DNA of 64,000 bases. Source: Bacteroidales bacterium (GTDB taxonomy: Bacteria; Bacteroidota; Bacteroidia; Bacteroidales; UBA932). A model generated the notes under the pieces. It was not told the origin of the DNA. It saw only the letters and a program-made list of their open reading frames with translations, and ran no database searches. Of this stretch, positions 1 through 64,000 are shown in pieces. The DNA lies in NCBI GenBank assembly GCA_012798805.1, contig JAAZMM010000004.1, forward strand, positions 1 through 64,000. The letters are read 5' to 3'. The translations under genes were made by a program, and so were the position numbers. Positions within the stretch are counted from its first letter, which is position 1, and every line of letters starts with the position of its first letter.

Positions 1-127
1 ACCCCGTATCTCGCACCCTGCAACCCGCAACCCGTACCCCGTATCTCGCACCCTGCAACCCGCAACCCGCAACACTACATACTACATACTACACACTACA
101 CACTACCCACTACCCACTACTCACTAC
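1..127 (-). repeat. Degenerate tandem heptamer array (A): ten C-rich heptamers (two 35-bp higher-order units, 1-35 and 36-70, 34/35 identical) followed by ACTAC-type heptamers; G/T-rich on the minus strand
   Basis: ACCCCGT ATCTCGC ACCCTGC AACCCGC AACCCGT | ACCCCGT ATCTCGC ACCCTGC AACCCGC AACCCGC | AACACTAC ATACTAC x2 ACACTAC x2 CCACTAC x2 TCACTAC, read directly; overlaps the purL stop at 117-119. Confidence 0.95.
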
Positions 128-3100
128 TCTCACACCATTTGCGGGCATTCACAAACATTTCTATCCATGGAGTTACCACATCTTTGCGGTGTCCACGAGG
201 GTAATAGGCCCAGTTCCAGGGTCGCAGACAGCGCTCAGGATGAGGCATCAATGCCAGGTGGCGTCCATCTTTGCTACAAACTCCTGCAATTGCTTCGGGA
301 GAGCCATTGGGATTGGCAGGATAGGTGTCATAGTTATATTTAAGAGCGATATTATACTCTGAAATTGGTTTGGGAAACTCAAATTTACCCTCGCCATGTG
401 CTATCCAGACTCCGAGTTTACAGCCCTGGAGGGATTTAAGCATGATGGAAGGTGATTCGGGGATAGTAACACCCACAAATCCGCTCTCAAACTTATTAGA
501 TGCATTGTGTCGTAGTTTTGGTGCTGCACTCCTATCGGAAAGCGTGATGAAACCGAGCTCTCCCATCAATTGACAGCCATTACAAACACCGAGGCTGAGG
601 GTGTCATCACGCGCATAGAAGCGCTCGATGGCCTCATTTGCCTTCTTGTTATACATCAGCGTACCGGCCCATCCTTTTGCCGAACCAAGGGTATCTGCAT
701 TAGAGAACCCTCCAACAAAGACTACCATCTGCACATCATCCAGAGTCTCTCGTCCGCTGGTTAGATCGGTAGTGTGAACATCCTTAACATCGAAGCCTGC
801 CAGATGGAGCGCCCAGGCCATCTCCCTCTCTCCATTAGAGCCTTTTTCCCTTATAATTGCTGCAATAGGTCGCTTTGCCGGTTCTTCAGGCTTCTTGCCT
901 GAAAATCCATTGGGAAAGCGATAGGTAAGAGGCTGGAGTTTATACTGTGAATATCTTTCAGCAGCTTTCTGGTCACCTGATTGCAATTTGTCGAACAAAT
1001 ATGAGGTCTTATACCAGATATCGCGCATCCTATCTATATCGATATCAAGAGTGCAAGATGAGAGTCTAAGAGTCAGTTTGCGCTTCTCCTGCCATTCTCC
1101 AATCTCGTAAAAGTTGATTCCTTTACGATTTAAGAGTGAAATGGCATTTCCTCCAACAGTCTGAATTATAACTCCCGGAGCCTCGCAGAAGAGAGCATCG
1201 GATGAGGTGAAACTCAGGTCGATGTCGAGTCCTCCCGTAGTATTCGGGAAGCAGGATTCGAGCAGGGTGGTGATCAGGCCTCCGGCTGAAATGTCATGTC
1301 CTGCAAGAATGTGTCCTTCGCTCACCAGCTCTTGTATGGCATTGAAGCATTTAGCGAAATATTCGGCGTCATCAACATCAGGAGTCTCATCGCCAAGATA
1401 ACCCAAGGTTTGCGCATAGACAGAGCCTCCCAGAGGATGGCCTTTGGTGTGTGTAAAGGGTATCCAGAGAATATCACTGTTTTTTGGAACAAGATTGGGG
1501 TGGACTGTCTTGCGAATATCTTTTGCCTCTCCTACGGTGGAAATGATCAGGGTACCGGGTGAGAGCACTTGTGTGCCGTCAGGATATTTTTGAGTCATAG
1601 AGAGTGAATCTTTCCCGGTAGGAATGTTGATACCGAGTGCTATGGCAAAGTCGGAGGCGGCGCGTACGGCATTGTAAAGTCGTTCATCTTCGCCTTCGTT
1701 TTTGCAAGGCCACATCCAGTTGGCACTCAGAGAGACACCCTTGATCCCATCATCTATCGGAGTCCACACCATATTTGTAAGTGCCTCTGCAATAGCCAGT
1801 CTGGACCCTACTGCGGAGTCTATCAGAGCTGATGCAGGTGCGTGCCCTATGGAAGTAGCAATTCCCTCATTATCATCATATCCTATAGCGGTAACTCCAA
1901 GGTTATTTAGCGGAAGCTGGATTTCGCCTGTAGTTTGTTGGCAGGCAATCAATCCGGTAACAGAACGGTCAACTTTGTTGGTAAGCCAATCTTTGCAGGC
2001 AACCGACTCAATCTGAAGTATCTTTTCTATCGAATTGAGTATTTCTTCTGCACTATAATCAGCTGGTGAGGGCACACCTTTGTAGGTATGGGTAACAGTG
2101 TCGTCTGTCATTATTGTTCCGGGTGTGGTCCCGAGCATATCTTCAATTGTAAGGTCTATCGGTACCTCGCCTGTCTGGAAATTTTTTAGGGTGAAGTTGT
2201 GTTCTCCCGTGGTTTTCCCTATTCTATAAAATGGTGCCCGCTCTCTTTCTGCTATTCTGCGAAGCTCATCCACATTTTCGCTTTTCATCACCAGTCCCAT
2301 TCGCTCCTGGGATTCGTTTCCTATAATTTCTTTTGCTGAAAGCGTAGGATCACCGATAGGGAGGCAGCTGATATCTATAGTGCCTCCGCTCTCTTCCACA
2401 AGCTCCGACAGGCAATTAAGGTGTCCGCCGGCACCGTGGTCGTGTACTGATATAATGGTGTTTTCTTCTTTTTCTGCAATAGCCCTGATAGCATTATAGA
2501 CGCATTTTTGCATCTCGGGATTTGAGCGCTGAATAGCATTGAGTTCGATTGCATCCCCAAATTCACCTGTTGCTACCGAAGAGACAGCTCCTCCTCCCAT
2601 GCCGATACGGTAATTGTCACCTCCGAGGAGAATAATTTCATCACCGGCCTCAGGAGTATCTTTAAGAGAATCTTTCCTTTTGGCGAAGCCTACACCTCCT
2701 GCAAGCATTATTACCTTATCATAGCCATAATCATTCCCATCTTCCGAGTGCTCAAAGGTATAAAGAGAACCACAGATGAGAGGCTGGCCAAACTTGTTGC
2801 CGAAGTCGGATGCACCGTTGGAGGCTTTTAGGAGGATCTCCAGTGGCGTCTGATAGAGCCACTTACGTGGAGGCTTGCATTCCCAGGTTCTCTGAGCTTC
2901 GCCTTCGAAACGGGGGTAGGATGTCATATAGACTGCGGTTCCTGCTATGGGAAATGCACCCTTGCCACCGGCAATTCTGTCTCTGATCTCACCCCCGGTG
3001 CCTGTAGCTGCTCCATTGAAGGGTTCCACTGTCGTGGGAAAATTGTGTGTTTCAGCTTTAAGCGAAATGACTGTCTCATTTTTATCTTTGATGAAAAAAT

Positions 3101-3791
3101 CGGGCTTGTCTCCGGATGCAGGATGAAAAAGATGCACCAGCGGACCCTCCACAAAGGCACAGTTGTCCTTATAAGCGGAGACAATCTTATTGGGATTTAC
3201 TCTCGATGTCTTTTTGATCAAATTAAAAAGGGATGAGGGCATCTGCTCACCATCAATAATGAATGTTCCGTTGAAAATCTTATGACGACAATGCTCTGAG
3301 TTAACCTGCGAAAAACCGAATACTTCGGAATCGGTCAGGGGTCTACCAATACGGTCGCTCAGATCCCGTAGGTAGCCAATTTCTTCATCTGAAAGTGCCA
3401 GTCCTTCTTCTATGTTATATTTTTCCAAATCGGTAATCTCTTTTACCGGTTCGAAAATGTTGTCAGATGTGAAAATTTCCTGGTCAAGCCCGTTGTAGAG
3501 GCGCTGTAGCATTTTGTCAATATCGGCATCTGGGCCTGAAACAGGAAAATACTCTTCCATCCTCACAACACCTTCAATATTCATATTCCCGGCAATCTCG
3601 GTTGCCGTGGAGCTCCATGGAGTCACCATTTCCCTTCTGGGGCCGGCAAAATAACCCTCAAGATCATCTGTGCCGAGGTATTCCGCTCCTGAGAAGAGCC
3701 AGCAGAGTGCCTGGATGTCATCATTACTAAGTTTGTTGTTGCTTTGAACGGCTATGATAGTGCCCGTATTACATTTGAAGAATGAAATCAT
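117..3791 (-). CDS. purL: Phosphoribosylformylglycinamidine synthase, long single-chain form
   Basis: 1224 aa; AIRS-type domains (SVHDHGAGG, AETHNFPT) and C-terminal GATase (GVCNGCQLM...MPHPERCLRPWNW). Confidence 0.97.
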   Translation of the reverse strand: MISFFKCNTGTIIAVQSNNKLSNDDIQALCWLFSGAEYLGTDDLEGYFAGPRREMVTPWSSTATEIAGNMNIEGVVRMEEYFPVSGPDADIDKMLQRLYNGLDQEIFTSDNIFEPVKEITDLEKYNIEEGLALSDEEIGYLRDLSDRIGRPLTDSEVFGFSQVNSEHCRHKIFNGTFIIDGEQMPSSLFNLIKKTSRVNPNKIVSAYKDNCAFVEGPLVHLFHPASGDKPDFFIKDKNETVISLKAETHNFPTTVEPFNGAATGTGGEIRDRIAGGKGAFPIAGTAVYMTSYPRFEGEAQRTWECKPPRKWLYQTPLEILLKASNGASDFGNKFGQPLICGSLYTFEHSEDGNDYGYDKVIMLAGGVGFAKRKDSLKDTPEAGDEIILLGGDNYRIGMGGGAVSSVATGEFGDAIELNAIQRSNPEMQKCVYNAIRAIAEKEENTIISVHDHGAGGHLNCLSELVEESGGTIDISCLPIGDPTLSAKEIIGNESQERMGLVMKSENVDELRRIAERERAPFYRIGKTTGEHNFTLKNFQTGEVPIDLTIEDMLGTTPGTIMTDDTVTHTYKGVPSPADYSAEEILNSIEKILQIESVACKDWLTNKVDRSVTGLIACQQTTGEIQLPLNNLGVTAIGYDDNEGIATSIGHAPASALIDSAVGSRLAIAEALTNMVWTPIDDGIKGVSLSANWMWPCKNEGEDERLYNAVRAASDFAIALGINIPTGKDSLSMTQKYPDGTQVLSPGTLIISTVGEAKDIRKTVHPNLVPKNSDILWIPFTHTKGHPLGGSVYAQTLGYLGDETPDVDDAEYFAKCFNAIQELVSEGHILAGHDISAGGLITTLLESCFPNTTGGLDIDLSFTSSDALFCEAPGVIIQTVGGNAISLLNRKGINFYEIGEWQEKRKLTLRLSSCTLDIDIDRMRDIWYKTSYLFDKLQSGDQKAAERYSQYKLQPLTYRFPNGFSGKKPEEPAKRPIAAIIREKGSNGEREMAWALHLAGFDVKDVHTTDLTSGRETLDDVQMVVFVGGFSNADTLGSAKGWAGTLMYNKKANEAIERFYARDDTLSLGVCNGCQLMGELGFITLSDRSAAPKLRHNASNKFESGFVGVTIPESPSIMLKSLQGCKLGVWIAHGEGKFEFPKPISEYNIALKYNYDTYPANPNGSPEAIAGVCSKDGRHLALMPHPERCLRPWNWAYYPRGHRKDVVTPWIEMFVNARKWCESSE

Positions 3792-3817
3792 TTCGTTAAA
3801 GATTTTTAAACATCATA

Positions 3818-3825
3818 CAAAAATA
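3818..3825 (-). promoter_or_regulatory. Candidate -7 element (TATTTTTG) upstream of purL
   Basis: Matches the Bacteroidetes TAnnTTTG consensus on the minus strand; no clear -33 element. Confidence 0.4.
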
Positions 3826-3892
3826 GTGCTTTTTAAGAGATATATCAGTTTTATTCTCCAAATTTGCATCAAGGATATAAACAAGTTATCAA

Positions 3893-5233
3893 ATGAAATA
3901 TTCTGACACTGCATATGAAGAGATGCTTGAGTGGCTTTTTACCCGCTTTCCATCATACCAGCGGGTAGGCAACAGAGCTTACAAACCGGGCCTTGATACA
4001 ATGCGACAATTCATTTCCCGGCTGGAAGATCCCCAGTCGGGCTATAATGTAATCCATGTTGCAGGAACAAATGGCAAAGGTTCCGTTTCTCATATGACAG
4101 CTTCCGCTCTGGCATGCTGTAACATAAAAGTGGGTCTCTATACATCGCCTCACCTTTTGGATTTTCGTGAAAGGATGAAAATTATAGAGACAGGAGCTTC
4201 AGGAGCTTCCTATGAGATGATTTCAAAAGAAGAGGTGTTTGCTTTTATTGAGAGTAGCCAAGACTTTATTGAGAATCACAATCCCTCATTCTTTGAGATC
4301 ACGACTGCCATGGCTCTCGACTGGTTTCGTAGTCGTGATGTGGACATGGCAGTAATAGAATGTGGTCTTGGTGGTCGTCTCGACTCCACAAATGTAGTTA
4401 ATCCGGTACTTTCGGTAATTACCAATATTGGACTGGAACATTGCGAATATCTTGGTCATACCATCGAAGAAATTGCCCGTGAGAAAGCAGGTATCATTAA
4501 ATCGGGGATCCCTGCACTTGTGGGAGAAAGCAAATCAGAAACACGTGTGATATTTGAGCGAGTGGCATATGAAGTGGGAGCTTCGGAACTTCTTTTTGCT
4601 GAAGAAGTCCCTCAATTTTTACGACTTTCACCAGATGAAATCGATCTCAAGGGAGATTGTCAGCAACTCAACCTCAGGACAGTTTCGGCTATTTTGTCAT
4701 TGATTGAGAGTAGAGGATTGCTGAATATACCTGAGTTCGGACTCGATGTTGAGAGATTGAGAAAAGGAGTCTCAAATGCTGCTAAATTTACCGGTTTGCG
4801 CGGTAGATGGGAGATACTACGGGAGTCGGAAACCAATGGGGGTATCCCGGGAAAGGCCCCGATTGTGTGTGATACGGCTCACAATGCTCACGCTATGCGT
4901 TGGGTCCGTGAACAGATAGATAAGATTTCTTGTGATTATGACAATATCTTTTTTATATTTGGTGTCGTCGCAGATAAGGATGTGGAGAGTATTATCACAT
5001 ATCTGCCAAGGGATGTTCACTTTATACTGACCAATTGCAGGGGAGAGAGGGCACTGCCAGCGGTGGACCTTGCCAACCTTCTTTCGGATCATGGTATTAA
5101 CGGGCGTATAACTACTTCCGTCAAGCAGGCGCTGGAGATGGCCGATTCGCTGGCGGGGAAAGATGATCTGATATTTATCTGCGGCAGCAATTTTATCATT
5201 GCCGAAGTACTGGAGTTGGTGTGTAGTATGTAG
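3893..5233 (+). CDS. folC: Folylpolyglutamate synthase / dihydrofolate synthase
   Basis: Mur-ligase-like P-loop HVAGTNGKGSVSHM, IECGLGGRLDSTNV; C-terminal VCSM* is encoded by the heptamer array. Confidence 0.94.
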   Translation: MKYSDTAYEEMLEWLFTRFPSYQRVGNRAYKPGLDTMRQFISRLEDPQSGYNVIHVAGTNGKGSVSHMTASALACCNIKVGLYTSPHLLDFRERMKIIETGASGASYEMISKEEVFAFIESSQDFIENHNPSFFEITTAMALDWFRSRDVDMAVIECGLGGRLDSTNVVNPVLSVITNIGLEHCEYLGHTIEEIAREKAGIIKSGIPALVGESKSETRVIFERVAYEVGASELLFAEEVPQFLRLSPDEIDLKGDCQQLNLRTVSAILSLIESRGLLNIPEFGLDVERLRKGVSNAAKFTGLRGRWEILRESETNGGIPGKAPIVCDTAHNAHAMRWVREQIDKISCDYDNIFFIFGVVADKDVESIITYLPRDVHFILTNCRGERALPAVDLANLLSDHGINGRITTSVKQALEMADSLAGKDDLIFICGSNFIIAEVLELVCSM

Positions 5234-5322
5234 TATGTAGTGTGTGGTGTGTAGTGGGGAGTGGGGAGTGGGGAGTGGGGAGTAGGCGGGTTTCGAGTTA
5301 TGAGTAGGTAGTTATGAGTTAT
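5221..5322 (+). repeat. Degenerate tandem heptamer array (B): GTGTAGT/ATGTAGT x5, GGGGAGT x4, then GAGTTAT/GAGTAGG/TAGTTAT/GAGTTAT
   Basis: Nine uninterrupted 7-mers at 5221-5283, a spacer, then four 7-mers at 5295-5322. Confidence 0.95.
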
Positions 5323-5383
5323 TTTGTAAGAGGTGCGGGAGTATTTTTTTTGTAGTAAGTGTAATTAAATAATATATGTAATA

Positions 5384-6487
5384 ATGAGAAAATTAGGTTT
5401 CATATCCATAGTACTGTTCTCTTTTGTGGCACTTTCCATTTCAGGATGTGCTGAGGAGAGTGTAGAGAAAAGGGTTGCACGTCTGCACAAAAAGATGTAT
5501 ACTATCGATACTCACAACGATTTTTCGATGTGGCTTGCACATCCGGATGGTGATTTCGGTGTCAAAGGAGGACAGGTCTCATTTCAGCAGATGCATGAGG
5601 GAGGTCTGGATGCTGCTTTTTTTGCTGCTTATCAAGATCAGGGGCCAATAGACCCGGAGTTCCATCGCTATGCGCGTGAATATGCCGATACCTTGATATT
5701 ATGCTTGAAACAGTATGCCGAGCAGAATAGTGAATATGGTGCTATCGCCACCTCCATAGAGGAAATGAAGGCGCTCAAGAAGAGGGGTAAGGTGGCTCTT
5801 TTCCTATCAATAGAGAATGCCTGCTGTATAGGTGATTCCCTCCCGCTCGTTCAATATTACTATGACCAGGGGGTTAGGATGATAGGACTTACCCACAATG
5901 GCAATAATGCCATAGCCGATGCCGGTACTACCAAAGTTAAACTGCACGGAGGACTTTCAGATTTTGGAAAAGAGGCTATTGCAGAGATGAATCGTCTTGG
6001 TATTGTGGTCGATCTTTCACATGCTTCGAGAGATGCAACACTACAGGCAGCAGTAGTAAGTAAAACTCCCATTATTGCGAGCCACTCCTGTGTTTTCGCT
6101 GTGCGAGAACTCTCACGCAATCTCATAGATGAAGAGATTATCGCGATTGCCGAAAATGGCGGAGTAGTGCATCTGGCTCTGGATGCCTGGTTGCTCCGTT
6201 ATGGTCCCGATTACAGTGCCGCTTCGCTTGATGATTTTATGAAACATCTGCATTATATCATCGATCTGGTTGGAATCGATCATGTGGGTGTCGGCAGCGA
6301 CTTTGACGGCGGAGGAGGAGTTATCGGATGTAAGGACATGAGTGAATATCACAATCTTACGAAACGACTTATAGAAGAGGGCTTCTCCGATGAGGAGATA
6401 ACAAAAATATGGGGCGGCAATTTTCTCCGTGTTTTTGAAGAGGTAGAACGCTACGCTAAAGACAGCGTTGATAGTTATGAGTTCTGA
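5384..6487 (+). CDS. M19 (renal-type) membrane dipeptidase, predicted lipoprotein
   Basis: Lipobox-like SISGCAEE; metal-binding TIDTHNDF, GLTHNGNN, DLSHAS, GVGSDFDGGGG. Confidence 0.93.
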   Translation: MRKLGFISIVLFSFVALSISGCAEESVEKRVARLHKKMYTIDTHNDFSMWLAHPDGDFGVKGGQVSFQQMHEGGLDAAFFAAYQDQGPIDPEFHRYAREYADTLILCLKQYAEQNSEYGAIATSIEEMKALKKRGKVALFLSIENACCIGDSLPLVQYYYDQGVRMIGLTHNGNNAIADAGTTKVKLHGGLSDFGKEAIAEMNRLGIVVDLSHASRDATLQAAVVSKTPIIASHSCVFAVRELSRNLIDEEIIAIAENGGVVHLALDAWLLRYGPDYSAASLDDFMKHLHYIIDLVGIDHVGVGSDFDGGGGVIGCKDMSEYHNLTKRLIEEGFSDEEITKIWGGNFLRVFEEVERYAKDSVDSYEF

Positions 6488-6534
6488 ATAAGGAGTTATG
6501 ATTTCTGAGCTCCGAGTTGTGAGTTCGGAGTCAG
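6472..6534. repeat. Degenerate tandem heptamer array (C) bridging two convergent genes
   Basis: TAGTTAT GAGTTCT GAATAAG GAGTTAT GATTTCT GAGCTCC GAGTTGT GAGTTCG GAGTCAG: nine consecutive 7-mers; contains the stops of both flanking genes (TGA 6485-6487 plus strand; TGA 6531-6533 minus strand). Confidence 0.93.
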
Positions 6535-7901
6535 AGTCCCCAGATCAGAAAACCAAGACATATAATTATGCCGGTGACTAAGAGATTTATCAGGCAGTAG
6601 CCCATAATATCCCTTGCTCCGAGTTTGGCTATTGCAAGTGCAGGAATAGCCCAGAAAGGTTGTATCAGATTTGTCCAGGCATCACCCCAGGCGATAGCCA
6701 TTCCGGTAATAGCAGGTGAGACTCCCAAAGCGGCTCCGGCAGGCATCATTATAGGACCCTGAACAGCCCACTGTCCTCCGCCCGATGGTACGAATATATT
6801 TACAAGACCTGCGCTGAGGAATGTAAGAAGTGGGAATGTATGTTCGTTGGAAATGCTGACGCAAAGATTGCTGATTTCGCCTGCAAGTGAAACGCCTTCG
6901 GCAGAGGTGCCTGTCATTATGCCCATAATGCCGGCATAAAAAGGGAACTGGAGAAGGATGCCGGCACTGCTTGAAGCCGCTTTATTAAGTGATTTTACAT
7001 AGGCTATGGGGGTCTTGTGAAAGACTATTCCAAGAAACAGGAAGATCATTATCACGGAGTTTAAGTCCAACGATTCGCCACGTACAAATAGCTTCATTAC
7101 CAGGAAAGCAAATCCCATTAAGGAGATAATAAGGGATATCAACATACTGTTTTCGGCTTTCTCAGCCGGAGTCGAAGGCTTAAAAGAATTTTCATCTTCT
7201 TCTTCCTCAAGAAGTTTCGGGTCCACCTCGACTACCTCTTTACCTTTGGGATGCATAAGGGAATTAACCACTACAAGTGCTATGGTTACCACTATGGAAA
7301 TTCCTAAATTGTAAAGCGAAAGAATAGTGTTGCTAATAGCAATAGGCTCTGTTACCACACCCATCGTAACTGTAGTGAGTGCATCACCGGGAGTAGCGAG
7401 TGCGAGAGGTATGGAGCCGGATATACCACCGTGCCAAACCACAAATCCGCTATAGGCGGAGGCAATCAGCAGACGATAATCGACACCGCGCATGTTTCGT
7501 GCGATAGACTTGGCGAAAATTACCCCTATTATGAGACCGAAGCCCCAGTTTATCCAGCAGGCAAGTGCTGATACGAGAGAAACAAGTGCAATCGCTCCAA
7601 CCGGCTTTTTGGGCATCGAGGCCAGTTTATTGAGTCCCTTTTTGATAGCGGGTGCATCAGCTAAAGTGGAACCACATACTAGTACAAGTGCCATTTGCAT
7701 CGAGAAGGCGAGTAATCCCCACACGCCATTGCCCCAGTTTGTCAAAACCTCCAGCGGAGTCTGTCTGCATACAGGCATAGCCACTATGAATGCAATAAAA
7801 GTGAGTAGTAGTGCAAAAATAAAGGGCTCAGGCAGATATTTTTGTACTATTCGCACACTGGCGTTTACCATTTTTCTAAACATAACATCAGCTTTTGACA
7901 A
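6531..7901 (-). CDS. Short-chain fatty acid transporter, AtoE family
   Basis: Multi-TM protein; FVPSGGGQWAVQGPIMMPA and WGDAWTNLIQPFWAIPAL motifs typical of AtoE. Confidence 0.92.
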   Translation of the reverse strand: MSKADVMFRKMVNASVRIVQKYLPEPFIFALLLTFIAFIVAMPVCRQTPLEVLTNWGNGVWGLLAFSMQMALVLVCGSTLADAPAIKKGLNKLASMPKKPVGAIALVSLVSALACWINWGFGLIIGVIFAKSIARNMRGVDYRLLIASAYSGFVVWHGGISGSIPLALATPGDALTTVTMGVVTEPIAISNTILSLYNLGISIVVTIALVVVNSLMHPKGKEVVEVDPKLLEEEEDENSFKPSTPAEKAENSMLISLIISLMGFAFLVMKLFVRGESLDLNSVIMIFLFLGIVFHKTPIAYVKSLNKAASSSAGILLQFPFYAGIMGIMTGTSAEGVSLAGEISNLCVSISNEHTFPLLTFLSAGLVNIFVPSGGGQWAVQGPIMMPAGAALGVSPAITGMAIAWGDAWTNLIQPFWAIPALAIAKLGARDIMGYCLINLLVTGIIICLGFLIWGL

Positions 7902-7929
7902 TTAATTTTCAAAGTTAACCAGAATTAGA

Positions 7930-7937
7930 TATTTTTG
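7930..7937 (+). promoter_or_regulatory. Candidate -7 element (TATTTTTG, followed by CAC) for the SulP gene
   Basis: TAnnTTTG match 45 bp upstream of the ATG. Confidence 0.45.
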
Positions 7938-7981
7938 CACACGAATTCCAAAAGATAATCGGACTATTTAGCAATTTTTAA

Positions 7982-9709
7982 ATGAAGACCAGACTCTCAC
8001 AGATTTTTCGCCCAAAATTTTTTGAGCTCTTTAAGAAGGGTAATTACAACAAAGAGACCTTCATCCAGGATTTTATTGCAGGTATAATAGTAGGCATTGT
8101 TGCTTTGCCACTGGCAATTGCTTTTGGTATTGCTTCAGGCGTTACTCCTCAGCAGGGTTTGATTACCGCTGTCGTGGCAGGTTTTCTTACATCGCTGCTC
8201 GGTGGCTCCGATTTTCTGATTGGAGGCCCTACAGGTGCATTTATTGTGATTGTGGCAGGTATTGTAGGAGAGTTTGGTATGCAGGGCCTTATCATTTCCA
8301 CTATTCTGGCAGGTATTATGCTCGTACTAATGGGCGTTTTTAAACTCGGTACCCTGATAAAATTCATTCCTTATCCCATCGTGATAGGTTTCACTTCAGG
8401 TATTGCAGTGACCATCTTTTCTACTCAGATTAAAGACTTTTTCGGATTGACGATAGCGGAAGTGCCTTCCAGTTTTCTTGCCAAATGGGGTTGCTATTTC
8501 TCAAATCTGGGTTCTATTTCCATAGCGGAAACCTTGATGTCGCTCTTCTGTCTTGCAATAATCATTTTCTGGCCCCGAGTGACCAAGAAAGTGCCCGGCT
8601 CATTGATTGCAATTATTGTTGGAACATTTATCTCGCTTATCCTTTCCCGATTTGCGGGACTGGAATTTGCTACGATAGGCAGCAAGTTTCCCGAACTCGC
8701 GGGCGGGATAGCCATACCCAAACCCGTAGCCCCGACAATTACTCTTGATACCGCTGTCAAGCTCTTTCAACCTGCATTTACCATTGCGTTTCTCTGTGCT
8801 ATCGAATCGCTGCTTGCCGCGATGGTTGCAGATGGTGCGACAGGCAAACGACATCGCTCCAATACAGAGCTAATAGGACAAGGTATAACAAACATCATAA
8901 CTCCGCTATTTGGTGGTATTCCGGCAACCGGAGCACTTGCACGTACGATGACCAACATCAATAACGGCGGCAAGACCCCCGTTGCAGGTATTATTCACTC
9001 CATTGTTCTGTTGCTGATTTTCCTCTTCCTAATGCCCTATGCAGTCTATATTCCGCTCTCTTGTCTTGCAGCAATACTCGTTATGGTGGCCTACAATATG
9101 AGTGAGTGGAGAACTTTCAAATATTTGCTAAAAGGGGATAGGGCTGATATCATAGTATTGCTGATTACATTTTTCTTGACCGTGCTTGTCGATTTGACAG
9201 TTGCTATAGAGGTAGGCTTGTTGATGGCTATTATCCTCTTTGTTAAACGTGTTTCCGAGACCTCCTCGATTACCGTCCTTGAGAGCGATTATCTCGCTGC
9301 AACAGAAAATGAGGAAAAAGCCGTACTGGAGAGTGTTGAACAGCTGAATGTGCCTGATGGAGTTGAGATTTTTGAAATAGACGGACCATTCTTCTTCGGC
9401 CTTGCCAATAAGTTGGACGAACTCGACCGACAAACCAGACAACAGATTGTCAAGGTACGTATTATACGTATGCGCAAGGTGCCTTTCATTGACTCTACAG
9501 GCATTAATAACCTTCGTAGTTTATACTTGCGTTCAAAGAAGTCCGGTATTCAGGTCATTCTCTCCGGCGTGCAGGATGACGTCTATGATACAATAGAAAA
9601 ATTTGGCCTGCTCCATGAGATAGGCCAGGAGCATGTCTTCACCCACATCATCCCGGCTTTGGCAAAAGCTACCGAAATGGTGAGTGTAACTGAAACTGAG
9701 CAAGAGTAG
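7982..9709 (+). CDS. SulP family inorganic anion transporter with C-terminal STAS domain
   Basis: ALPLAIAFGIASGVTPQQGLITAVVAGF; STAS-like VRIIRMRKVPFIDSTGINNL. Confidence 0.93.
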   Translation: MKTRLSQIFRPKFFELFKKGNYNKETFIQDFIAGIIVGIVALPLAIAFGIASGVTPQQGLITAVVAGFLTSLLGGSDFLIGGPTGAFIVIVAGIVGEFGMQGLIISTILAGIMLVLMGVFKLGTLIKFIPYPIVIGFTSGIAVTIFSTQIKDFFGLTIAEVPSSFLAKWGCYFSNLGSISIAETLMSLFCLAIIIFWPRVTKKVPGSLIAIIVGTFISLILSRFAGLEFATIGSKFPELAGGIAIPKPVAPTITLDTAVKLFQPAFTIAFLCAIESLLAAMVADGATGKRHRSNTELIGQGITNIITPLFGGIPATGALARTMTNINNGGKTPVAGIIHSIVLLLIFLFLMPYAVYIPLSCLAAILVMVAYNMSEWRTFKYLLKGDRADIIVLLITFFLTVLVDLTVAIEVGLLMAIILFVKRVSETSSITVLESDYLAATENEEKAVLESVEQLNVPDGVEIFEIDGPFFFGLANKLDELDRQTRQQIVKVRIIRMRKVPFIDSTGINNLRSLYLRSKKSGIQVILSGVQDDVYDTIEKFGLLHEIGQEHVFTHIIPALAKATEMVSVTETEQE

Positions 9710-9723
9710 CCCTATTTCGGGGA

Positions 9724-11010
9724 TTATTTAAAGAGATTTTCGACCCTGGTTATTACTCCTTCATCCGAAGCCATAGCTATTAGCGAGGGCTTCAGATAAA
9801 CTACCTTGTGTTCGCGCTGGAAACGCTCCTCTCCACCACCTGTGATATTCAGCATCGTAATGGCATCTTTTGGCATTTTGCCTGCATTGAAGGCATTGAT
9901 CATACCCTTAGTGGCAACAGCAGCAGCCGGGTGGATGTCAATCCCCTCTGTGCGCAGGAAGAGTGCCTGCATCTCTTTGATATCATCGTTGTCCGCCAGC
10001 TCTACATCGCCTCCGGCATCGCACATTGCATCATAGAGGCCTCCACGCGTCGCATAAGGGGGTCTTCTGTTGGAAAGCACCTTGGCATCAATTGCAGTTG
10101 CCTTTATGCGTGCTTCTTCGTCATCCATAGGAAGTAGGGTTTTGCTGCCTGCCTTCCACGCATCATACATAGGCGTAAAGGGAATATTTTGAGAGGGGAA
10201 GAGTTTCATCTTGTGATTGCCGAAACGACCATCTTCTATCAGTCGAAGGTTGGCCTCCCAGGCAGCTATAGCACCTGTGCCACTGCCAATTGCCTGAAAA
10301 TAGCAATCAGGAATGCGTCCGATCACCTCTGCTGCAGAGAGCACTGTTGTGGCCATACCATCTCTGCGGGCCACATTCTTTGCTCCGCCTTCGGCAAAAA
10401 ACATCCCGGATGTGCAGACTTTGTCAGCGAGTGCTATGGCATCATAATAGTCGCTGCCTTTAGGTGAGCAGATAAGTTTAACGCAGTCATTGATGGGTTT
10501 GTCAAACCACAAAGCCTCAATATTGTCTTCAGGGACACTCAATAATAATGGAATATTATTCTCGGAGCAGACTTTTGCAAATGATCTGGCAGTATTTCCC
10601 GCCGAGGCTACTACCAATACTCTTTTTTCATTGGGAGAGAGTCTGCCGCATACGGAATAGGCCTCGGTCTCCTTGAATGAACCTGTGGTCATAAAGGCAT
10701 TCTTCTCCGGCCAGTAGCCGGAAAAAGCAATATAGAGATTGGATAGACCCAGTTCTGAAGCGAGTGCCTCACTTTTATATGTCTGAGTAGCGGAAGAACC
10801 TTTGAGAGTGCGGCTTATGGGAAGCCAATCGGCAAAGCGGTAAATACCCTCATCCTGACTTCCAAATTCTATCTGCTTCTTTTCGTAAATTGCTCTTATG
10901 AGGGATGGTTCCGTACCCTTAGGGTCAGAGAGAAGCCATCCTGTGTCTTCAAATCTGCGGCCGGTGGCAATATTTTCCAGTACGTACCTAGTGGGTTTGA
11001 AATTCTTCAT
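9724..11010 (-). CDS. Cysteate synthase (threonine-synthase-like PLP enzyme)
   Basis: Fold-type II PLP enzyme (TGSFKETEAYSV, VVASAGNTARSFAKV); resembles Bacteroidetes proteins annotated as cysteate synthase; shorter than usual threonine synthase. Confidence 0.75.
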   Translation of the reverse strand: MKNFKPTRYVLENIATGRRFEDTGWLLSDPKGTEPSLIRAIYEKKQIEFGSQDEGIYRFADWLPISRTLKGSSATQTYKSEALASELGLSNLYIAFSGYWPEKNAFMTTGSFKETEAYSVCGRLSPNEKRVLVVASAGNTARSFAKVCSENNIPLLLSVPEDNIEALWFDKPINDCVKLICSPKGSDYYDAIALADKVCTSGMFFAEGGAKNVARRDGMATTVLSAAEVIGRIPDCYFQAIGSGTGAIAAWEANLRLIEDGRFGNHKMKLFPSQNIPFTPMYDAWKAGSKTLLPMDDEEARIKATAIDAKVLSNRRPPYATRGGLYDAMCDAGGDVELADNDDIKEMQALFLRTEGIDIHPAAAVATKGMINAFNAGKMPKDAITMLNITGGGEERFQREHKVVYLKPSLIAMASDEGVITRVENLFK

Positions 11011-11022
11011 AGGGCATTGATT

Positions 11023-11050
11023 TAGTTGTTAGTGTGTAGTATGTAGTTAT
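11023..11050 (+). repeat. Short heptamer array (D): TAGTTGT TAGTGTG TAGTATG TAGTTAT
   Basis: Four consecutive 7-mers in the gap between two minus-strand genes; G/T-rich on the plus strand. Confidence 0.85.
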
Positions 11051-11059
11051 AAAAGTTTG

Positions 11060-12883
11060 CTATTCAATGATGTTTTCGGCAATGACCTGGGCAAAATCAA
11101 CTACTTTAACTTCAGATTGTCTGCTGAAGGTCTTCATACAGAGTGGACAGGCAGTTACAATTCTGTCAGGGGAGTTGGCTGTCAGATTGCGGATCGAATG
11201 ATCCGTAATACGCCCTCTTTCTTCGTGTGAAAGAGTGAGGCTGCCCAGAGATCCACCGCAGCAGATGCTTTCCTTGCGTTCTTTACCTGCCGGTACCAGA
11301 TCACCAACCCTTGTCAGAGCCTTGCGGGGGGCATCATATATACCACATCCTCGTCCAAGTTCGCAGGGATCATGATAGACATACTTTAACTTCTGTTTGT
11401 TCAGTTTAATGGCCCCTTCGGCGGCCAGTTGCTCAAAATATTCGGTATAGTGTATTACTTGTATTCCTTCCAAATCATAATCTTCCTTGAATATTCTGTA
11501 GCAGATAGCACAAGATACCAGCAGAATTGGCGCACCGCTCTCCCTTATAATCTCTTTATTTTTCTCCATAAGTGCTTTTGCCTCTTCAGTGCGACCGGAG
11601 AGCAAAAGCGGTCTTCCACAGCATACGGTTCCATTTTCATCCATAAGAGTAAACTCAATCCCCGCCGTTGTAAGCACTTTCTGCACAGATTGAGATACCA
11701 TCGGAGTTAATGAGCTCATACAGCCGGCATAATAGAGCACCTTCTCTCCACCTACTGAAACTGCTGATGACAGTGCACCATTTGGGAGTTTGTCGAGATA
11801 ACTAAAGTCATGTCCGATATTGTAGGGCTGTCGCTTGCGAAGTGCAAGACGAAGGTCGGTAGCTGAAATGTCGATAGGGCAGAGAACGGAACATTTACCA
11901 CACATCAGGCACTTATCAGCTATAGCCAGTGCACGTGGCTCATTTCTTCTCTTGACCTGCCGCACATAATAGACGGTAGTATTCTTGAGCCCTGCCTTGT
12001 CAACACTCATAGGGCAGGCATCCAGACAGACTCCGCAGCTGGGGCAGGAGTAGAGCTCGGCCAGAGCATAGCCCTTACGCGGTCTGCGAACTTTAATGCC
12101 CGCGTTTTTAAGGGGGATAAGAAGGATTTCTGCCGGGATATGCATATATCTGGTAAATGGCAGCACGAACATAAAGGTGCCCAGAGCTATCGAGTAGGCC
12201 CACCAGGCTATAGTGAAGTTCTCCGGTTTGCTGAGAATGCTGGCAAAGACCCAGTTTACAGGTACGGTGAGAAAACTGCCTCCGCCTACACCTGCGGTAA
12301 ATCCTTCAGCTATAAGCCTCAAAGGAAATATTGCCCAGAGTGAATAGAGTCCGATACGGTCCAGAAGTGTGAGCTTGGTAGTCCTTCTCATGCCCATCAG
12401 TTTGGAGCGGAAACGCTTGATTATGGCCAGAATAATACCACTGAGTACCACCAGCAGGAAAAAATCCATAAGGAAAAAGAGCAGGGAGCCTCTTAGAGTG
12501 GTGCTCTCTACTGCCATAAAGTATCGGAAAAATATGGGATAATAGAACAATCCGCCCCTTTCGGGAATATAGAGGAAGGTCTCAATATGACCTATGACAA
12601 TCAGCATAAACCAGCCAAAAGCAATGCTGGAGTGCATATAGCCCAGCACCTTATTGCGTTTCCAAAGCTTTACATGAAAAAGACAATCGCAAAACCAGTC
12701 ACGAATATTCTTCCCCATTATTTTGGGATTAATAAGGGATTTATAAACCTTGATGCGATCTTTACGTTCAATCTGGACCATTACCTTTATAAGCCCGACA
12801 GCACACCAAACAAGAACGAATATCATCCCCAACATGAAGGGGAGCACAAAATGGTCAAATCCTGATATGAATCTCTCCCTCAT
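11060..12883 (-). CDS. Membrane-anchored heterodisulfide-reductase-like protein: cytochrome b-like TM region + 2x[4Fe-4S] + two CCG domains (HdrE/HdrD or DsrMK-like fusion)
   Basis: N-terminal TM helices; CPSCGVCLDACP and CLMCGKCSVLCP; CCG motifs GCM...CCGRPL...SCAIC and PCELG...CCGGSLG...CPLC. Confidence 0.88.
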   Translation of the reverse strand: MRERFISGFDHFVLPFMLGMIFVLVWCAVGLIKVMVQIERKDRIKVYKSLINPKIMGKNIRDWFCDCLFHVKLWKRNKVLGYMHSSIAFGWFMLIVIGHIETFLYIPERGGLFYYPIFFRYFMAVESTTLRGSLLFFLMDFFLLVVLSGIILAIIKRFRSKLMGMRRTTKLTLLDRIGLYSLWAIFPLRLIAEGFTAGVGGGSFLTVPVNWVFASILSKPENFTIAWWAYSIALGTFMFVLPFTRYMHIPAEILLIPLKNAGIKVRRPRKGYALAELYSCPSCGVCLDACPMSVDKAGLKNTTVYYVRQVKRRNEPRALAIADKCLMCGKCSVLCPIDISATDLRLALRKRQPYNIGHDFSYLDKLPNGALSSAVSVGGEKVLYYAGCMSSLTPMVSQSVQKVLTTAGIEFTLMDENGTVCCGRPLLLSGRTEEAKALMEKNKEIIRESGAPILLVSCAICYRIFKEDYDLEGIQVIHYTEYFEQLAAEGAIKLNKQKLKYVYHDPCELGRGCGIYDAPRKALTRVGDLVPAGKERKESICCGGSLGSLTLSHEERGRITDHSIRNLTANSPDRIVTACPLCMKTFSRQSEVKVVDFAQVIAENIIE

Positions 12884-12890
12884 AATAACC

Positions 12891-13217
12891 TCAGATATTA
12901 TAAATCTTACAAATCGAAAGAATCAGGTGGCGTGTATTGATGCCTCTGGGGCAGACTATATAGCATTTGCCACATAGCATACAGGATTTTAACTGAAAAA
13001 GCAAGTCCTTTTCACAGCCTCGCTGAAGACTGAGCAGCACTTTTCTGAGATTGACATCTGTAAAAACACCTGCAGTACAGCTCGCTGCACAGGATCCGCA
13101 TGACATACACTTTAGAGCATCCGGTTCCAGGGCGCACAATTGATCAAACAAACTCAGATCTGCATCGTCGATCTCAATTGTCGAACTCGGTGTAAGAGTA
13201 TATCCGAAATCTATCAT
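12891..13217 (-). CDS. HdrC-like 4Fe-4S protein, small
   Basis: CMSCGSCAASCTAG and CMLCGKCYIVCPRG motifs, 108 aa. Confidence 0.88.
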   Translation of the reverse strand: MIDFGYTLTPSSTIEIDDADLSLFDQLCALEPDALKCMSCGSCAASCTAGVFTDVNLRKVLLSLQRGCEKDLLFQLKSCMLCGKCYIVCPRGINTRHLILSICKIYNI

Positions 13218-14230
13218 TCAGCTTTTTGTTTGAAATAGTTGTCAATTGCCATAGCTGCAGCTCTGGCTTCATTCAGTGTTTCAGGGATAGTTTTGGGACC
13301 GGTGACTGCGCCGGCAAGAAATATCCCTTTGCTATGGCTCTCAACTGGACGGAGCATTAAATCACGCGGCATGAAAAAACCATCTTCTCCCATATGAATA
13401 CCGGTCATAGAGGCGATTTCGGGATTCTCAATGCAGGGCGACATACCTGCCATAAGTACCAGCAGATCCATGGTAATTCGCAACGGTTTGCCAGCCAAAG
13501 TATCTTCTGCCTTTACTACAAGTCTTCCCTCTATATCTTCTGATACCTCTGAGACCCTGCCACGAACAAAGAAGATCCCATATTTACGCTGGGCATTGAG
13601 ATAGAGGTCTTCATATTTGCGACCGAACATTCTCAAGTCCATATAAAAACAATAAATTGAAGCATCAGGGTAGCGTTCCTTCATTTCACAGGCCTGTTTG
13701 ACGGCAGTTGCGCAGCATACTTTAGAGCACTGACGGTTGCCGGCCTTTTCATCTCTTGAGCCCACACAATGCACAAATCCTATTACTTTCGGATCTTTTA
13801 TTCTTGGATCATTTCCCGTGTTGAAAAAATGCTCAAGATCGGCATTTGTAACAACATTGTTATATATGCCGTAACCATATTCCTCCTTCTTTTCAGCGGG
13901 AAAAAGAGAAAATCCCGTAGCAAAAAGAATAGCATCAGCCTGTACTGTGATACCATTGGAGAAGATGGCCACATAGAGATGCTTGAGTCTATTGATTGAG
14001 ACAATAGCAGTATCGGTAAACCATTTGATACCCTCCATATCGGAAGTCAGGGCGGTTAGTACCTCTTCTGTGGACTCACCATCGGGAAAAAGTTTATGCC
14101 ATTTTGCGAGATGTCCTCCCAGACGGGCCTCTTTTTCGATAAGAATAGGTGTATGGCCGTAATCGCGTATTCTGCGCGCAGCTTCAATACCGGCAGGACC
14201 ACCGCCAATTATAAGTACATTGCGTTTCAT
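13214..14230 (-). CDS. HdrA-like FAD/4Fe-4S protein, short form without ferredoxin extensions
   Basis: IIGGGPAGIEAARRIRDYGH; GFVHCVGSRDE...CSKVCCATAVKQA; only 338 aa. Confidence 0.87.
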   Translation of the reverse strand: MKRNVLIIGGGPAGIEAARRIRDYGHTPILIEKEARLGGHLAKWHKLFPDGESTEEVLTALTSDMEGIKWFTDTAIVSINRLKHLYVAIFSNGITVQADAILFATGFSLFPAEKKEEYGYGIYNNVVTNADLEHFFNTGNDPRIKDPKVIGFVHCVGSRDEKAGNRQCSKVCCATAVKQACEMKERYPDASIYCFYMDLRMFGRKYEDLYLNAQRKYGIFFVRGRVSEVSEDIEGRLVVKAEDTLAGKPLRITMDLLVLMAGMSPCIENPEIASMTGIHMGEDGFFMPRDLMLRPVESHSKGIFLAGAVTGPKTIPETLNEARAAAMAIDNYFKQKAE

Positions 14231-14246
14231 TGCTTCAGGTATTATA

Positions 14247-15317
14247 TCAACAACACTTGATGTTCATAGGAAATTCCGGCATCTGTAAGAGTTTGTCTCC
14301 TTTGCCTTTATATTTATCTTCCTTGTTGTATTTGACTCCCATTTTATCCAGCAAAGGCTCAACAGCCACTTGATGAAGCTGGAGTCCCAGATCCCAGGGA
14401 TCATATCCCAGCACCAGGCCGGCAACCTCCTCATAAGTAAACACGGGAATACCATATCCATTTTCGCCATAAGTCTTACCTGTCTGTTCGGCTATCACAT
14501 ATTGCCATCTATCCATGAAATAGGGGCATCCGGGGCAGTTGGTTATGATCATATCGGGCTTATAGGGCTCCATCGATTCAAACTTTTTGTAGGTATTGGA
14601 CATGGAATAGCCACGATTGGCCTTGACAAGATATTGTCTGAAACCAAATCCGCAGCAATGTCTGCGCTCAGGGTAATCGATGACTTCTCCTCCCCAGGAG
14701 TCAATCATACCGGCAAGAACATAGGGATATTCGGCACCTCCTACACCTTTAGAGGGGAACATTTTGGAATAGTGGCATCCGATGTGTTCTACAACTCTCA
14801 GAGGTTCGCCCGTGAATTTATTAACAAGACGATGCTTCGCACGGGCTGCAATTTCGTTACGGAACTTATAGATAATGTCGCTGGCATGGGCCAGATATTT
14901 CGGTTTTTTTAATTCACGTTTGCAAGAATTCCAGAGATGTTCCCGGATTTTATCTTCAAGATCGGGAAAAGTCCTCCAGTCTTCAAGAACTTCAGTGTAG
15001 AGACCAAATGAAGTAATACAGGAGCATACGTAGTTTTCGTAGCCATGTTCAGCCATTAGCGCAAACTGGCGGGCGATGATGGTCATCATTGTTTCTTGAG
15101 GCAGGGCTTCTGCATGATATGCAATACCACCGCAAGTGGTATGGTGCTCTGTTTCAAAGAAATCCTTGTCAAGTTTGTTGCGGACTATGTCGAGAAATGC
15201 CACTTCTGAGCCCGGAAAAAAGCCCTGACGTATGCAACTTCTAACATAAAACCAATGGTCATCAGGAATCTCTTTCTGATAATCGGACCATATTTTCTGT
15301 TTTCCCTGAAATATCAT
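14247..15317 (-). CDS. HdrB-like CCG-domain protein
   Basis: Canonical second CCG motif HIGCHY...RHCCGFGF...TNCPGCPYF; first CCG motif degenerate (TTCGG...CSC). Confidence 0.88.
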   Translation of the reverse strand: MIFQGKQKIWSDYQKEIPDDHWFYVRSCIRQGFFPGSEVAFLDIVRNKLDKDFFETEHHTTCGGIAYHAEALPQETMMTIIARQFALMAEHGYENYVCSCITSFGLYTEVLEDWRTFPDLEDKIREHLWNSCKRELKKPKYLAHASDIIYKFRNEIAARAKHRLVNKFTGEPLRVVEHIGCHYSKMFPSKGVGGAEYPYVLAGMIDSWGGEVIDYPERRHCCGFGFRQYLVKANRGYSMSNTYKKFESMEPYKPDMIITNCPGCPYFMDRWQYVIAEQTGKTYGENGYGIPVFTYEEVAGLVLGYDPWDLGLQLHQVAVEPLLDKMGVKYNKEDKYKGKGDKLLQMPEFPMNIKCC

Positions 15318-15334
15318 TTCCGTGTTGTTTAAAA

Positions 15335-16030
15335 TTAATGGTTGAGATGGTCCTTTTCGGTATCCTCAAAAGCTTTCCTTTCATATTCGTCATAGGGGAG
15401 GCCCATCTCTTTTGCTTTACGCTTGGATGCCTCCTCTATTATCTCCATACGGCGCGTAGCACCGGTTTCGTCAAATATGGCCTTAAGCTCAGCGAGAGAT
15501 TCGTCTGGGATTTTTCTCAGAATTCCCGGACCTTCACCATCGAGATTTGCCCCGAGGCGCTCATAAACATCTTCCATGTTTTCGTTCAACCATTTGCCGG
15601 TAAGGCCATATTCCGGATGATCTTTATAGAGGAAAGTACGAGGATATACGCAGTACCCATAGTTCAGGATATTGCTTTGCATACGGTGTACAAGAGGGAG
15701 CATCTGTCGTCCTTTTTCACTTTCCACAAAATATCCCATATCTATAGAGAGCGACCGCAGTGCCATAACGACAAGCCCGGGAGCATTGCGTCTGGGACAG
15801 CGTGTCACGCAGGACATACATTCGCCGCAGTACCAGATCTGTTCACCTTTCAGCAATTCTTCAATCTTGGCCTCATCCTGGCTCTGGACGATGTTGACTA
15901 TGTTTTTGGGATTGTATTTATAAAATTCTGCAGCAGGGCAGATTGCCGTGCAGGTACCGCAGTTAATACAGGCTTTTAACCCCTCTTTAATGCGGTAATC
16001 CTGGATTAATTTATCGTAAAGTTTACCCAT
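15335..16030 (-). CDS. HdrC-like 4Fe-4S protein, large
   Basis: CINCGTCTAICPAAEFYKYNP and CGECMSCVTRCPRRNAPG; start chosen at MGKLYDKLIQDY rather than the ORF start at 16093. Confidence 0.85.
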   Translation of the reverse strand: MGKLYDKLIQDYRIKEGLKACINCGTCTAICPAAEFYKYNPKNIVNIVQSQDEAKIEELLKGEQIWYCGECMSCVTRCPRRNAPGLVVMALRSLSIDMGYFVESEKGRQMLPLVHRMQSNILNYGYCVYPRTFLYKDHPEYGLTGKWLNENMEDVYERLGANLDGEGPGILRKIPDESLAELKAIFDETGATRRMEIIEEASKRKAKEMGLPYDEYERKAFEDTEKDHLNH

Positions 16031-16050
16031 AGAGTTTGGCTTCGGTCCAA

Positions 16051-16058
16051 CAAAGGTA
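16051..16058 (-). promoter_or_regulatory. Candidate -7 element (TACCTTTG) for the Hdr operon
   Basis: TAnnTTTG on the minus strand, 20 bp upstream of the MGKLYDKL start. Confidence 0.35.
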
Positions 16059-16097
16059 ACAAAAAAGCGACACAAAGCACATTTTGTGTGCAAGTTG

Positions 16098-19000
16098 TTA
16101 CAAAGTGTACTCGTCCCAGCTCTTAATTTCGATCTCTTCGATGGGCAGATTGCAGAAAGAAATTATGAATGCAGTAGCCAGTCGGGTATTTGTAATCAGC
16201 GGAATATTGAAGTCCACAGCAGCACGACGTATCTTGTAGCCGTTACTCAATTCCGATTCGGTGAGATTCTTAGGTATATTGACAACAAAGTCTATCTCTT
16301 TGTTCTGTATCATCTCCAGAGCACTTCGCTCATCTCCATTCTCGCTGGGCCAGAGAACTCTGGTAGCGGGAACATTGTTTTCTACAAGGAATTTATAGGT
16401 ACCGGCCGTAGCAAAAAGTTCGTAGCCCTGTTTTACCAGCAGACGGGAGGCATTGAGCATCTCTGCTTTTTGGCGTGCATCTCCTGTAGAGAGAAGGATG
16501 TTCTTCTTGGGAATGGTATATCCTACGGAGAGCATGGATTTCAGAATGGCCTCATTAGTGTCATCGCCGATACAGCCTACCTCACCGGTAGATGCCATAT
16601 CTACGCCCAATACGGGGTCTGCTTTTTGTAAACGGGAAAATGAGAACTGCGAGGCTTTTATGCCGACATAATCGAGATCAAAGGCATTCCTGGATGGCGA
16701 TGGAGGGTTTTCGCCGATCATTACCCGGGTGGCAAGTTCGATAAAATTGATCTTTAGAACTTTGGATACAAAGGGGAAGCTCCTCGATGCTCGTAGGTTA
16801 CATTCGATAACCTTGATGTCATTCTCCCTTGCAAGGAATTGGATATTGAAGGGACCGGAGATATTGAGCTCTTCCGCTATCCTGCGTGCGATCTTCTTGA
16901 TCCTCCTGGCGGTTTCGACATAGAGTTTTTGGGGAGGAAACTGAATGGTGGCATCACCGGAGTGCACTCCGGCAAATTCTATATGTTCGGATATGGCGTA
17001 GGCAATTACTTCGCCGTTGTTGGCCACCGCATCGAACTCAATTTCCTTCGCATTTTCTATAAATTCACTCACTACTACCGGATGTTTCTTGGAAATATTT
17101 GCTGCAAGGGAGAGGAATCGGTGCAACTCTCCTTCATTGGAACAAACATTCATAGCAGCACCCGAAAGCACATAGGAGGGGCGCACAAGGACCGGAAATC
17201 CGACCGTCTCTACAAAGTGATGAATGTCGTCAAGGGTGGTAAGTTCCTGCCATTTGGGCTGGTCAACTCCGATTGAATCGAGCATTGAGGAGAATTTATG
17301 TCTGTCTTCAGCCCTGTCAATGCTTGACGCAGCTGTTCCGAGAATATTTACACCGCTCTGCTCCAGGCGTAGAGCGAGATTGTTGGGAATCTGTCCTCCT
17401 ACAGAGAGAATGATGCCGTGTGGCTCTTCAAGCTCATAGATATCCATAACCCTTTCGAATGTGAGCTCGTCAAAATAGAGACGGTCACATATATCGTAGT
17501 CGGTAGAGACTGTTTCGGGATTATAGTTGATCATAATGCCTCTCCAGCCCGATTTGCGGATAGTCTGGAGGGCATTCACGCTACACCAGTCAAACTCTAC
17601 CGAGCTGCCGATACGGTAGGCACCTGAACCGAGCACAATAATGGATTTTCCATCCTTCTCATACTCTATATCATGTGCCTCTCCATTGTAAGTAAGGTAG
17701 AGATAGTTGGTTTTTGCGGGAAATTCAGCTGCAAGAGTATCAATCTGTTTAACATAGGGCACAATGCCGAGTGATTTGCGGTATTTGCGGATGCGAAGGA
17801 CCTGCTCTTCAGTATCAAGTCTATCCTTGAATACCAGACGACCGATCTGAAAATCGGAAAAGCCTAGCTGTTTGGAGAGTTTCAGGAGTTCAAAGTCCAC
17901 TTCTTCGGGTTTGTTTGCTTTTTCCAGTTCATCAGCTACAAGCACTATGTTGTACAACTTCTCGACAAACCATTTATCGATTTTGGTCAGCTCGCATATC
18001 TCATCTACTGTATAACCCTTCTGAAAGGCCTTAGAAATGACGAAAATGCGGTTGTCAGTAGGTTCGCGCAGTGCTTTGTCTATATCAGGCACCACAATCT
18101 CCTTATTAGCTACAAATCCATGTGCTCCTTGCCCAATCATTCGCAGACCCTTCTGCATCGCCTCTTCAAAATTACGGCCGATTGCCATTACCTCACCGAC
18201 ACTCTTCATACTGCTGCCGATCTCCCTGGAGACTCCGTGAAATTTGGAGAGATCCCAGCGGGGGATTTTACAGATCACATAATCGAGAGCAGGTTCAAAA
18301 AATGCCGAAGTAGAACGTGTAACGGAGTTTTTGAGCTCAAATAGTCCGTAGCCGAGGGCGAGCTTTGCCGCAACTGTAGCGAGTGGGTAACCGGTAGCCT
18401 TTGATGCAAGAGCCGAACTCCTCGAGAGGCGTGCATTTATCTCAATAACGCGGTAATCATAGGATTGAGTGTCGTATGCAAATTGTACATTACACTCGCC
18501 GATTATACCGACATGGCGTGCTATTTTGATTGCCAGCTCTTTTAGCATTGATATATCGTGATAGTCCAGAGTCTGACAGGGAGCCACCACAATGCTCTCT
18601 CCGGTATGTATTCCGAGGGGATCGAAATTTTCCATATTGGCTACAGCGATACAATTGTCATATTTGTCACGCACCACCTCGTACTCTATCTCCTTCCAGC
18701 CTCTGAGCGATTTTTCCACCAATACCTGTGGGGAATAAGAGAAGGATTTCTCCGCGAGGAGGTTGAGTTCCTCTTCATTGTCGCAAAATCCGCTACCCAG
18801 GCCTCCAAGTGCATAAGCAGCTCTAAGGATTACCGGATAGCCGAGTTCTTCAGCTGCCTTTCTGGCATCTTCGATATTTTTCACCGCATGGCTTTTGATA
18901 ATCTTGACCCCAATCTCATCCATCTTCTGATTGAAGAGATTTCTATCCTCACTGTCGATAATAGCCTGTACAGGGGTTCCGAGCACTTTAATATCGTATT

Positions 19001-19325
19001 TTTCAAATACCCCCGCCTCAAAAAGCTTTACACCGCAGTTAAGAGCGGTCTGGCCTCCAAAGGCAAGCAGAATACCTTGTGGACGCTCTTTCTCGATTAC
19101 TTTTTCTACAAAGTAGGGGGTGACGGGGAGAAAATAGATTTTGTCTGCAACACCTTCGGATGTTTGTACGGTAGCGATATTGGGGTTGATCAGGACTGTA
19201 TATATTCCCTCTTCTTTCATTGCCTTGAGGGCTTGTGAGCCGGAATAGTCAAATTCACCGGCTTCACCGATCTTAAGTGCTCCCGACCCCAGCAGAAGTA
19301 CTTTCTTGATGCTTGTATCTATCAT
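16098..19325 (-). CDS. carB: Carbamoyl-phosphate synthase large subunit
   Basis: 1075 aa duplicated ATP-grasp architecture; GSGALKIGEAGEFDYSGSQA, GSGAYRIGSSVEFDWCSVNA. Confidence 0.96.
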   Translation of the reverse strand: MIDTSIKKVLLLGSGALKIGEAGEFDYSGSQALKAMKEEGIYTVLINPNIATVQTSEGVADKIYFLPVTPYFVEKVIEKERPQGILLAFGGQTALNCGVKLFEAGVFEKYDIKVLGTPVQAIIDSEDRNLFNQKMDEIGVKIIKSHAVKNIEDARKAAEELGYPVILRAAYALGGLGSGFCDNEEELNLLAEKSFSYSPQVLVEKSLRGWKEIEYEVVRDKYDNCIAVANMENFDPLGIHTGESIVVAPCQTLDYHDISMLKELAIKIARHVGIIGECNVQFAYDTQSYDYRVIEINARLSRSSALASKATGYPLATVAAKLALGYGLFELKNSVTRSTSAFFEPALDYVICKIPRWDLSKFHGVSREIGSSMKSVGEVMAIGRNFEEAMQKGLRMIGQGAHGFVANKEIVVPDIDKALREPTDNRIFVISKAFQKGYTVDEICELTKIDKWFVEKLYNIVLVADELEKANKPEEVDFELLKLSKQLGFSDFQIGRLVFKDRLDTEEQVLRIRKYRKSLGIVPYVKQIDTLAAEFPAKTNYLYLTYNGEAHDIEYEKDGKSIIVLGSGAYRIGSSVEFDWCSVNALQTIRKSGWRGIMINYNPETVSTDYDICDRLYFDELTFERVMDIYELEEPHGIILSVGGQIPNNLALRLEQSGVNILGTAASSIDRAEDRHKFSSMLDSIGVDQPKWQELTTLDDIHHFVETVGFPVLVRPSYVLSGAAMNVCSNEGELHRFLSLAANISKKHPVVVSEFIENAKEIEFDAVANNGEVIAYAISEHIEFAGVHSGDATIQFPPQKLYVETARRIKKIARRIAEELNISGPFNIQFLARENDIKVIECNLRASRSFPFVSKVLKINFIELATRVMIGENPPSPSRNAFDLDYVGIKASQFSFSRLQKADPVLGVDMASTGEVGCIGDDTNEAILKSMLSVGYTIPKKNILLSTGDARQKAEMLNASRLLVKQGYELFATAGTYKFLVENNVPATRVLWPSENGDERSALEMIQNKEIDFVVNIPKNLTESELSNGYKIRRAAVDFNIPLITNTRLATAFIISFCNLPIEEIEIKSWDEYTL

Positions 19326-20416
19326 AGTGCTGTCAGAAAATTATCAAAAAGCCAACTTGTATTTTTGGGATTGCTTGTTATATCGGGGTAGAATTGAGTA
19401 GAGAAAAATTTCCTGCTCTTATGCCTTATACCCTCATTTGTGCCGTCGTTCATATTGGTAAAAATGGTTTCCCAATCCTTGCCGAGGGTGTTTGTGTCAA
19501 CTGCATAACCGTGGTTTTGTGCTGTAATATAACATCTCTGGCTATCAGTAGCCTGTACGGGTTGATTGTGACTTCGGTGGCCATATTTTAGCTTGAATGT
19601 CTCTGCACCTGCTGCCCTTGCAAGCAGCTGGTGCCCCATACAGATACCGAATATGGGTTTGCCGAGTCTCATTGTATGGCGGATGTGTCCTATTGTAGCG
19701 GTACAAAATTCGGGGTTACCCGGTCCACTGGAGATTAGCAGCCCATCATAGCGACCGATAGACCCGTCATTGAAATCATAATCCCATGGAACCCTGACCA
19801 CCTCGATTCCTTTCGACAGGAGATACCTTAATATACTATGTCTGACACCGCAATCTATAAGTACTACTCGCTTTGATCTCAATGGTCCGGGGTAGGTGAT
19901 AGGCTCCTTGCAACTCACTCTGCCTACCAGATTGGTTGTATTGGGATCTTCCACATCCCACTCAGGTGATGCACCTTCAGGAATAATTCGTCCAAGCATT
20001 GAACCATTATCACGGATCACTTTAGTCAGCTCTCGGGTATCGACTCCATAGATGGCAGGTATCTTGTTTTCCCGGAGCCACTGGTCAAGACTTTTGACAG
20101 CATTCCAATGACTATATTCGAAAGAATAGTCAGATATAATAAGTCCCCGAATATGAATTCTGTCAGATTCGAAATTTTGCAAGACTCCTCCCTCAATTAC
20201 TGCCTCCGGGACTCCATAATTACCCACAAGAGGATATGTGACACAGAGTATCTGACCTTCGAAAGAGGGGTCGGTCAGAGATTCGGGATAGCCGGTCATT
20301 GTGGTGGAAAAGACCACCTCACCATCTGCAGGGGCTATATAACCAAACGAATAGCCTTGAAATTCAAGGCCATTTTCCAATTGAACTATAGATTGGGATC
20401 TGTTGAACAGTTGCAT
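19322..20416 (-). CDS. carA: Carbamoyl-phosphate synthase small subunit
   Basis: GATase GICMGHQLLARA; start at MQLFNRSQSIV favoured because a -7-like element (20441-20448) overlaps the ORF-track start. Confidence 0.93.
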   Translation of the reverse strand: MQLFNRSQSIVQLENGLEFQGYSFGYIAPADGEVVFSTTMTGYPESLTDPSFEGQILCVTYPLVGNYGVPEAVIEGGVLQNFESDRIHIRGLIISDYSFEYSHWNAVKSLDQWLRENKIPAIYGVDTRELTKVIRDNGSMLGRIIPEGASPEWDVEDPNTTNLVGRVSCKEPITYPGPLRSKRVVLIDCGVRHSILRYLLSKGIEVVRVPWDYDFNDGSIGRYDGLLISSGPGNPEFCTATIGHIRHTMRLGKPIFGICMGHQLLARAAGAETFKLKYGHRSHNQPVQATDSQRCYITAQNHGYAVDTNTLGKDWETIFTNMNDGTNEGIRHKSRKFFSTQFYPDITSNPKNTSWLFDNFLTAL

Positions 20417-20440
20417 TGTATGATGCTGTTTAAGATTATG

Positions 20441-20448
20441 CAAATATA
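20441..20448 (-). promoter_or_regulatory. Candidate -7 element (TATATTTG) for carAB
   Basis: TAnnTTTG followed by C on the minus strand, 24 bp upstream of the chosen carA ATG. Confidence 0.5.
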
Positions 20449-20527
20449 GTTATTTCATGGTGACTTATATTATTTTTTCACTATTTTTGTTTCTCATAGT
20501 TTATCCAAAATATAAAAAGAGTGTAAT

Positions 20528-22144
20528 ATGAAAGTTAAAAACCTCATACTGTTGTCGGCAGTAATTATTTTCCTTTCAGGAAATCTTGCCGCACAAGAAC
20601 TTTATGAATCAATTGATAACCTGCCCAAGGAGAGTTGTACCTCAATTATGGTTGGCCCGAAAGCTTCATTTGACGGCTCAGTTATGATAGGGCACACCTG
20701 TGACGCCAATTATCGCACCTGGCTCACTATTGAGCCGCGTAAGAGCTTTTTAGTTAGTGATATGGAGCCGGTTTACCAGGGAATGATGCACAATGAAGAG
20801 CCGTGGGATATGCGCAATGTGGTGGAAAAGGGACGTATTCCCGTGCCTAAAACAGATACATACAGATTTTTGAATGTGGCATATCCTTGTCTAAATGAAA
20901 AACAGCTTGCCATTGGAGAGACCACTACCAGCGGTCGTTCCGAATTAGTCAATAAAGCCGGTATGTTTTATATCGAAGAGCTTGAAAGGATGGCGCTTCA
21001 GTATTGCTCAACTGCCCGCGAAGCCATTTCATTGATGGGAAGATTGGCTGAAGATTATGGTTATGCAGATTGGGGAGAATGTCTTACGGTAGCTGATAAA
21101 AATGAGGTTTGGCATTTTGAGATCTACGGTACAGGTCCCGGCAAGCCCAGTGCAATGTGGGTGGCTCAGAGGATTCCTGATGACCATGTCGCCATTTCAG
21201 CCAACATTCCCCGTATTGGAAAGGTTGATTTCAAGGATAAGGAGAATTTCATGTATAGCAGCGATCTTAAAGAGCGTGCAAAGCAAACCGGATACTGGGA
21301 TGGTAAAGAGGATTTTATTTTTCACAAAATAGTATCAGGAAGAAAACCTTTCTCAATTCGGGAATTCTATGTTCTTTCTACTCTCGCACCCTCACTTGGT
21401 CTAAGTTATGATGCGGATGAACTCCCTTTCTCTGTAAAACCCGATCAGAAGGTTACACCCGAAATGATGTTCGAACTCTATCGTGCTACCTATGAAGGTA
21501 CTGAATATGATATGGTGAAGAATCTTTCCTACACCGCGCATCGCCGCGTACGCCAGCCCGATGGCACCTACAAGGAGTATGACGAGGTAGTCTATCCTCT
21601 TTCAGCGTTTATGCCACGTGATCTTATGAATATGTTAAATGAGATTAAACCCGGTGTTGTAGAGCGTCAGCGTACCATTGCCGTTATTCAGTGCTCTTAT
21701 TCACATGTCATTCAGCTCCGCAACTGGCTTCCTGATGAAATAGGGGGCGTAGCCTATTTTGCTTTTGACAATCCTGCCCAAACTCCCAGAATTCCCATTT
21801 ATGCAGGAGCTACCGAGCTGCCTCAAAGTTTTGGAGTCTGTGGACAACATCGTTATCGTGAAGATGCTGCGATCTGGGCATTCAGGGAGACTAATCGTAT
21901 TGCTACCATCAACTGGGACAAGACTCGTAAGATATTAGAGCCGGAGATTGCTGCTTACGAAGCCAATATGATGAGTTCAAATGCAATGGTTGAGAAAAAG
22001 GCTGAAACGCTGCTTAAAGAGGGCAGAAAAGAGGAGGCAACAGAACTGCTTAACAATCACACAAAATCATTCGCCGCCTCTGTAATGGCTCGCTGGCGCG
22101 AACTCAAAGGAAAAGTGTTGGAAATATTTGCTAGAAGTATGTAG
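20528..22144 (+). CDS. C69 family dipeptidase, secreted
   Basis: Signal peptide; N-terminal nucleophile region ESCTSIMVGPKASFDGSVMIGHTCD; C-terminal SM* encoded by AGTATGTAG. Confidence 0.9.
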   Translation: MKVKNLILLSAVIIFLSGNLAAQELYESIDNLPKESCTSIMVGPKASFDGSVMIGHTCDANYRTWLTIEPRKSFLVSDMEPVYQGMMHNEEPWDMRNVVEKGRIPVPKTDTYRFLNVAYPCLNEKQLAIGETTTSGRSELVNKAGMFYIEELERMALQYCSTAREAISLMGRLAEDYGYADWGECLTVADKNEVWHFEIYGTGPGKPSAMWVAQRIPDDHVAISANIPRIGKVDFKDKENFMYSSDLKERAKQTGYWDGKEDFIFHKIVSGRKPFSIREFYVLSTLAPSLGLSYDADELPFSVKPDQKVTPEMMFELYRATYEGTEYDMVKNLSYTAHRRVRQPDGTYKEYDEVVYPLSAFMPRDLMNMLNEIKPGVVERQRTIAVIQCSYSHVIQLRNWLPDEIGGVAYFAFDNPAQTPRIPIYAGATELPQSFGVCGQHRYREDAAIWAFRETNRIATINWDKTRKILEPEIAAYEANMMSSNAMVEKKAETLLKEGRKEEATELLNNHTKSFAASVMARWRELKGKVLEIFARSM

Positions 22145-22266
22145 TTTTTGGGGTAGTTCTGAGTTCTGAGTATCGAGTTCTGAGTAAGTAATTAGTCCTG
22201 AGTATAGAGTTAGTGAGGGTTGCAGGTTGCGGGTTAGATGTTGTGTGTGACGGGTTACGGGTTGTG
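22136..22266. repeat. Degenerate tandem heptamer array (E) bridging two convergent genes: GAGTTCT-type words then GGGTTGC-type words
   Basis: GAGTTCT GAGTATC GAGTTCT GAGTAAG (22161-22188) ... GGGTTGC AGGTTGC GGGTTAG ATGTTGT GTGTGAC GGGTTAC GGGTTGT (22217-22265); includes stops of the C69 and ispG genes. Confidence 0.9.
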
Positions 22267-23598
22267 GGATTTTTCTATGAGTTCTAGTAGTCGGTCGATG
22301 GCTTCTTCTTGGGGTACAGAGCGTAAAACGGGTGTTTTGCCGCGGTAAAGGGTTACTTTGCCGCCTCCTTCACCTACATAGCCCCAATCAGCATCAGCCA
22401 TTTCGCCGGGACCATTGACAATACAGCCCATTATTGCAATACGCATACCTTTAAGATGAGAGGTGCGTCGCTTGACTTCGTTAAATGTCTTCTCCAGATC
22501 GTATTGAGTACGACCGCAGCCGGGACAGGCAATATATTCCGGTCTTGTAAACTTTCTGCGACTAGCCTGTAACAAAAGATCTTTGAAGTACTCCAATTTT
22601 TCCGCAGGGATCGGCTTACCCGCTATAGTTGACCCATTCAGGTCGAAATCATCTATATGAGAGTCAAGCAGCGCCGGACCATATTCACAGGAGGCGCGGA
22701 TAATCCATTCATTCCAATTTTCTGCGGTTATTGGGCCAAATTGCTCTGTTAGGTAGTCATCCTTAGATTGAGAGTCGTCGCTCTTTGTTTGTCGCTCTTC
22801 TTTTATAGATTGGCACGCTTGGACGATTGCGCGGCCCGCAGCTATCTCATTTACCGGATTTTCGGTAAGAGAGACACGGATAGTATCTCCTATTCCTGCG
22901 CTCAAAAGCGCAGAAATGCCAACTGCTGACTTGATGCGTCCCTCATCGCCGTTGCCGGCCTCTGTAACTCCAAGATGGAGAGGATATATTCTGCCCATCT
23001 TCTCCATCTGAGCATATAGGAGACGGTATGCATCAGTCATAACTCTTGTGTTACTCGCTTTGAGCGAAATTACCACCTTGTGAAAATCTTTCTCAATGCA
23101 CATTTGCAACCACTCCATTACCGCCTCTTTCATGGCGAAAGGAGTATTACCGTAAAGTTCGGTAATGCGATTGCCGAGAGAACCGTGATTTAGGCCAATT
23201 CTTATGGCTGTATCATATTTGCGGCATTTCTCAATCAGTTCGGAAAACTTGTCGCAGGCTACTTCATGAACGGGAGCGAAATTACCCGGGTTGATACGCA
23301 CTTTCTCTGCCACTTCAGCGGCAGCGAGAGCCACATTGGCTGAAAAATGCACATCTGCCACAAGAGGAGTCATAATGCCTTCGGAGCGTAGCTGAGCTTT
23401 GATATGACTTAACCCTTCTACCTCTCTCAGTCCCTGAGTTGTAAGACGAATGATATCCGCGCCTGCGGCAGCCATATCACGACACTGCGCCACCGATGCA
23501 GCAATATCCCGTGTGTCGGTATTGCACATTGTCTGAACAGAGACCGGAGCACCTCCTCCGATACGAACACCTCCAATTTTAAAAGAAACCTTCTTCAT
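22255..23598 (-). CDS. ispG: 4-hydroxy-3-methylbut-2-enyl diphosphate synthase with a reduced Bacteroidetes-type insertion
   Basis: VQTMCNTDTRDI, IACPGCGRTQYDL, MGCIVNGPGEMADADWGYVG; start at MKKVSFKIGG. Confidence 0.92.
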   Translation of the reverse strand: MKKVSFKIGGVRIGGGAPVSVQTMCNTDTRDIAASVAQCRDMAAAGADIIRLTTQGLREVEGLSHIKAQLRSEGIMTPLVADVHFSANVALAAAEVAEKVRINPGNFAPVHEVACDKFSELIEKCRKYDTAIRIGLNHGSLGNRITELYGNTPFAMKEAVMEWLQMCIEKDFHKVVISLKASNTRVMTDAYRLLYAQMEKMGRIYPLHLGVTEAGNGDEGRIKSAVGISALLSAGIGDTIRVSLTENPVNEIAAGRAIVQACQSIKEERQTKSDDSQSKDDYLTEQFGPITAENWNEWIIRASCEYGPALLDSHIDDFDLNGSTIAGKPIPAEKLEYFKDLLLQASRRKFTRPEYIACPGCGRTQYDLEKTFNEVKRRTSHLKGMRIAIMGCIVNGPGEMADADWGYVGEGGGKVTLYRGKTPVLRSVPQEEAIDRLLELIEKSHNP

Positions 23599-23609
23599 AA
23601 TTTGAAATA

Positions 23610-24296
23610 TCACCATAGATGGACAAATAGTCCAACGCTCAGCATTATATTTCGGGGATAGCACGACATCCAGTAGAGGTCGCTAAATTTGTTGGTATGG
23701 TAGATGCTGCAAAGCGAAAACTTATAATTGCCCTCAATCTGAATCTCAAAGGGCTTAAAGACTATGGCAAGACCACCTCCTGCAAGGATCCCATAGTCAT
23801 GACGAATATCATATTGGTCCCAGCCACTCTCCCTGGCTATCGAGGTGCGGTAACCATAATAACCGCCCGCATTTACAAGCAGCCTGAACCTTGAAAAGTC
23901 GATTTTAAATTGAGAAACCAGCGGGATCTCCACAATCTTGTATCTCTCTCCCCACTCCTCATATTTCGAAGCATAGCCCTCCTCACCATATTTGACGCCA
24001 AATTGTACCCCAAAGTTGAAAAGTTGATCCCAGAGTGCGTGATAATAGGTATAGAGCAGGGAAACGTTCAAAGGGCAGTGGATATATTCTTCACCAACAG
24101 TAGGGTTGGAGCTCACCGTACAGAAGCTATAACCATATCTGACCCCCAGCATATGGATGCTCTTGTACTTTTGTGGAGGCGGAATAGAATCTATATTGAC
24201 AAAGTCATCCTCTAGATCTGCAATAATCACATTTTCCTGCGCGTGTAGCTGGAAAAACAACAATATCGCAAAGAGCGTCAAGATTATTTTTTTCAT
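23610..24296 (-). CDS. Predicted outer-membrane beta-barrel protein of unknown function
   Basis: Signal peptide LFAILLFFQLHAQ; alternating aromatic beta-strand pattern; GLFVHLW C-terminus. Confidence 0.6.
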   Translation of the reverse strand: MKKIILTLFAILLFFQLHAQENVIIADLEDDFVNIDSIPPPQKYKSIHMLGVRYGYSFCTVSSNPTVGEEYIHCPLNVSLLYTYYHALWDQLFNFGVQFGVKYGEEGYASKYEEWGERYKIVEIPLVSQFKIDFSRFRLLVNAGGYYGYRTSIARESGWDQYDIRHDYGILAGGGLAIVFKPFEIQIEGNYKFSLCSIYHTNKFSDLYWMSCYPRNIMLSVGLFVHLW

Positions 24297-26086
24297 TTGA
24301 ACATCTCCTTTATATCAATAGTCTGTATGAGATCAGTCATTTCAGGCAACGTAAGTATGTAGACACCGGGTGATGGTTGATACATACGTACCTTTTCAGG
24401 TTGTCTCTTGTCGAGAAAATTACCCGAATCAAACAAGCCGTTGCGGTTGCGGTCCTCGGTAATTCTTACCGAATATTCCTGAGGTCTTAGATAGGGGAAT
24501 AGGAGCGAGGTGTCCCTCTCAATATTATATTTGCGGAAGACATCCTTGCGATCCTTGTCCACAAGCTCGACAATGTATCTGGTCTCTACACCGGTCAGTT
24601 CAAGAGTGATGGAGCAGGCATCTTCGGTTTGTGGCAAGTTGAATTTTGTCTTTACTTCCGCATTAGGGAGATTGTCGAGGTTGAAGAAGGAACCCTGGGG
24701 TACTGTAAATTCGTATTCGTAGCCATCCCTGATCTCCCTATCCATATACATTATGAAACGTCTTATTTCCTGAGGATCCTGTTCAAACTTAAATGTGATG
24801 GTATCTGTCTGGTGTCTGGGATTGGTTGCTGTCAGTATGAGCATCTCTTTGTTAGAGTCTATTATTGGAAGTGCAGAGGTCAGACTGATGCCATCCTGTG
24901 CAATGTTTTCATTCTTTGCGTCGACTCTGAAATTAAAAACGGTATCTTTTGGCTTTTGTTCTGCTTGTCGTCCGGATGCAGCCTCAGGCTTGGGAAGTGC
25001 CAGAGAGAGATTTTCAATTGTATCACGAAGGACTCCGGTAGAATCTGTCCTCTTATAGTTCAATTTGATCAGCAAACTGTCTTCAAGTCTGTTAGGGGTA
25101 TTTATCCAAAAATCCAGACTATCTCTTGCAGGAGTATATTGGATAATGACGCAACTGTCAGCTATCCCGAAAAATTCAATATCAGCTATTTCGACATCGG
25201 GAGCATTGAATGAGAGGAATCCAACTTTTTCACTGCTTCTACCGCTATTTTTTAGAAACTGAACGCTCTGGAGCTCTGTGAAGATCAGAAGCTCATACAT
25301 TGAATGTCTTGCTTCGCAGGCAAGTGTATCCTTCATATCGAAAGGCATCAGTTCATAAATGGAGTCCCTTATTACATCAACCGGACGAATAAGTGTGTCG
25401 AGAAATGCAATCTGGTCTTTTGTGGGATCATATTTGCTATCGTTGTCGCTATCGGTAAATGCAACCATGCGATAGAGAGTATCCCGTATATTTCTGATGG
25501 AGAAAAAGCCCCATTTGTCACTCTTTGAGGCTGCATCGGGATATATATTAAAACAGGCGGAGTCAGAGTGGTCGGTATAGAGTGCTACAAGCACCTTTTC
25601 GACAGGCTGAAGAGTCTGGCAGTCAATGATGTTGCCGGTAATATAGAGCGAATCCACCGTAGGACCCGTAGAAAAAGCATAGACTAGTCTCGGGGCAATA
25701 TTGCCTTCATTGTTGTCAGCCAGGCTCTCTCCGAAATCGAGAGTATAGGTCCTGTTTTCGGCAAGAGTATCCGGAATGGAAAAAACTATATTCTTACCCT
25801 TTATTTTGTGTGTAACCCGCTTCCTCATTGGAGGAGAGAGATAGATATCAGAGGGATTTTTGACTACCGTGTATTCGTCATAGGTTAGAGCGATTTTTCC
25901 ATCATATCTGGGGAAGTTCGTAGCATTAAAATCGGGATTAACCTTCATAAGCACGGGCGGTATAGTATCTTTTGGGCCTCCGCTTGGTGGCGTCGTGGTA
26001 TTGGCGCATGATTTGGAAAGCAATAGGCACAACAAAAATCCACACAGGGCCAGCGCAGTTGTCAATACTCTTCTATTCTCTTGCAT
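24293..26086 (-). CDS. Lipoprotein with N-terminal Ig-like (SbsA/Big-type) domain
   Basis: LLLSKSCANTTTPPSGGPKDTIPPVLMKVNPDFNATNF... PDTLAENRTYTLDFGESLADNNEGN, typical of Bacteroidetes Ig-like lipoproteins. Confidence 0.75.
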   Translation of the reverse strand: MQENRRVLTTALALCGFLLCLLLSKSCANTTTPPSGGPKDTIPPVLMKVNPDFNATNFPRYDGKIALTYDEYTVVKNPSDIYLSPPMRKRVTHKIKGKNIVFSIPDTLAENRTYTLDFGESLADNNEGNIAPRLVYAFSTGPTVDSLYITGNIIDCQTLQPVEKVLVALYTDHSDSACFNIYPDAASKSDKWGFFSIRNIRDTLYRMVAFTDSDNDSKYDPTKDQIAFLDTLIRPVDVIRDSIYELMPFDMKDTLACEARHSMYELLIFTELQSVQFLKNSGRSSEKVGFLSFNAPDVEIADIEFFGIADSCVIIQYTPARDSLDFWINTPNRLEDSLLIKLNYKRTDSTGVLRDTIENLSLALPKPEAASGRQAEQKPKDTVFNFRVDAKNENIAQDGISLTSALPIIDSNKEMLILTATNPRHQTDTITFKFEQDPQEIRRFIMYMDREIRDGYEYEFTVPQGSFFNLDNLPNAEVKTKFNLPQTEDACSITLELTGVETRYIVELVDKDRKDVFRKYNIERDTSLLFPYLRPQEYSVRITEDRNRNGLFDSGNFLDKRQPEKVRMYQPSPGVYILTLPEMTDLIQTIDIKEMFK

Positions 26087-26092
26087 TATCGT

Positions 26093-28324
26093 CTATTTTC
26101 TGTTGAGTTCAACACGTTTAACACTCTCGATCCCCTTCAGGGCCGAGATAGAGTTAATGAGCTTTTCAAGGTCATCTGTATTACGCACATAAAGATCTAT
26201 AGTCCCTTCAAATATCTCGTCGTGTGTCTCTATAAATATTTTTCTAATATTGACACCGAGCTGGAGTGAGATGACTTTGGTAAGATCACTTAAAATACCC
26301 ATCCTGTCAAGACCTGTAATAAAAATCCGTGCCAGATATGACATCATGAAGTGTTTGCTCCATCTTGCCGAGACTATTCTGTCACCCTGTTTGGCGGCAA
26401 GGTCGGTGGCTCTCTGACAGCTTTTTTTGTGCACAAGTACACTACCGTCATCCTCGATAAATCCAACCACATTGTCACCCGGAATAGGGAAGCAGCAGTC
26501 GGCAATAGTGAATGTCAAAGTACCTTTGGTCAGGTCCTCCCTTAGTTCATACTCCCGATCTTTCCCAATTTTATCGCCACTGCGTACCGGGGTGAGGAGC
26601 TTTACTCCCCACATCTGCACATTGCGCTTCTCTACGTTGGTTTTCAAGGCTGTCTCAAGGTCGGAAAGGTCGATCAGGCCGATACCGATCTTGTGATAGA
26701 GTTCATCCTTGCTGCCTGCCTTATAGTAGTCAACCAATTTTTTGATCACACGACTCTTGGCGGTAATGTTTCGCTCCCTGAGTTTGGATGTCAGGAAGAG
26801 CCGCCCCTCTTTGATGCTATCTTTAGTTTCGGCTTTGATAGAATCGAGGATGAAATTTCTCGCCCTGTTGGTGCGAATAAAGTCCAGCCACTCCCGCTTT
26901 GGTTTACTACTCTCCGAAGTAATTATCTCTACCTGATCTCCGTTTGAGAGGAGATGCGACAGGGGAAGCAGCTTCTGGTTTACCTTAGCAGCAATGGCTC
27001 TGTTGCCTACCTCCGAGTGGATAATGTATGCAAAATCCAGAGCGGTGGAACCTTTGGGCAGAGTCTTTGATTCACCTTTGGGAGTGAAGATATAGATGTC
27101 TGAGCTAAGCAGTTCCTTATGGAAATTGTCGAGAAATTGCAGTGCATTGGAGTCGGGGTCTTGAAGAATATCCCGCACATGTTTGAGCCATATATCTATC
27201 TCCACCTCGTCGGAGGGGGAGACCTCTCCCTTTTTGTACATCCAGTGTGCAGCCACACCTCTCTCGGCTATTGTGTTCATCCTTTCACTTCGGATCTGCA
27301 CCTCAATCCATTTTCCGCCGGGGCCCATTATGGTAAGGTGTAGTGCCTCATATCCGTTGCTTTTGGGCTCTTTAACCCAGTCACGTGTCCTGTCTGGTTT
27401 GTACTGATATTTATCGGTGATAAGTGAGAATATTTGCCAACATTGTTCCCTTTCGCTGATGCCCTGTTTGGCCTCGAAAATGATTCGAACAGCATATATA
27501 TCAAATATCTGCTCGAACGGAACATTTTTGGTGTTCATCTTTTTCCAGATGGAGTAGGGGGTTTTGAGACGTTTTAGTATTTCAACTTTATATCCGGCCG
27601 ACTCGAGCTTCTGTTTTAAGGGGACTACAAAACTATCGATGGTACCTGAACGCTCCTCAATTACCGCTTGAAGCTTCTTCTCGATAGCTCTGTAGGCCTC
27701 AGGTTCTCTGTGAATAAGCCAGATGTTTTCCATCTCGGATTTGATGCTGTAGAGACCGAGACGATGTGCAAGTGGTATAAAGATATACATCGTCTCGCTG
27801 AGGATCTTCTCTTTTTTGTATTCGGGCATAAACTCGATAGTGCGCATATTGTGCAGACGATCAGCCAATTTGATGAGCACTATACGAACATCGTCATTGA
27901 GAGTAAGCAGGATCCTTTTGAAATTTTCGGCCTGCATACTCCTCGAATAGGAGATATTGTCACTATCAAGAGCAGTCTTTATCTTGGTTAAGCCATCTAC
28001 AAGTGAGGCGATTGTTGGGCCGAAATGATTGGTTATGTCCTCGACCGTGTAGTAGGTATCCTCCACTACGTCGTGCAACAATGCCGCACAGATCGATTTG
28101 TATCCCAGGCCGATCTCTTGTACCACAATCCTAGCCACCGCTATAGGATGAAGAATATAGGGCTCTCCGGAGCGTCTCCGCACACCTTTATGTGCCTCAT
28201 TGGCAAAATCAAAAGCTTTAAGCACCAGTTCAAATTCCTCCTGATTGGCGCAGCGCTTCAGACTGTACTTCTTCAGTGTTTCAAATTCTCTGTTTATGAC
28301 ACTATAATCCTCTTCAGTAAACAT
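26093..28324 (-). CDS. RelA/SpoT bifunctional (p)ppGpp synthetase/hydrolase
   Basis: HD domain (ALLHDVVEDT), synthetase (EPKSNGYEALHLT), TGS and ACT domains. Confidence 0.96.
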   Translation of the reverse strand: MFTEEDYSVINREFETLKKYSLKRCANQEEFELVLKAFDFANEAHKGVRRRSGEPYILHPIAVARIVVQEIGLGYKSICAALLHDVVEDTYYTVEDITNHFGPTIASLVDGLTKIKTALDSDNISYSRSMQAENFKRILLTLNDDVRIVLIKLADRLHNMRTIEFMPEYKKEKILSETMYIFIPLAHRLGLYSIKSEMENIWLIHREPEAYRAIEKKLQAVIEERSGTIDSFVVPLKQKLESAGYKVEILKRLKTPYSIWKKMNTKNVPFEQIFDIYAVRIIFEAKQGISEREQCWQIFSLITDKYQYKPDRTRDWVKEPKSNGYEALHLTIMGPGGKWIEVQIRSERMNTIAERGVAAHWMYKKGEVSPSDEVEIDIWLKHVRDILQDPDSNALQFLDNFHKELLSSDIYIFTPKGESKTLPKGSTALDFAYIIHSEVGNRAIAAKVNQKLLPLSHLLSNGDQVEIITSESSKPKREWLDFIRTNRARNFILDSIKAETKDSIKEGRLFLTSKLRERNITAKSRVIKKLVDYYKAGSKDELYHKIGIGLIDLSDLETALKTNVEKRNVQMWGVKLLTPVRSGDKIGKDREYELREDLTKGTLTFTIADCCFPIPGDNVVGFIEDDGSVLVHKKSCQRATDLAAKQGDRIVSARWSKHFMMSYLARIFITGLDRMGILSDLTKVISLQLGVNIRKIFIETHDEIFEGTIDLYVRNTDDLEKLINSISALKGIESVKRVELNRK

Positions 28325-28337
28325 ATTCTATTTGAAA

Positions 28338-29735
28338 TTAAAAATAGAGATCTCTTTTACCTTCTTTAACCAAGGTTAACCTCTTTTTAACAAGTTCTTT
28401 TCTATCTCCCTCCGGCATTTTGGTAAGTTCCTTGTCAATAAGTTGATATCCCACCTTTTTCGTCTCATCCGAACTGTAGTCCTCAAGATATTCCGCGAGG
28501 GTGATAATTGCATTGGGTGTGCAGAAATTACCTATAAATCCGGGGATTGCAAATTCCATAAAATGTTCTCCTGTGCGTCCCAGACGGTAGCAAGAGGTGC
28601 AGAAGCTGGGGATATATTCCCTGGTAAGGAGCCACCTGATCACTTCATCGAGGTCCCTTGTGTCGCCAATTTGGAACTGCTCTTTGTCGAGCTCCTGCTC
28701 GTAATTATCTTTTTGGTAGCCACCAATCTCGAGTTTGGTGCCGGCATCTATCTGAGAAACTCCAAAATCTATCACATCATCTCTAACTGCACTATTCTCA
28801 CGTGCGGTCATGATCAGGCCGGTATAAGGTACGCTGAGGCGGAGAATGGCCACAAGCATCTTAAACTGTTCGTCGGTAACACGCCAGGGGAGATCCATAT
28901 CCAATCCATAAGCAGGCTGGATGCGGGGGAAACTGATGGTGTGCGGACCAACTCCGTATGTATCCTTGAGATGGATTGCGTGAGCTACGAGTCCCAGCAC
29001 CTCGAAACGCCAGTCGTAGAGTCCGAAAAGGGCTCCGATACCCATATCATCGATTCCGCCTTCAAATGCACGATCCATCGCATGCAGACGCCAGAGGTAG
29101 TCACCCTTGTGGGTGTTTTTCGGGTGTACCTTAGCGTAGGTTTCACGGTGATATGTCTCCTGAAATACCTGGTAGGTGCCAATGCCCGCCTCTTTTATTA
29201 TCCTGTAGCCCTCAATCTCCTGAGGGGCTGCATTGATATTGACGCGACGGATCTCTCCATTGCCCACTTTTGTCCGGTAGCAGAGTCTAACCGTATGTGC
29301 TATAAATTCAGGTGAGTACATGGGGTGTTCTCCATATACAAGTATTAAGCGCTTGTGACCGATATTTTCAAGGTTTACTACCTCGTTTATCAACTCCTGG
29401 TCGCTAAGCGTTTTGCGTACAGTTGTGCGTAGTGAACGGCGGAAGCCGCAATATTTACAATCATTTATACAATGGTTGCCGATATAGAGAGGAGCAAAGA
29501 GTACGATCCTGTTGCCATATATGGCCCTTTTGAGTTCTCTCGCTGTTTCGAAGAGCTCCTGTTTCATATCTTCGGACTCAATTGCGAGCAGTTGCGCACA
29601 CTCGTTGAGAGTGAGAGGCTCTTTAGCTTTGCTTTTAGCAAAAATGGCCCTAATTGCCTCTTTGTCCTCTTTTGTTTCCCTTATCAGGGAATGGAAATTA
29701 TCGTTGTCGATAAAATCAATGTATTTCTTTCCCAT
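28338..29735 (-). CDS. hydG: [FeFe]-hydrogenase H-cluster radical SAM maturase HydG
   Basis: Radical SAM CINDCKYCGF; C-terminal cluster site CTSCYRLGRTGEHFMEFAIPGFIGNFCTPNA; start at MGKKYIDFI likely. Confidence 0.93.
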   Translation of the reverse strand: MGKKYIDFIDNDNFHSLIRETKEDKEAIRAIFAKSKAKEPLTLNECAQLLAIESEDMKQELFETARELKRAIYGNRIVLFAPLYIGNHCINDCKYCGFRRSLRTTVRKTLSDQELINEVVNLENIGHKRLILVYGEHPMYSPEFIAHTVRLCYRTKVGNGEIRRVNINAAPQEIEGYRIIKEAGIGTYQVFQETYHRETYAKVHPKNTHKGDYLWRLHAMDRAFEGGIDDMGIGALFGLYDWRFEVLGLVAHAIHLKDTYGVGPHTISFPRIQPAYGLDMDLPWRVTDEQFKMLVAILRLSVPYTGLIMTARENSAVRDDVIDFGVSQIDAGTKLEIGGYQKDNYEQELDKEQFQIGDTRDLDEVIRWLLTREYIPSFCTSCYRLGRTGEHFMEFAIPGFIGNFCTPNAIITLAEYLEDYSSDETKKVGYQLIDKELTKMPEGDRKELVKKRLTLVKEGKRDLYF

Positions 29736-30738
29736 GGTATTTTTGTTTAATGTTGTGTTCAATTATTATTTGTTTTTCGTCACTTTCCTCAATTGGCAAC
29801 GGATTGACGGGATGTTCGTAGTCCACCTGCTGAAATCCGTAGGAAAGCTGGGCGCCGAAGAGAATGATACTCCAGCAAAGATTTAGCCAGATCATAAGCA
29901 GCGGGATGGCAGCGAGTGCTCCATAAACACCGCTAAGGCGTGTAACCATCAGCTGGGTGTTGAGATAGAGATATTGTATTGCTACAAATGCCAGTCCGGA
30001 AACAATAGCACCTTTCAGGGCAGAGCCATATCTGACCTTGGTGTGGGGGATCAATTTATATAATAGTGAAAATATCAATACGGCTGCGCCGTAAAATATA
30101 ACCCAGAAAAGATTGGTGGTAATAAAACTGAAGGCACCGAGATTTTCGCTGACTGAGGTAAGGAATCTGATATAATATCCCCATCCGTAGAGAAATAGTA
30201 TCATCAAGAAAGGAGAAAGCAGGAGAATAGCAATATAAACGAGTATTCTCTTCCCGATACCCGATTTTTTCTTGACCATCCAGATGCGGTTAAATGCTGC
30301 TTCAATATTTATCAACAACCAGATTACCAGCCAGACAAATGCTCCAAAACTGATCCATCCAAAAGTACCCTTTTTTGTGGTTATAAGAATATTGTTGGCA
30401 AAGTTGAGTATTGCATCAATCACCTGCGTATTGGTGGGAAATGAGGCGTAAAGCAAATCTGAGAGCATTTTGTCAAGCCTGAAACCGCTGGCCACAAAGA
30501 GAATCAGCGCAGCAATTGGCACCAAAGCCATTAATCCAAAGTAACTCAGCGCTACCGCTTCACGTGCAATCCTCTGTCCGGAAAAGCCTTTAAAGGTAAT
30601 AATAAGTGCCTTGAGATAGCGTATCGCCCTTCTGCGAGCCTTTCCAAACTCACTGAAATCGAGACGCCAGATATCCTTTGTGATAAATTTGAAGATCATC
30701 CGGTAAAGCTCTTTGCATCTTTGAAAAAACAACCTCAT
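29716..30738 (-). CDS. YihY/virulence factor BrkB family membrane protein
   Basis: Multi-TM; LSYFGLMALVPIAALIL, SGVYGALAAIPLLMIWLNLCWSIILFGAQL. Confidence 0.92.
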   Translation of the reverse strand: MRLFFQRCKELYRMIFKFITKDIWRLDFSEFGKARRRAIRYLKALIITFKGFSGQRIAREAVALSYFGLMALVPIAALILFVASGFRLDKMLSDLLYASFPTNTQVIDAILNFANNILITTKKGTFGWISFGAFVWLVIWLLINIEAAFNRIWMVKKKSGIGKRILVYIAILLLSPFLMILFLYGWGYYIRFLTSVSENLGAFSFITTNLFWVIFYGAAVLIFSLLYKLIPHTKVRYGSALKGAIVSGLAFVAIQYLYLNTQLMVTRLSGVYGALAAIPLLMIWLNLCWSIILFGAQLSYGFQQVDYEHPVNPLPIEESDEKQIIIEHNIKQKYHGKEIH

Positions 30739-32765
30739 GATACCTCTTCTTCAATCATTTTGAGGAGATCTTCCTCAGTTATTACTTTAGTACCGAGTTT
30801 CTCAGCTCTTCGGAGCTTTTCAGGACCGCTTTTTTCTCCGGAAAGGAGATATGCGGTCTTTCCGCTGACGGAGCTGACACATTTGCCGCCGTGAGCGGCT
30901 ATAAGAGCCTTAATTTCTTCCCGCGAAATGGAAAAATTGCCCGATACCACTATGGTAGCTCCTTTGAGTCGGTCGGAGAGCACAACTTTTTCTTCTTTGG
31001 CTAGAGCAAATTGAAGTCCGAAGCTGCGCAACTCTTCGATTGTGAGTCGATTGGCCTCATCGGCGAAATAAGAAATCAGACTCTCTGCCATAATCTCTCC
31101 AAAATCATCCACTTGAAGCAAATCCTCCTTTGAGGCAGCTGCAAGGCGATCAATGCTGCCGAAAGTGGAAGCAGCCACTCTGGCGGTGGCTTCACCTATA
31201 TGTCTGATACCAAGCGCGTAAAGCACCCTCTCAAAGGGTACTTGCTTGGATTGCTCTATACTTGTAAGAAGATTGTCCACTGACTTCTGCTGCCACCCCT
31301 CCAGCCCCAAAATATCTTCCGCTTTCAGACGGTAGAGATCGGGAAGAGTGTGGATCAGCCCTTTGTCATAGAAAAGCGAGATAGTAGCCTCTCCGGCAAG
31401 TATATCCATTGCTTTTCGGGAGACGAAATGGATAAAACGGCCCTTAATCTGAGTGGGGCAGCCATCTCTGTTGGGACAGTAGTGGCGCGCCTGATCGGGA
31501 TCTCTCTCCAGAGGAGTGCCGCAGTCAGGGCAATTAGTGGGGAAAATGGGTTTCGGTAGATCTGCATGGCGCTTTGAAAACTCCACTCCGGTAATCTTTG
31601 GGATAATTTCACCTCCTTTTTCCACATAAACCAGATCGCCGACACGTATATCGAGCAGCTCCATTTGATCAAGATTGTGGAGGGAAGCACGCCGCACCGT
31701 AGTACCGGAAAGGGGAACGGGTTCAAGATTGGCAACAGGAGTGATAGCTCCGGTCCTTCCTACCTGATAGTCAATGGAAAGCACCTCAGTCAGCGCCTGT
31801 TCCGGCTTAAACTTGAAAGCGGTAGCCCAGCGAGGTGATTTGGCCGTATAGCCCAGTTGACGCTGAATGTCGAGCTGATTGACTTTGATCACTATACCGT
31901 CTGTGGCATAGGGGAGCTCTTTTCTGCGCTCTTCCCACTCTTTTACATAGCCGATAACCTCCTCCATATCTTTGGCTTCGATGCTCTTTTCAGAGATATG
32001 AAATCCCCACGAAGCGGCAGCTTTAATTGCTTCGCTGTGAGTGCTGAAGGGTAGATCCTCTCCGAGGAGGTGATAGAGGATGCAGTCAAGTCCGCGCTCC
32101 TTTACAAGGGAGGGATTCAGTAATTTAAGAGATCCCGATGCTGCATTTCGAGGGTTGGCGAAAGGAGCCTCGCCGGCAGCCGTTCTCTCTTCGTTGAGGC
32201 GCTCAAAAGCTTCATAAGGCATGAAAATTTCGCCTCTTATCTCAAATTCCTCAGGAATATTATCTCCTTGGAGAATATGCGGAATAGATTCAATGCTGAC
32301 AATATTACGCGATACATCATCGCCTTTGATACCATCTCCGCGCGTAATAGCCTGTACCAGTTTACCCTCTTTATATATGAGGCAAATGGCCGTACCATCA
32401 AATTTGAGCTCACAAGAGTATGTAAAGGGCTCCCCGGCCACATTTGCTACCCTTTGGTGGAAGTCATATAACTCACCCTCATTGTATGAATTGCTCAGGG
32501 AAAGCATCGGATAACGGTGCTCTACCTGCGTAAATCCTTCACTTGGATCGGCAAGGTCGCTGCCGACCTTGAGGCTCGGGGAGTCATGGCTTGCAAATTC
32601 GGGAAATCTGGCCTCCAACCCTTGGAGCTCCAGCATCAGCATATCATACTCAAAATCGGATATAACAGGAGTAGCAAGCACATAATAACTGTGGTTGTGT
32701 TCTTCAATTTCACGGCGCAGTTGTGCTATTCTCTCCTTTGCAAATGATTTAGAAATTTTGGCCAT
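30735..32765 (-). CDS. ligA: NAD-dependent DNA ligase
   Basis: Adenylation site CELKFDGTAI, Zn finger CPDCGTPLERDPDQARHYCPN, HhH and BRCT domains; ATG at 32765 (TTG at 32771 also possible). Confidence 0.97.
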   Translation of the reverse strand: MAKISKSFAKERIAQLRREIEEHNHSYYVLATPVISDFEYDMLMLELQGLEARFPEFASHDSPSLKVGSDLADPSEGFTQVEHRYPMLSLSNSYNEGELYDFHQRVANVAGEPFTYSCELKFDGTAICLIYKEGKLVQAITRGDGIKGDDVSRNIVSIESIPHILQGDNIPEEFEIRGEIFMPYEAFERLNEERTAAGEAPFANPRNAASGSLKLLNPSLVKERGLDCILYHLLGEDLPFSTHSEAIKAAASWGFHISEKSIEAKDMEEVIGYVKEWEERRKELPYATDGIVIKVNQLDIQRQLGYTAKSPRWATAFKFKPEQALTEVLSIDYQVGRTGAITPVANLEPVPLSGTTVRRASLHNLDQMELLDIRVGDLVYVEKGGEIIPKITGVEFSKRHADLPKPIFPTNCPDCGTPLERDPDQARHYCPNRDGCPTQIKGRFIHFVSRKAMDILAGEATISLFYDKGLIHTLPDLYRLKAEDILGLEGWQQKSVDNLLTSIEQSKQVPFERVLYALGIRHIGEATARVAASTFGSIDRLAAASKEDLLQVDDFGEIMAESLISYFADEANRLTIEELRSFGLQFALAKEEKVVLSDRLKGATIVVSGNFSISREEIKALIAAHGGKCVSSVSGKTAYLLSGEKSGPEKLRRAEKLGTKVITEEDLLKMIEEEVS

Positions 32766-32789
32766 ATCCAATTAATGCATTATAACTTA

Positions 32790-32797
32790 CAAAAATA
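32790..32797 (-). promoter_or_regulatory. Candidate -7 element (TATTTTTG) for ligA
   Basis: TAnnTTTG on the minus strand in a divergent intergenic region. Confidence 0.4.
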
Positions 32798-32819
32798 GTA
32801 CATTTTTATCAAAAAGTAG

Positions 32820-32827
32820 TACATTTG
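32820..32827 (+). promoter_or_regulatory. Candidate -7 element (TACATTTG, followed by C) for the PFK gene
   Basis: TAnnTTTG match upstream of 32866. Confidence 0.45.
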
Positions 32828-32865
32828 CAGCTTGAAACTGAAAAACAAATACACAAATAATTATC

Positions 32866-34098
32866 ATGAAAGAATCTATTATTATTTTGACAGGAGGAGG
32901 ACCCGCTCCCGGTATAAACACAGTTATTGGGAGTATTACGAAGACATTTATTGCGCGAGGGTATAGGGTTCTTGGTCTCCACGGAGGTTATAAAGGCCTT
33001 TTTACCCCCAAGCCGTCATATACTGAGTTGGACTTCGTAACTGCGGATGCTATCTTCAACAGAGGCGGCTCCTACCTTATGATGAGTAGATATAAACCTA
33101 CGGATGAAGACTATGCGGGGAATTTCAATTACGATCTTTTTAAGGAGAACAATATAAAATTGCTTGTAACAATCGGTGGTGATGATACTGCTTCTACAGC
33201 CAACAGGGTGACAAAATTCCTTCAGGCAAGAAATTATCAAATATCAAATATCCACGTACCTAAGACCATTGACAATGACCTTCCGCTCCCTCTCAATACT
33301 CCCACATTCGGTTACCACTCCGCAAAAGCTGAGGGTACCCGTATTGCGACAACGGTATATGAGGATGCAAGGACATCGGGCAACTGGTTTATTGTAGCTG
33401 CAATGGGTCGTTCTGCAGGCCATTTGGCTATCGGTATCGGCTCTTCCTGCCACTATCCTATGATTATTATCCCCGAAATGTTTAATAAGAGCAAAATTAC
33501 CGTTGATAAAATTATCAAACTCTCCATATCATCTATTGTTAAGAGAAAGCTGATGGGGATTCCCTATGGCGGTATAATGCTTTCCGAGGGAGTATTCCAT
33601 CTCCTTGATGATGATGAACTAAAGGCGACAGGTGTTAAATTTACCTTTGACGAGCATGGACATCCCGAACTTGGCAAGATCCCAAAAGCTCAGCTTTTCA
33701 ATGATATTCTCGAGATTGAGCTTAAAAAGCTCGGAATGAAGGTAAAGATGCGTCCTATTGAGATCGGTTACGATATAAGATGTCAGGCCCCTATCTCTTA
33801 CGACCTGCTCTATTGTACGCAGCTTGGCTGCGGTGTCTATGAACTCTTTGCCCGCGGTGAGTCCGGATGTATGGTCTATGTTGATACTATAGGTCGTACC
33901 AAGCCTCTTTATCTGAAAGATCTCCAGGATCCTAAGACGGGTAAGATCCCTCCGCGTCGTGTAGATATCGAAGGAGATCAGGCGCAGGGCATCTACAAAC
34001 ATATAGTACACTATATTACCCCTAACGATTACGAAGCGGCCAGAGAGTACCTCAGCAATCCTGAAGAGTACGACTTCCACAAGATTCTAAATTGGTAG
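32866..34098 (+). CDS. 6-phosphofructokinase, probably pyrophosphate-dependent
   Basis: GGGPAPGINTVI; GGDDTAS (GGDD typical of PPi-type); PKTIDNDLP; AMGRSAGHLA. Confidence 0.9.
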   Translation: MKESIIILTGGGPAPGINTVIGSITKTFIARGYRVLGLHGGYKGLFTPKPSYTELDFVTADAIFNRGGSYLMMSRYKPTDEDYAGNFNYDLFKENNIKLLVTIGGDDTASTANRVTKFLQARNYQISNIHVPKTIDNDLPLPLNTPTFGYHSAKAEGTRIATTVYEDARTSGNWFIVAAMGRSAGHLAIGIGSSCHYPMIIIPEMFNKSKITVDKIIKLSISSIVKRKLMGIPYGGIMLSEGVFHLLDDDELKATGVKFTFDEHGHPELGKIPKAQLFNDILEIELKKLGMKVKMRPIEIGYDIRCQAPISYDLLYCTQLGCGVYELFARGESGCMVYVDTIGRTKPLYLKDLQDPKTGKIPPRRVDIEGDQAQGIYKHIVHYITPNDYEAAREYLSNPEEYDFHKILNW

Positions 34099-35585
34099 TG
34101 GAAGGTAAGGCTGTCATATACCAGCTGTTATTAAGAGCTTTCGGTAAACGCAAAACCGTTTCCGGAGGCTCTTATAGCATTAATGGCAGCGGGAAGTTTG
34201 ACGATATCACCGATGAGATTCTCAAAAAAATAAAAAAGCTCTCTGTAAATGCTATCTGGTACACCGGAGTCATTTCTCATGCCACAAAGAGCCATTTTTA
34301 TGGCATAAAAGATTGCAATCCAACGATTGTAAAAGGTGAGGCGGGCTCTCCTTACGCTATCCGCAACTATTTTGATGTCAGTCCGGAGCTTGCCAATAAT
34401 CATGACAACCGGATGGCGGAGTTTGAGGCGCTGGTCCGCCGTACTCACAAGGCAGGCATGAAGGTTATTATCGATTTTGTGCCTAACCATGTGTTTCGGC
34501 AGTATGATACCTATTTTACGAAGGAGAATTTCTATTTGCTTGATGGGCCGTTGGTCCTGCCGGAGTCACTTGGTTCCGACTATGTCGAAAATCCCGCAAA
34601 GGCCACGGGAAACGACGTCTTTCACAGGTATCCTTCGGAAAATGACTGGTACGAAACGGTTAAACTCAACTACGACAACCATAATACCTGGATTAAAATG
34701 CTCGACGTGCTCAAATTTTGGGCTGCAAAAGGGGTGGATGGCTTTCGTTGCGATATGGTCGAAATGGTGCCGGCAGAGTTTTTTGGCTGGGCTTTTAGTG
34801 AAGTAAAACGCATCTGTCCCAATACCTTTTTTATCGCTGAGGTCTATGGTAAGGAGAATTACAAGAGATATCGCGAGGTAGGTGGGTTTGATCTTTTGTA
34901 TGACAAATCGGGACTCTATGATACTCTGAGAAGGATTATTTGCGATGGAGCAAGTACAAGAGAGCTTACAGGTGAATGGCAGTTCCTCGGCGATTTGCAG
35001 CCGCGAATGCTTAATTTTTTGGAGAATCACGATGAGCAGCGTATAGCTTCGGACTTCTATGCGGGCTCGGGCAGGGCGGCATTTCCTGCTCTTGCGGTGG
35101 CGTTGCTTTTTAATAATGCACCTTTTATGCTCTATTTCGGGCAGGAGTTCGGTGAGCGCGGAATGGAGCAAGAGGGATTTAGCGGATTGGATGGTCGCAC
35201 TTCTATTTTTGATTATTGCAATGTGCCTTCGATTAGAAGTTGGTTGCTTGACCGTCTGACGGTTGAGGAGTTGGTGGTCTACAAGGAGTATTGCCGTTTA
35301 TTGAAGATAGCCACTTCGGATGCTCTTTTCTCCCGTGGAGAAACTTATGATCTTATGTATGCCAATCCCGATTCGGAGCGATTTGATGGTGACCGTCAGT
35401 TTGCTTTTATGAGAGGCTATGAGGGCTCCTGTATGCTTGTGGTGGCCAATTTTGCGGAGAGACCGGTGGAAATAGAGGTCAATATTCCATCTGAGGCCTA
35501 CTCATTTTTTGGTATAGAAAAAGAGGGAGAGAGAGTGGATGTTAAGGTGGGAGCGCGTGATTATATGAGATTGAATTTGGTTTAG
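34092..35585 (+). CDS. Alpha-amylase family (GH13) glycoside hydrolase
   Basis: GH13 motifs VIIDFVPNH, DGFRCDMVE, FFIAEVYG, FLENHDEQR; TTG (34092) or GTG (34098) start overlapping the PFK stop. Confidence 0.9.
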   Translation: MVVEGKAVIYQLLLRAFGKRKTVSGGSYSINGSGKFDDITDEILKKIKKLSVNAIWYTGVISHATKSHFYGIKDCNPTIVKGEAGSPYAIRNYFDVSPELANNHDNRMAEFEALVRRTHKAGMKVIIDFVPNHVFRQYDTYFTKENFYLLDGPLVLPESLGSDYVENPAKATGNDVFHRYPSENDWYETVKLNYDNHNTWIKMLDVLKFWAAKGVDGFRCDMVEMVPAEFFGWAFSEVKRICPNTFFIAEVYGKENYKRYREVGGFDLLYDKSGLYDTLRRIICDGASTRELTGEWQFLGDLQPRMLNFLENHDEQRIASDFYAGSGRAAFPALAVALLFNNAPFMLYFGQEFGERGMEQEGFSGLDGRTSIFDYCNVPSIRSWLLDRLTVEELVVYKEYCRLLKIATSDALFSRGETYDLMYANPDSERFDGDRQFAFMRGYEGSCMLVVANFAERPVEIEVNIPSEAYSFFGIEKEGERVDVKVGARDYMRLNLV

Positions 35586-35612
35586 TTCTGTGAGTTCTGA
35601 CTCTCAAGTTTG
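35583..35612 (+). repeat. Short heptamer-like array (F): TAGTTCT GT GAGTTCT GACTCTC AAGTTTG
   Basis: Begins at the GH13 stop codon TAG; register broken once. Confidence 0.6.
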
Positions 35613-35757
35613 TAATGGAGCGTGTTGCGAGGAGGAATTATGATAGGTTATGAAAATATAACACTTTTGTAATATCGGATTTTCGAATTACTATTAAATA
35701 TTTTGTATTTTTACTTTTCACTTCAAATAATATGGCTCCGAAAACACATTTTTTTTT

Positions 35758-37119
35758 ATGAAACGATTCTTTTTGATATTTACGCTAATTTGCTCAATGG
35801 CAAATGTAAGCATTGCTCAGGATATCACCGGTTACTGGAAAGGTACTCTCAATTTAGGCCCCACTGAGCTCGAACTCTGTTTTGATATAAAGGAAGCTGA
35901 TGGTGTACTATCGGCAACACTGGATGTTCCCGCACAAGGCGCATACGACATTCCCGTTACATCCATTTCATACGAAATGATGAAATTGACAATGGAAATA
36001 GCACCTCTGAGTGCTACATTTGAAGGCACTTTTGTGCTCAACAACATAACGGGGGAGTTTACGCAGATGGGTATGTCGCTGCCTCTGACTCTTATAAAAG
36101 GAGAAAAAGAGGCAAAACCCAAACGTCCACAGGAACCACAGCCACCATTCCCATATAAATCCGAAGATGTCTATTTCAAAAATACAAGAGAAGATTTTAC
36201 TCTTGCAGGCACTTTGACAATTCCGGAAGGAGATGGCCCATTCCCTGCCATGATATTGATTTCCGGAAGCGGCCCTCAGAATCGTGACGAGGAGCTCTCC
36301 AACCACAGGCCCTTTGCCGTGATTGCCGACTATCTCAGTCGCAATGGAGTGGCAGTTCTCAGATATGATGACCGCGGAGTTGCTTCATCCGAGGCGGGTA
36401 AATCCGATGGTACCTCTTTCGACATCTCTTACGATGCAGAGGCTGCTTTCGATTATCTGCTTTCGAGAAAAGAGGTCATTCCTTCACTTTGCGGCATTAC
36501 AGGCCACAGTGAGGGCGGCTATATCAATTTTATGATTGCTCAGAGGCGTCCTGATGTGGCATTTTTGATTTCTCTCGCAGGGCCTGCTGTGACGGGAGCA
36601 GAGGTGCTCAAACTCCAGCAGGCAGAGATTTACAGAGGAATGGGTATGCCGGAGCCAATGGTTGAGCAAAACAGGGTAGTTTCTGAGAAGCTTTTTGCCA
36701 TTGTGGATAAATATGATACTCCGGATGAGAACTTTCGCAAAGAGGCACTCGGTTATCTAGCGTCTGTGGGCATGCCTGATGATGTCGCAGTTCCTATGAT
36801 TGACCAGTATGGCTCACCCTGGATGTTCTATTTCCTCAAATATGATCCGGCTCCCGCAATTCGCGAAGTGACTATCCCGGCGCTGATCCTCAACGGTACA
36901 ATGGATAAACAGGTAGTATCCTCTCAAAGTCTTCCGGTTTTCCGTCAAATAGCTGAAGAGAGAGGCAGGGATAATATGAAGATTGTAGAGCTGGAGGGAC
37001 TAAACCATCTCTTCCAGCATGCCAAAACCGGTCTTCCGACCGAATATGGCACTATAGAAGAGACCATTTCGGAAGAGGTATTGAAACTGATGTTGGATTT
37101 TGTTAATTCCATTAAATAG
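35758..37119 (+). CDS. Secreted alpha/beta hydrolase
   Basis: Signal peptide; GHSEGGY nucleophile elbow; C-terminal catalytic His region EGLNHLFQ. Confidence 0.9.
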   Translation: MKRFFLIFTLICSMANVSIAQDITGYWKGTLNLGPTELELCFDIKEADGVLSATLDVPAQGAYDIPVTSISYEMMKLTMEIAPLSATFEGTFVLNNITGEFTQMGMSLPLTLIKGEKEAKPKRPQEPQPPFPYKSEDVYFKNTREDFTLAGTLTIPEGDGPFPAMILISGSGPQNRDEELSNHRPFAVIADYLSRNGVAVLRYDDRGVASSEAGKSDGTSFDISYDAEAAFDYLLSRKEVIPSLCGITGHSEGGYINFMIAQRRPDVAFLISLAGPAVTGAEVLKLQQAEIYRGMGMPEPMVEQNRVVSEKLFAIVDKYDTPDENFRKEALGYLASVGMPDDVAVPMIDQYGSPWMFYFLKYDPAPAIREVTIPALILNGTMDKQVVSSQSLPVFRQIAEERGRDNMKIVELEGLNHLFQHAKTGLPTEYGTIEETISEEVLKLMLDFVNSIK

Positions 37120-37572
37120 ATGACCATAGCCATTGACTTTGACGGTACTATTGTAGAGCATGCCTATCCTAAAATAGGCAGACCCATTCCTTTCGCCATT
37201 GAAACTCTACTTCAGATGCAGAGAGATGGGCACAGGCTTATCCTATGGACTGTGCGTACGGGCGATCTCCTGCAAGAGGCTGTAGATTATTGCGCTGCGC
37301 GGGGACTGATTTTCTCCGCAGAAAATGAAAACTACCGAGGCGAAACGGCGGAGTTGCAGCCGGGCGAATATCATCGTAAGTTGGATGCCGATATGTTTAT
37401 AGATGACAAAAATCTAGGTGGTTTGCCGGACTGGGGGGTTATCTATAATGCGGTAAAGGTCTCGATGGAGGGAGGTGATGCACTCCATACAATGGCATCA
37501 GGATCTGCTATGCCTGAATCGAAAAACAAGTGGTGTCAGTTTTGGAAACGAGTTATACATATGCAAAAATGA
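37120..37572 (+). CDS. HAD-like hydrolase (BT0820-like small family)
   Basis: DFDGTIVEHAYPKIG; DMFIDDKNLGGLPDW. Confidence 0.82.
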   Translation: MTIAIDFDGTIVEHAYPKIGRPIPFAIETLLQMQRDGHRLILWTVRTGDLLQEAVDYCAARGLIFSAENENYRGETAELQPGEYHRKLDADMFIDDKNLGGLPDWGVIYNAVKVSMEGGDALHTMASGSAMPESKNKWCQFWKRVIHMQK

Positions 37573-37632
37573 ATTATGAGCTCGTTTCTCAGAAATGACT
37601 TTAATTATCCCGAGTAAATAATATAAAGTGTT

Positions 37633-37662
37633 GGCCTATTTTGTGTTTAAACAAAATAGGCC
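37633..37662. terminator. Perfect 12-bp stem hairpin GGCCTATTTTGT-GTTTAA-ACAAAATAGGCC followed by T-rich sequence
   Basis: Read directly; precedes the polysaccharide locus. Confidence 0.85.
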
Positions 37663-37775
37663 ATGTTTTTTGTGATTTTTTTCATTTTGGGAAGGTGATT
37701 TAAAGATTTGTTGTATATTCGCGGGATACAACTCAAGTGATATTAATTTGGGTGCATAAACATCTAACCACTATA

Positions 37776-39089
37776 ATGAAACAGGAAATACTTAACAAAA
37801 TCTCAAAAAAGGAGATAATTGTCGGCGTAGTCGGACTAGGTTACGTCGGCCTACCACTTGCTGTAGAAAAGGCAAAAGCAGGCTTTAAAACCATAGGTTT
37901 CGATATACAAAGCAAAAAAGTCGATATGGTCAATGCCGGAATCAACTATATTGGCGACGTAGTTGATGATGACTTAAAAGCGATTGTAGCAAAAGGATTG
38001 TTGTCGGCTACTTCGGACTTCAGCTTCGTTAAAGATGTCGATTTTGTGGCCATCTGTGTGCCTACTCCTCTTGATATTCATCAACAACCTAATATCAGTT
38101 ATGTGAGATCATCCGCTGAGGATATCGCCAAATATATGAAGAGGGGAACAATGGTGGTCCTGGAGTCAACCACTTATCCCGGCACCACGGAAGAGCTGTT
38201 AAAGCCCATTCTTGAAAAAGGATCAGGATTGAAGTGTGGAGAGGACTTTTATCTCGGTTTCTCACCCGAAAGAGTTGACCCGGGTAATCTGCTCTACAAG
38301 ACTAAAAATACGCCGAAAGTAGTGGGAGCAATAGGAGAGGATGCACTTGAAGTTATTGCAGCAATGTATAGAGCGGTCCTTGAGAGCGATGTACATACGG
38401 TTTCGAGCCCGGCTATTGCCGAAATGGAGAAAATCCTCGAAAATACCTATCGCAATATAAACATCGGGTTGATCAATGAGTTGGCAATTCTTTGCCACAA
38501 GATGAATATCAATCTTTGGGAGGTGATTGAGGCGGCAAGCACAAAACCCTACGGCTTTCAGGCCTTCTATCCCGGCCCCGGATTGGGTGGCCACTGTATT
38601 CCCCTCGACCCCTACTATCTCTCATGGAAAGCTCGTGAATTTGGATTTCACACATCGATGATTGAAGCCTCTATGATGATCAACGATCGTATGCCTGAGT
38701 ATTGTGTGGAGAGAGCTGCCGATATTCTCAACAGATACCAAACAGCGTTGAATGGATCCGATATACTGATTCTTGGCGTAGCTTACAAGCAAGATATTGA
38801 CGACTGTCGCGAAAGCCCCGCTCTCAAGGTAATTGATCTTCTAAAGGAAAAAGGTGTAAATGTGATGTTCTATGATCCCTATGTCCCCGAATTTAGTTAT
38901 AAAGGGGAAACATACCGGAGCGAAAAAGAGTTAACCAAAGAGCTTTTAAAGTATGCTGATTTGGTAATTATAACAACCGCTCACACTAAAGTCGATTATG
39001 ACTTCGTACAACAGAACGCTATTTTTGTTTTTGATACAAAAAACGCTATGAAAGATGTTGTAAACAGAAAGAATATTGAGTTGTTATAG
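37776..39089 (+). CDS. wbpA: Nucleotide-sugar dehydrogenase, WbpA-type (UDP-HexNAc 6-dehydrogenase)
   Basis: GVVGLGYVGLPLAVEKA; PGPGLGGHCIPLDPYYL; start at MKQEILNKIS. Confidence 0.9.
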   Translation: MKQEILNKISKKEIIVGVVGLGYVGLPLAVEKAKAGFKTIGFDIQSKKVDMVNAGINYIGDVVDDDLKAIVAKGLLSATSDFSFVKDVDFVAICVPTPLDIHQQPNISYVRSSAEDIAKYMKRGTMVVLESTTYPGTTEELLKPILEKGSGLKCGEDFYLGFSPERVDPGNLLYKTKNTPKVVGAIGEDALEVIAAMYRAVLESDVHTVSSPAIAEMEKILENTYRNINIGLINELAILCHKMNINLWEVIEAASTKPYGFQAFYPGPGLGGHCIPLDPYYLSWKAREFGFHTSMIEASMMINDRMPEYCVERAADILNRYQTALNGSDILILGVAYKQDIDDCRESPALKVIDLLKEKGVNVMFYDPYVPEFSYKGETYRSEKELTKELLKYADLVIITTAHTKVDYDFVQQNAIFVFDTKNAMKDVVNRKNIELL

Positions 39090-39109
39090 GATACTCATAT
39101 CTAGAAACT

Positions 39110-40066
39110 ATGAAAAGCATTTGTGTAATAGGTGGCGGCAGGTGGGGTCAAAATCATATCCGTACGCTCTTCGAGATGGGCAATCTGGGTGGTATAGTTG
39201 AGTCTAACCCCAAAAGATTGAATGAACTTCTGGAGAAATATCCTGTGAAAGGATTTCAGGATGTGGGAGGCGCGCTACAAGAAGATTTTGACGGATTTAC
39301 CATAGCGGCACCGGCACCGTTTCACTATGATATTGCCAAACTCTTGATACAAAATGGCAATAACGTATTGGTGGAAAAGCCGATGACACTCTCTGCAGAG
39401 ACTTCTCTTGAACTGGTTGAGCTCGCCAAAGCAAAAGGTGTGCAACTCATGGTTGGCCACGTTTTGCTGTTTCATCCTGCAATTCGCAAAATAAAAGAGT
39501 TGATCGATAGCGGTAAGATCGGAGAACTCTATTATCTCTATTCAAATCGCCTAAATCTGGGTACCGTAAGGACAGAGGAGAATGTTTTCTGGTCATTTGC
39601 TCCGCACGATATTTCGGTTTTGAACTATTTTGTTGGAGAAACACCTGAGGGCCTGGGATCCAAAGGAGCAAAGTTTTTACAGAGGGACGTGTATGATTAC
39701 ACCATGACGCAATTGACCTACCCCAATAATATTCACGCTCATATTTTTGTCTCCTGGCTGCATCCATTCAAAGAACATCGGGTAGTGGTAATTGGAAGCA
39801 AGGGGATGATTACTTTTGAGGATTCATCGCCTGAGAAAGAGATCAAATTCTATAACAAACATATCGAATTTGAGCAAGGTATTCCGATTAAAGTAGAAAA
39901 TCCGACCGAGATTATTCCTTATGAAAAGGGACAGCCCTTAACAGAGGAGTTAAAATATTTTGTAGAAAATTTAGATAAAAAAATAGAAGTTGCCGACGGG
40001 AAATCAGGCTATGAAGTGGTGAAAGTACTGGAAATGGCACAACAATTAATTGATGCAAAACAGTAA
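39110..40066 (+). CDS. wbpB: Gfo/Idh/MocA oxidoreductase, WbpB/WlbA-type
   Basis: [24 protein letters not shown]; operon context. Confidence 0.82.
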
Positions 40067-40671
40067 TGGAAAAGGAAAAGAAAAAAGAGTATTTTGTTCA
40101 TGAAAGCAGTTACATAGATGAAAATGTAACAATTGGAAAGGGTACAAAAATTTGGCATTTCTGCCATATTCAAAAAAATGCCTTTGTGGGCGCAAATTGC
40201 TCACTCGGGCAAAATGTGAATGTTGCCAACGATGTGAAGATTGGTAACGGTGTTCGGATTCAGAACAATGTTTCTGTCTATGAAGGTGTGGAATTGCAAG
40301 ACAATGTTTTCTGCGGTCCTTCCTGTGTCTTCACCAACGTAACCATACCACGTGCTCACTATCCCGTTCACGGAGTTTATTCGAGAACGCTTGTTAAATG
40401 GGGAGCTACATTGGGTGCAAATTCTACAATTGTTTGTGGACATACAATAGGAAGATGCGCAATGATAGCTGCCGGAGCAGTAGTCACCAAAGATGTAAAA
40501 GACTATGCTCTTGTGGCAGGTGTCCCTGCTAAGCAAATAGGTTGGGTGTGCGAGTGTGGAGAAGACTTGCCCGATAATTTGGAGTGTGATAGCTGTGGTA
40601 AGAGGTATAGGGAAATAAATAGCGGATTGACAGAAATAGTAATATCAAAAGCATGCAATTTAGGGATTTAG
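40066..40671 (+). CDS. wbpD: Hexapeptide-repeat N-acetyltransferase, WbpD-type
   Basis: Left-handed beta-helix hexapeptides; C-terminal CECGEDLP...[13 protein letters not shown] coupling with upstream gene. Confidence 0.83.
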
Positions 40672-41777
40672 TTAAGCAGTATAACGTTTTAAAGCCGGAT
40701 ATTGACAAGGCAATGATAGATACAGCCGCTTCGGGTGGCTACATTATGGGTAAAGCAGTAAAAGAGTTGGAGGCTTCTTTGGCGGAATATGTAGGTGTAA
40801 AACACTGTATATCTTGTGCTAACGGTACTGACGCCCTTACTCTTGCTCTTAAAGCCTGGGGCATTGGAGCCGGTGATGCCGTATTCGTGCCCGATTTTAC
40901 CTTCTTTGCATCGGCGGAAGTGGTCTCTCTCGAGGGTGCAACTCCCGTTTTTGTGGACATAGATGAAGATACCTTCAATATCGATGTCAATAGTCTTGAA
41001 AAGGCCATTGAAAAAACCATAAAAGAAGGGAAGCTTGTTCCCAAGGTTATTATTACAGTTGATTTATTCGGACTTCCCGCCGATTATTATGCTGTGAAGA
41101 AAATCGCAGACAAGTATAATCTCCTTATTTTGGAAGATGGAGCGCAAGGCTTTGGTGGGAAAACTGGTGAGCGTATGGCTTGCAGTCTTGGCGATATCTC
41201 CACAACCTCATTTTTTCCCGCAAAACCTCTCGGCTGTTATGGCGATGGCGGAGCGGTTTTCACAAATAATGATGAGTGGGCCACGATCATGGATTCTTTG
41301 AGGGTACATGGCAAAGGCTCATTCAAATATGATAATGTCCGCATCGGTATGAATTCCCGATTGGATACTCTGCAAGCTGCCATTTTACAGGTCAAGTTCG
41401 AGGCTTTTAAAAGCTATGAGGTAGAGGATATCAATAAGGCAGCGGCACTTTATACGGAGAAATTAAAAGGAATAGTAAAAACACCCGTGATCCCCGAAGG
41501 GTACTACTCCAGCTGGGCACAATATACCATCCAACTAAAAGACAAAGAGCAGAGAGACGGCCTACAAGCCTATCTGAAAGAACAGGGTATTCCCAGTATG
41601 GTTTATTATCCTACGCCCATGCACAAACAAACAGCATATAAAGAGTTGAATTATCCCGAAGAGAGCAATCCTGTTACCCAACGATTATGTAGTACGGTGC
41701 TCTCGTTGCCGATACACCCCTATATAACTGAAGAAGATATAGAGAAGGTTTGTGAATTTGTGGTATCATACGTGTGA
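40653..41777 (+). CDS. wbpE: DegT/DnrJ/EryC1/StrS aminotransferase, WbpE-type
   Basis: [32 protein letters not shown]-Lys motif. Confidence 0.85.
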
Positions 41778-43294
41778 AAAGAGCTACAAGAGATAGAATC
41801 CTTATTTTAATCGGCGATTTTATAATCGCCTTATTTGCCTTTGGATTACTCTATTACTATGGCAAGTTACCTCATTGGTATCAACCGGTTCTATCCGCTC
41901 TTGTATGGGTGATTTTAGGAGTCGTTACACTAAAGCTGAGGTTCTATTCTTATAAACGAATACGTAGTGCCATAGGTATTATATTTCTGCAATCGGCTAT
42001 TGCAGGAGTACTCATTTTTTGGCTCCATAAGCTTTGCATTCCTAACTATAAGTATCATTACTCCTTGGTTGTCGCTTTGATAATCATTGCTCTTCTGGAG
42101 TCCCTCTTTTATCTGATTTTACGGAAATTTGTATATAGGAAAATTCCCTATTTTTACGAAGAACCCGATTTGGCTGATGTAGAGGAGATAGGGGTCAATT
42201 CGTCGCATTATGAAAAGGAGGAGCAGTTAAATAAAGATGTGGAAAAGATTATAGCTCTTATCCCTCAAATGCCTCAGAAACCTGAAGATATCATAGACCA
42301 TATAGGAGCCGTCAAACACCTTTTCTCAGAAGATACTCTATTCTTAAATACCGATAATTCGGACAGCATATTTAGTTCAAAGCCTGTTGCCCCCCATCTA
42401 ATTGTGCATTTGTGTTCTTTAAATAGAGTGAGACACCTCAATACACTACTTGCACAAACAAACCTTACTCTTGCCGAATATGGCTTTATAGCCTGCCATT
42501 GTTTGACTTCGGCATTGCATCGTGAAAAGATATTACGCCAATCTCCACCTATTATCAATAGGATACTTTACGGGTTGGATTATTTATGGCACCGCGTCTG
42601 TTCAAAACTTCCTCTATTGCGCTCTTTCTACTTTTGTGTCACCGGCGGAAAATCACGTGTATTTACACGTGTGGAGATTTTAGGAAGGCTTTATAGGGCA
42701 GGATTTGATGTAATACATGAAGAGGTACATAATGGAAGATTTTATGTGGTGGCTAGAAAGGTAAAGGAGCCTATACGAGATGATAAACCCTCAAACGGTA
42801 TGTTGATTCGTTTGCGCAGACACGGCAAGGGAGGTAAGATTATTGGTGTTTACAAATTCAGAACTATGCACGCCTATTCCGAATATTTACAACCCTATAT
42901 ATATAAACAGCAAGGGCTTGCAACAGGGGGAAAGATCCAGGATGACTATCGTGTAAGTAAGTTAGGCAAATTTTTGAGGAAATGTTGGCTCGATGAGTTT
43001 CCGATGTTTATTAACTTCTTTAAACGCGATATGAAACTTGTAGGTGTACGGCCACTTAGCGACCACTATTTCAATCTTTATGATGAAGATTTAAAAGAGC
43101 TGAGAGTAAAAACCAAACCGGGACTCCTGCCACCATTTTATGCCGATATACCCACGCCAAAAACCCTTGAGGAGGTTCAAGAGAGTGAAAGAAGATATCT
43201 AAACGACTATTTTAAAAACCCAATTCGTACCGATTGGAGCTATTTTTGGAAAATATTACGTAATATTGTGCTCAAAGGGAAGAGGAGTGGGTGA
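41774..43294 (+). CDS. Polyprenyl-phosphate sugar-1-phosphate transferase with N-terminal TM region and atypical middle domain
   Basis: YKFRTMHAYSEYLQP...LRKCWLDEFPMFINFFKRDMKLVGVRPLS; GTG start overlapping the upstream TGA. Confidence 0.82.
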   Translation: MKRATRDRILILIGDFIIALFAFGLLYYYGKLPHWYQPVLSALVWVILGVVTLKLRFYSYKRIRSAIGIIFLQSAIAGVLIFWLHKLCIPNYKYHYSLVVALIIIALLESLFYLILRKFVYRKIPYFYEEPDLADVEEIGVNSSHYEKEEQLNKDVEKIIALIPQMPQKPEDIIDHIGAVKHLFSEDTLFLNTDNSDSIFSSKPVAPHLIVHLCSLNRVRHLNTLLAQTNLTLAEYGFIACHCLTSALHREKILRQSPPIINRILYGLDYLWHRVCSKLPLLRSFYFCVTGGKSRVFTRVEILGRLYRAGFDVIHEEVHNGRFYVVARKVKEPIRDDKPSNGMLIRLRRHGKGGKIIGVYKFRTMHAYSEYLQPYIYKQQGLATGGKIQDDYRVSKLGKFLRKCWLDEFPMFINFFKRDMKLVGVRPLSDHYFNLYDEDLKELRVKTKPGLLPPFYADIPTPKTLEEVQESERRYLNDYFKNPIRTDWSYFWKILRNIVLKGKRSG

Positions 43295-43368
43295 ATTGAT
43301 TTTAAAAATGATCACCAAACTTGTAAATATATTATATTAAGTACATTTTATGTTTATTTAAGAGCACC

Positions 43369-43875
43369 ATGAGAAAATTTGTTACAAAGATTAGCCACAT
43401 CCCCCGTTTCATAAAGAAACGGTTCTTCCACTGGATTGCAAATCTGTCGCGGAATAGTACACTTTTGCTAATATCCAAAAATAGAGTAAGGATATGGAGA
43501 CTAACTGGATGTAAGGTGGGAAAGGGAGTTGTTATATGCCTAGATGTATATTATGATGTAGGTAATGCCAATTTAATCACTATCGAAGATGATGTTGGCA
43601 TTATGGCTCGGAGTGTTATTCTTTGTCATAAACGAGATATGAAAAAGTATTACAAAAATGAGCGTTATATGGAACTACCATATATAAAGGCACCGGTTGT
43701 TCTTAAAAAAGGATCCACAATAGGTACAGGTGCTATGATTATGCCTGGTGTGACTGTTGGTGAAGGGGCATCTGTTGGTGCATATTCCTTAGTCACAAAA
43801 GACGTTCCGCCTTGGACAATTGTTGCAGGAAGTCCTGCAAAAGTAATACGTGAAATAAAAGAAAGGGATGAATAG
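43369..43875 (+). CDS. Acyltransferase, hexapeptide-repeat (LbH) family
   Basis: [45 protein letters not shown]. Confidence 0.88.
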
Positions 43876-44740
43876 AGTTATTATGTTCCATACAATACGT
43901 GACAAGGATTGGTTTGAAAGAGTTGTGTTGCTCCTTGGCAAAAAGTATAAATTTGTCAGTGCAGATGATGTGGAAGATTATTATTATAAATCTAAGAATT
44001 TGAAAAATGCCTGTCTGCTAACTGTTGATGATGGTGACCTGACCTCTTTTGAAGTAATTTATCCTGTTTTGAAAAAACATAACGTGCCCGGTGTGTTTTT
44101 TGTCTCTCCCAAAATAAGCAGAAGGGATGGCATGTTAAACTTTTGGTTTCAAGAGATTGAAAATTGTGATAAGGATAAACTACTATCATATTTTAAAGAG
44201 ACTTCTAATAGAGGCATTAGAAGTCTCTCTTTAAATAGAGCTACTTTTAATGACATGCCTGTTGATGAAATTATAGAAAGAATAGAAGAATATAAATTTA
44301 AGAATAATATATCTCCTCTTCCTCCGCAGAATATGAATGAGGAGCATATTAAACTCATTGATGCTGAAGGCTTGGTTAAAATAGGCGCTCATACAATGAC
44401 CCATCCTTTTCTGTCTTATGAGACAGATGAGCGTTCGAAAAGTGAGATTAAAGACTCTTTATTGGATTTGGAAAATATGTTAGGCCATCCTATTAAGTAT
44501 TTTGCCTACCCTAACGGCTTGCCGAATGAGGATTTTGGACAACGAGAAATTGATATACTGAAGAAAACAAAGTGTAGAATAGCCTTTAGTACTCAATACA
44601 AGAATTTTTCAAAAAGGGACAATCCTTATTCTATACCAAGGTTTGGAGTCACTTATGGAAATGAGAATTTTATCATGATGAAACTCCTTTTGGGTAAATA
44701 TTATCCTAAAATTAAAAAAATAATAACCGCATTAGGGTAA
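43868..44740 (+). CDS. Polysaccharide deacetylase family (NodB-type)
   Basis: [44 protein letters not shown]. Confidence 0.87.
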
Positions 44741-44763
44741 AATTAATTAGCATTTGATTACCA

Positions 44764-44781
44764 TTCAAGACTAGTCTTGAA
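44764..44781. repeat. 18-bp perfect palindrome TTCAAGACTAGTCTTGAA
   Basis: Self-reverse-complementary; intergenic, upstream of the 44840 gene. Confidence 0.9.
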
Positions 44782-44839
44782 ATTTATATAGTATTAATGT
44801 TGATTTGCTACAGCGAAATAAAATTAAATAAATTACAAT

Positions 44840-45910
44840 ATGACACCCTTTACAGATAAAACGCTCCTAATTACCGGAGGCACCGGATCATTTGGAAATG
44901 CAGTCTTAAGGCGCTTTCTGGATACAGATATTAAAGAGATTCGTATTTTTAGTAGAGATGAAAAAAAACAAGATGATATGCGTCATCGATTGCAAAATCC
45001 GAAAGTTAAGTTCTATATCGGAGATGTACGAGATAAGCGAAGTGTAGATAATGTAATGAACGGAGTGGATTATGTCTTTCAAGCGGCAGCACTAAAGCAA
45101 GTACCATCGTGTGAGTTTTTTCCTATGCAGGCAGTGCGTACAAATGTATTGGGCACGGAAAACGTGTTGGATTCCGCCATTCAACATGGTGTGAATAATG
45201 TGATTGTGCTGAGCACTGATAAGGCCGCATATCCCATAAATGCGATGGGTGTTTCCAAGGCGATGATGGAAAAGGTAGCTATTGCGAAGGGACGAGAGTT
45301 GGGCGACGATGCTCGCACTAAGATATGTTGCACGCGTTATGGAAATGTCATGGCTTCCCGTGGATCCGTTATCCCTCTTTGGGTGGAGCAAATAGTACAA
45401 GGCAATCCCATTACCATTACCAACCCTGACATGACTCGGTTTATGATGACTCTTGATGATGCTGTTGATTTGGTTGTTTACGCTTTTACACATGGTCATA
45501 ATGGTGATATGTTCGTTCAAAAAGCACCCGCTGCAACACTATCAACTCTTGCTCACGCACTCAGATCGGTTTATGCAAAAGTTGATCCCAAGTTTGGTGA
45601 AACGGAGATTAAAATTATAGGATCTCGTCATGGTGAGAAACTCTATGAAACTCTTGTTACCAGTGAAGAAATGGCACAAGCTGTTGATTTGGGTGATTAC
45701 TATCGCATTCCATGTGATGCGCGTGATCTTAATTATGACAAATCATATTTTGAGGGTCCTATGTCCAAATTGGTTGAACCATATAATAGCCACAACACTC
45801 GTAGGTTAGACGTGGAAGGGATGATGGCGCTCCTTCTCAAACTTCGTTTTATTAAAGAGGATCTTGGTCTTATTCCCAGAACTCAATCAGAGACAATTCG
45901 TTCTGAATAA
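44840..45910 (+). CDS. Nucleotide-sugar 4,6-dehydratase/epimerase, CapE/WbjB-like
   Basis: LLITGGTGSFGNAVLRRFL; AAALKQVPSCEFFPMQAVRTNVLGTENVL; STDKAAYPINAMGVSKAMMEK. Confidence 0.87.
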   Translation: MTPFTDKTLLITGGTGSFGNAVLRRFLDTDIKEIRIFSRDEKKQDDMRHRLQNPKVKFYIGDVRDKRSVDNVMNGVDYVFQAAALKQVPSCEFFPMQAVRTNVLGTENVLDSAIQHGVNNVIVLSTDKAAYPINAMGVSKAMMEKVAIAKGRELGDDARTKICCTRYGNVMASRGSVIPLWVEQIVQGNPITITNPDMTRFMMTLDDAVDLVVYAFTHGHNGDMFVQKAPAATLSTLAHALRSVYAKVDPKFGETEIKIIGSRHGEKLYETLVTSEEMAQAVDLGDYYRIPCDARDLNYDKSYFEGPMSKLVEPYNSHNTRRLDVEGMMALLLKLRFIKEDLGLIPRTQSETIRSE

Positions 45911-47211
45911 TGTCAGTAAAGGAGATACTTTCCAGATTTAAAAAGCAATATAAGGATAATCTTCAGGCGAAGCAGGCTTTGCGTCTGTTGATATGGAATT
46001 TTATTGCACTTCCGCTCAGCTTCGTAACCAATATTGTTATTACGAGATATATGGGAGCGGAGCAATATGGCAATTATCTATATATTCAGCGTGTACTGGA
46101 ATTTGCATTTATAATTCTAAATTTTGGTCTATTTCGCTCTATCAATCGGGCAGTATTGCTTGCTGATACGGAAGAGAAACGACGAGAATATTATGGTATA
46201 GGATTGTTGTACCTAGGTGCGATTTATATATTGGCCGTTATCTCCTTAGTATTGGCCGCTTTCGTAATGCCCAATTTTTCTGAGAAAGGTATTACTGAAA
46301 TATCTTTGTGCATAATCCCTTTTTGTTTCATCTATTATTTCAATCATCTCTATGAACAGATATTACCGGCAAATAACCGCATCGACTTGTTGATCATTGC
46401 ACGTTATTATCCCAGAATTGCGTTTTTCGTCTGTTCCGGTGTGATATATTGGTTGTTCAAAGATAACGATACTCTGAATCCGGTTATTGTGGTATGGTCG
46501 TTTTTTCTTACCACTCAGTTGGTTATCTATCTTTATGTGATGTTCAGGCTTAAGCCCAAATTTTCTCATGTAAGGAAGAGGTTGCGTGCAGCGTTTAGGT
46601 ATAATAAAGAGTATGGTATCCACGTCTATTTTGGTGATCTTTTCTCTACTGCATTTGCAGCATTGATGCCTCTTTTAATCAGCCGGTTCAGTGCTGACAA
46701 TGTTGATGTTGGATTTTATTCCCTCTCACTTATGCTCTCTTCCCCTTTATCCTATATTCCTGTTGTGATTGCAACTTCTCACTATGCCAAATTTGCGACC
46801 TACAAAGTTATACCCAAAAAACTATTTTTAGTTACAGGGGCTTTTTCCCTTTTTGGATTGATTTGTTTATGGATTATCGTGGGGCCATTTGTAAATATCT
46901 TTTATACACCCGACTTTAAACCGGTGATTTTTCTTACCTTTATTACAAGCGTTGGTACATTGTTGTATAGTATATCGGATTTTATTTCACGGTACCTTGC
47001 CTCACAGGGCGATGGAAAATCGTTGCGCAACAGTTCTTGGATTGTGGGTTTCACGACCTTGTTTTTGAGTTTGATTTTGATTCCTAAATATAAAGCAATA
47101 GGTGCCTCTATTACTCATGTGGTGGCCGGTATTGTTTACATTGGAACTATCATTTTCTATTACTTTAAACGGGTGAAATTCAATAAAACTAATGCAAGTA
47201 AAAATATTTAG
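45910..47211 (+). CDS. wzx: Polysaccharide flippase (Wzx-type, MATE/MVF fold)
   Basis: Polytopic; TNIVITRYMGAEQYGNYLYIQRVLEFA. Confidence 0.85.
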   Translation: MSVKEILSRFKKQYKDNLQAKQALRLLIWNFIALPLSFVTNIVITRYMGAEQYGNYLYIQRVLEFAFIILNFGLFRSINRAVLLADTEEKRREYYGIGLLYLGAIYILAVISLVLAAFVMPNFSEKGITEISLCIIPFCFIYYFNHLYEQILPANNRIDLLIIARYYPRIAFFVCSGVIYWLFKDNDTLNPVIVVWSFFLTTQLVIYLYVMFRLKPKFSHVRKRLRAAFRYNKEYGIHVYFGDLFSTAFAALMPLLISRFSADNVDVGFYSLSLMLSSPLSYIPVVIATSHYAKFATYKVIPKKLFLVTGAFSLFGLICLWIIVGPFVNIFYTPDFKPVIFLTFITSVGTLLYSISDFISRYLASQGDGKSLRNSSWIVGFTTLFLSLILIPKYKAIGASITHVVAGIVYIGTIIFYYFKRVKFNKTNASKNI

Positions 47212-47406
47212 GCTAAATAACTTGACTTTTGGTTATCTGTAAAGATTTTTATTTGTTAATTTATTATTTTACCTTTGAATTTTAGTATATTTTCTAATTT
47301 ATATATTACATTTAAAGTTGTTGAAGTTCAGCAACATAGTGAGTAAAAGTGTTGTTTTTTATTAAAATTAAGCAAGTTAAAACTTGCGATAGTAAAGTAA
47401 TTAGTC

Positions 47407-48528
47407 ATGGTAAACAAGCAAATAAAGTTATTCAACGTTTTTATGCCTGAGACTACTATTGCAGCTCTCAACCAGACTCTATACTCCGGCTTTGTTGCAG
47501 AAGGACCGAAGGTCAGGGAATTTACTCAGATGGTATCCGATTATTTGCAGAACCCTCGGACGATGATGGTCAATAACTGCACTATGGCGCTTCAGATTGC
47601 GTGTCATCTTTCTGATGTCCACCCCGGAGATGAAGTGATTACTACGCCCTTGACCAGTATCTGCACCAATGTCCCTATTCGTCATCTTAAGGGAAAACCG
47701 GTTTGGGCGGATGTGGATCCGACAACAGGTATGTCCGATATCAATGACGTGGAGAAACTTATCAACAAGAGGACAAAGGCTATCATGCTTCTCCACAAGG
47801 ATGGGGATATCGTTGACCTGGATAAATATGTGGATCTTGCCAAGTCTTACGGTGTCCGTCTTATAGAGGATTGTGCACATACTTATGGTGCCAAGTACAA
47901 CGATAAGATGATTGGCAATCATGGGGATATTTGCTGTTTCTCTTTTCAGGCAATCAAGCATTTGACCACCGGAGATGGTGGTTGTATGACTTTTCAGGAC
48001 GAGGAACTCTACGAGCGCGGTAAAAAACTAAAATGGTTGGGGGTAGATCGTGATAAGCGTGATGGTAATCCGTGGCTTTCAGATATTACCGAATTGGGTT
48101 ATAAGGCAAATATGAATGATATAGCCGCCACAATAGGAGTTGAGGCACAGAAGGTTATTGAACCGATCATTGAAAAATATCATCATAATGGAGAGCTTTT
48201 CACAAAGACACTCAAGGATCTGAATATACCGGGAGTTACTCTGATCCGTCGTGATCCCAAAGCATATTCCGTTTATTGGACCTATGTGATTATGTCAGAA
48301 AAACGAGATGGACTTTGTGCATATCTGGAAGAAAATGGTGTTTTTGCCGAACAGAATCATCCGAGGAATGACGTATGGACTATCTTCAAGGATTCTCGCA
48401 GAGAACTTCCGGGGGTTGATTTTTTTGCTGCCCGGGAACTTTCCTTGCCTTGTGGATGGTGGGTGGATGATGAGGATATTTATAGAATCTGCGATCTTAT
48501 TAAGAATTACCAAAAAAAATATAACTAA
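47407..48528 (+). CDS. DegT/DnrJ/EryC1/StrS family aminotransferase (second copy type)
   Basis: VNNCTMALQIACHLSDVHPGDEVITTPLTS; CFSFQAIKHLTTGDGGCM. Confidence 0.88.
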   Translation: MVNKQIKLFNVFMPETTIAALNQTLYSGFVAEGPKVREFTQMVSDYLQNPRTMMVNNCTMALQIACHLSDVHPGDEVITTPLTSICTNVPIRHLKGKPVWADVDPTTGMSDINDVEKLINKRTKAIMLLHKDGDIVDLDKYVDLAKSYGVRLIEDCAHTYGAKYNDKMIGNHGDICCFSFQAIKHLTTGDGGCMTFQDEELYERGKKLKWLGVDRDKRDGNPWLSDITELGYKANMNDIAATIGVEAQKVIEPIIEKYHHNGELFTKTLKDLNIPGVTLIRRDPKAYSVYWTYVIMSEKRDGLCAYLEENGVFAEQNHPRNDVWTIFKDSRRELPGVDFFAARELSLPCGWWVDDEDIYRICDLIKNYQKKYN

Positions 48529-48529
48529 A

Positions 48530-48964
48530 TTGGACTGGAAAAAACCATTTGATGAGCTGGAACTAGTTTTACACACCGATCCTCGTGGTGCACTTTTCGA
48601 GGTGTTGAGGTTTGAAGACTTCAATATTCCCAAGGGCGGTTATGTTTATACTTTTTCCATCAATCCTCACTACCGTCGGGGAGACCACTATCATTACAAG
48701 AAGGAAGAGTGGTTCACTTGTGTCTATGGCACGGCCAAGGTATTGTTGTCCACCGTGGATGGCAAGCATCACCGTGTTATTGAATTGTCTGCCGACAAAC
48801 CATCATTAGTGTATGTTCCTGCAGAAACCATTCATGCAGTGGTAAATCAAGGAGAGGATGTGGCGGTGCTTGTATCGTATGGTACGATTCCACATGTTGA
48901 TGGTAAAGAGGATAATGATACTTTCTATCAAAAAGCTTGTGCTGATTTGGAAATAAATTTGTAG
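48530..48964 (+). CDS. Cupin-domain protein resembling WxcM-like/CapF C-terminal epimerase domain
   Basis: DPRGALFEVLRF...HYRRGDHYHYKKEEWFTCVYGTAKVLL...VPAETIHAVVNQGEDVAVLVSYG; TTG start at 48530. Confidence 0.75.
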   Translation: MDWKKPFDELELVLHTDPRGALFEVLRFEDFNIPKGGYVYTFSINPHYRRGDHYHYKKEEWFTCVYGTAKVLLSTVDGKHHRVIELSADKPSLVYVPAETIHAVVNQGEDVAVLVSYGTIPHVDGKEDNDTFYQKACADLEINL

Positions 48965-48968
48965 GAAT

Positions 48969-50204
48969 ATGTATATTCCAATTATTTATACAGGGTCCTT
49001 CCCATATGGGAAAGCGTCTGCCAATCGTGTCCTTTCATATGCTGTGGAAATGGCCAAATGTGGACACGAGGTAGAGGTGATTAGCCTTGTTACTTATGAC
49101 CAACCTTTTACAGATGAGGAAAGAGAGGATTTGATAAGGCGTTCTGCAATTACCTATCGAGGGGTAAATGTGCATTATGCTTCGGGAAAGGATTTTTGGC
49201 CGAGAGGTGAAGGATATAAGGTAAGGAAGTTATGGTTGTATTTGAGAGGTATTCTAAGTGCGAGAAGTTTGCTTAACAAAAGAAAAGGAGACTATCTTTC
49301 CATTATGATGCTAAGCTCTAGTATTTTCCAGTACTTTTGGTTCTCTTCCGTTGCCAAAAGAAATAATGCAAAACTGGTTATTGAGCGTGCTGAATTGCCT
49401 TCTATTGAGCAGAATAAAAGCAAGTATGAGAAATCATTTCTTGGGCGCTTGTTAATTTATTTTACAAAAAAAGCTTTCAAAAAGCCGGATGCCTGGATAC
49501 TGGAGACTCAGCACTTGGTTGACTATTATATTCCGCTCGCAAAGCCCAATTGTCCCTATCTTGTCGTTCCCATGACAGTGGATATTGCTAAATATTCACT
49601 ACCGACTAAGATGCTTTCTCCATATTCTCCTTACATAGCCTATTGTGGCAATATGAGTGAAGCAGATGGTATCTCTATCTTGATAAAGGCTTTTGCCTTG
49701 GTTGCAGAGAAATTCCCTTCGTATAAATTGGTTCTGGCCGGAGATTCATCAGCGGTTCCTGCCCAGAAACAGTTAGTAACTGAACTGGATCTTAACAACC
49801 GTGTCGTTTTTCTGGGCCGGATTTCATCGGAAGCGGTTCCTCAATTTCTTACAAATGCATCATTTCTTGCTCTGGCAAGCCCTACTTCCATTAGAAGTAC
49901 TACAACGATGCCTTGTAAAGTGGGGGAATATTTGTGTACAGCCAATCCTGTTATAGTAACGAATCTTGGTGAGATACCTAAATATCTTACTGATGGGGTG
50001 TCTGCTTTTCTACCGGAAGCGGATAGTCCTGAAAAATTCGCTAAAGCATTGGAAAAGGCAATGAATACAGATAGGGACACACTTATATCTATCGGTAGAG
50101 AGGGATATAAGGTGGCTGAGGCGAATTTTAATAGTACTGTTCAAGCAAAACGAATAGTTGATTTTTTAATTGAGTTGGCTGAAAAGCAGAGTTTATTGTT
50201 ATGA
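48969..50204 (+). CDS. Glycosyltransferase family 4-like
   Basis: YTGSFPYGKASANRVLSYAVEMAKCGHEVEVIS; YIAYCGNMSEADGISILIKAFALVAEKFPSYKLVLAGDSS; CKVGEYLCTANPVIVTNLGEI. Confidence 0.88.
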   Translation: MYIPIIYTGSFPYGKASANRVLSYAVEMAKCGHEVEVISLVTYDQPFTDEEREDLIRRSAITYRGVNVHYASGKDFWPRGEGYKVRKLWLYLRGILSARSLLNKRKGDYLSIMMLSSSIFQYFWFSSVAKRNNAKLVIERAELPSIEQNKSKYEKSFLGRLLIYFTKKAFKKPDAWILETQHLVDYYIPLAKPNCPYLVVPMTVDIAKYSLPTKMLSPYSPYIAYCGNMSEADGISILIKAFALVAEKFPSYKLVLAGDSSAVPAQKQLVTELDLNNRVVFLGRISSEAVPQFLTNASFLALASPTSIRSTTTMPCKVGEYLCTANPVIVTNLGEIPKYLTDGVSAFLPEADSPEKFAKALEKAMNTDRDTLISIGREGYKVAEANFNSTVQAKRIVDFLIELAEKQSLLL

Positions 50205-51475
50205 TTCAAAAGGCTAGAACTTGGTTTACAAAGTTAGATGTATTATTACTGCTGATTTTTCTGCTTTTTTTGGCGGGATCAACATTCTTTTTGGCATATG
50301 ATGCTTTTGTAGTAGGTTTATTTTTTATTCTGTTATCAATATTTCTTTATAGGAAATGTAGTTTTGATGTCGAATTCTTTATTGTATTGGCATTGTGGTG
50401 TGTGGTAAACCTTATATCATACCTTGTAAATAACGAGTTGCCGATAATCACTTTTCTAGGTTCTGTTTTAAGAATGTGTATCCCATATTTTGTGGTAAAA
50501 ATCATAGGGGCTTCATTTTTTGAAAAATTATTCCGTTTTTTATATATACTTGTCATAATTGCCTCATGTTGCTATATAATAGAGGTAATTGCGCCCTCAT
50601 TTGTGAATAGTCTTACTCCACATCTGAACTTTTTGTTACGTGGGAGAAGGCTTGCAAATGGAGATTTTTATATTATTGTTTATAATCATCTTGGTTTGTA
50701 TAATAAGTATTATGGTATTTTTCCGAGGAATAGCGGTTTTATGTGGGAACCGGGTGCTTATGCATGGATTCTCAACTTTATGATAATCTACAAGCTTCAT
50801 AGAGACAATTATGTGCTTGACAGAAAGATTTTACTGCTCATTCTTGCCCTTATTTTGACATTCTCTACGGCAGGTTATTTAGGTTTGTTTTTCATTGCTA
50901 TTTTCTATCTTATAAAACGTGGGTCCAGAAGAGCCTTGCTACTACTTCCTTTCGTCTTGTTGGTTTTTGTGTATGGGGCTATTAAATTGTTTAATACTGC
51001 TGATTTTTTGTCAGAGAAACTAGATAATTATCAGGAACTGGGTATGGAGGTAACAGAGGCAACATTTGAAGATGAGTCTTGGATGAGGGTTACTCGTATT
51101 GCTATGGGTAGAATCAGTTTAGAGAATTCTTTAGTGCATCCATGGGGAGATGGTGTCAATTTAAGCTCCTATATTGTAAAAAAATATGGAGAGATATTAG
51201 CTCCCAATGCATTGGCATCGTTATTATGTGGTTGGGGATGGTTAGGTTTTATAGCTTTTATTATTGCTGTATGGAGATTTAATCCCATAGGTCTTAAAAA
51301 AGGTTTTGGTCCATTCTTATTTATACCTCTGTTTATTTCACTATTTTCAAATCCTTATAGTAGTTGTCAATACTTTATGTATGCGATTTTCTATTATTCA
51401 ATTATTTGTAAAAATTTTCAAAATAGAAACTATGTTGATATCCATATTGGTAGCCGGAGATCTGGTTCCTCATGA
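50201..51475 (+). CDS. wzy: O-antigen polymerase/ligase-like polytopic membrane protein (Wzy candidate)
   Basis: About 10 TM segments, RNSGFMWEPGAYAWILNFMIIY periplasmic loop; ATGA coupling. Confidence 0.75.
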   Translation: MIQKARTWFTKLDVLLLLIFLLFLAGSTFFLAYDAFVVGLFFILLSIFLYRKCSFDVEFFIVLALWCVVNLISYLVNNELPIITFLGSVLRMCIPYFVVKIIGASFFEKLFRFLYILVIIASCCYIIEVIAPSFVNSLTPHLNFLLRGRRLANGDFYIIVYNHLGLYNKYYGIFPRNSGFMWEPGAYAWILNFMIIYKLHRDNYVLDRKILLLILALILTFSTAGYLGLFFIAIFYLIKRGSRRALLLLPFVLLVFVYGAIKLFNTADFLSEKLDNYQELGMEVTEATFEDESWMRVTRIAMGRISLENSLVHPWGDGVNLSSYIVKKYGEILAPNALASLLCGWGWLGFIAFIIAVWRFNPIGLKKGFGPFLFIPLFISLFSNPYSSCQYFMYAIFYYSIICKNFQNRNYVDIHIGSRRSGSS

Positions 51476-52565
51476 AAGAACAGTACCTCTTTTCGAAGCA
51501 CATAAGACAGTTTACCTTTTTGGTGATGTCCTGTCGCTCATTCAAGAATCGGATTTCAGTGTTGTTAATTTTGAGGCCCCTATAGTTCTGGACAAACCAA
51601 CGCCGATAAAAAAAACGGGGCCCAACCTATATGCATCTTTAGCAACAATAGAGGTTGTCAAAGATGCCGGATTTGATCTGTTAACTCTTGCGAACAATCA
51701 CTTTCGGGATCAAGGGCAAGCAGGAGTGTGTAATACGCTGAGTAGTGCTGATTCTATTGGGCTGAATTATGTAGGAGGTGGCAAAAATTTGAAGGAAGCT
51801 CGCAAAGTGTTCTATCAGCATATTAAAGATAAAATTTTTGCCTTTATTAATGTTTGCGAACAGGAGTTTTCTATTGCCGAAGATGGGTATGGGGGAAGCA
51901 ATCCTTATGATTTGATTAATATTCATCACGATATCGTAGAAGCGAAAAAAAAAGCAGATTATGTTATTATGATCATACATGGTGGCATAGAACATTATCA
52001 ATTGCCTTCGCCACGGATGAAACGAGAGTATCGATATTTCGTGGAGCTTGGTGCGGATGTGGTTATCAACCATCATCAGCATTGCTATTCAGGCTATGAG
52101 ATTTACCGAGACAAGCCAATTTTCTACGGCCTAGGTAATTTTTGTTTTGATCTAAAAGTACTCCGTAATAATGGCATGTGGGACAAGGGGTGGCTTGTAA
52201 AATTAATGTTTGAGGACAATAAAATAGGGTTTACGCTATTTCCTATTCTTCAATGTGCAGACTTTCCTAATGTGCAACTTTTGGAAAGAGATGCTTTCTC
52301 ATCTACTTTAGATAAATTGAACAAAATTATTAGTGATGATAATCTGTTGGAAGAAGAGTATGATAAATGGGCTACCAAAAAGGCTAAACGAATGATATCA
52401 CGATTGAATCCTTTTGGCAACAAGTATTTTGACAAGTTGTACAAACGAGGGTGGCTTGGAAATCTCCATGGTACCAAACGACTTTATTTTACAAAATGTT
52501 TATTGTATTGTGAATCACATCTCGATATCATTAAGCGCATATTAAAGTTAAAGATTAAGAGCTAA
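51432..52565 (+). CDS. CapA (PgsA-type) metallophosphatase family protein
   Basis: ILVAGDLVPHE; VVNFEAPI; TLANNHFRDQG; IHGGIEHYQLPSPRMKREYRYFVELGADVVINHHQHCYSGYEIY. Confidence 0.88.
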   Translation: MLISILVAGDLVPHERTVPLFEAHKTVYLFGDVLSLIQESDFSVVNFEAPIVLDKPTPIKKTGPNLYASLATIEVVKDAGFDLLTLANNHFRDQGQAGVCNTLSSADSIGLNYVGGGKNLKEARKVFYQHIKDKIFAFINVCEQEFSIAEDGYGGSNPYDLINIHHDIVEAKKKADYVIMIIHGGIEHYQLPSPRMKREYRYFVELGADVVINHHQHCYSGYEIYRDKPIFYGLGNFCFDLKVLRNNGMWDKGWLVKLMFEDNKIGFTLFPILQCADFPNVQLLERDAFSSTLDKLNKIISDDNLLEEEYDKWATKKAKRMISRLNPFGNKYFDKLYKRGWLGNLHGTKRLYFTKCLLYCESHLDIIKRILKLKIKS

Positions 52566-52572
52566 AATACTT

Positions 52573-53928
52573 ATGAGTTTATCATTATACTTACAAGATT
52601 TGGTTCGAGGTACTCGAATCGTAAAAACCAAAAAAGAGTTGGAAAAATCTGATTTCTGGAGTAGAGAACAACTGGATGAGTACCAATTGAAGAAACTGCA
52701 AAAGTTGGTCTCTTTTAGCTACCAGCATGTGCCTTATTATCGCAAGTTGTTTGATAGTATTGGTTTAAAACCAGATGATATTCGGGAATTGGCAGATATA
52801 CAAAAGATTCCTATATCGACAAAAGAGATGATACGACAAGGAAAAGACAATCTCATCGCCGATAATGTGAATATCAATAGCTATAAGATAAAACGTGCAG
52901 TAACAGGTGGAACTACCGGCATACCTTTCGCCTTTTATAAGGACACTCAAACAAGGGATTTCTCTTGGGGGGCTTATTATCGTTGGCACGATTGGATGGG
53001 GATAAAAAATAGAGATAGCAAAGCAGTGTTGTGGTCTTCTGGAGCGGTAATTGAACATACTTGGTGGCAAAAATGCAAATCATATGTTCTTGATCGAATG
53101 AGTAAGAGTCTACATATAAATGCATATGGACTGAATAAAGAGTCTTTACCAGACGTTGCTAAGCAGTTGATTAAACATAAGCCCGCTTTAATTCATGGCT
53201 ATCTTAGTGCCGTTTTGCAAGTAGCAAAATACTTCAAAGAGCATAATTTAACATTACCATCCTTAAAAGCTATTTCCAGTACAACAGAGACTCTTCTCCC
53301 TATGTATAGACAATATATAGAGGAGACCTTTAATGTAAAAATGTTTGATCAATATGGCGGCGGAGAATGTAATAGTATGGCTTTTGAGTGTGATGCTCAT
53401 ATAGGGCTCCACGTGACCGAAGAACATTGTTTATTGGAAATTGTAGATGAATCAGATAGTTATTGTTACGGCAAACCGGGTAGGGTTATCCTGACGGATT
53501 TAGATAACTATGCATTTCCATTCATTAGATACGAAAACGGCGATAGTGCCATAATGTCTCAGAAACAATGTGATTGTGGCAGACATTCCAAACTTCTTGA
53601 ATCTATTTCAGGACGCACTGCAGATGTCATCTATATTAAAGATGATGTTCCTGTAACTGCCGCTTTCTTTGTGAGTATGTTTATTGAATTACACAGCGAC
53701 TGGTTCGAGCATTTTACGAGATTTCAGGTTTATCAAAAAAAGAAAGGAGAGTTGGTGTTTAGACTGGAAAAAGCCAATAAAGATAAAGAATACCCTGAAA
53801 GTGGAAGAATAGAACTTCTTAAAAATTTGCAAAAACTGGCCAATAAGGTTGAGCTGGAAATTTTAGATAATTTGCCATACGATAAATCAGGGAAGTTTAG
53901 ATATGTTATTTCAGATGTAAAAGAATAA
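52573..53928 (+). CDS. Phenylacetate-CoA ligase/CapK-like adenylate-forming enzyme
   Basis: AVTGGTTGIPFAFYKD; FDQYGGGECNSMAFEC; SGRTADVIY. Confidence 0.86.
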   Translation: MSLSLYLQDLVRGTRIVKTKKELEKSDFWSREQLDEYQLKKLQKLVSFSYQHVPYYRKLFDSIGLKPDDIRELADIQKIPISTKEMIRQGKDNLIADNVNINSYKIKRAVTGGTTGIPFAFYKDTQTRDFSWGAYYRWHDWMGIKNRDSKAVLWSSGAVIEHTWWQKCKSYVLDRMSKSLHINAYGLNKESLPDVAKQLIKHKPALIHGYLSAVLQVAKYFKEHNLTLPSLKAISSTTETLLPMYRQYIEETFNVKMFDQYGGGECNSMAFECDAHIGLHVTEEHCLLEIVDESDSYCYGKPGRVILTDLDNYAFPFIRYENGDSAIMSQKQCDCGRHSKLLESISGRTADVIYIKDDVPVTAAFFVSMFIELHSDWFEHFTRFQVYQKKKGELVFRLEKANKDKEYPESGRIELLKNLQKLANKVELEILDNLPYDKSGKFRYVISDVKE

Positions 53929-53934
53929 TCAATA

Positions 53935-54948
53935 ATGAAAATACTAATAACAGGTGGTGCAGGATTTATAGGAAGTAATCTTTGCGAATATTTTGTACAC
54001 AAAGGTTACACGGTTGTTTGTTTAGATAATCTTTCTACGGGCTTTAAGCACAATATAGAACAATTGCTAAGTAAGCCCAACTTCACTTTTGTGGATGGAG
54101 ATATTCGCGACATAGAAGTTTGCAAACAGGTAGTAAAAGGCTGTGATGCCGTACTTCATCAAGCAGCACTGGGCTCAGTGCCGCGAAGTATCAATAATCC
54201 GATAGCTACAAATGCTACTAATATAGATGGTTTCCTAAATATGCTTGTAGCTACAAGAGATGCCGGTATAAAGAGATTTGTGTATGCTGCCAGTTCTTCA
54301 ACTTACGGTGATAGCAAAGAGTTACCTAAAATAGAACACAATATAGGGCGGCCTCTTTCACCATATGCTATAACAAAATATGTGAACGAACTCTATGCCA
54401 ATGTATTCTCTGACCTATATGGTTTGGAAACGATAGGACTGCGTTATTTTAATGTTTTTGGTCGCAGACAAGATCCAAATGGAGCTTATGCAGCGGTTAT
54501 TCCATTATGGGTAAAAGCCTTTATCAACCATGACTCTCCTATGATAAATGGTGATGGCACCTATTCGCGGGACTTTACATATATCGATAATGTGATACAA
54601 GCCAATGAACTGGCTATGACTACACCCAAAGAGATTATTGTAAAACAATCCGGGTTATATAATATGAATTTACCCCTAAATGCTTCGTTAGACCTGGTTT
54701 TTAATATAGCTTATGGGGGCAACACTACCTTATTACAACTTTTTGATTGCCTTAGGACAAACTTGTCAAAGTTTGACCCCGAAATAGCCTCTATACAGCC
54801 TGTTTTTAGAGAGGTTAGGAAAGGAGATATACCACATTCACAAGCATCTATTGAGAAAGCAAAGAGAATTTTGGGATATAATCCGCACTACAGTGCTTTA
54901 GAAGGGTTTGAACAGGCCTGTGAATGGTATTGGAATAATTTGAAATAA
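53935..54948 (+). CDS. NAD-dependent epimerase, WbpP/TviC-like UDP-HexNAc 4-epimerase
   Basis: LITGGAGFIGSNLCEYF; ALGSVPRSINNPIATNATNIDGFLN; YAITKYVNELYA. Confidence 0.86.
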   Translation: MKILITGGAGFIGSNLCEYFVHKGYTVVCLDNLSTGFKHNIEQLLSKPNFTFVDGDIRDIEVCKQVVKGCDAVLHQAALGSVPRSINNPIATNATNIDGFLNMLVATRDAGIKRFVYAASSSTYGDSKELPKIEHNIGRPLSPYAITKYVNELYANVFSDLYGLETIGLRYFNVFGRRQDPNGAYAAVIPLWVKAFINHDSPMINGDGTYSRDFTYIDNVIQANELAMTTPKEIIVKQSGLYNMNLPLNASLDLVFNIAYGGNTTLLQLFDCLRTNLSKFDPEIASIQPVFREVRKGDIPHSQASIEKAKRILGYNPHYSALEGFEQACEWYWNNLK

Positions 54949-54953
54949 TAAAG

Positions 54954-55916
54954 ATGAAAATACTATTTGTTTGTAGTGGAAATTCAGACCAAGGAATCGG
55001 TCCTATCATTATTAATCAGGCCTCAGCATTGACTGCAAATAATTCTGGTTTATCAATAGATTTTTTTTCTATTCAAGGCAAAGGAATAAAAGGATATATG
55101 AAAAATATTATTCCTTTAAGAAAAAGGTTTAAAGAGGGGAAATATGATATCGTACATGCTCATTACTCTTTATCAGCTATTGTTGCAAGTTTTGCTGGAG
55201 CTAAACCTCTGGTTGCCTCGTTAATGGGTGACGATGTTAATGCAAATCCCAATTCCAAATTAATACTGAAGATATTCAAGCGTTTTTTTTCTTGGAAGGC
55301 TATTATTGTTAAGTCTGAGAATATGAAGCAGTCATTAAATTATCCTAAGGCACTTGTAATACCTAATGGAGTTAACTTGAACCGATTTATCCCTATGCAA
55401 AGAGAGATATGTCAAGAAAAATTGAAATGGAATCATGAAAAGAAGCATATATTGTTCACATCTAATCCTCAAAGACAAGAAAAAAATTATTTATTAACTC
55501 AACAAGCGATAGAATTATTACAAGATAAAGATGTCAAGCTTCATTGCTTGATGGATGTCCCTAATGAGGAAACACCTATATGGTACAATGCGGCCGATGT
55601 GGTAATTCTCACAAGTTTGCGTGAGGGTAGTCCTAATGCAATAAAAGAAGCTATGGCTTGCAACAGGCCTATTGTCTCCACAAATGTGGGAGATGTCTCG
55701 TGGTTATTTGGGAATACACCAGGATGCTATTTAACTGATTTTGATGTAAATAATTGTGCAAAAAAAATAGAAAAGGCCATACGTTTTTCCTCAGAAATCG
55801 GGGAAACTAACGGTAGAGAGCGGATTTTAGAATTAGGATTGGGCAATAATCAAGTCGCAGAGCGAATAGTGTCTATATATACGAGTATTTTAAAAAGCGA
55901 ATATATTACATCATAA
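54954..55916 (+). CDS. Glycosyltransferase family 4-like
   Basis: HAHYSLSAIVASF...IPNGVNLNRFIP...LTSLREGSPNAIKEAMACNRPIVSTNVGDVSWL. Confidence 0.9.
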   Translation: MKILFVCSGNSDQGIGPIIINQASALTANNSGLSIDFFSIQGKGIKGYMKNIIPLRKRFKEGKYDIVHAHYSLSAIVASFAGAKPLVASLMGDDVNANPNSKLILKIFKRFFSWKAIIVKSENMKQSLNYPKALVIPNGVNLNRFIPMQREICQEKLKWNHEKKHILFTSNPQRQEKNYLLTQQAIELLQDKDVKLHCLMDVPNEETPIWYNAADVVILTSLREGSPNAIKEAMACNRPIVSTNVGDVSWLFGNTPGCYLTDFDVNNCAKKIEKAIRFSSEIGETNGRERILELGLGNNQVAERIVSIYTSILKSEYITS

Positions 55917-56017
55917 AAAACGAAGGTAGTATCTTATAAACTATGTAAGTAGAAGAATGTAGGGTTGAAGAGGTAACATGAACTTCGAAACCACACATTT
56001 GTAAACTGCATTATCAA

Positions 56018-57856
56018 CTATTCTTTATCTATAAACTCTCTAAACCACAATTCCAGATGAATCCACTTCCATATATCTTTAGAGATGTTTATTTCTTTTT
56101 TTAAATGCTTTGAATATAAGTTTAGTGCCTTTTGTGGATTAATAATTCTCCTATTACGGAAGGATTCTGAATTCAATATGTCACTTATGAGGGTTTGGAA
56201 TTCTGGAGTTCTAAACCATTGGTCTTGGGGTGTTTCAAATCCTATTTTGTCTCTTCGTTTTCGAATTTGTTCGGGCAAAAGTCCTTTCATTGCTTGTCTA
56301 AGTATATACTTAGTTTCGCCATTTCTAATTTTATATTCTGAAGGTGTTGATAAAGTATATTCCACGAGACGGTAATCTAAAAATGGTGTTCGAGACTCCA
56401 AAGAGAAAGCCATTGAGTTTCGATCGCTCCATTTTAATAAGTGTTCTAATTTGTATTCAAAATGATTAATTAAAGACTCATTTAAATTTCTAGAGCCATA
56501 TAATTCACTAATAATTGTTGTTTTTCTTGATGAAGTTACTCTTTTAACAAAATCATTATATAAGTAAGACTTTCCAAAAACACTGACTTCGTTTTTAAGA
56601 AAAGAAGGCAACAAAAAATATAGTAAGAATTTTAATCCATTTAAAGATTTATGTTTTTTCCAGTATTGTGATATTTCTTTAAAAAGTCGTCTGAATTTAG
56701 TTTGCCTTAAAAGTTCTTTGAAGTAAAAACCAAAAAAGTAATGATATCCGGCCAAAACCTCATCGGCACCTTGTCCATCAATGGTAACCCCAACATATTT
56801 TTTTGCTAAACTCATAATACAGTATTGAGCAAAAGGACTTGTAGATGGGATAGGTTCGGCATGAATTCGTATAAAGTGTTCCAAATTCGATAAAAGCAAT
56901 GTGGCATTCGGAGTTATAAAGTACATATTTTTCAACTCCCCTTTATATAAGTTTATAAAATCTGACTCATCGCCATATTCCCCTTTGTTATAAACCGCCG
57001 AAAAAGTAGGTATTTCGTTATTGTTTAATTCTTTAGAAATTATAGATGCTATGGTTGAAGAATCCAATCCACCACTTAAGCAGACACCAACAGGCACATC
57101 GCCTCTTAATCTTATTTTAACAGCATCTACTAATAATTGTTTGTATTTTTTTGAGTCGCCATCACAATTCTTAATTTTATCAGCAACATTATACCATCTG
57201 TTAATAACTAATTGATTGTCTTCGATTTCAAAATAGTGCCCATGTTGGAGCTTTTTAATTTCTTCAAAAAACGTATTTTCAGTTTGGTCTGTCCTGTTAT
57301 GGAGCAGATATTCATATATTACTAGTTCGTTTGGTTTAGTGTCCTGATCAAATACTTCTAAAATTGGAGGTATTTCTGATGCGAAAATAAATTGTTCTTT
57401 ATTATGAAAATAATAGAAAGGTTTTACGCCAAATCTGTCTCTTGCACCAAATACAGTATTATTTTTCTTGTTTAAAATAACAAAAGCGAATACACCATTT
57501 AACCTATCTAAACACTCTTTGCCGTATTCTATATACATATTTAAAAGCACTTCAGTGTCTGAATTGGTTTTAAACTCAGTGCCTTTCGTAATTAATTCTT
57601 CTCTTAATTCAACATAATTATAAATAATACCATTATAGACAATCACATAATCCCTTGTTTCATCAACCATAGGCTGCTGATCCAGTTCACTTGACTCTGT
57701 GGTAGCTAATCTCACAAATCCGAGGGCAACAGACTTGTCTGAAAACACTCCATTATCATCCGGGCAACGATGTTTTTGTTTTTGCATCATACGAATCACC
57801 TTGCCTTTCTCTGGTGAAATACCATCGAACTTTATTATTCCACAAATTCCACTCAT
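56018..57856 (-). CDS. asnB: Asparagine synthase (glutamine-hydrolysing)-like amidotransferase
   Basis: MSGICGIIKFDG; SGGLDSSTIASII; DGQGADEVLAGYHYFF; only minus-strand gene in the locus. Confidence 0.88.
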   Translation of the reverse strand: MSGICGIIKFDGISPEKGKVIRMMQKQKHRCPDDNGVFSDKSVALGFVRLATTESSELDQQPMVDETRDYVIVYNGIIYNYVELREELITKGTEFKTNSDTEVLLNMYIEYGKECLDRLNGVFAFVILNKKNNTVFGARDRFGVKPFYYFHNKEQFIFASEIPPILEVFDQDTKPNELVIYEYLLHNRTDQTENTFFEEIKKLQHGHYFEIEDNQLVINRWYNVADKIKNCDGDSKKYKQLLVDAVKIRLRGDVPVGVCLSGGLDSSTIASIISKELNNNEIPTFSAVYNKGEYGDESDFINLYKGELKNMYFITPNATLLLSNLEHFIRIHAEPIPSTSPFAQYCIMSLAKKYVGVTIDGQGADEVLAGYHYFFGFYFKELLRQTKFRRLFKEISQYWKKHKSLNGLKFLLYFLLPSFLKNEVSVFGKSYLYNDFVKRVTSSRKTTIISELYGSRNLNESLINHFEYKLEHLLKWSDRNSMAFSLESRTPFLDYRLVEYTLSTPSEYKIRNGETKYILRQAMKGLLPEQIRKRRDKIGFETPQDQWFRTPEFQTLISDILNSESFRNRRIINPQKALNLYSKHLKKEINISKDIWKWIHLELWFREFIDKE

Positions 57857-58154
57857 TGCGTTCAAATTAAATCAACTTCCAGTTATTGTTTATTTAGGTA
57901 GAGCAAATCTACGATTTTTATTTATATAGAAGAATAATTCTTTTGTGCTATTTCATTAAAAAACAAATAAAAATAGTAAACTTGTAATTCAAATTAGTAT
58001 TCAATTAAAAAGCCAATAAAACAATATAGAAACTTATGTAAAATAAGATCATATAATTAAAGGAAACAATATAGGCATTTATAATAATTGTTGAGCATTG
58101 ATTGAATTATTAAATTCATTATAAAACACTTAGGTATCAATAGTAACTAATGAA

Positions 58155-59252
58155 ATGAAGCGTGTATTAATTTATATAGGACATCCTGCCCAATATCATT
58201 TTTTAAAGAATTCAATATGTATTTTAGAAGAAAATGGGTGCGATATTAAGGTGTTAATAAAAACTAAAGATATTCTTGAACAATTACTTAATGAAGATGA
58301 AATAGAATACACAAATATTCAACCTACACCACGAGGAAAAGCTCATTTCTCTATTCTTATTGCATCCATAAAACGCACTTTAGCTGTAATTAAAGAAGCC
58401 AAGCGTTTCAAAGCCGATATTTTAGTAGGAACAGATTCTTCTGTTGCTCAAGCAGCTTTTATTTTAAGAAGGCACTCTATTACGGTCCTTGAAGATGATT
58501 ATGATATTATTCGTAATCTTGCCAGACTAACATATCCTTTTACTTCGTGTATACTTGTTCCTGTAGAGTGTAAAACAGGACCATATACTAGGAAGAGAAT
58601 CTCATACAATGGATATATGAAGCTTGCCTATCTGCATCCAAACTATTTTACACCAGACGGGTCCGTAATTAGAAAATACGGGCTTCATAAAAAATATATA
58701 TTGATACGTTTAGCGCAATTGTCAGCTCATCACGATGTTAATATCAAGGGTTTAACTTATAAATCAGTGGAAGATATTATAACTCTGGCGGAAAATTTTG
58801 ATTATAGGGTATACATCACATCTGAGGCAGTGATAGCGGATGGGTTAAGTTCATATGAACTAAAGATACGATATAATGATATTCATCATGTTTTATCCCA
58901 TGCTAGCATTTTAATTTCAGATAGTCAGAGTATGTCTATGGAAGCGGCCATGTTGGGAGTCCCGTCTTTACGCTTTAGTGATTTTGCAGGTCGAATAAGT
59001 GTGTTGGAAGAACTTGAGCATAGTTATGGTTTAACATTTGGTATTTCTACAAATAATCCGACTAAACTCATAAATAAACTGGAAGAGTTATTATCCATAT
59101 CTAATTTAAAAGATGACTTTATATTTCGTCGTCAGAAAATGCTGGCAGATAAAATAGATGTAACTGCTTTTCTGACTTGGTTTATTGATAACTATCCAGA
59201 AAGCAAAAAGATAATGAAAAAGAATCCTGCTTATCAATCTAGATTCATGTAA
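58155..59252 (+). CDS. DUF354-like glycosyltransferase-fold protein
   Basis: IYIGHPAQYHFLKNSICILEENGCDIKVLIKTKD; SDSQSMSMEAAMLGVPSLRFSDF. Confidence 0.75.
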   Translation: MKRVLIYIGHPAQYHFLKNSICILEENGCDIKVLIKTKDILEQLLNEDEIEYTNIQPTPRGKAHFSILIASIKRTLAVIKEAKRFKADILVGTDSSVAQAAFILRRHSITVLEDDYDIIRNLARLTYPFTSCILVPVECKTGPYTRKRISYNGYMKLAYLHPNYFTPDGSVIRKYGLHKKYILIRLAQLSAHHDVNIKGLTYKSVEDIITLAENFDYRVYITSEAVIADGLSSYELKIRYNDIHHVLSHASILISDSQSMSMEAAMLGVPSLRFSDFAGRISVLEELEHSYGLTFGISTNNPTKLINKLEELLSISNLKDDFIFRRQKMLADKIDVTAFLTWFIDNYPESKKIMKKNPAYQSRFM

Positions 59253-59310
59253 TGATGTGATATTATTGCTAACCATACATCTACTATAATTGAATTAATT
59301 TTGGATTATC

Positions 59311-59382
59311 ATGGATAAAAGAGTTACTTTTGCTGAACTTTTAAAACATTATAAAAATAATTCTTCCCGGAAGAAAAAATGA
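59311..59382 (+). CDS. Putative 23-aa micro-ORF MDKRVTFAELLKHYKNNSSRKKK
   Basis: ATG...TGA with ATGA overlap to the downstream epimerase start; no homology judged. Confidence 0.3.
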   Translation: MDKRVTFAELLKHYKNNSSRKKK

Positions 59383-60521
59383 TAAAGATACTTACAGTTG
59401 TAGGTGCTCGACCTCAGATTATAAAAGCGGCGGCTCTTTCAAGAGCAATAAGAGATGATTTTTCCGATAGGATTGAGGAAAAAATACTGCATACAGGCCA
59501 ACATTATGATGCCGCTATGTCGAAGGTCTTTTTTGACGAGTTAAAAATTCCGATGCCGGACCATAATTTAGGTGTCGGCTCCGGTAAGCATGGAGAACAG
59601 ACAGCAAAAATGATTTCCGGGATAGAAGATCTAATATTATCGGAGCATTTTGACGGAGTTGTGCTCTATGGCGATACCAATTCCACACTTGCAGGGGCGG
59701 TGGCAGCTGTTAAGCAACATATTCCAATTTTTCATATCGAAGCGGGGTTAAGGTCATTTAACATGGCTATGCCCGAGGAGGTTAATCGAATAGCTTGTGA
59801 CCAGATGTCTTCAATTCTTTTTGCTCCAACGCAAACAGCTATTGAAAACTTGCGTAAAGAGGGTTTTATGGATATTGATGTTCGTTTTAAAAACGGTAAA
59901 CATCGTCAGATATTCAATAGCGGGGATGTTATGTATGATAACAGTCTCTATTTTGCTGAGTTTTCTGGGCGGACAAAAATCTTGGAATCCAATTCGCTTC
60001 AAGCAAACAACTATATCTTAGCCACAATACATAGAGATAACAACACAGACAACCCTTATCGTTTAGAATCAATATTCAGGGCATTGTTACATATCAGTGA
60101 CGAGTATAAGATTGATATCATCCTCCCTTTACATCCCCGTACATCTAAACTTATGCCTAAAAATCTCAGTCCGGAATTATACGATAAAATAAAACACTCA
60201 TCATATATAAAATTAGTTGAGCCTGTTTCGTTTTTAGAAATGATAGAGCTGGAAAAAAACGCCAAACTTGTGATGACAGATAGTGGTGGGGTGCAGAAAG
60301 AGGCATTTTTCTTCGAGAAACCTTGTGTAATATTGAGACCTGAAACGGAATGGGTGGAAATACTAGAACATGCTGCCGGATTAATTGTGGATGCTGATTT
60401 TGATAGAATAGTAGATGGATATAGAGATCTCTCTACAAAACAGGTAACCTTCCCGCCGCTGTTTGGTGATGGAAAAGCTGCGTATTTTATTCTAGAAAAG
60501 ATAATTGATTATTTGGAATAA
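59379..60521 (+). CDS. wbpI: Non-hydrolysing UDP-HexNAc(A) 2-epimerase, WbpI-like
   Basis: VVGARPQIIKAAALSRAI; HIEAGLRSFN; MTDSGGVQKEAFFFEKPCVILRPETEWVEI. Confidence 0.85.
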   Translation: MIKILTVVGARPQIIKAAALSRAIRDDFSDRIEEKILHTGQHYDAAMSKVFFDELKIPMPDHNLGVGSGKHGEQTAKMISGIEDLILSEHFDGVVLYGDTNSTLAGAVAAVKQHIPIFHIEAGLRSFNMAMPEEVNRIACDQMSSILFAPTQTAIENLRKEGFMDIDVRFKNGKHRQIFNSGDVMYDNSLYFAEFSGRTKILESNSLQANNYILATIHRDNNTDNPYRLESIFRALLHISDEYKIDIILPLHPRTSKLMPKNLSPELYDKIKHSSYIKLVEPVSFLEMIELEKNAKLVMTDSGGVQKEAFFFEKPCVILRPETEWVEILEHAAGLIVDADFDRIVDGYRDLSTKQVTFPPLFGDGKAAYFILEKIIDYLE

Positions 60522-60536
60522 ATCATTATAAGTAAG

Positions 60537-60544
60537 TATATTTG
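60537..60544 (+). promoter_or_regulatory. Candidate -7 element (TATATTTG, followed by C) for wza-wzc, with TTG at 60513-60515
   Basis: TTG-N21-TAnnTTTG arrangement upstream of wza. Confidence 0.5.
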
Positions 60545-60546
60545 CA

Positions 60547-60580
60547 CCTTGTAGTAACATTACCCTTGTAGTAACATTAC
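60547..60580 (+). repeat. Two exact tandem copies of CCTTGTAGTAACATTAC (17 bp)
   Basis: 60547-60563 and 60564-60580; followed by AACATT-ACC-AATGTT dyad at 60573-60587. Confidence 0.95.
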
Positions 60581-60613
60581 CAATGTTTTGAAATCATATA
60601 AAAATAAACAATA

Positions 60614-61423
60614 ATGAATAAAACAATCAGACATCTCGGATATATAGCTTTGCTGCTGCTTTTGTTAAGCGGTTGTGCATCACAAAAAAATATTACCTAT
60701 ATGCAAGATGTAAAGAGAGATTACCGTCAACAAATAGCACAAGATTATGATGTTCGCATAAATAGTGATGATCTAATCTCCATTATGGTAAACAGTAAAG
60801 ATCCGGAGCTTGTGCAGATGTTTAACCTGCCGATGGTAAGCTATCAGTATACCGCTACCGGATATGTTGGAGGACAACAACGTATGTTGGGCTATTTGGT
60901 GGATAAAAATGGAAACATCAACTTTCCTCAGTTAGGTGCGGTTAATGTACGAGGTTTGACTCGTTTCGAGCTTTCGGAGCTGATTAGCAGAGAGCTAAAA
61001 GAAAAGGGATTGGTCAATGATGCCGTGGTAACGGTACAGTTTCTTAATTTTAAAGTATCGGTAATGGGTGAAGTGGTTCGTCCCGGTACATTCGATGTGG
61101 ATAGCGACCGTATTACTATATTGGATGCACTAAGCCTTGCAGGCGACCTGACCATCTATGGGCGAAGAGATAACGTGAAAGTAATCAGAGAGGAGAATGG
61201 GGAACGTACTGTGGCTTTAGTGGATCTGCGTAGCAAAAATCTGATGAATTCGCCCTACTACTATCTTAAACAGAACGATATTGTCTATGTGGAGCCTAAT
61301 AAGGCGCGTGCCGGGCAACGCGAAATAAACCAAAATCGTTCAGTTGGTACATTTGCCTCAATCATTTCAGTATTGACTTCGCTTGCATCATTATTGGTTG
61401 TAATTTTCAATAGAAATATATAA
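60614..61423 (+). CDS. wza: Polysaccharide export outer-membrane lipoprotein (Wza-type)
   Basis: LLLLSGCASQKNITYMQD lipobox; SLBB-like VSVMGEVVRPGTFDVDSDRITILDALSLAGDLTIYGRRDNV. Confidence 0.93.
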   Translation: MNKTIRHLGYIALLLLLLSGCASQKNITYMQDVKRDYRQQIAQDYDVRINSDDLISIMVNSKDPELVQMFNLPMVSYQYTATGYVGGQQRMLGYLVDKNGNINFPQLGAVNVRGLTRFELSELISRELKEKGLVNDAVVTVQFLNFKVSVMGEVVRPGTFDVDSDRITILDALSLAGDLTIYGRRDNVKVIREENGERTVALVDLRSKNLMNSPYYYLKQNDIVYVEPNKARAGQREINQNRSVGTFASIISVLTSLASLLVVIFNRNI

Positions 61424-61428
61424 AAGCT

Positions 61429-63864
61429 ATGAGTAAAAGAGATATTTACGACGAGATGGATTTTGTCTCTCTGAATGATAGATCTGATCGTGAGGGCAGC
61501 TCGTTAGCCAAACTATTTAGTACGGTGCTGTTTCATAGAAAATGGTTTATTTTATCGGTTTTGATATGCGGATTGATAGGATTTCTCTACGTACGCAGTA
61601 CTCCTAAGACTTTCCGAAGGACGGCTACGGTATTGGTGCAAGATGATAGAAGAGGCGGTGTAATGAGTGAGTCTGCCGCTTTTGAAGACCTCTTTTTCTC
61701 AGCGAGAGCCTCAGTTGATAATGAGATCGGAGTTTTTAAAAGCAAACGGCTGATGTATGATGTAGCCAAACAGTTGCGACTGGATGTAAGCTACAAGATA
61801 CGGGATGGTCTGCGTGATCGTGAACTTTATAGCAGTACTCCGATAATAGTGGACTTCACAGATATAGACCCATTGCAAAGTATAAGTATGACTGCCACCC
61901 TTTTGGAAAATAGGCAAGTAGAGCTACAGGAGTTCCAATGGGGAAAAGAAGAAAGCAATCTGGTTAAGGTGCTACAGCCAGGCGATACTTTACGTACCCC
62001 TGTAGGTGATATAATTGTGACTATAGCCCCGCTAATAGAGAGAGATTATATAGGTAAGCCCGTTCAGATAAGCAAAAGGAGCCTGAAAGCTGTATCAGAT
62101 AGCTATAATGCGCGGCTAAAAGTAGATGTAGATAACAAAATGTCATCTATCATCAATTTGACTTTGGAAGATGTGAATATCAAGCGTGCTGAGGATGTGA
62201 TAAACACTCTGATAGAGGTTTACAAAAATGATGCTATTCTAGATAAAAATCAGGTACTGGAGTCAACGGCAAATTTTATCAGAGAGCGATTGATCATTAT
62301 AGAAGCTGAACTGTCGGATGTGGATTCGAAGATTGAGCAGTATAAAAGAGATCATCAACTTACCGATATCCGTTCGGAGAGTGCCCTCTATCTGCAAAGC
62401 AGCGGCAGATTGGATACTGAAGTATTGAGTCTGGAAAATCAACTGGATATGGCTGAGTTTATGAAAGTTTATCTTCAGGATAACTCCAAACTTTCAGACC
62501 CGATCCCTGCCAGTATAGGTATTTCCGATTCCGGTATTCAAAACCAGATTTCTGAATATAACTCGCTTCTTGCTCAACGCAACAAATTGTTGGCAAATAG
62601 TAGCGAAAACAACCCTCTGGTAAGGGAGATGGATAATACCTTGGCTGCGACACGCTTTTCTATCTCCAAAGCTGTAGATAATCTGATAGCCGGATTGAAG
62701 ATACAGATTGAAAATATGCGACAAAAAGAGATAAGCACGAGGGGAAAAATCTCCACTGTGCCTATGCAGCATAAATATATTACCAGTATTGAACGTCAGC
62801 AAAAAATAAAGGAAGAGCTCTATCTCTATCTGTTGAATAAAAAGGAGGAGAACGAGCTACAAGCTACCATAATGGCAAGTAACTGCCGTATTATCGACCC
62901 TGCCGACGGGTTAAATTCGCCCGTATCCCCAAATAAAGTCAGAGTAGTATTAATTAGCTTTATTATTGGTCTCTTAATTCCCGGCTTGTGGCTGTACATA
63001 CGTTCGTTGCTCAATACTGCCGTATATACCAAGAAAGAGCTGAAAGAGGCACTTACTGTTCCATTTTTGGGTGAAATCCCATTGGTTAAAACCAAATCTA
63101 AAGAGTTGATTGTGGTTGAAGAGAATAGTACCGAGCCTATCTGTGAAGCTTTAAAGATTGTACATTCCAACCTTGAGTTTATGGATACTGAGCATAAAGG
63201 GGGAGGAAAGGTTATTATGGTGACATCTGTTAACCAGGATGCGGGTAAAACCTTCATAACTGCTAATCTCGGTATGAGTATGGCTACGGTAAAGGAAAAA
63301 GTTGTGGTTATCGATTTGGACTTAAGAAAGGGTACTCTGACAAAAAGGTTGGGTATAGGCACAAAACAACCGGGAGTCTCCAACTATCTGGCCGGAATGG
63401 AGGATAATATTTTTGACTCAATTCATCCTTATAAAGAAAGTAGTCTGTTGGATATTGTTCCCTGTGGTACAATACCTCCTAATCCGGCAGACCTATTGAA
63501 GAGCGACAGATTGGATAAGTTGATAGCCGAACTTAGAACCAAATATGATTATGTTTTGCTTGATACCCCTCCGTTTGGCGTAGTGGTGGACGTACAATTG
63601 TGTGCACGTGTGGCCGATCAGACCATATATGTGGTGCGTTCGGGTATGCTCGACAAACGTGTCTTGCCTGAGATACAAGAATTGTATAACTCCGGTAAGA
63701 TGAATAATATGAGTATCCTGTTAAACGGTATCGACATTAAGAAAATAGCCTCCTATGGCACCTATGGCTATGGTTACGGTTATGGCCGTAAATATGGCTA
63801 TGGTTATGGCTACGGCTATGCCGGCTATGGCTACAGCTACACGCAAGACAAGAAGAGGAAGTAG
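61429..63864 (+). CDS. wzc: Polysaccharide co-polymerase/BY-kinase (Wzc-type) with Tyr/Gly-rich tail
   Basis: Wzz domain; Walker A-like VNQDAGKTFITANLG, VVVIDLDLRKGTL, YVLLDTPPFG; YGYGYGYGRKYGYGYGYGYAGYGYSY tail. Confidence 0.95.
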   Translation: MSKRDIYDEMDFVSLNDRSDREGSSLAKLFSTVLFHRKWFILSVLICGLIGFLYVRSTPKTFRRTATVLVQDDRRGGVMSESAAFEDLFFSARASVDNEIGVFKSKRLMYDVAKQLRLDVSYKIRDGLRDRELYSSTPIIVDFTDIDPLQSISMTATLLENRQVELQEFQWGKEESNLVKVLQPGDTLRTPVGDIIVTIAPLIERDYIGKPVQISKRSLKAVSDSYNARLKVDVDNKMSSIINLTLEDVNIKRAEDVINTLIEVYKNDAILDKNQVLESTANFIRERLIIIEAELSDVDSKIEQYKRDHQLTDIRSESALYLQSSGRLDTEVLSLENQLDMAEFMKVYLQDNSKLSDPIPASIGISDSGIQNQISEYNSLLAQRNKLLANSSENNPLVREMDNTLAATRFSISKAVDNLIAGLKIQIENMRQKEISTRGKISTVPMQHKYITSIERQQKIKEELYLYLLNKKEENELQATIMASNCRIIDPADGLNSPVSPNKVRVVLISFIIGLLIPGLWLYIRSLLNTAVYTKKELKEALTVPFLGEIPLVKTKSKELIVVEENSTEPICEALKIVHSNLEFMDTEHKGGGKVIMVTSVNQDAGKTFITANLGMSMATVKEKVVVIDLDLRKGTLTKRLGIGTKQPGVSNYLAGMEDNIFDSIHPYKESSLLDIVPCGTIPPNPADLLKSDRLDKLIAELRTKYDYVLLDTPPFGVVVDVQLCARVADQTIYVVRSGMLDKRVLPEIQELYNSGKMNNMSILLNGIDIKKIASYGTYGYGYGYGRKYGYGYGYGYAGYGYSYTQDKKRK
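63754..63840 (+). repeat. In-frame degenerate hexamer repeat (TATGGC/TACGGT) coding for the Wzc Tyr-Gly tail
   Basis: Read directly from the DNA. Confidence 0.9.
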
Positions 63865-63882
63865 TTTGGAGTTCTGAGTAAA
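63862..63882 (+). repeat. Short heptamer array (G): TAGTTTG GAGTTCT GAGTAAA
   Basis: Begins with the wzc stop codon TAG. Confidence 0.7.
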
Positions 63883-63920
63883 AAATTGGAAATAACGAAA
63901 GTTGTTTCCAATTTTTTTTT
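63881..63920 (+). terminator. Rho-independent terminator: AAAAATTGGAAATAAC-GAAA-GTTGTTTCCAATTTTT plus T run
   Basis: 16-bp stem with one T-G wobble, GNRA-type GAAA tetraloop, poly-T. Confidence 0.92.
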
Positions 63921-64000
63921 ATCTAAAAAAACATCGACATTTATTTGTTCTGTATATTTATTTACTTCGTTGCTCAAAGATATGTTTTAATTGTTTGTAT

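Follow-up and report, generated by a model that had tools for sequence, protein, structure and literature searches.

The Hdr operon and its neighbouring genes

What a heterodisulfide reductase (Hdr)-like operon does in a Bacteroidales bacterium is the question raised by the window, i.e., the whole stretch of 64,000 nucleotides analysed here. An earlier note on this DNA had described a five-gene operon at 11060-16030, and all five genes, in the order C1-B-A-C2-DE, were recovered by ORF calling as intact ORFs on the minus strand (Table 1). The domains it had assigned were found as well: C1 and C2 are ferredoxins with two clusters each, HdrA is short and has no ferredoxin extensions, and DE combines two 4Fe-4S motifs with two CCG domains. 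An alternative in-frame TTG start extends the ORF of C1 to 16093.

Table 1. Genes of the Hdr operon and its neighbours, with positions in the window
Gene	Position	Strand	Remarks
HdrC1-like two-[4Fe-4S] ferredoxin subunit (C1)	15335-16030 (from ATG)	-	eight conserved Cys (C21/24/27/31, C68/71/74/78)
HdrB (sHdrB1-type)	14247-15317	-	356 aa
Short HdrA flavoprotein	13214-14230	-	338 aa; [4Fe-4S] site C155, C168, C172, C173; no ferredoxin domains
HdrC2-like ferredoxin (C2)	12891-13217	-	108 aa; two [4Fe-4S] motifs
HdrDE-type membrane fusion (DE)	11060-12883	-	607 aa; complete CCG domains at 11492-11740 and 11126-11383
Cysteate synthase (phosphoserine + sulfite to L-cysteate)	9724-11010	-	TIGR03844; starts 50 bp downstream of DE
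SulP/STAS anion transporter	7982-9709	+	faces the operon

Only one CCG site of HdrB is complete, the C-terminal one (C181, C221, C222, C261, C264), and the N-terminal site is degenerate (C28, C62, C100). The predicted HdrB model matches 5odc_B and is nearest to methanogen HdrB, which confirms its identity as HdrB only. In DE, a helical b-type cytochrome region with conserved H70, H84 and H248 is joined to the two 4Fe-4S sites and the two CCG domains. Its predicted model matches Mycobacterium smegmatis EtfD (9ojn, Foldseek E = 1.8e-19, TM = 0.74), and the proposal that the last subunit is membrane-anchored is supported. M. smegmatis EtfD contains heme b and, putatively, a bound menaquinone (PMC13083937), and DE may likewise be coupled to a quinone.

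The same-strand gene unit continues past DE into the cysteate synthase gene, which scores 455 bits against TIGR03844 (equivalog cut-off 325). The SulP/STAS gene lies on the same strand as the cysteate synthase gene in Bacteroidales bacterium CF and overlaps it; the transporter is tentatively regarded as a member of the Hdr/cysteate system.

Distribution and gene order in Bacteroidales

The operon was detected in about 92 of the 295 sampled Bacteroidales genomes, and its gene order is conserved. Its HdrB subfamily appears to be limited to Bacteroidales within Bacteroidota. Most of 40 fetched Bacteroidales regions show the C1-B-A-C2-DE order, either complete or with single gaps in the ORF calls; two regions have C1-C2-DE-B-A and a few miss parts. 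The same order is found in most named Bacteroidales loci, with a DE identity of 36-66%. Because the order recurs across regions at this level of divergence, the operon is not a chance arrangement. No flanking gene was common to all operons in the first 40 regions, and the signal described below came from reading individual neighbourhoods.

Linkage to and co-occurrence with sulfonolipid genes

Sulfonolipids, bioactive lipids in the membranes of gut and environmental Bacteroidota, are related to sphingolipids but contain sulfur. Their synthesis starts with cysteate synthase, which consumes sulfite, and sulfite is also the product of the PAPS reductase CysH. In the window, as in eight other loci (L034, L035, L127, L130, L135, L142, L152, L154), DE is directly followed by the cysteate synthase gene. 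In another arrangement, CapB, a cysteate-synthase-like gene, and SDR (ketoreductase) and/or VOC genes are located directly upstream of C1 (L054, L057, L065, L066, L095, L099, L103, L117, L139, L150). The majority of Hdr operons are not adjacent to sulfonolipid genes. In Hdr-less genomes (L168-L171), CysH has CapB on one side and the cysteate-synthase-like gene on the other. In two Hdr-bearing or Hdr-less relatives (L172, L173), CysH, CysD, CysN and a CysQ-like gene occur near these two genes. Hdr-type and CysH-type clusters contain the same SDR and VOC genes. A double-VOC protein also recurs in sulfonolipid clusters. Use of sulfite by cysteate synthase has been reported (PMC12713407), and Alistipes and Odoribacter make sulfonolipids with an archaeal-type cysteate synthase (PMC10191378).

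Among the 295 genomes, CapB was present in 86 of the 92 with Hdr and in 123 of the 203 without it (P-value = 9e-10; this and the other genome counts of co-occurrence are raw, without full-tree correction). When one genome was taken per family (119 families), CapB was found in 37 of 38 Hdr-bearing and 51 of 81 Hdr-less genomes (P-value = 3e-5). Six Hdr-bearing genomes had no CapB, four of them less than 85% complete, and in one genome of family f1 (G126, 99% complete) Hdr, CapB, cysteate synthase and CysH are all missing together. Either Hdr or CysH occurs in 193 of 209 CapB-positive genomes vs. 23 of 86 CapB-negative ones (OR = 33, P-value = 1e-29). The 209 genomes are divided into 86 with Hdr, 107 with CysH but no Hdr, and 16 with neither (e.g., G201, 99% complete); CysH is also present in 56 of the genomes with both Hdr and CapB, and within the CapB-positive genomes Hdr and CysH are anti-associated (OR = 0.28, P-value = 3e-4). 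The physical and phyletic tie between the operon and sulfonolipid synthesis is thus well supported.

Proposed role and alternative explanations

The earlier note had left the substrate as unknown, and the linkage and co-occurrence narrow this down by pointing to sulfite supply. Given that tie, we consider it on balance probable that the operon provides the sulfite from which anaerobic Bacteroidales, chiefly those without CysH, make L-cysteate and, in turn, sulfonolipids of the capnine type. The division of CapB-positive genomes among Hdr, CysH and neither, together with the common SDR and VOC genes, suggests that Hdr takes the place of CysH as the source of sulfite. We infer sulfite as the product of the complex, and likewise its sulfur substrate, electron path and quinone. 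The complete noncubane-type cluster site of HdrB would oxidize sulfide or protein-bound sulfane sulfur to sulfite, and the electrons would pass through C1, the FAD and [4Fe-4S] cluster of the short HdrA, and then C2. DE would take them up in its clusters and its b heme and hand them on to menaquinone, which might be re-oxidized by, e.g., fumarate reductase. Cysteate synthase would then join sulfite and phosphoserine, CapB would couple a fatty acyl group to the cysteate, and the ketoreductase would lead to capnine. HdrB carries the sHdrB1-type N-terminal signature, and sulfite is also what sHdr systems produce (PMC10332631). Several observations count against the proposal: the missing LbpA, the CapB-positive genomes with neither Hdr nor CysH, the Hdr-bearing genomes without CapB, the co-existence of Hdr and CysH in 56 CapB-positive genomes, and the many operons away from sulfonolipid genes. 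Menaquinone genes give a mixed picture, as MenA was not found in G000, G224 and G001, and MenD was not found in G000, G001, G081 and G101. The broader proposition, that an LbpA-free, membrane-anchored Hdr constitutes an assimilatory, O2-independent route from sulfide or sulfane sulfur to sulfite and replaces CysH in anaerobic gut and sediment Bacteroidales, seems to us evenly poised between true and false.

The core held in common with sHdr, the quinone-type membrane subunit and the SQR-like neighbour of the cyanobacterial relatives would also fit dissimilatory sulfur oxidation into the quinone pool for energy or redox balancing, where sulfonolipid synthesis only exploits or detoxifies the sulfite. 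This is unlikely in our judgement: the near-nesting of Hdr in CapB-positive genomes, its interchange with CysH and its co-loss with cysteate synthase suggest assimilation, and no sox, dsr or LbpA genes were seen near the operon. It is quite improbable that the complex serves another sulfonolipid step, for instance by giving electrons to a later modification. The linked and co-occurring genes speak for a role in the pathway without specifying the step, and the recurrent double-VOC protein would be compatible with this option, but it is opposed by the scarcity of CapB-positive genomes with neither Hdr nor CysH and by the identical SDR and VOC genes in both kinds of cluster.

A menaquinol-linked reductase for the disulfide or persulfide of a small thiol, running in the direction of methanogen HdrDE and only indirectly linked to sulfonolipids, has a similarly low probability. 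As in HdrD, both CCG sites of DE are complete, free of the Thr and His substitutions of EtfD (PMC13083937), and the HdrB model is closest to the methanogen protein; however, no linked thiol cofactor genes were seen, and the interchange with CysH inside sulfonolipid clusters would be left unexplained. The match of the DE model to EtfD might further suggest an ETF:menaquinone oxidoreductase (EMO/EtfD-type) for beta-oxidation, which we consider highly improbable, as EtfD has no need of HdrABC subunits and no etfAB was seen beside the fetched operons, unlike in the type II sHdr loci (L187, L188).

If sulfite supply is the role, an Hdr family with no assigned role would gain a function, Hdr-type sulfur oxidation would be anabolic as well as energy-yielding, and LbpA would not be universally required for it. 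Our literature search found no paper tying heterodisulfide reductase to sulfonolipids, and sulfite is unmentioned in three sulfonolipid papers (PMC9304779, PMC11211663, PMC10191378).

Comparison with known systems

The operon shares with type I and type II sHdr the C1-B1-A-C2 order of its first four genes. The 338-aa HdrA aligns over its full length (residues 4-328) with sHdrA 6TJR (E = 5.6e-64), and the N-terminal signature SC / [TS]C / CxTS[FY] is common to HdrB here and to B1 of L187 and L188, unlike methanogen HdrB. The C-terminal CCG site is complete here, whereas L187 and L188 have lost one Cys, and the position of the soluble B2 is taken by the membrane HdrDE fusion. In the HdrA tree, 6TJR, L187 and L188 form one clade (100/99), and the HdrA studied here falls outside it with a cyanobacterial cluster (92/92), its nearest relatives, which adjoin an SQR-like flavoprotein gene. 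No LbpA, DsrE or EtfAB accompanies the operon. The likeness to the sHdr cluster that had been put forward is supported by the order of the first four genes and by the short HdrA, and simple sHdr membership is not supported; the operon is linked to a biosynthetic pathway, unlike sHdr.

sHdr needs LbpA. The absence of lipoate-binding-protein genes noted before was seen near all fetched operons, and an LbpA-dependent sHdr was not borne out. GcvH occurs in 30 of the 32 genomes with Hdr and no CysH (none in G018 and G255); of 12 sequences read, 11 have no Cys, unlike LbpA of L187 and L188, and G156 has two further matches outside those 12.

DE resembles EtfD in that a single chain holds a membrane domain with b heme, two 4Fe-4S sites and two CCG domains. 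EtfD differs in that its CCG sites bear Thr and His substitutions (PMC13083937) and its partner is ETF, in place of HdrC1-B-A-C2. No etf genes were noticed when the surroundings of the operons were inspected by length clusters and by eye, although they are present in L187 and L188; ETF oxidoreductase was rejected as the main role on this ground. Methanosarcina HdrDE and DsrMK also combine a membrane cytochrome b with a CCG catalytic protein, but here a single fused chain is accompanied by four soluble Hdr subunits, with no CoM/CoB or DsrAB/C chemistry. Sulfite reduction of the DsrMK type was rejected, since siroheme sulfite reductase (NIR_SIR) was found in 0 of the 32 genomes with Hdr and no CysH. 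The bifurcating HdrABC complexes (MvhAGD-, Fdh- or Flx-linked) share the HdrA, HdrB and HdrC folds; HdrA here differs in its lack of ferredoxin extensions, and no MvhD, Flx or hydrogenase genes were seen beside the operon. A functional counterpart may be CysH in the sulfonolipid clusters of other Bacteroidales, which occupies the same cluster position and is likewise proposed to supply cysteate synthase with sulfite, but is an unrelated protein and starts from sulfate instead of reduced sulfur.

Operon structure and distribution

All five reading frames of the Hdr-like operon proposed in the earlier note are intact on the minus strand and lie in the claimed order C1-B-A-C2-DE, and domain searches recovered the claimed two-cluster ferredoxins (C1 and C2), HdrB, short HdrA and 607-aa 4Fe-4S/two-CCG fusion (DE). 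That description is refined in two points: HdrB carries a single complete CCG site, and the unit extends beyond DE. Because carB ends 5 bp ahead of the long C1 reading frame, the operon may be read through from carAB.

Of 295 genomes belonging to the same order, about 89 have a full-length or nearly full-length DE homologue, and essentially the same set has HdrB. The distribution check within Bacteroidales revealed a widespread operon, the order C1-B-A-C2-DE being present in most of 40 fetched regions and C1-C2-DE-B-A in two of them (L065 and L066). Among 248 sampled genomes of the phylum, only the window's own genome contained the HdrB subfamily (E below 1e-100) and the remaining matches were distant, so within the phylum this subfamily seems restricted to the order. 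Named relatives are found in Bacteroidales bacterium CF, Rikenellaceae, uncultured Alistipes, Tidjanibacter, Cryptobacteroides, two deltaproteobacterial MAGs and cyanobacteria, where the cluster is soluble (C1-B1-A-C2-B2) and sometimes accompanied by an SQR-like flavoprotein.

Table. Residues at least 97% conserved across aligned homologues, and coordinates of neighbouring or related genes
Feature	Locus	Position	Remark
DE, conserved residues	window	H70, H84, H248 and eight ferredoxin-type Cys	
DE, CCG set 1	window	C388/C421/C422/C458/C461	
DE, CCG set 2	window	C507/C541/C542/C579/C582	
HdrB, conserved Cys	window	C28, C62, C100 and C181/C221/C222/C261/C264	
HdrA, conserved Cys	window	C155/C168/C172/C173	
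carB	window	16098-19325	
Cysteate synthase	window	9724-11010	50 bp 3' of DE
SulP anion transporter	window	7982-9709	adjoins cysteate synthase gene
SulP transporter	L035 (Bacteroidales bacterium CF)	13076-14851	on cysteate synthase strand, overlapping that gene
Double-VOC-domain protein	L065	10669-11739	
Double-VOC-domain protein	L169	11207-12262	
Double-VOC-domain protein	L172	8153-9268	
Methionine gamma-lyase-like gene	L105	11274-12458	starts 6 bp past DE; single-locus sulfur link
Stand-alone C1-B pair	L106 (Bacteroidales bacterium CF)	6315-8068	NifX-like and DUF134-like genes adjoin (by eye)
Stand-alone C1-B pair	L149	2562-4414	cysteine-desulfurase-like and cysteine-synthase-like (CysK-like) genes nearby (by eye); single-locus sulfur link
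Stand-alone C1-B pair	L155	686-3585	adjoins HdrA-long-like and QmoC-like genes and Mrp-type ATPase (by eye)
Soluble C1-B1-A-C2-B2	L074 (Picosynechococcus sp. PCC 7003 plasmid)	7242-12982	also L076-L091

Association with sulfonolipid synthesis

The gene following DE is a cysteate synthase, scoring well over the curated cut-off, and eight related loci, those of Bacteroidales bacterium CF and Cryptobacteroides among them, have such a gene directly after DE as well. The genes immediately upstream of C1 in other lineages encode a CapB-like acyltransferase, a candidate cysteate synthase of threonine-synthase-like type, an SDR and/or a VOC protein. Most Hdr operons are not linked to sulfonolipid-pathway genes. 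In the cysteate synthase reaction, sulfite is added to aminoacrylate derived from phosphoserine (PMC12713407). Alistipes and Odoribacter rely on the archaeal-type enzyme, and the subsequent steps to capnine are carried out by CapB/SulA and CapC (PMC10191378). Sulfonolipid clusters of both kinds, those containing Hdr and those containing CysH (PAPS reductase, which makes sulfite), repeatedly include a double-VOC-domain protein of about 355 aa.

Co-occurrence was calculated throughout on the same 295 genomes, with presence defined by E-value thresholds chosen in this analysis and genome-level counts corrected at family level only. CapB was present in 86 of 92 genomes with the operon, leaving six without it, whereas 123 of 203 genomes lacking the operon had CapB (OR 9.3, P-value = 9e-10); with one genome per family, the values were 37/38 and 51/81 (P-value = 2.8e-5). 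Families f41, f81, f108, f24 and f47 include genomes devoid of both Hdr and CapB alongside relatives with both, and in family f1 the small, complete genome G126 is missing all four of Hdr, CapB, cysteate synthase and CysH.

CysH occupies pathway clusters in genomes without Hdr, in the order cysteate-synthase-like, CysH, CapB (L168-L170; G240, G145, G069) or CapB, CysH, one gene, cysteate-synthase-like (L171; G085). CysH, CysD, CysN and CysQ-like genes lie close to pathway genes in L173 (G062, without Hdr) and L172 (G167, with Hdr); CysH identity was confirmed for two of the proteins in these clusters. Hdr or CysH was present in 193/209 CapB-positive genomes vs 23/86 CapB-negative ones (OR 33, P-value = 1e-29), and the two were anti-associated within CapB-positive genomes (OR 0.28, P-value = 3e-4). 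The 32 genomes with Hdr and without CysH contained no NIR_SIR (siroheme sulfite reductase) domain; 16 had a TIGR03844-type cysteate synthase and nine the other cysteate-synthase-like type. Neither Hdr nor CysH was found in 16 CapB-positive genomes. One of these, G201 (99% complete), has cysteate synthase and CapB, a hint that sulfite may come from a third source or be taken up.

The operon probably has a role in sulfonolipid synthesis, and sulfite supply is, by a modest preference, the best mechanism for it. We infer the product, substrate and direction of the encoded complex. The potentials of HSO3-/HS-, menaquinone and fumarate/succinate are about -116, -74 and +33 mV, so sulfide oxidation to sulfite with menaquinone as acceptor is slightly favourable, and sulfite consumption would pull the reaction. 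Menaquinone genes were detected in some operon carriers and not in others; G000, G008 and G224 encode a full-length fumarate reductase flavoprotein.

Comparison with known systems

The DE model (pLDDT 87) matched M. smegmatis EtfD (E 1.8e-19, TM 0.74). EtfD forms an electron wire and contains a b heme together with a putative bound menaquinone (PMC13083937). Thr and His substitutions alter cluster chemistry in EtfD, whereas both CCG motifs are complete in DE. The HdrB model matched methanogen HdrB.

Two genomes of the same phylum contain type-II-like sHdr clusters (L187, L188) with LbpA, DsrE-like, C1, B1, A, EtfAB and a 679-701-aa membrane EMO-like protein; these names were assigned by eye from the sequences. 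In both clusters HdrB1 has the N-terminal signature SC, [TS]C, CxTS[FY] in common with the operon HdrB but is missing one C-terminal Cys that the latter retains. In the phylogeny proposed as a check, HdrB, in a tree with flagged long branches, falls on the sHdr/cyanobacterial/delta side, apart from methanogen HdrB; HdrA groups with its nearest relatives, the cyanobacterial cluster, outside the clade of L187, L188 and the sHdrA structure 6TJR. In LbpA, the lipoate-binding protein of sHdr, cysteines are conserved at the N- and C-termini (PMC6067878). Judged by sequence, LbpA is not used by the operon, because GcvH is present in 30 of the 32 Hdr-positive, CysH-negative genomes and absent from two, and 11 of 12 GcvH sequences read have no cysteine, unlike LbpA; two GCV_H matches in the low-completeness genome G156 are additional to those read. 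The operon is a real, widespread, LbpA-free, membrane-anchored relative of sHdr.
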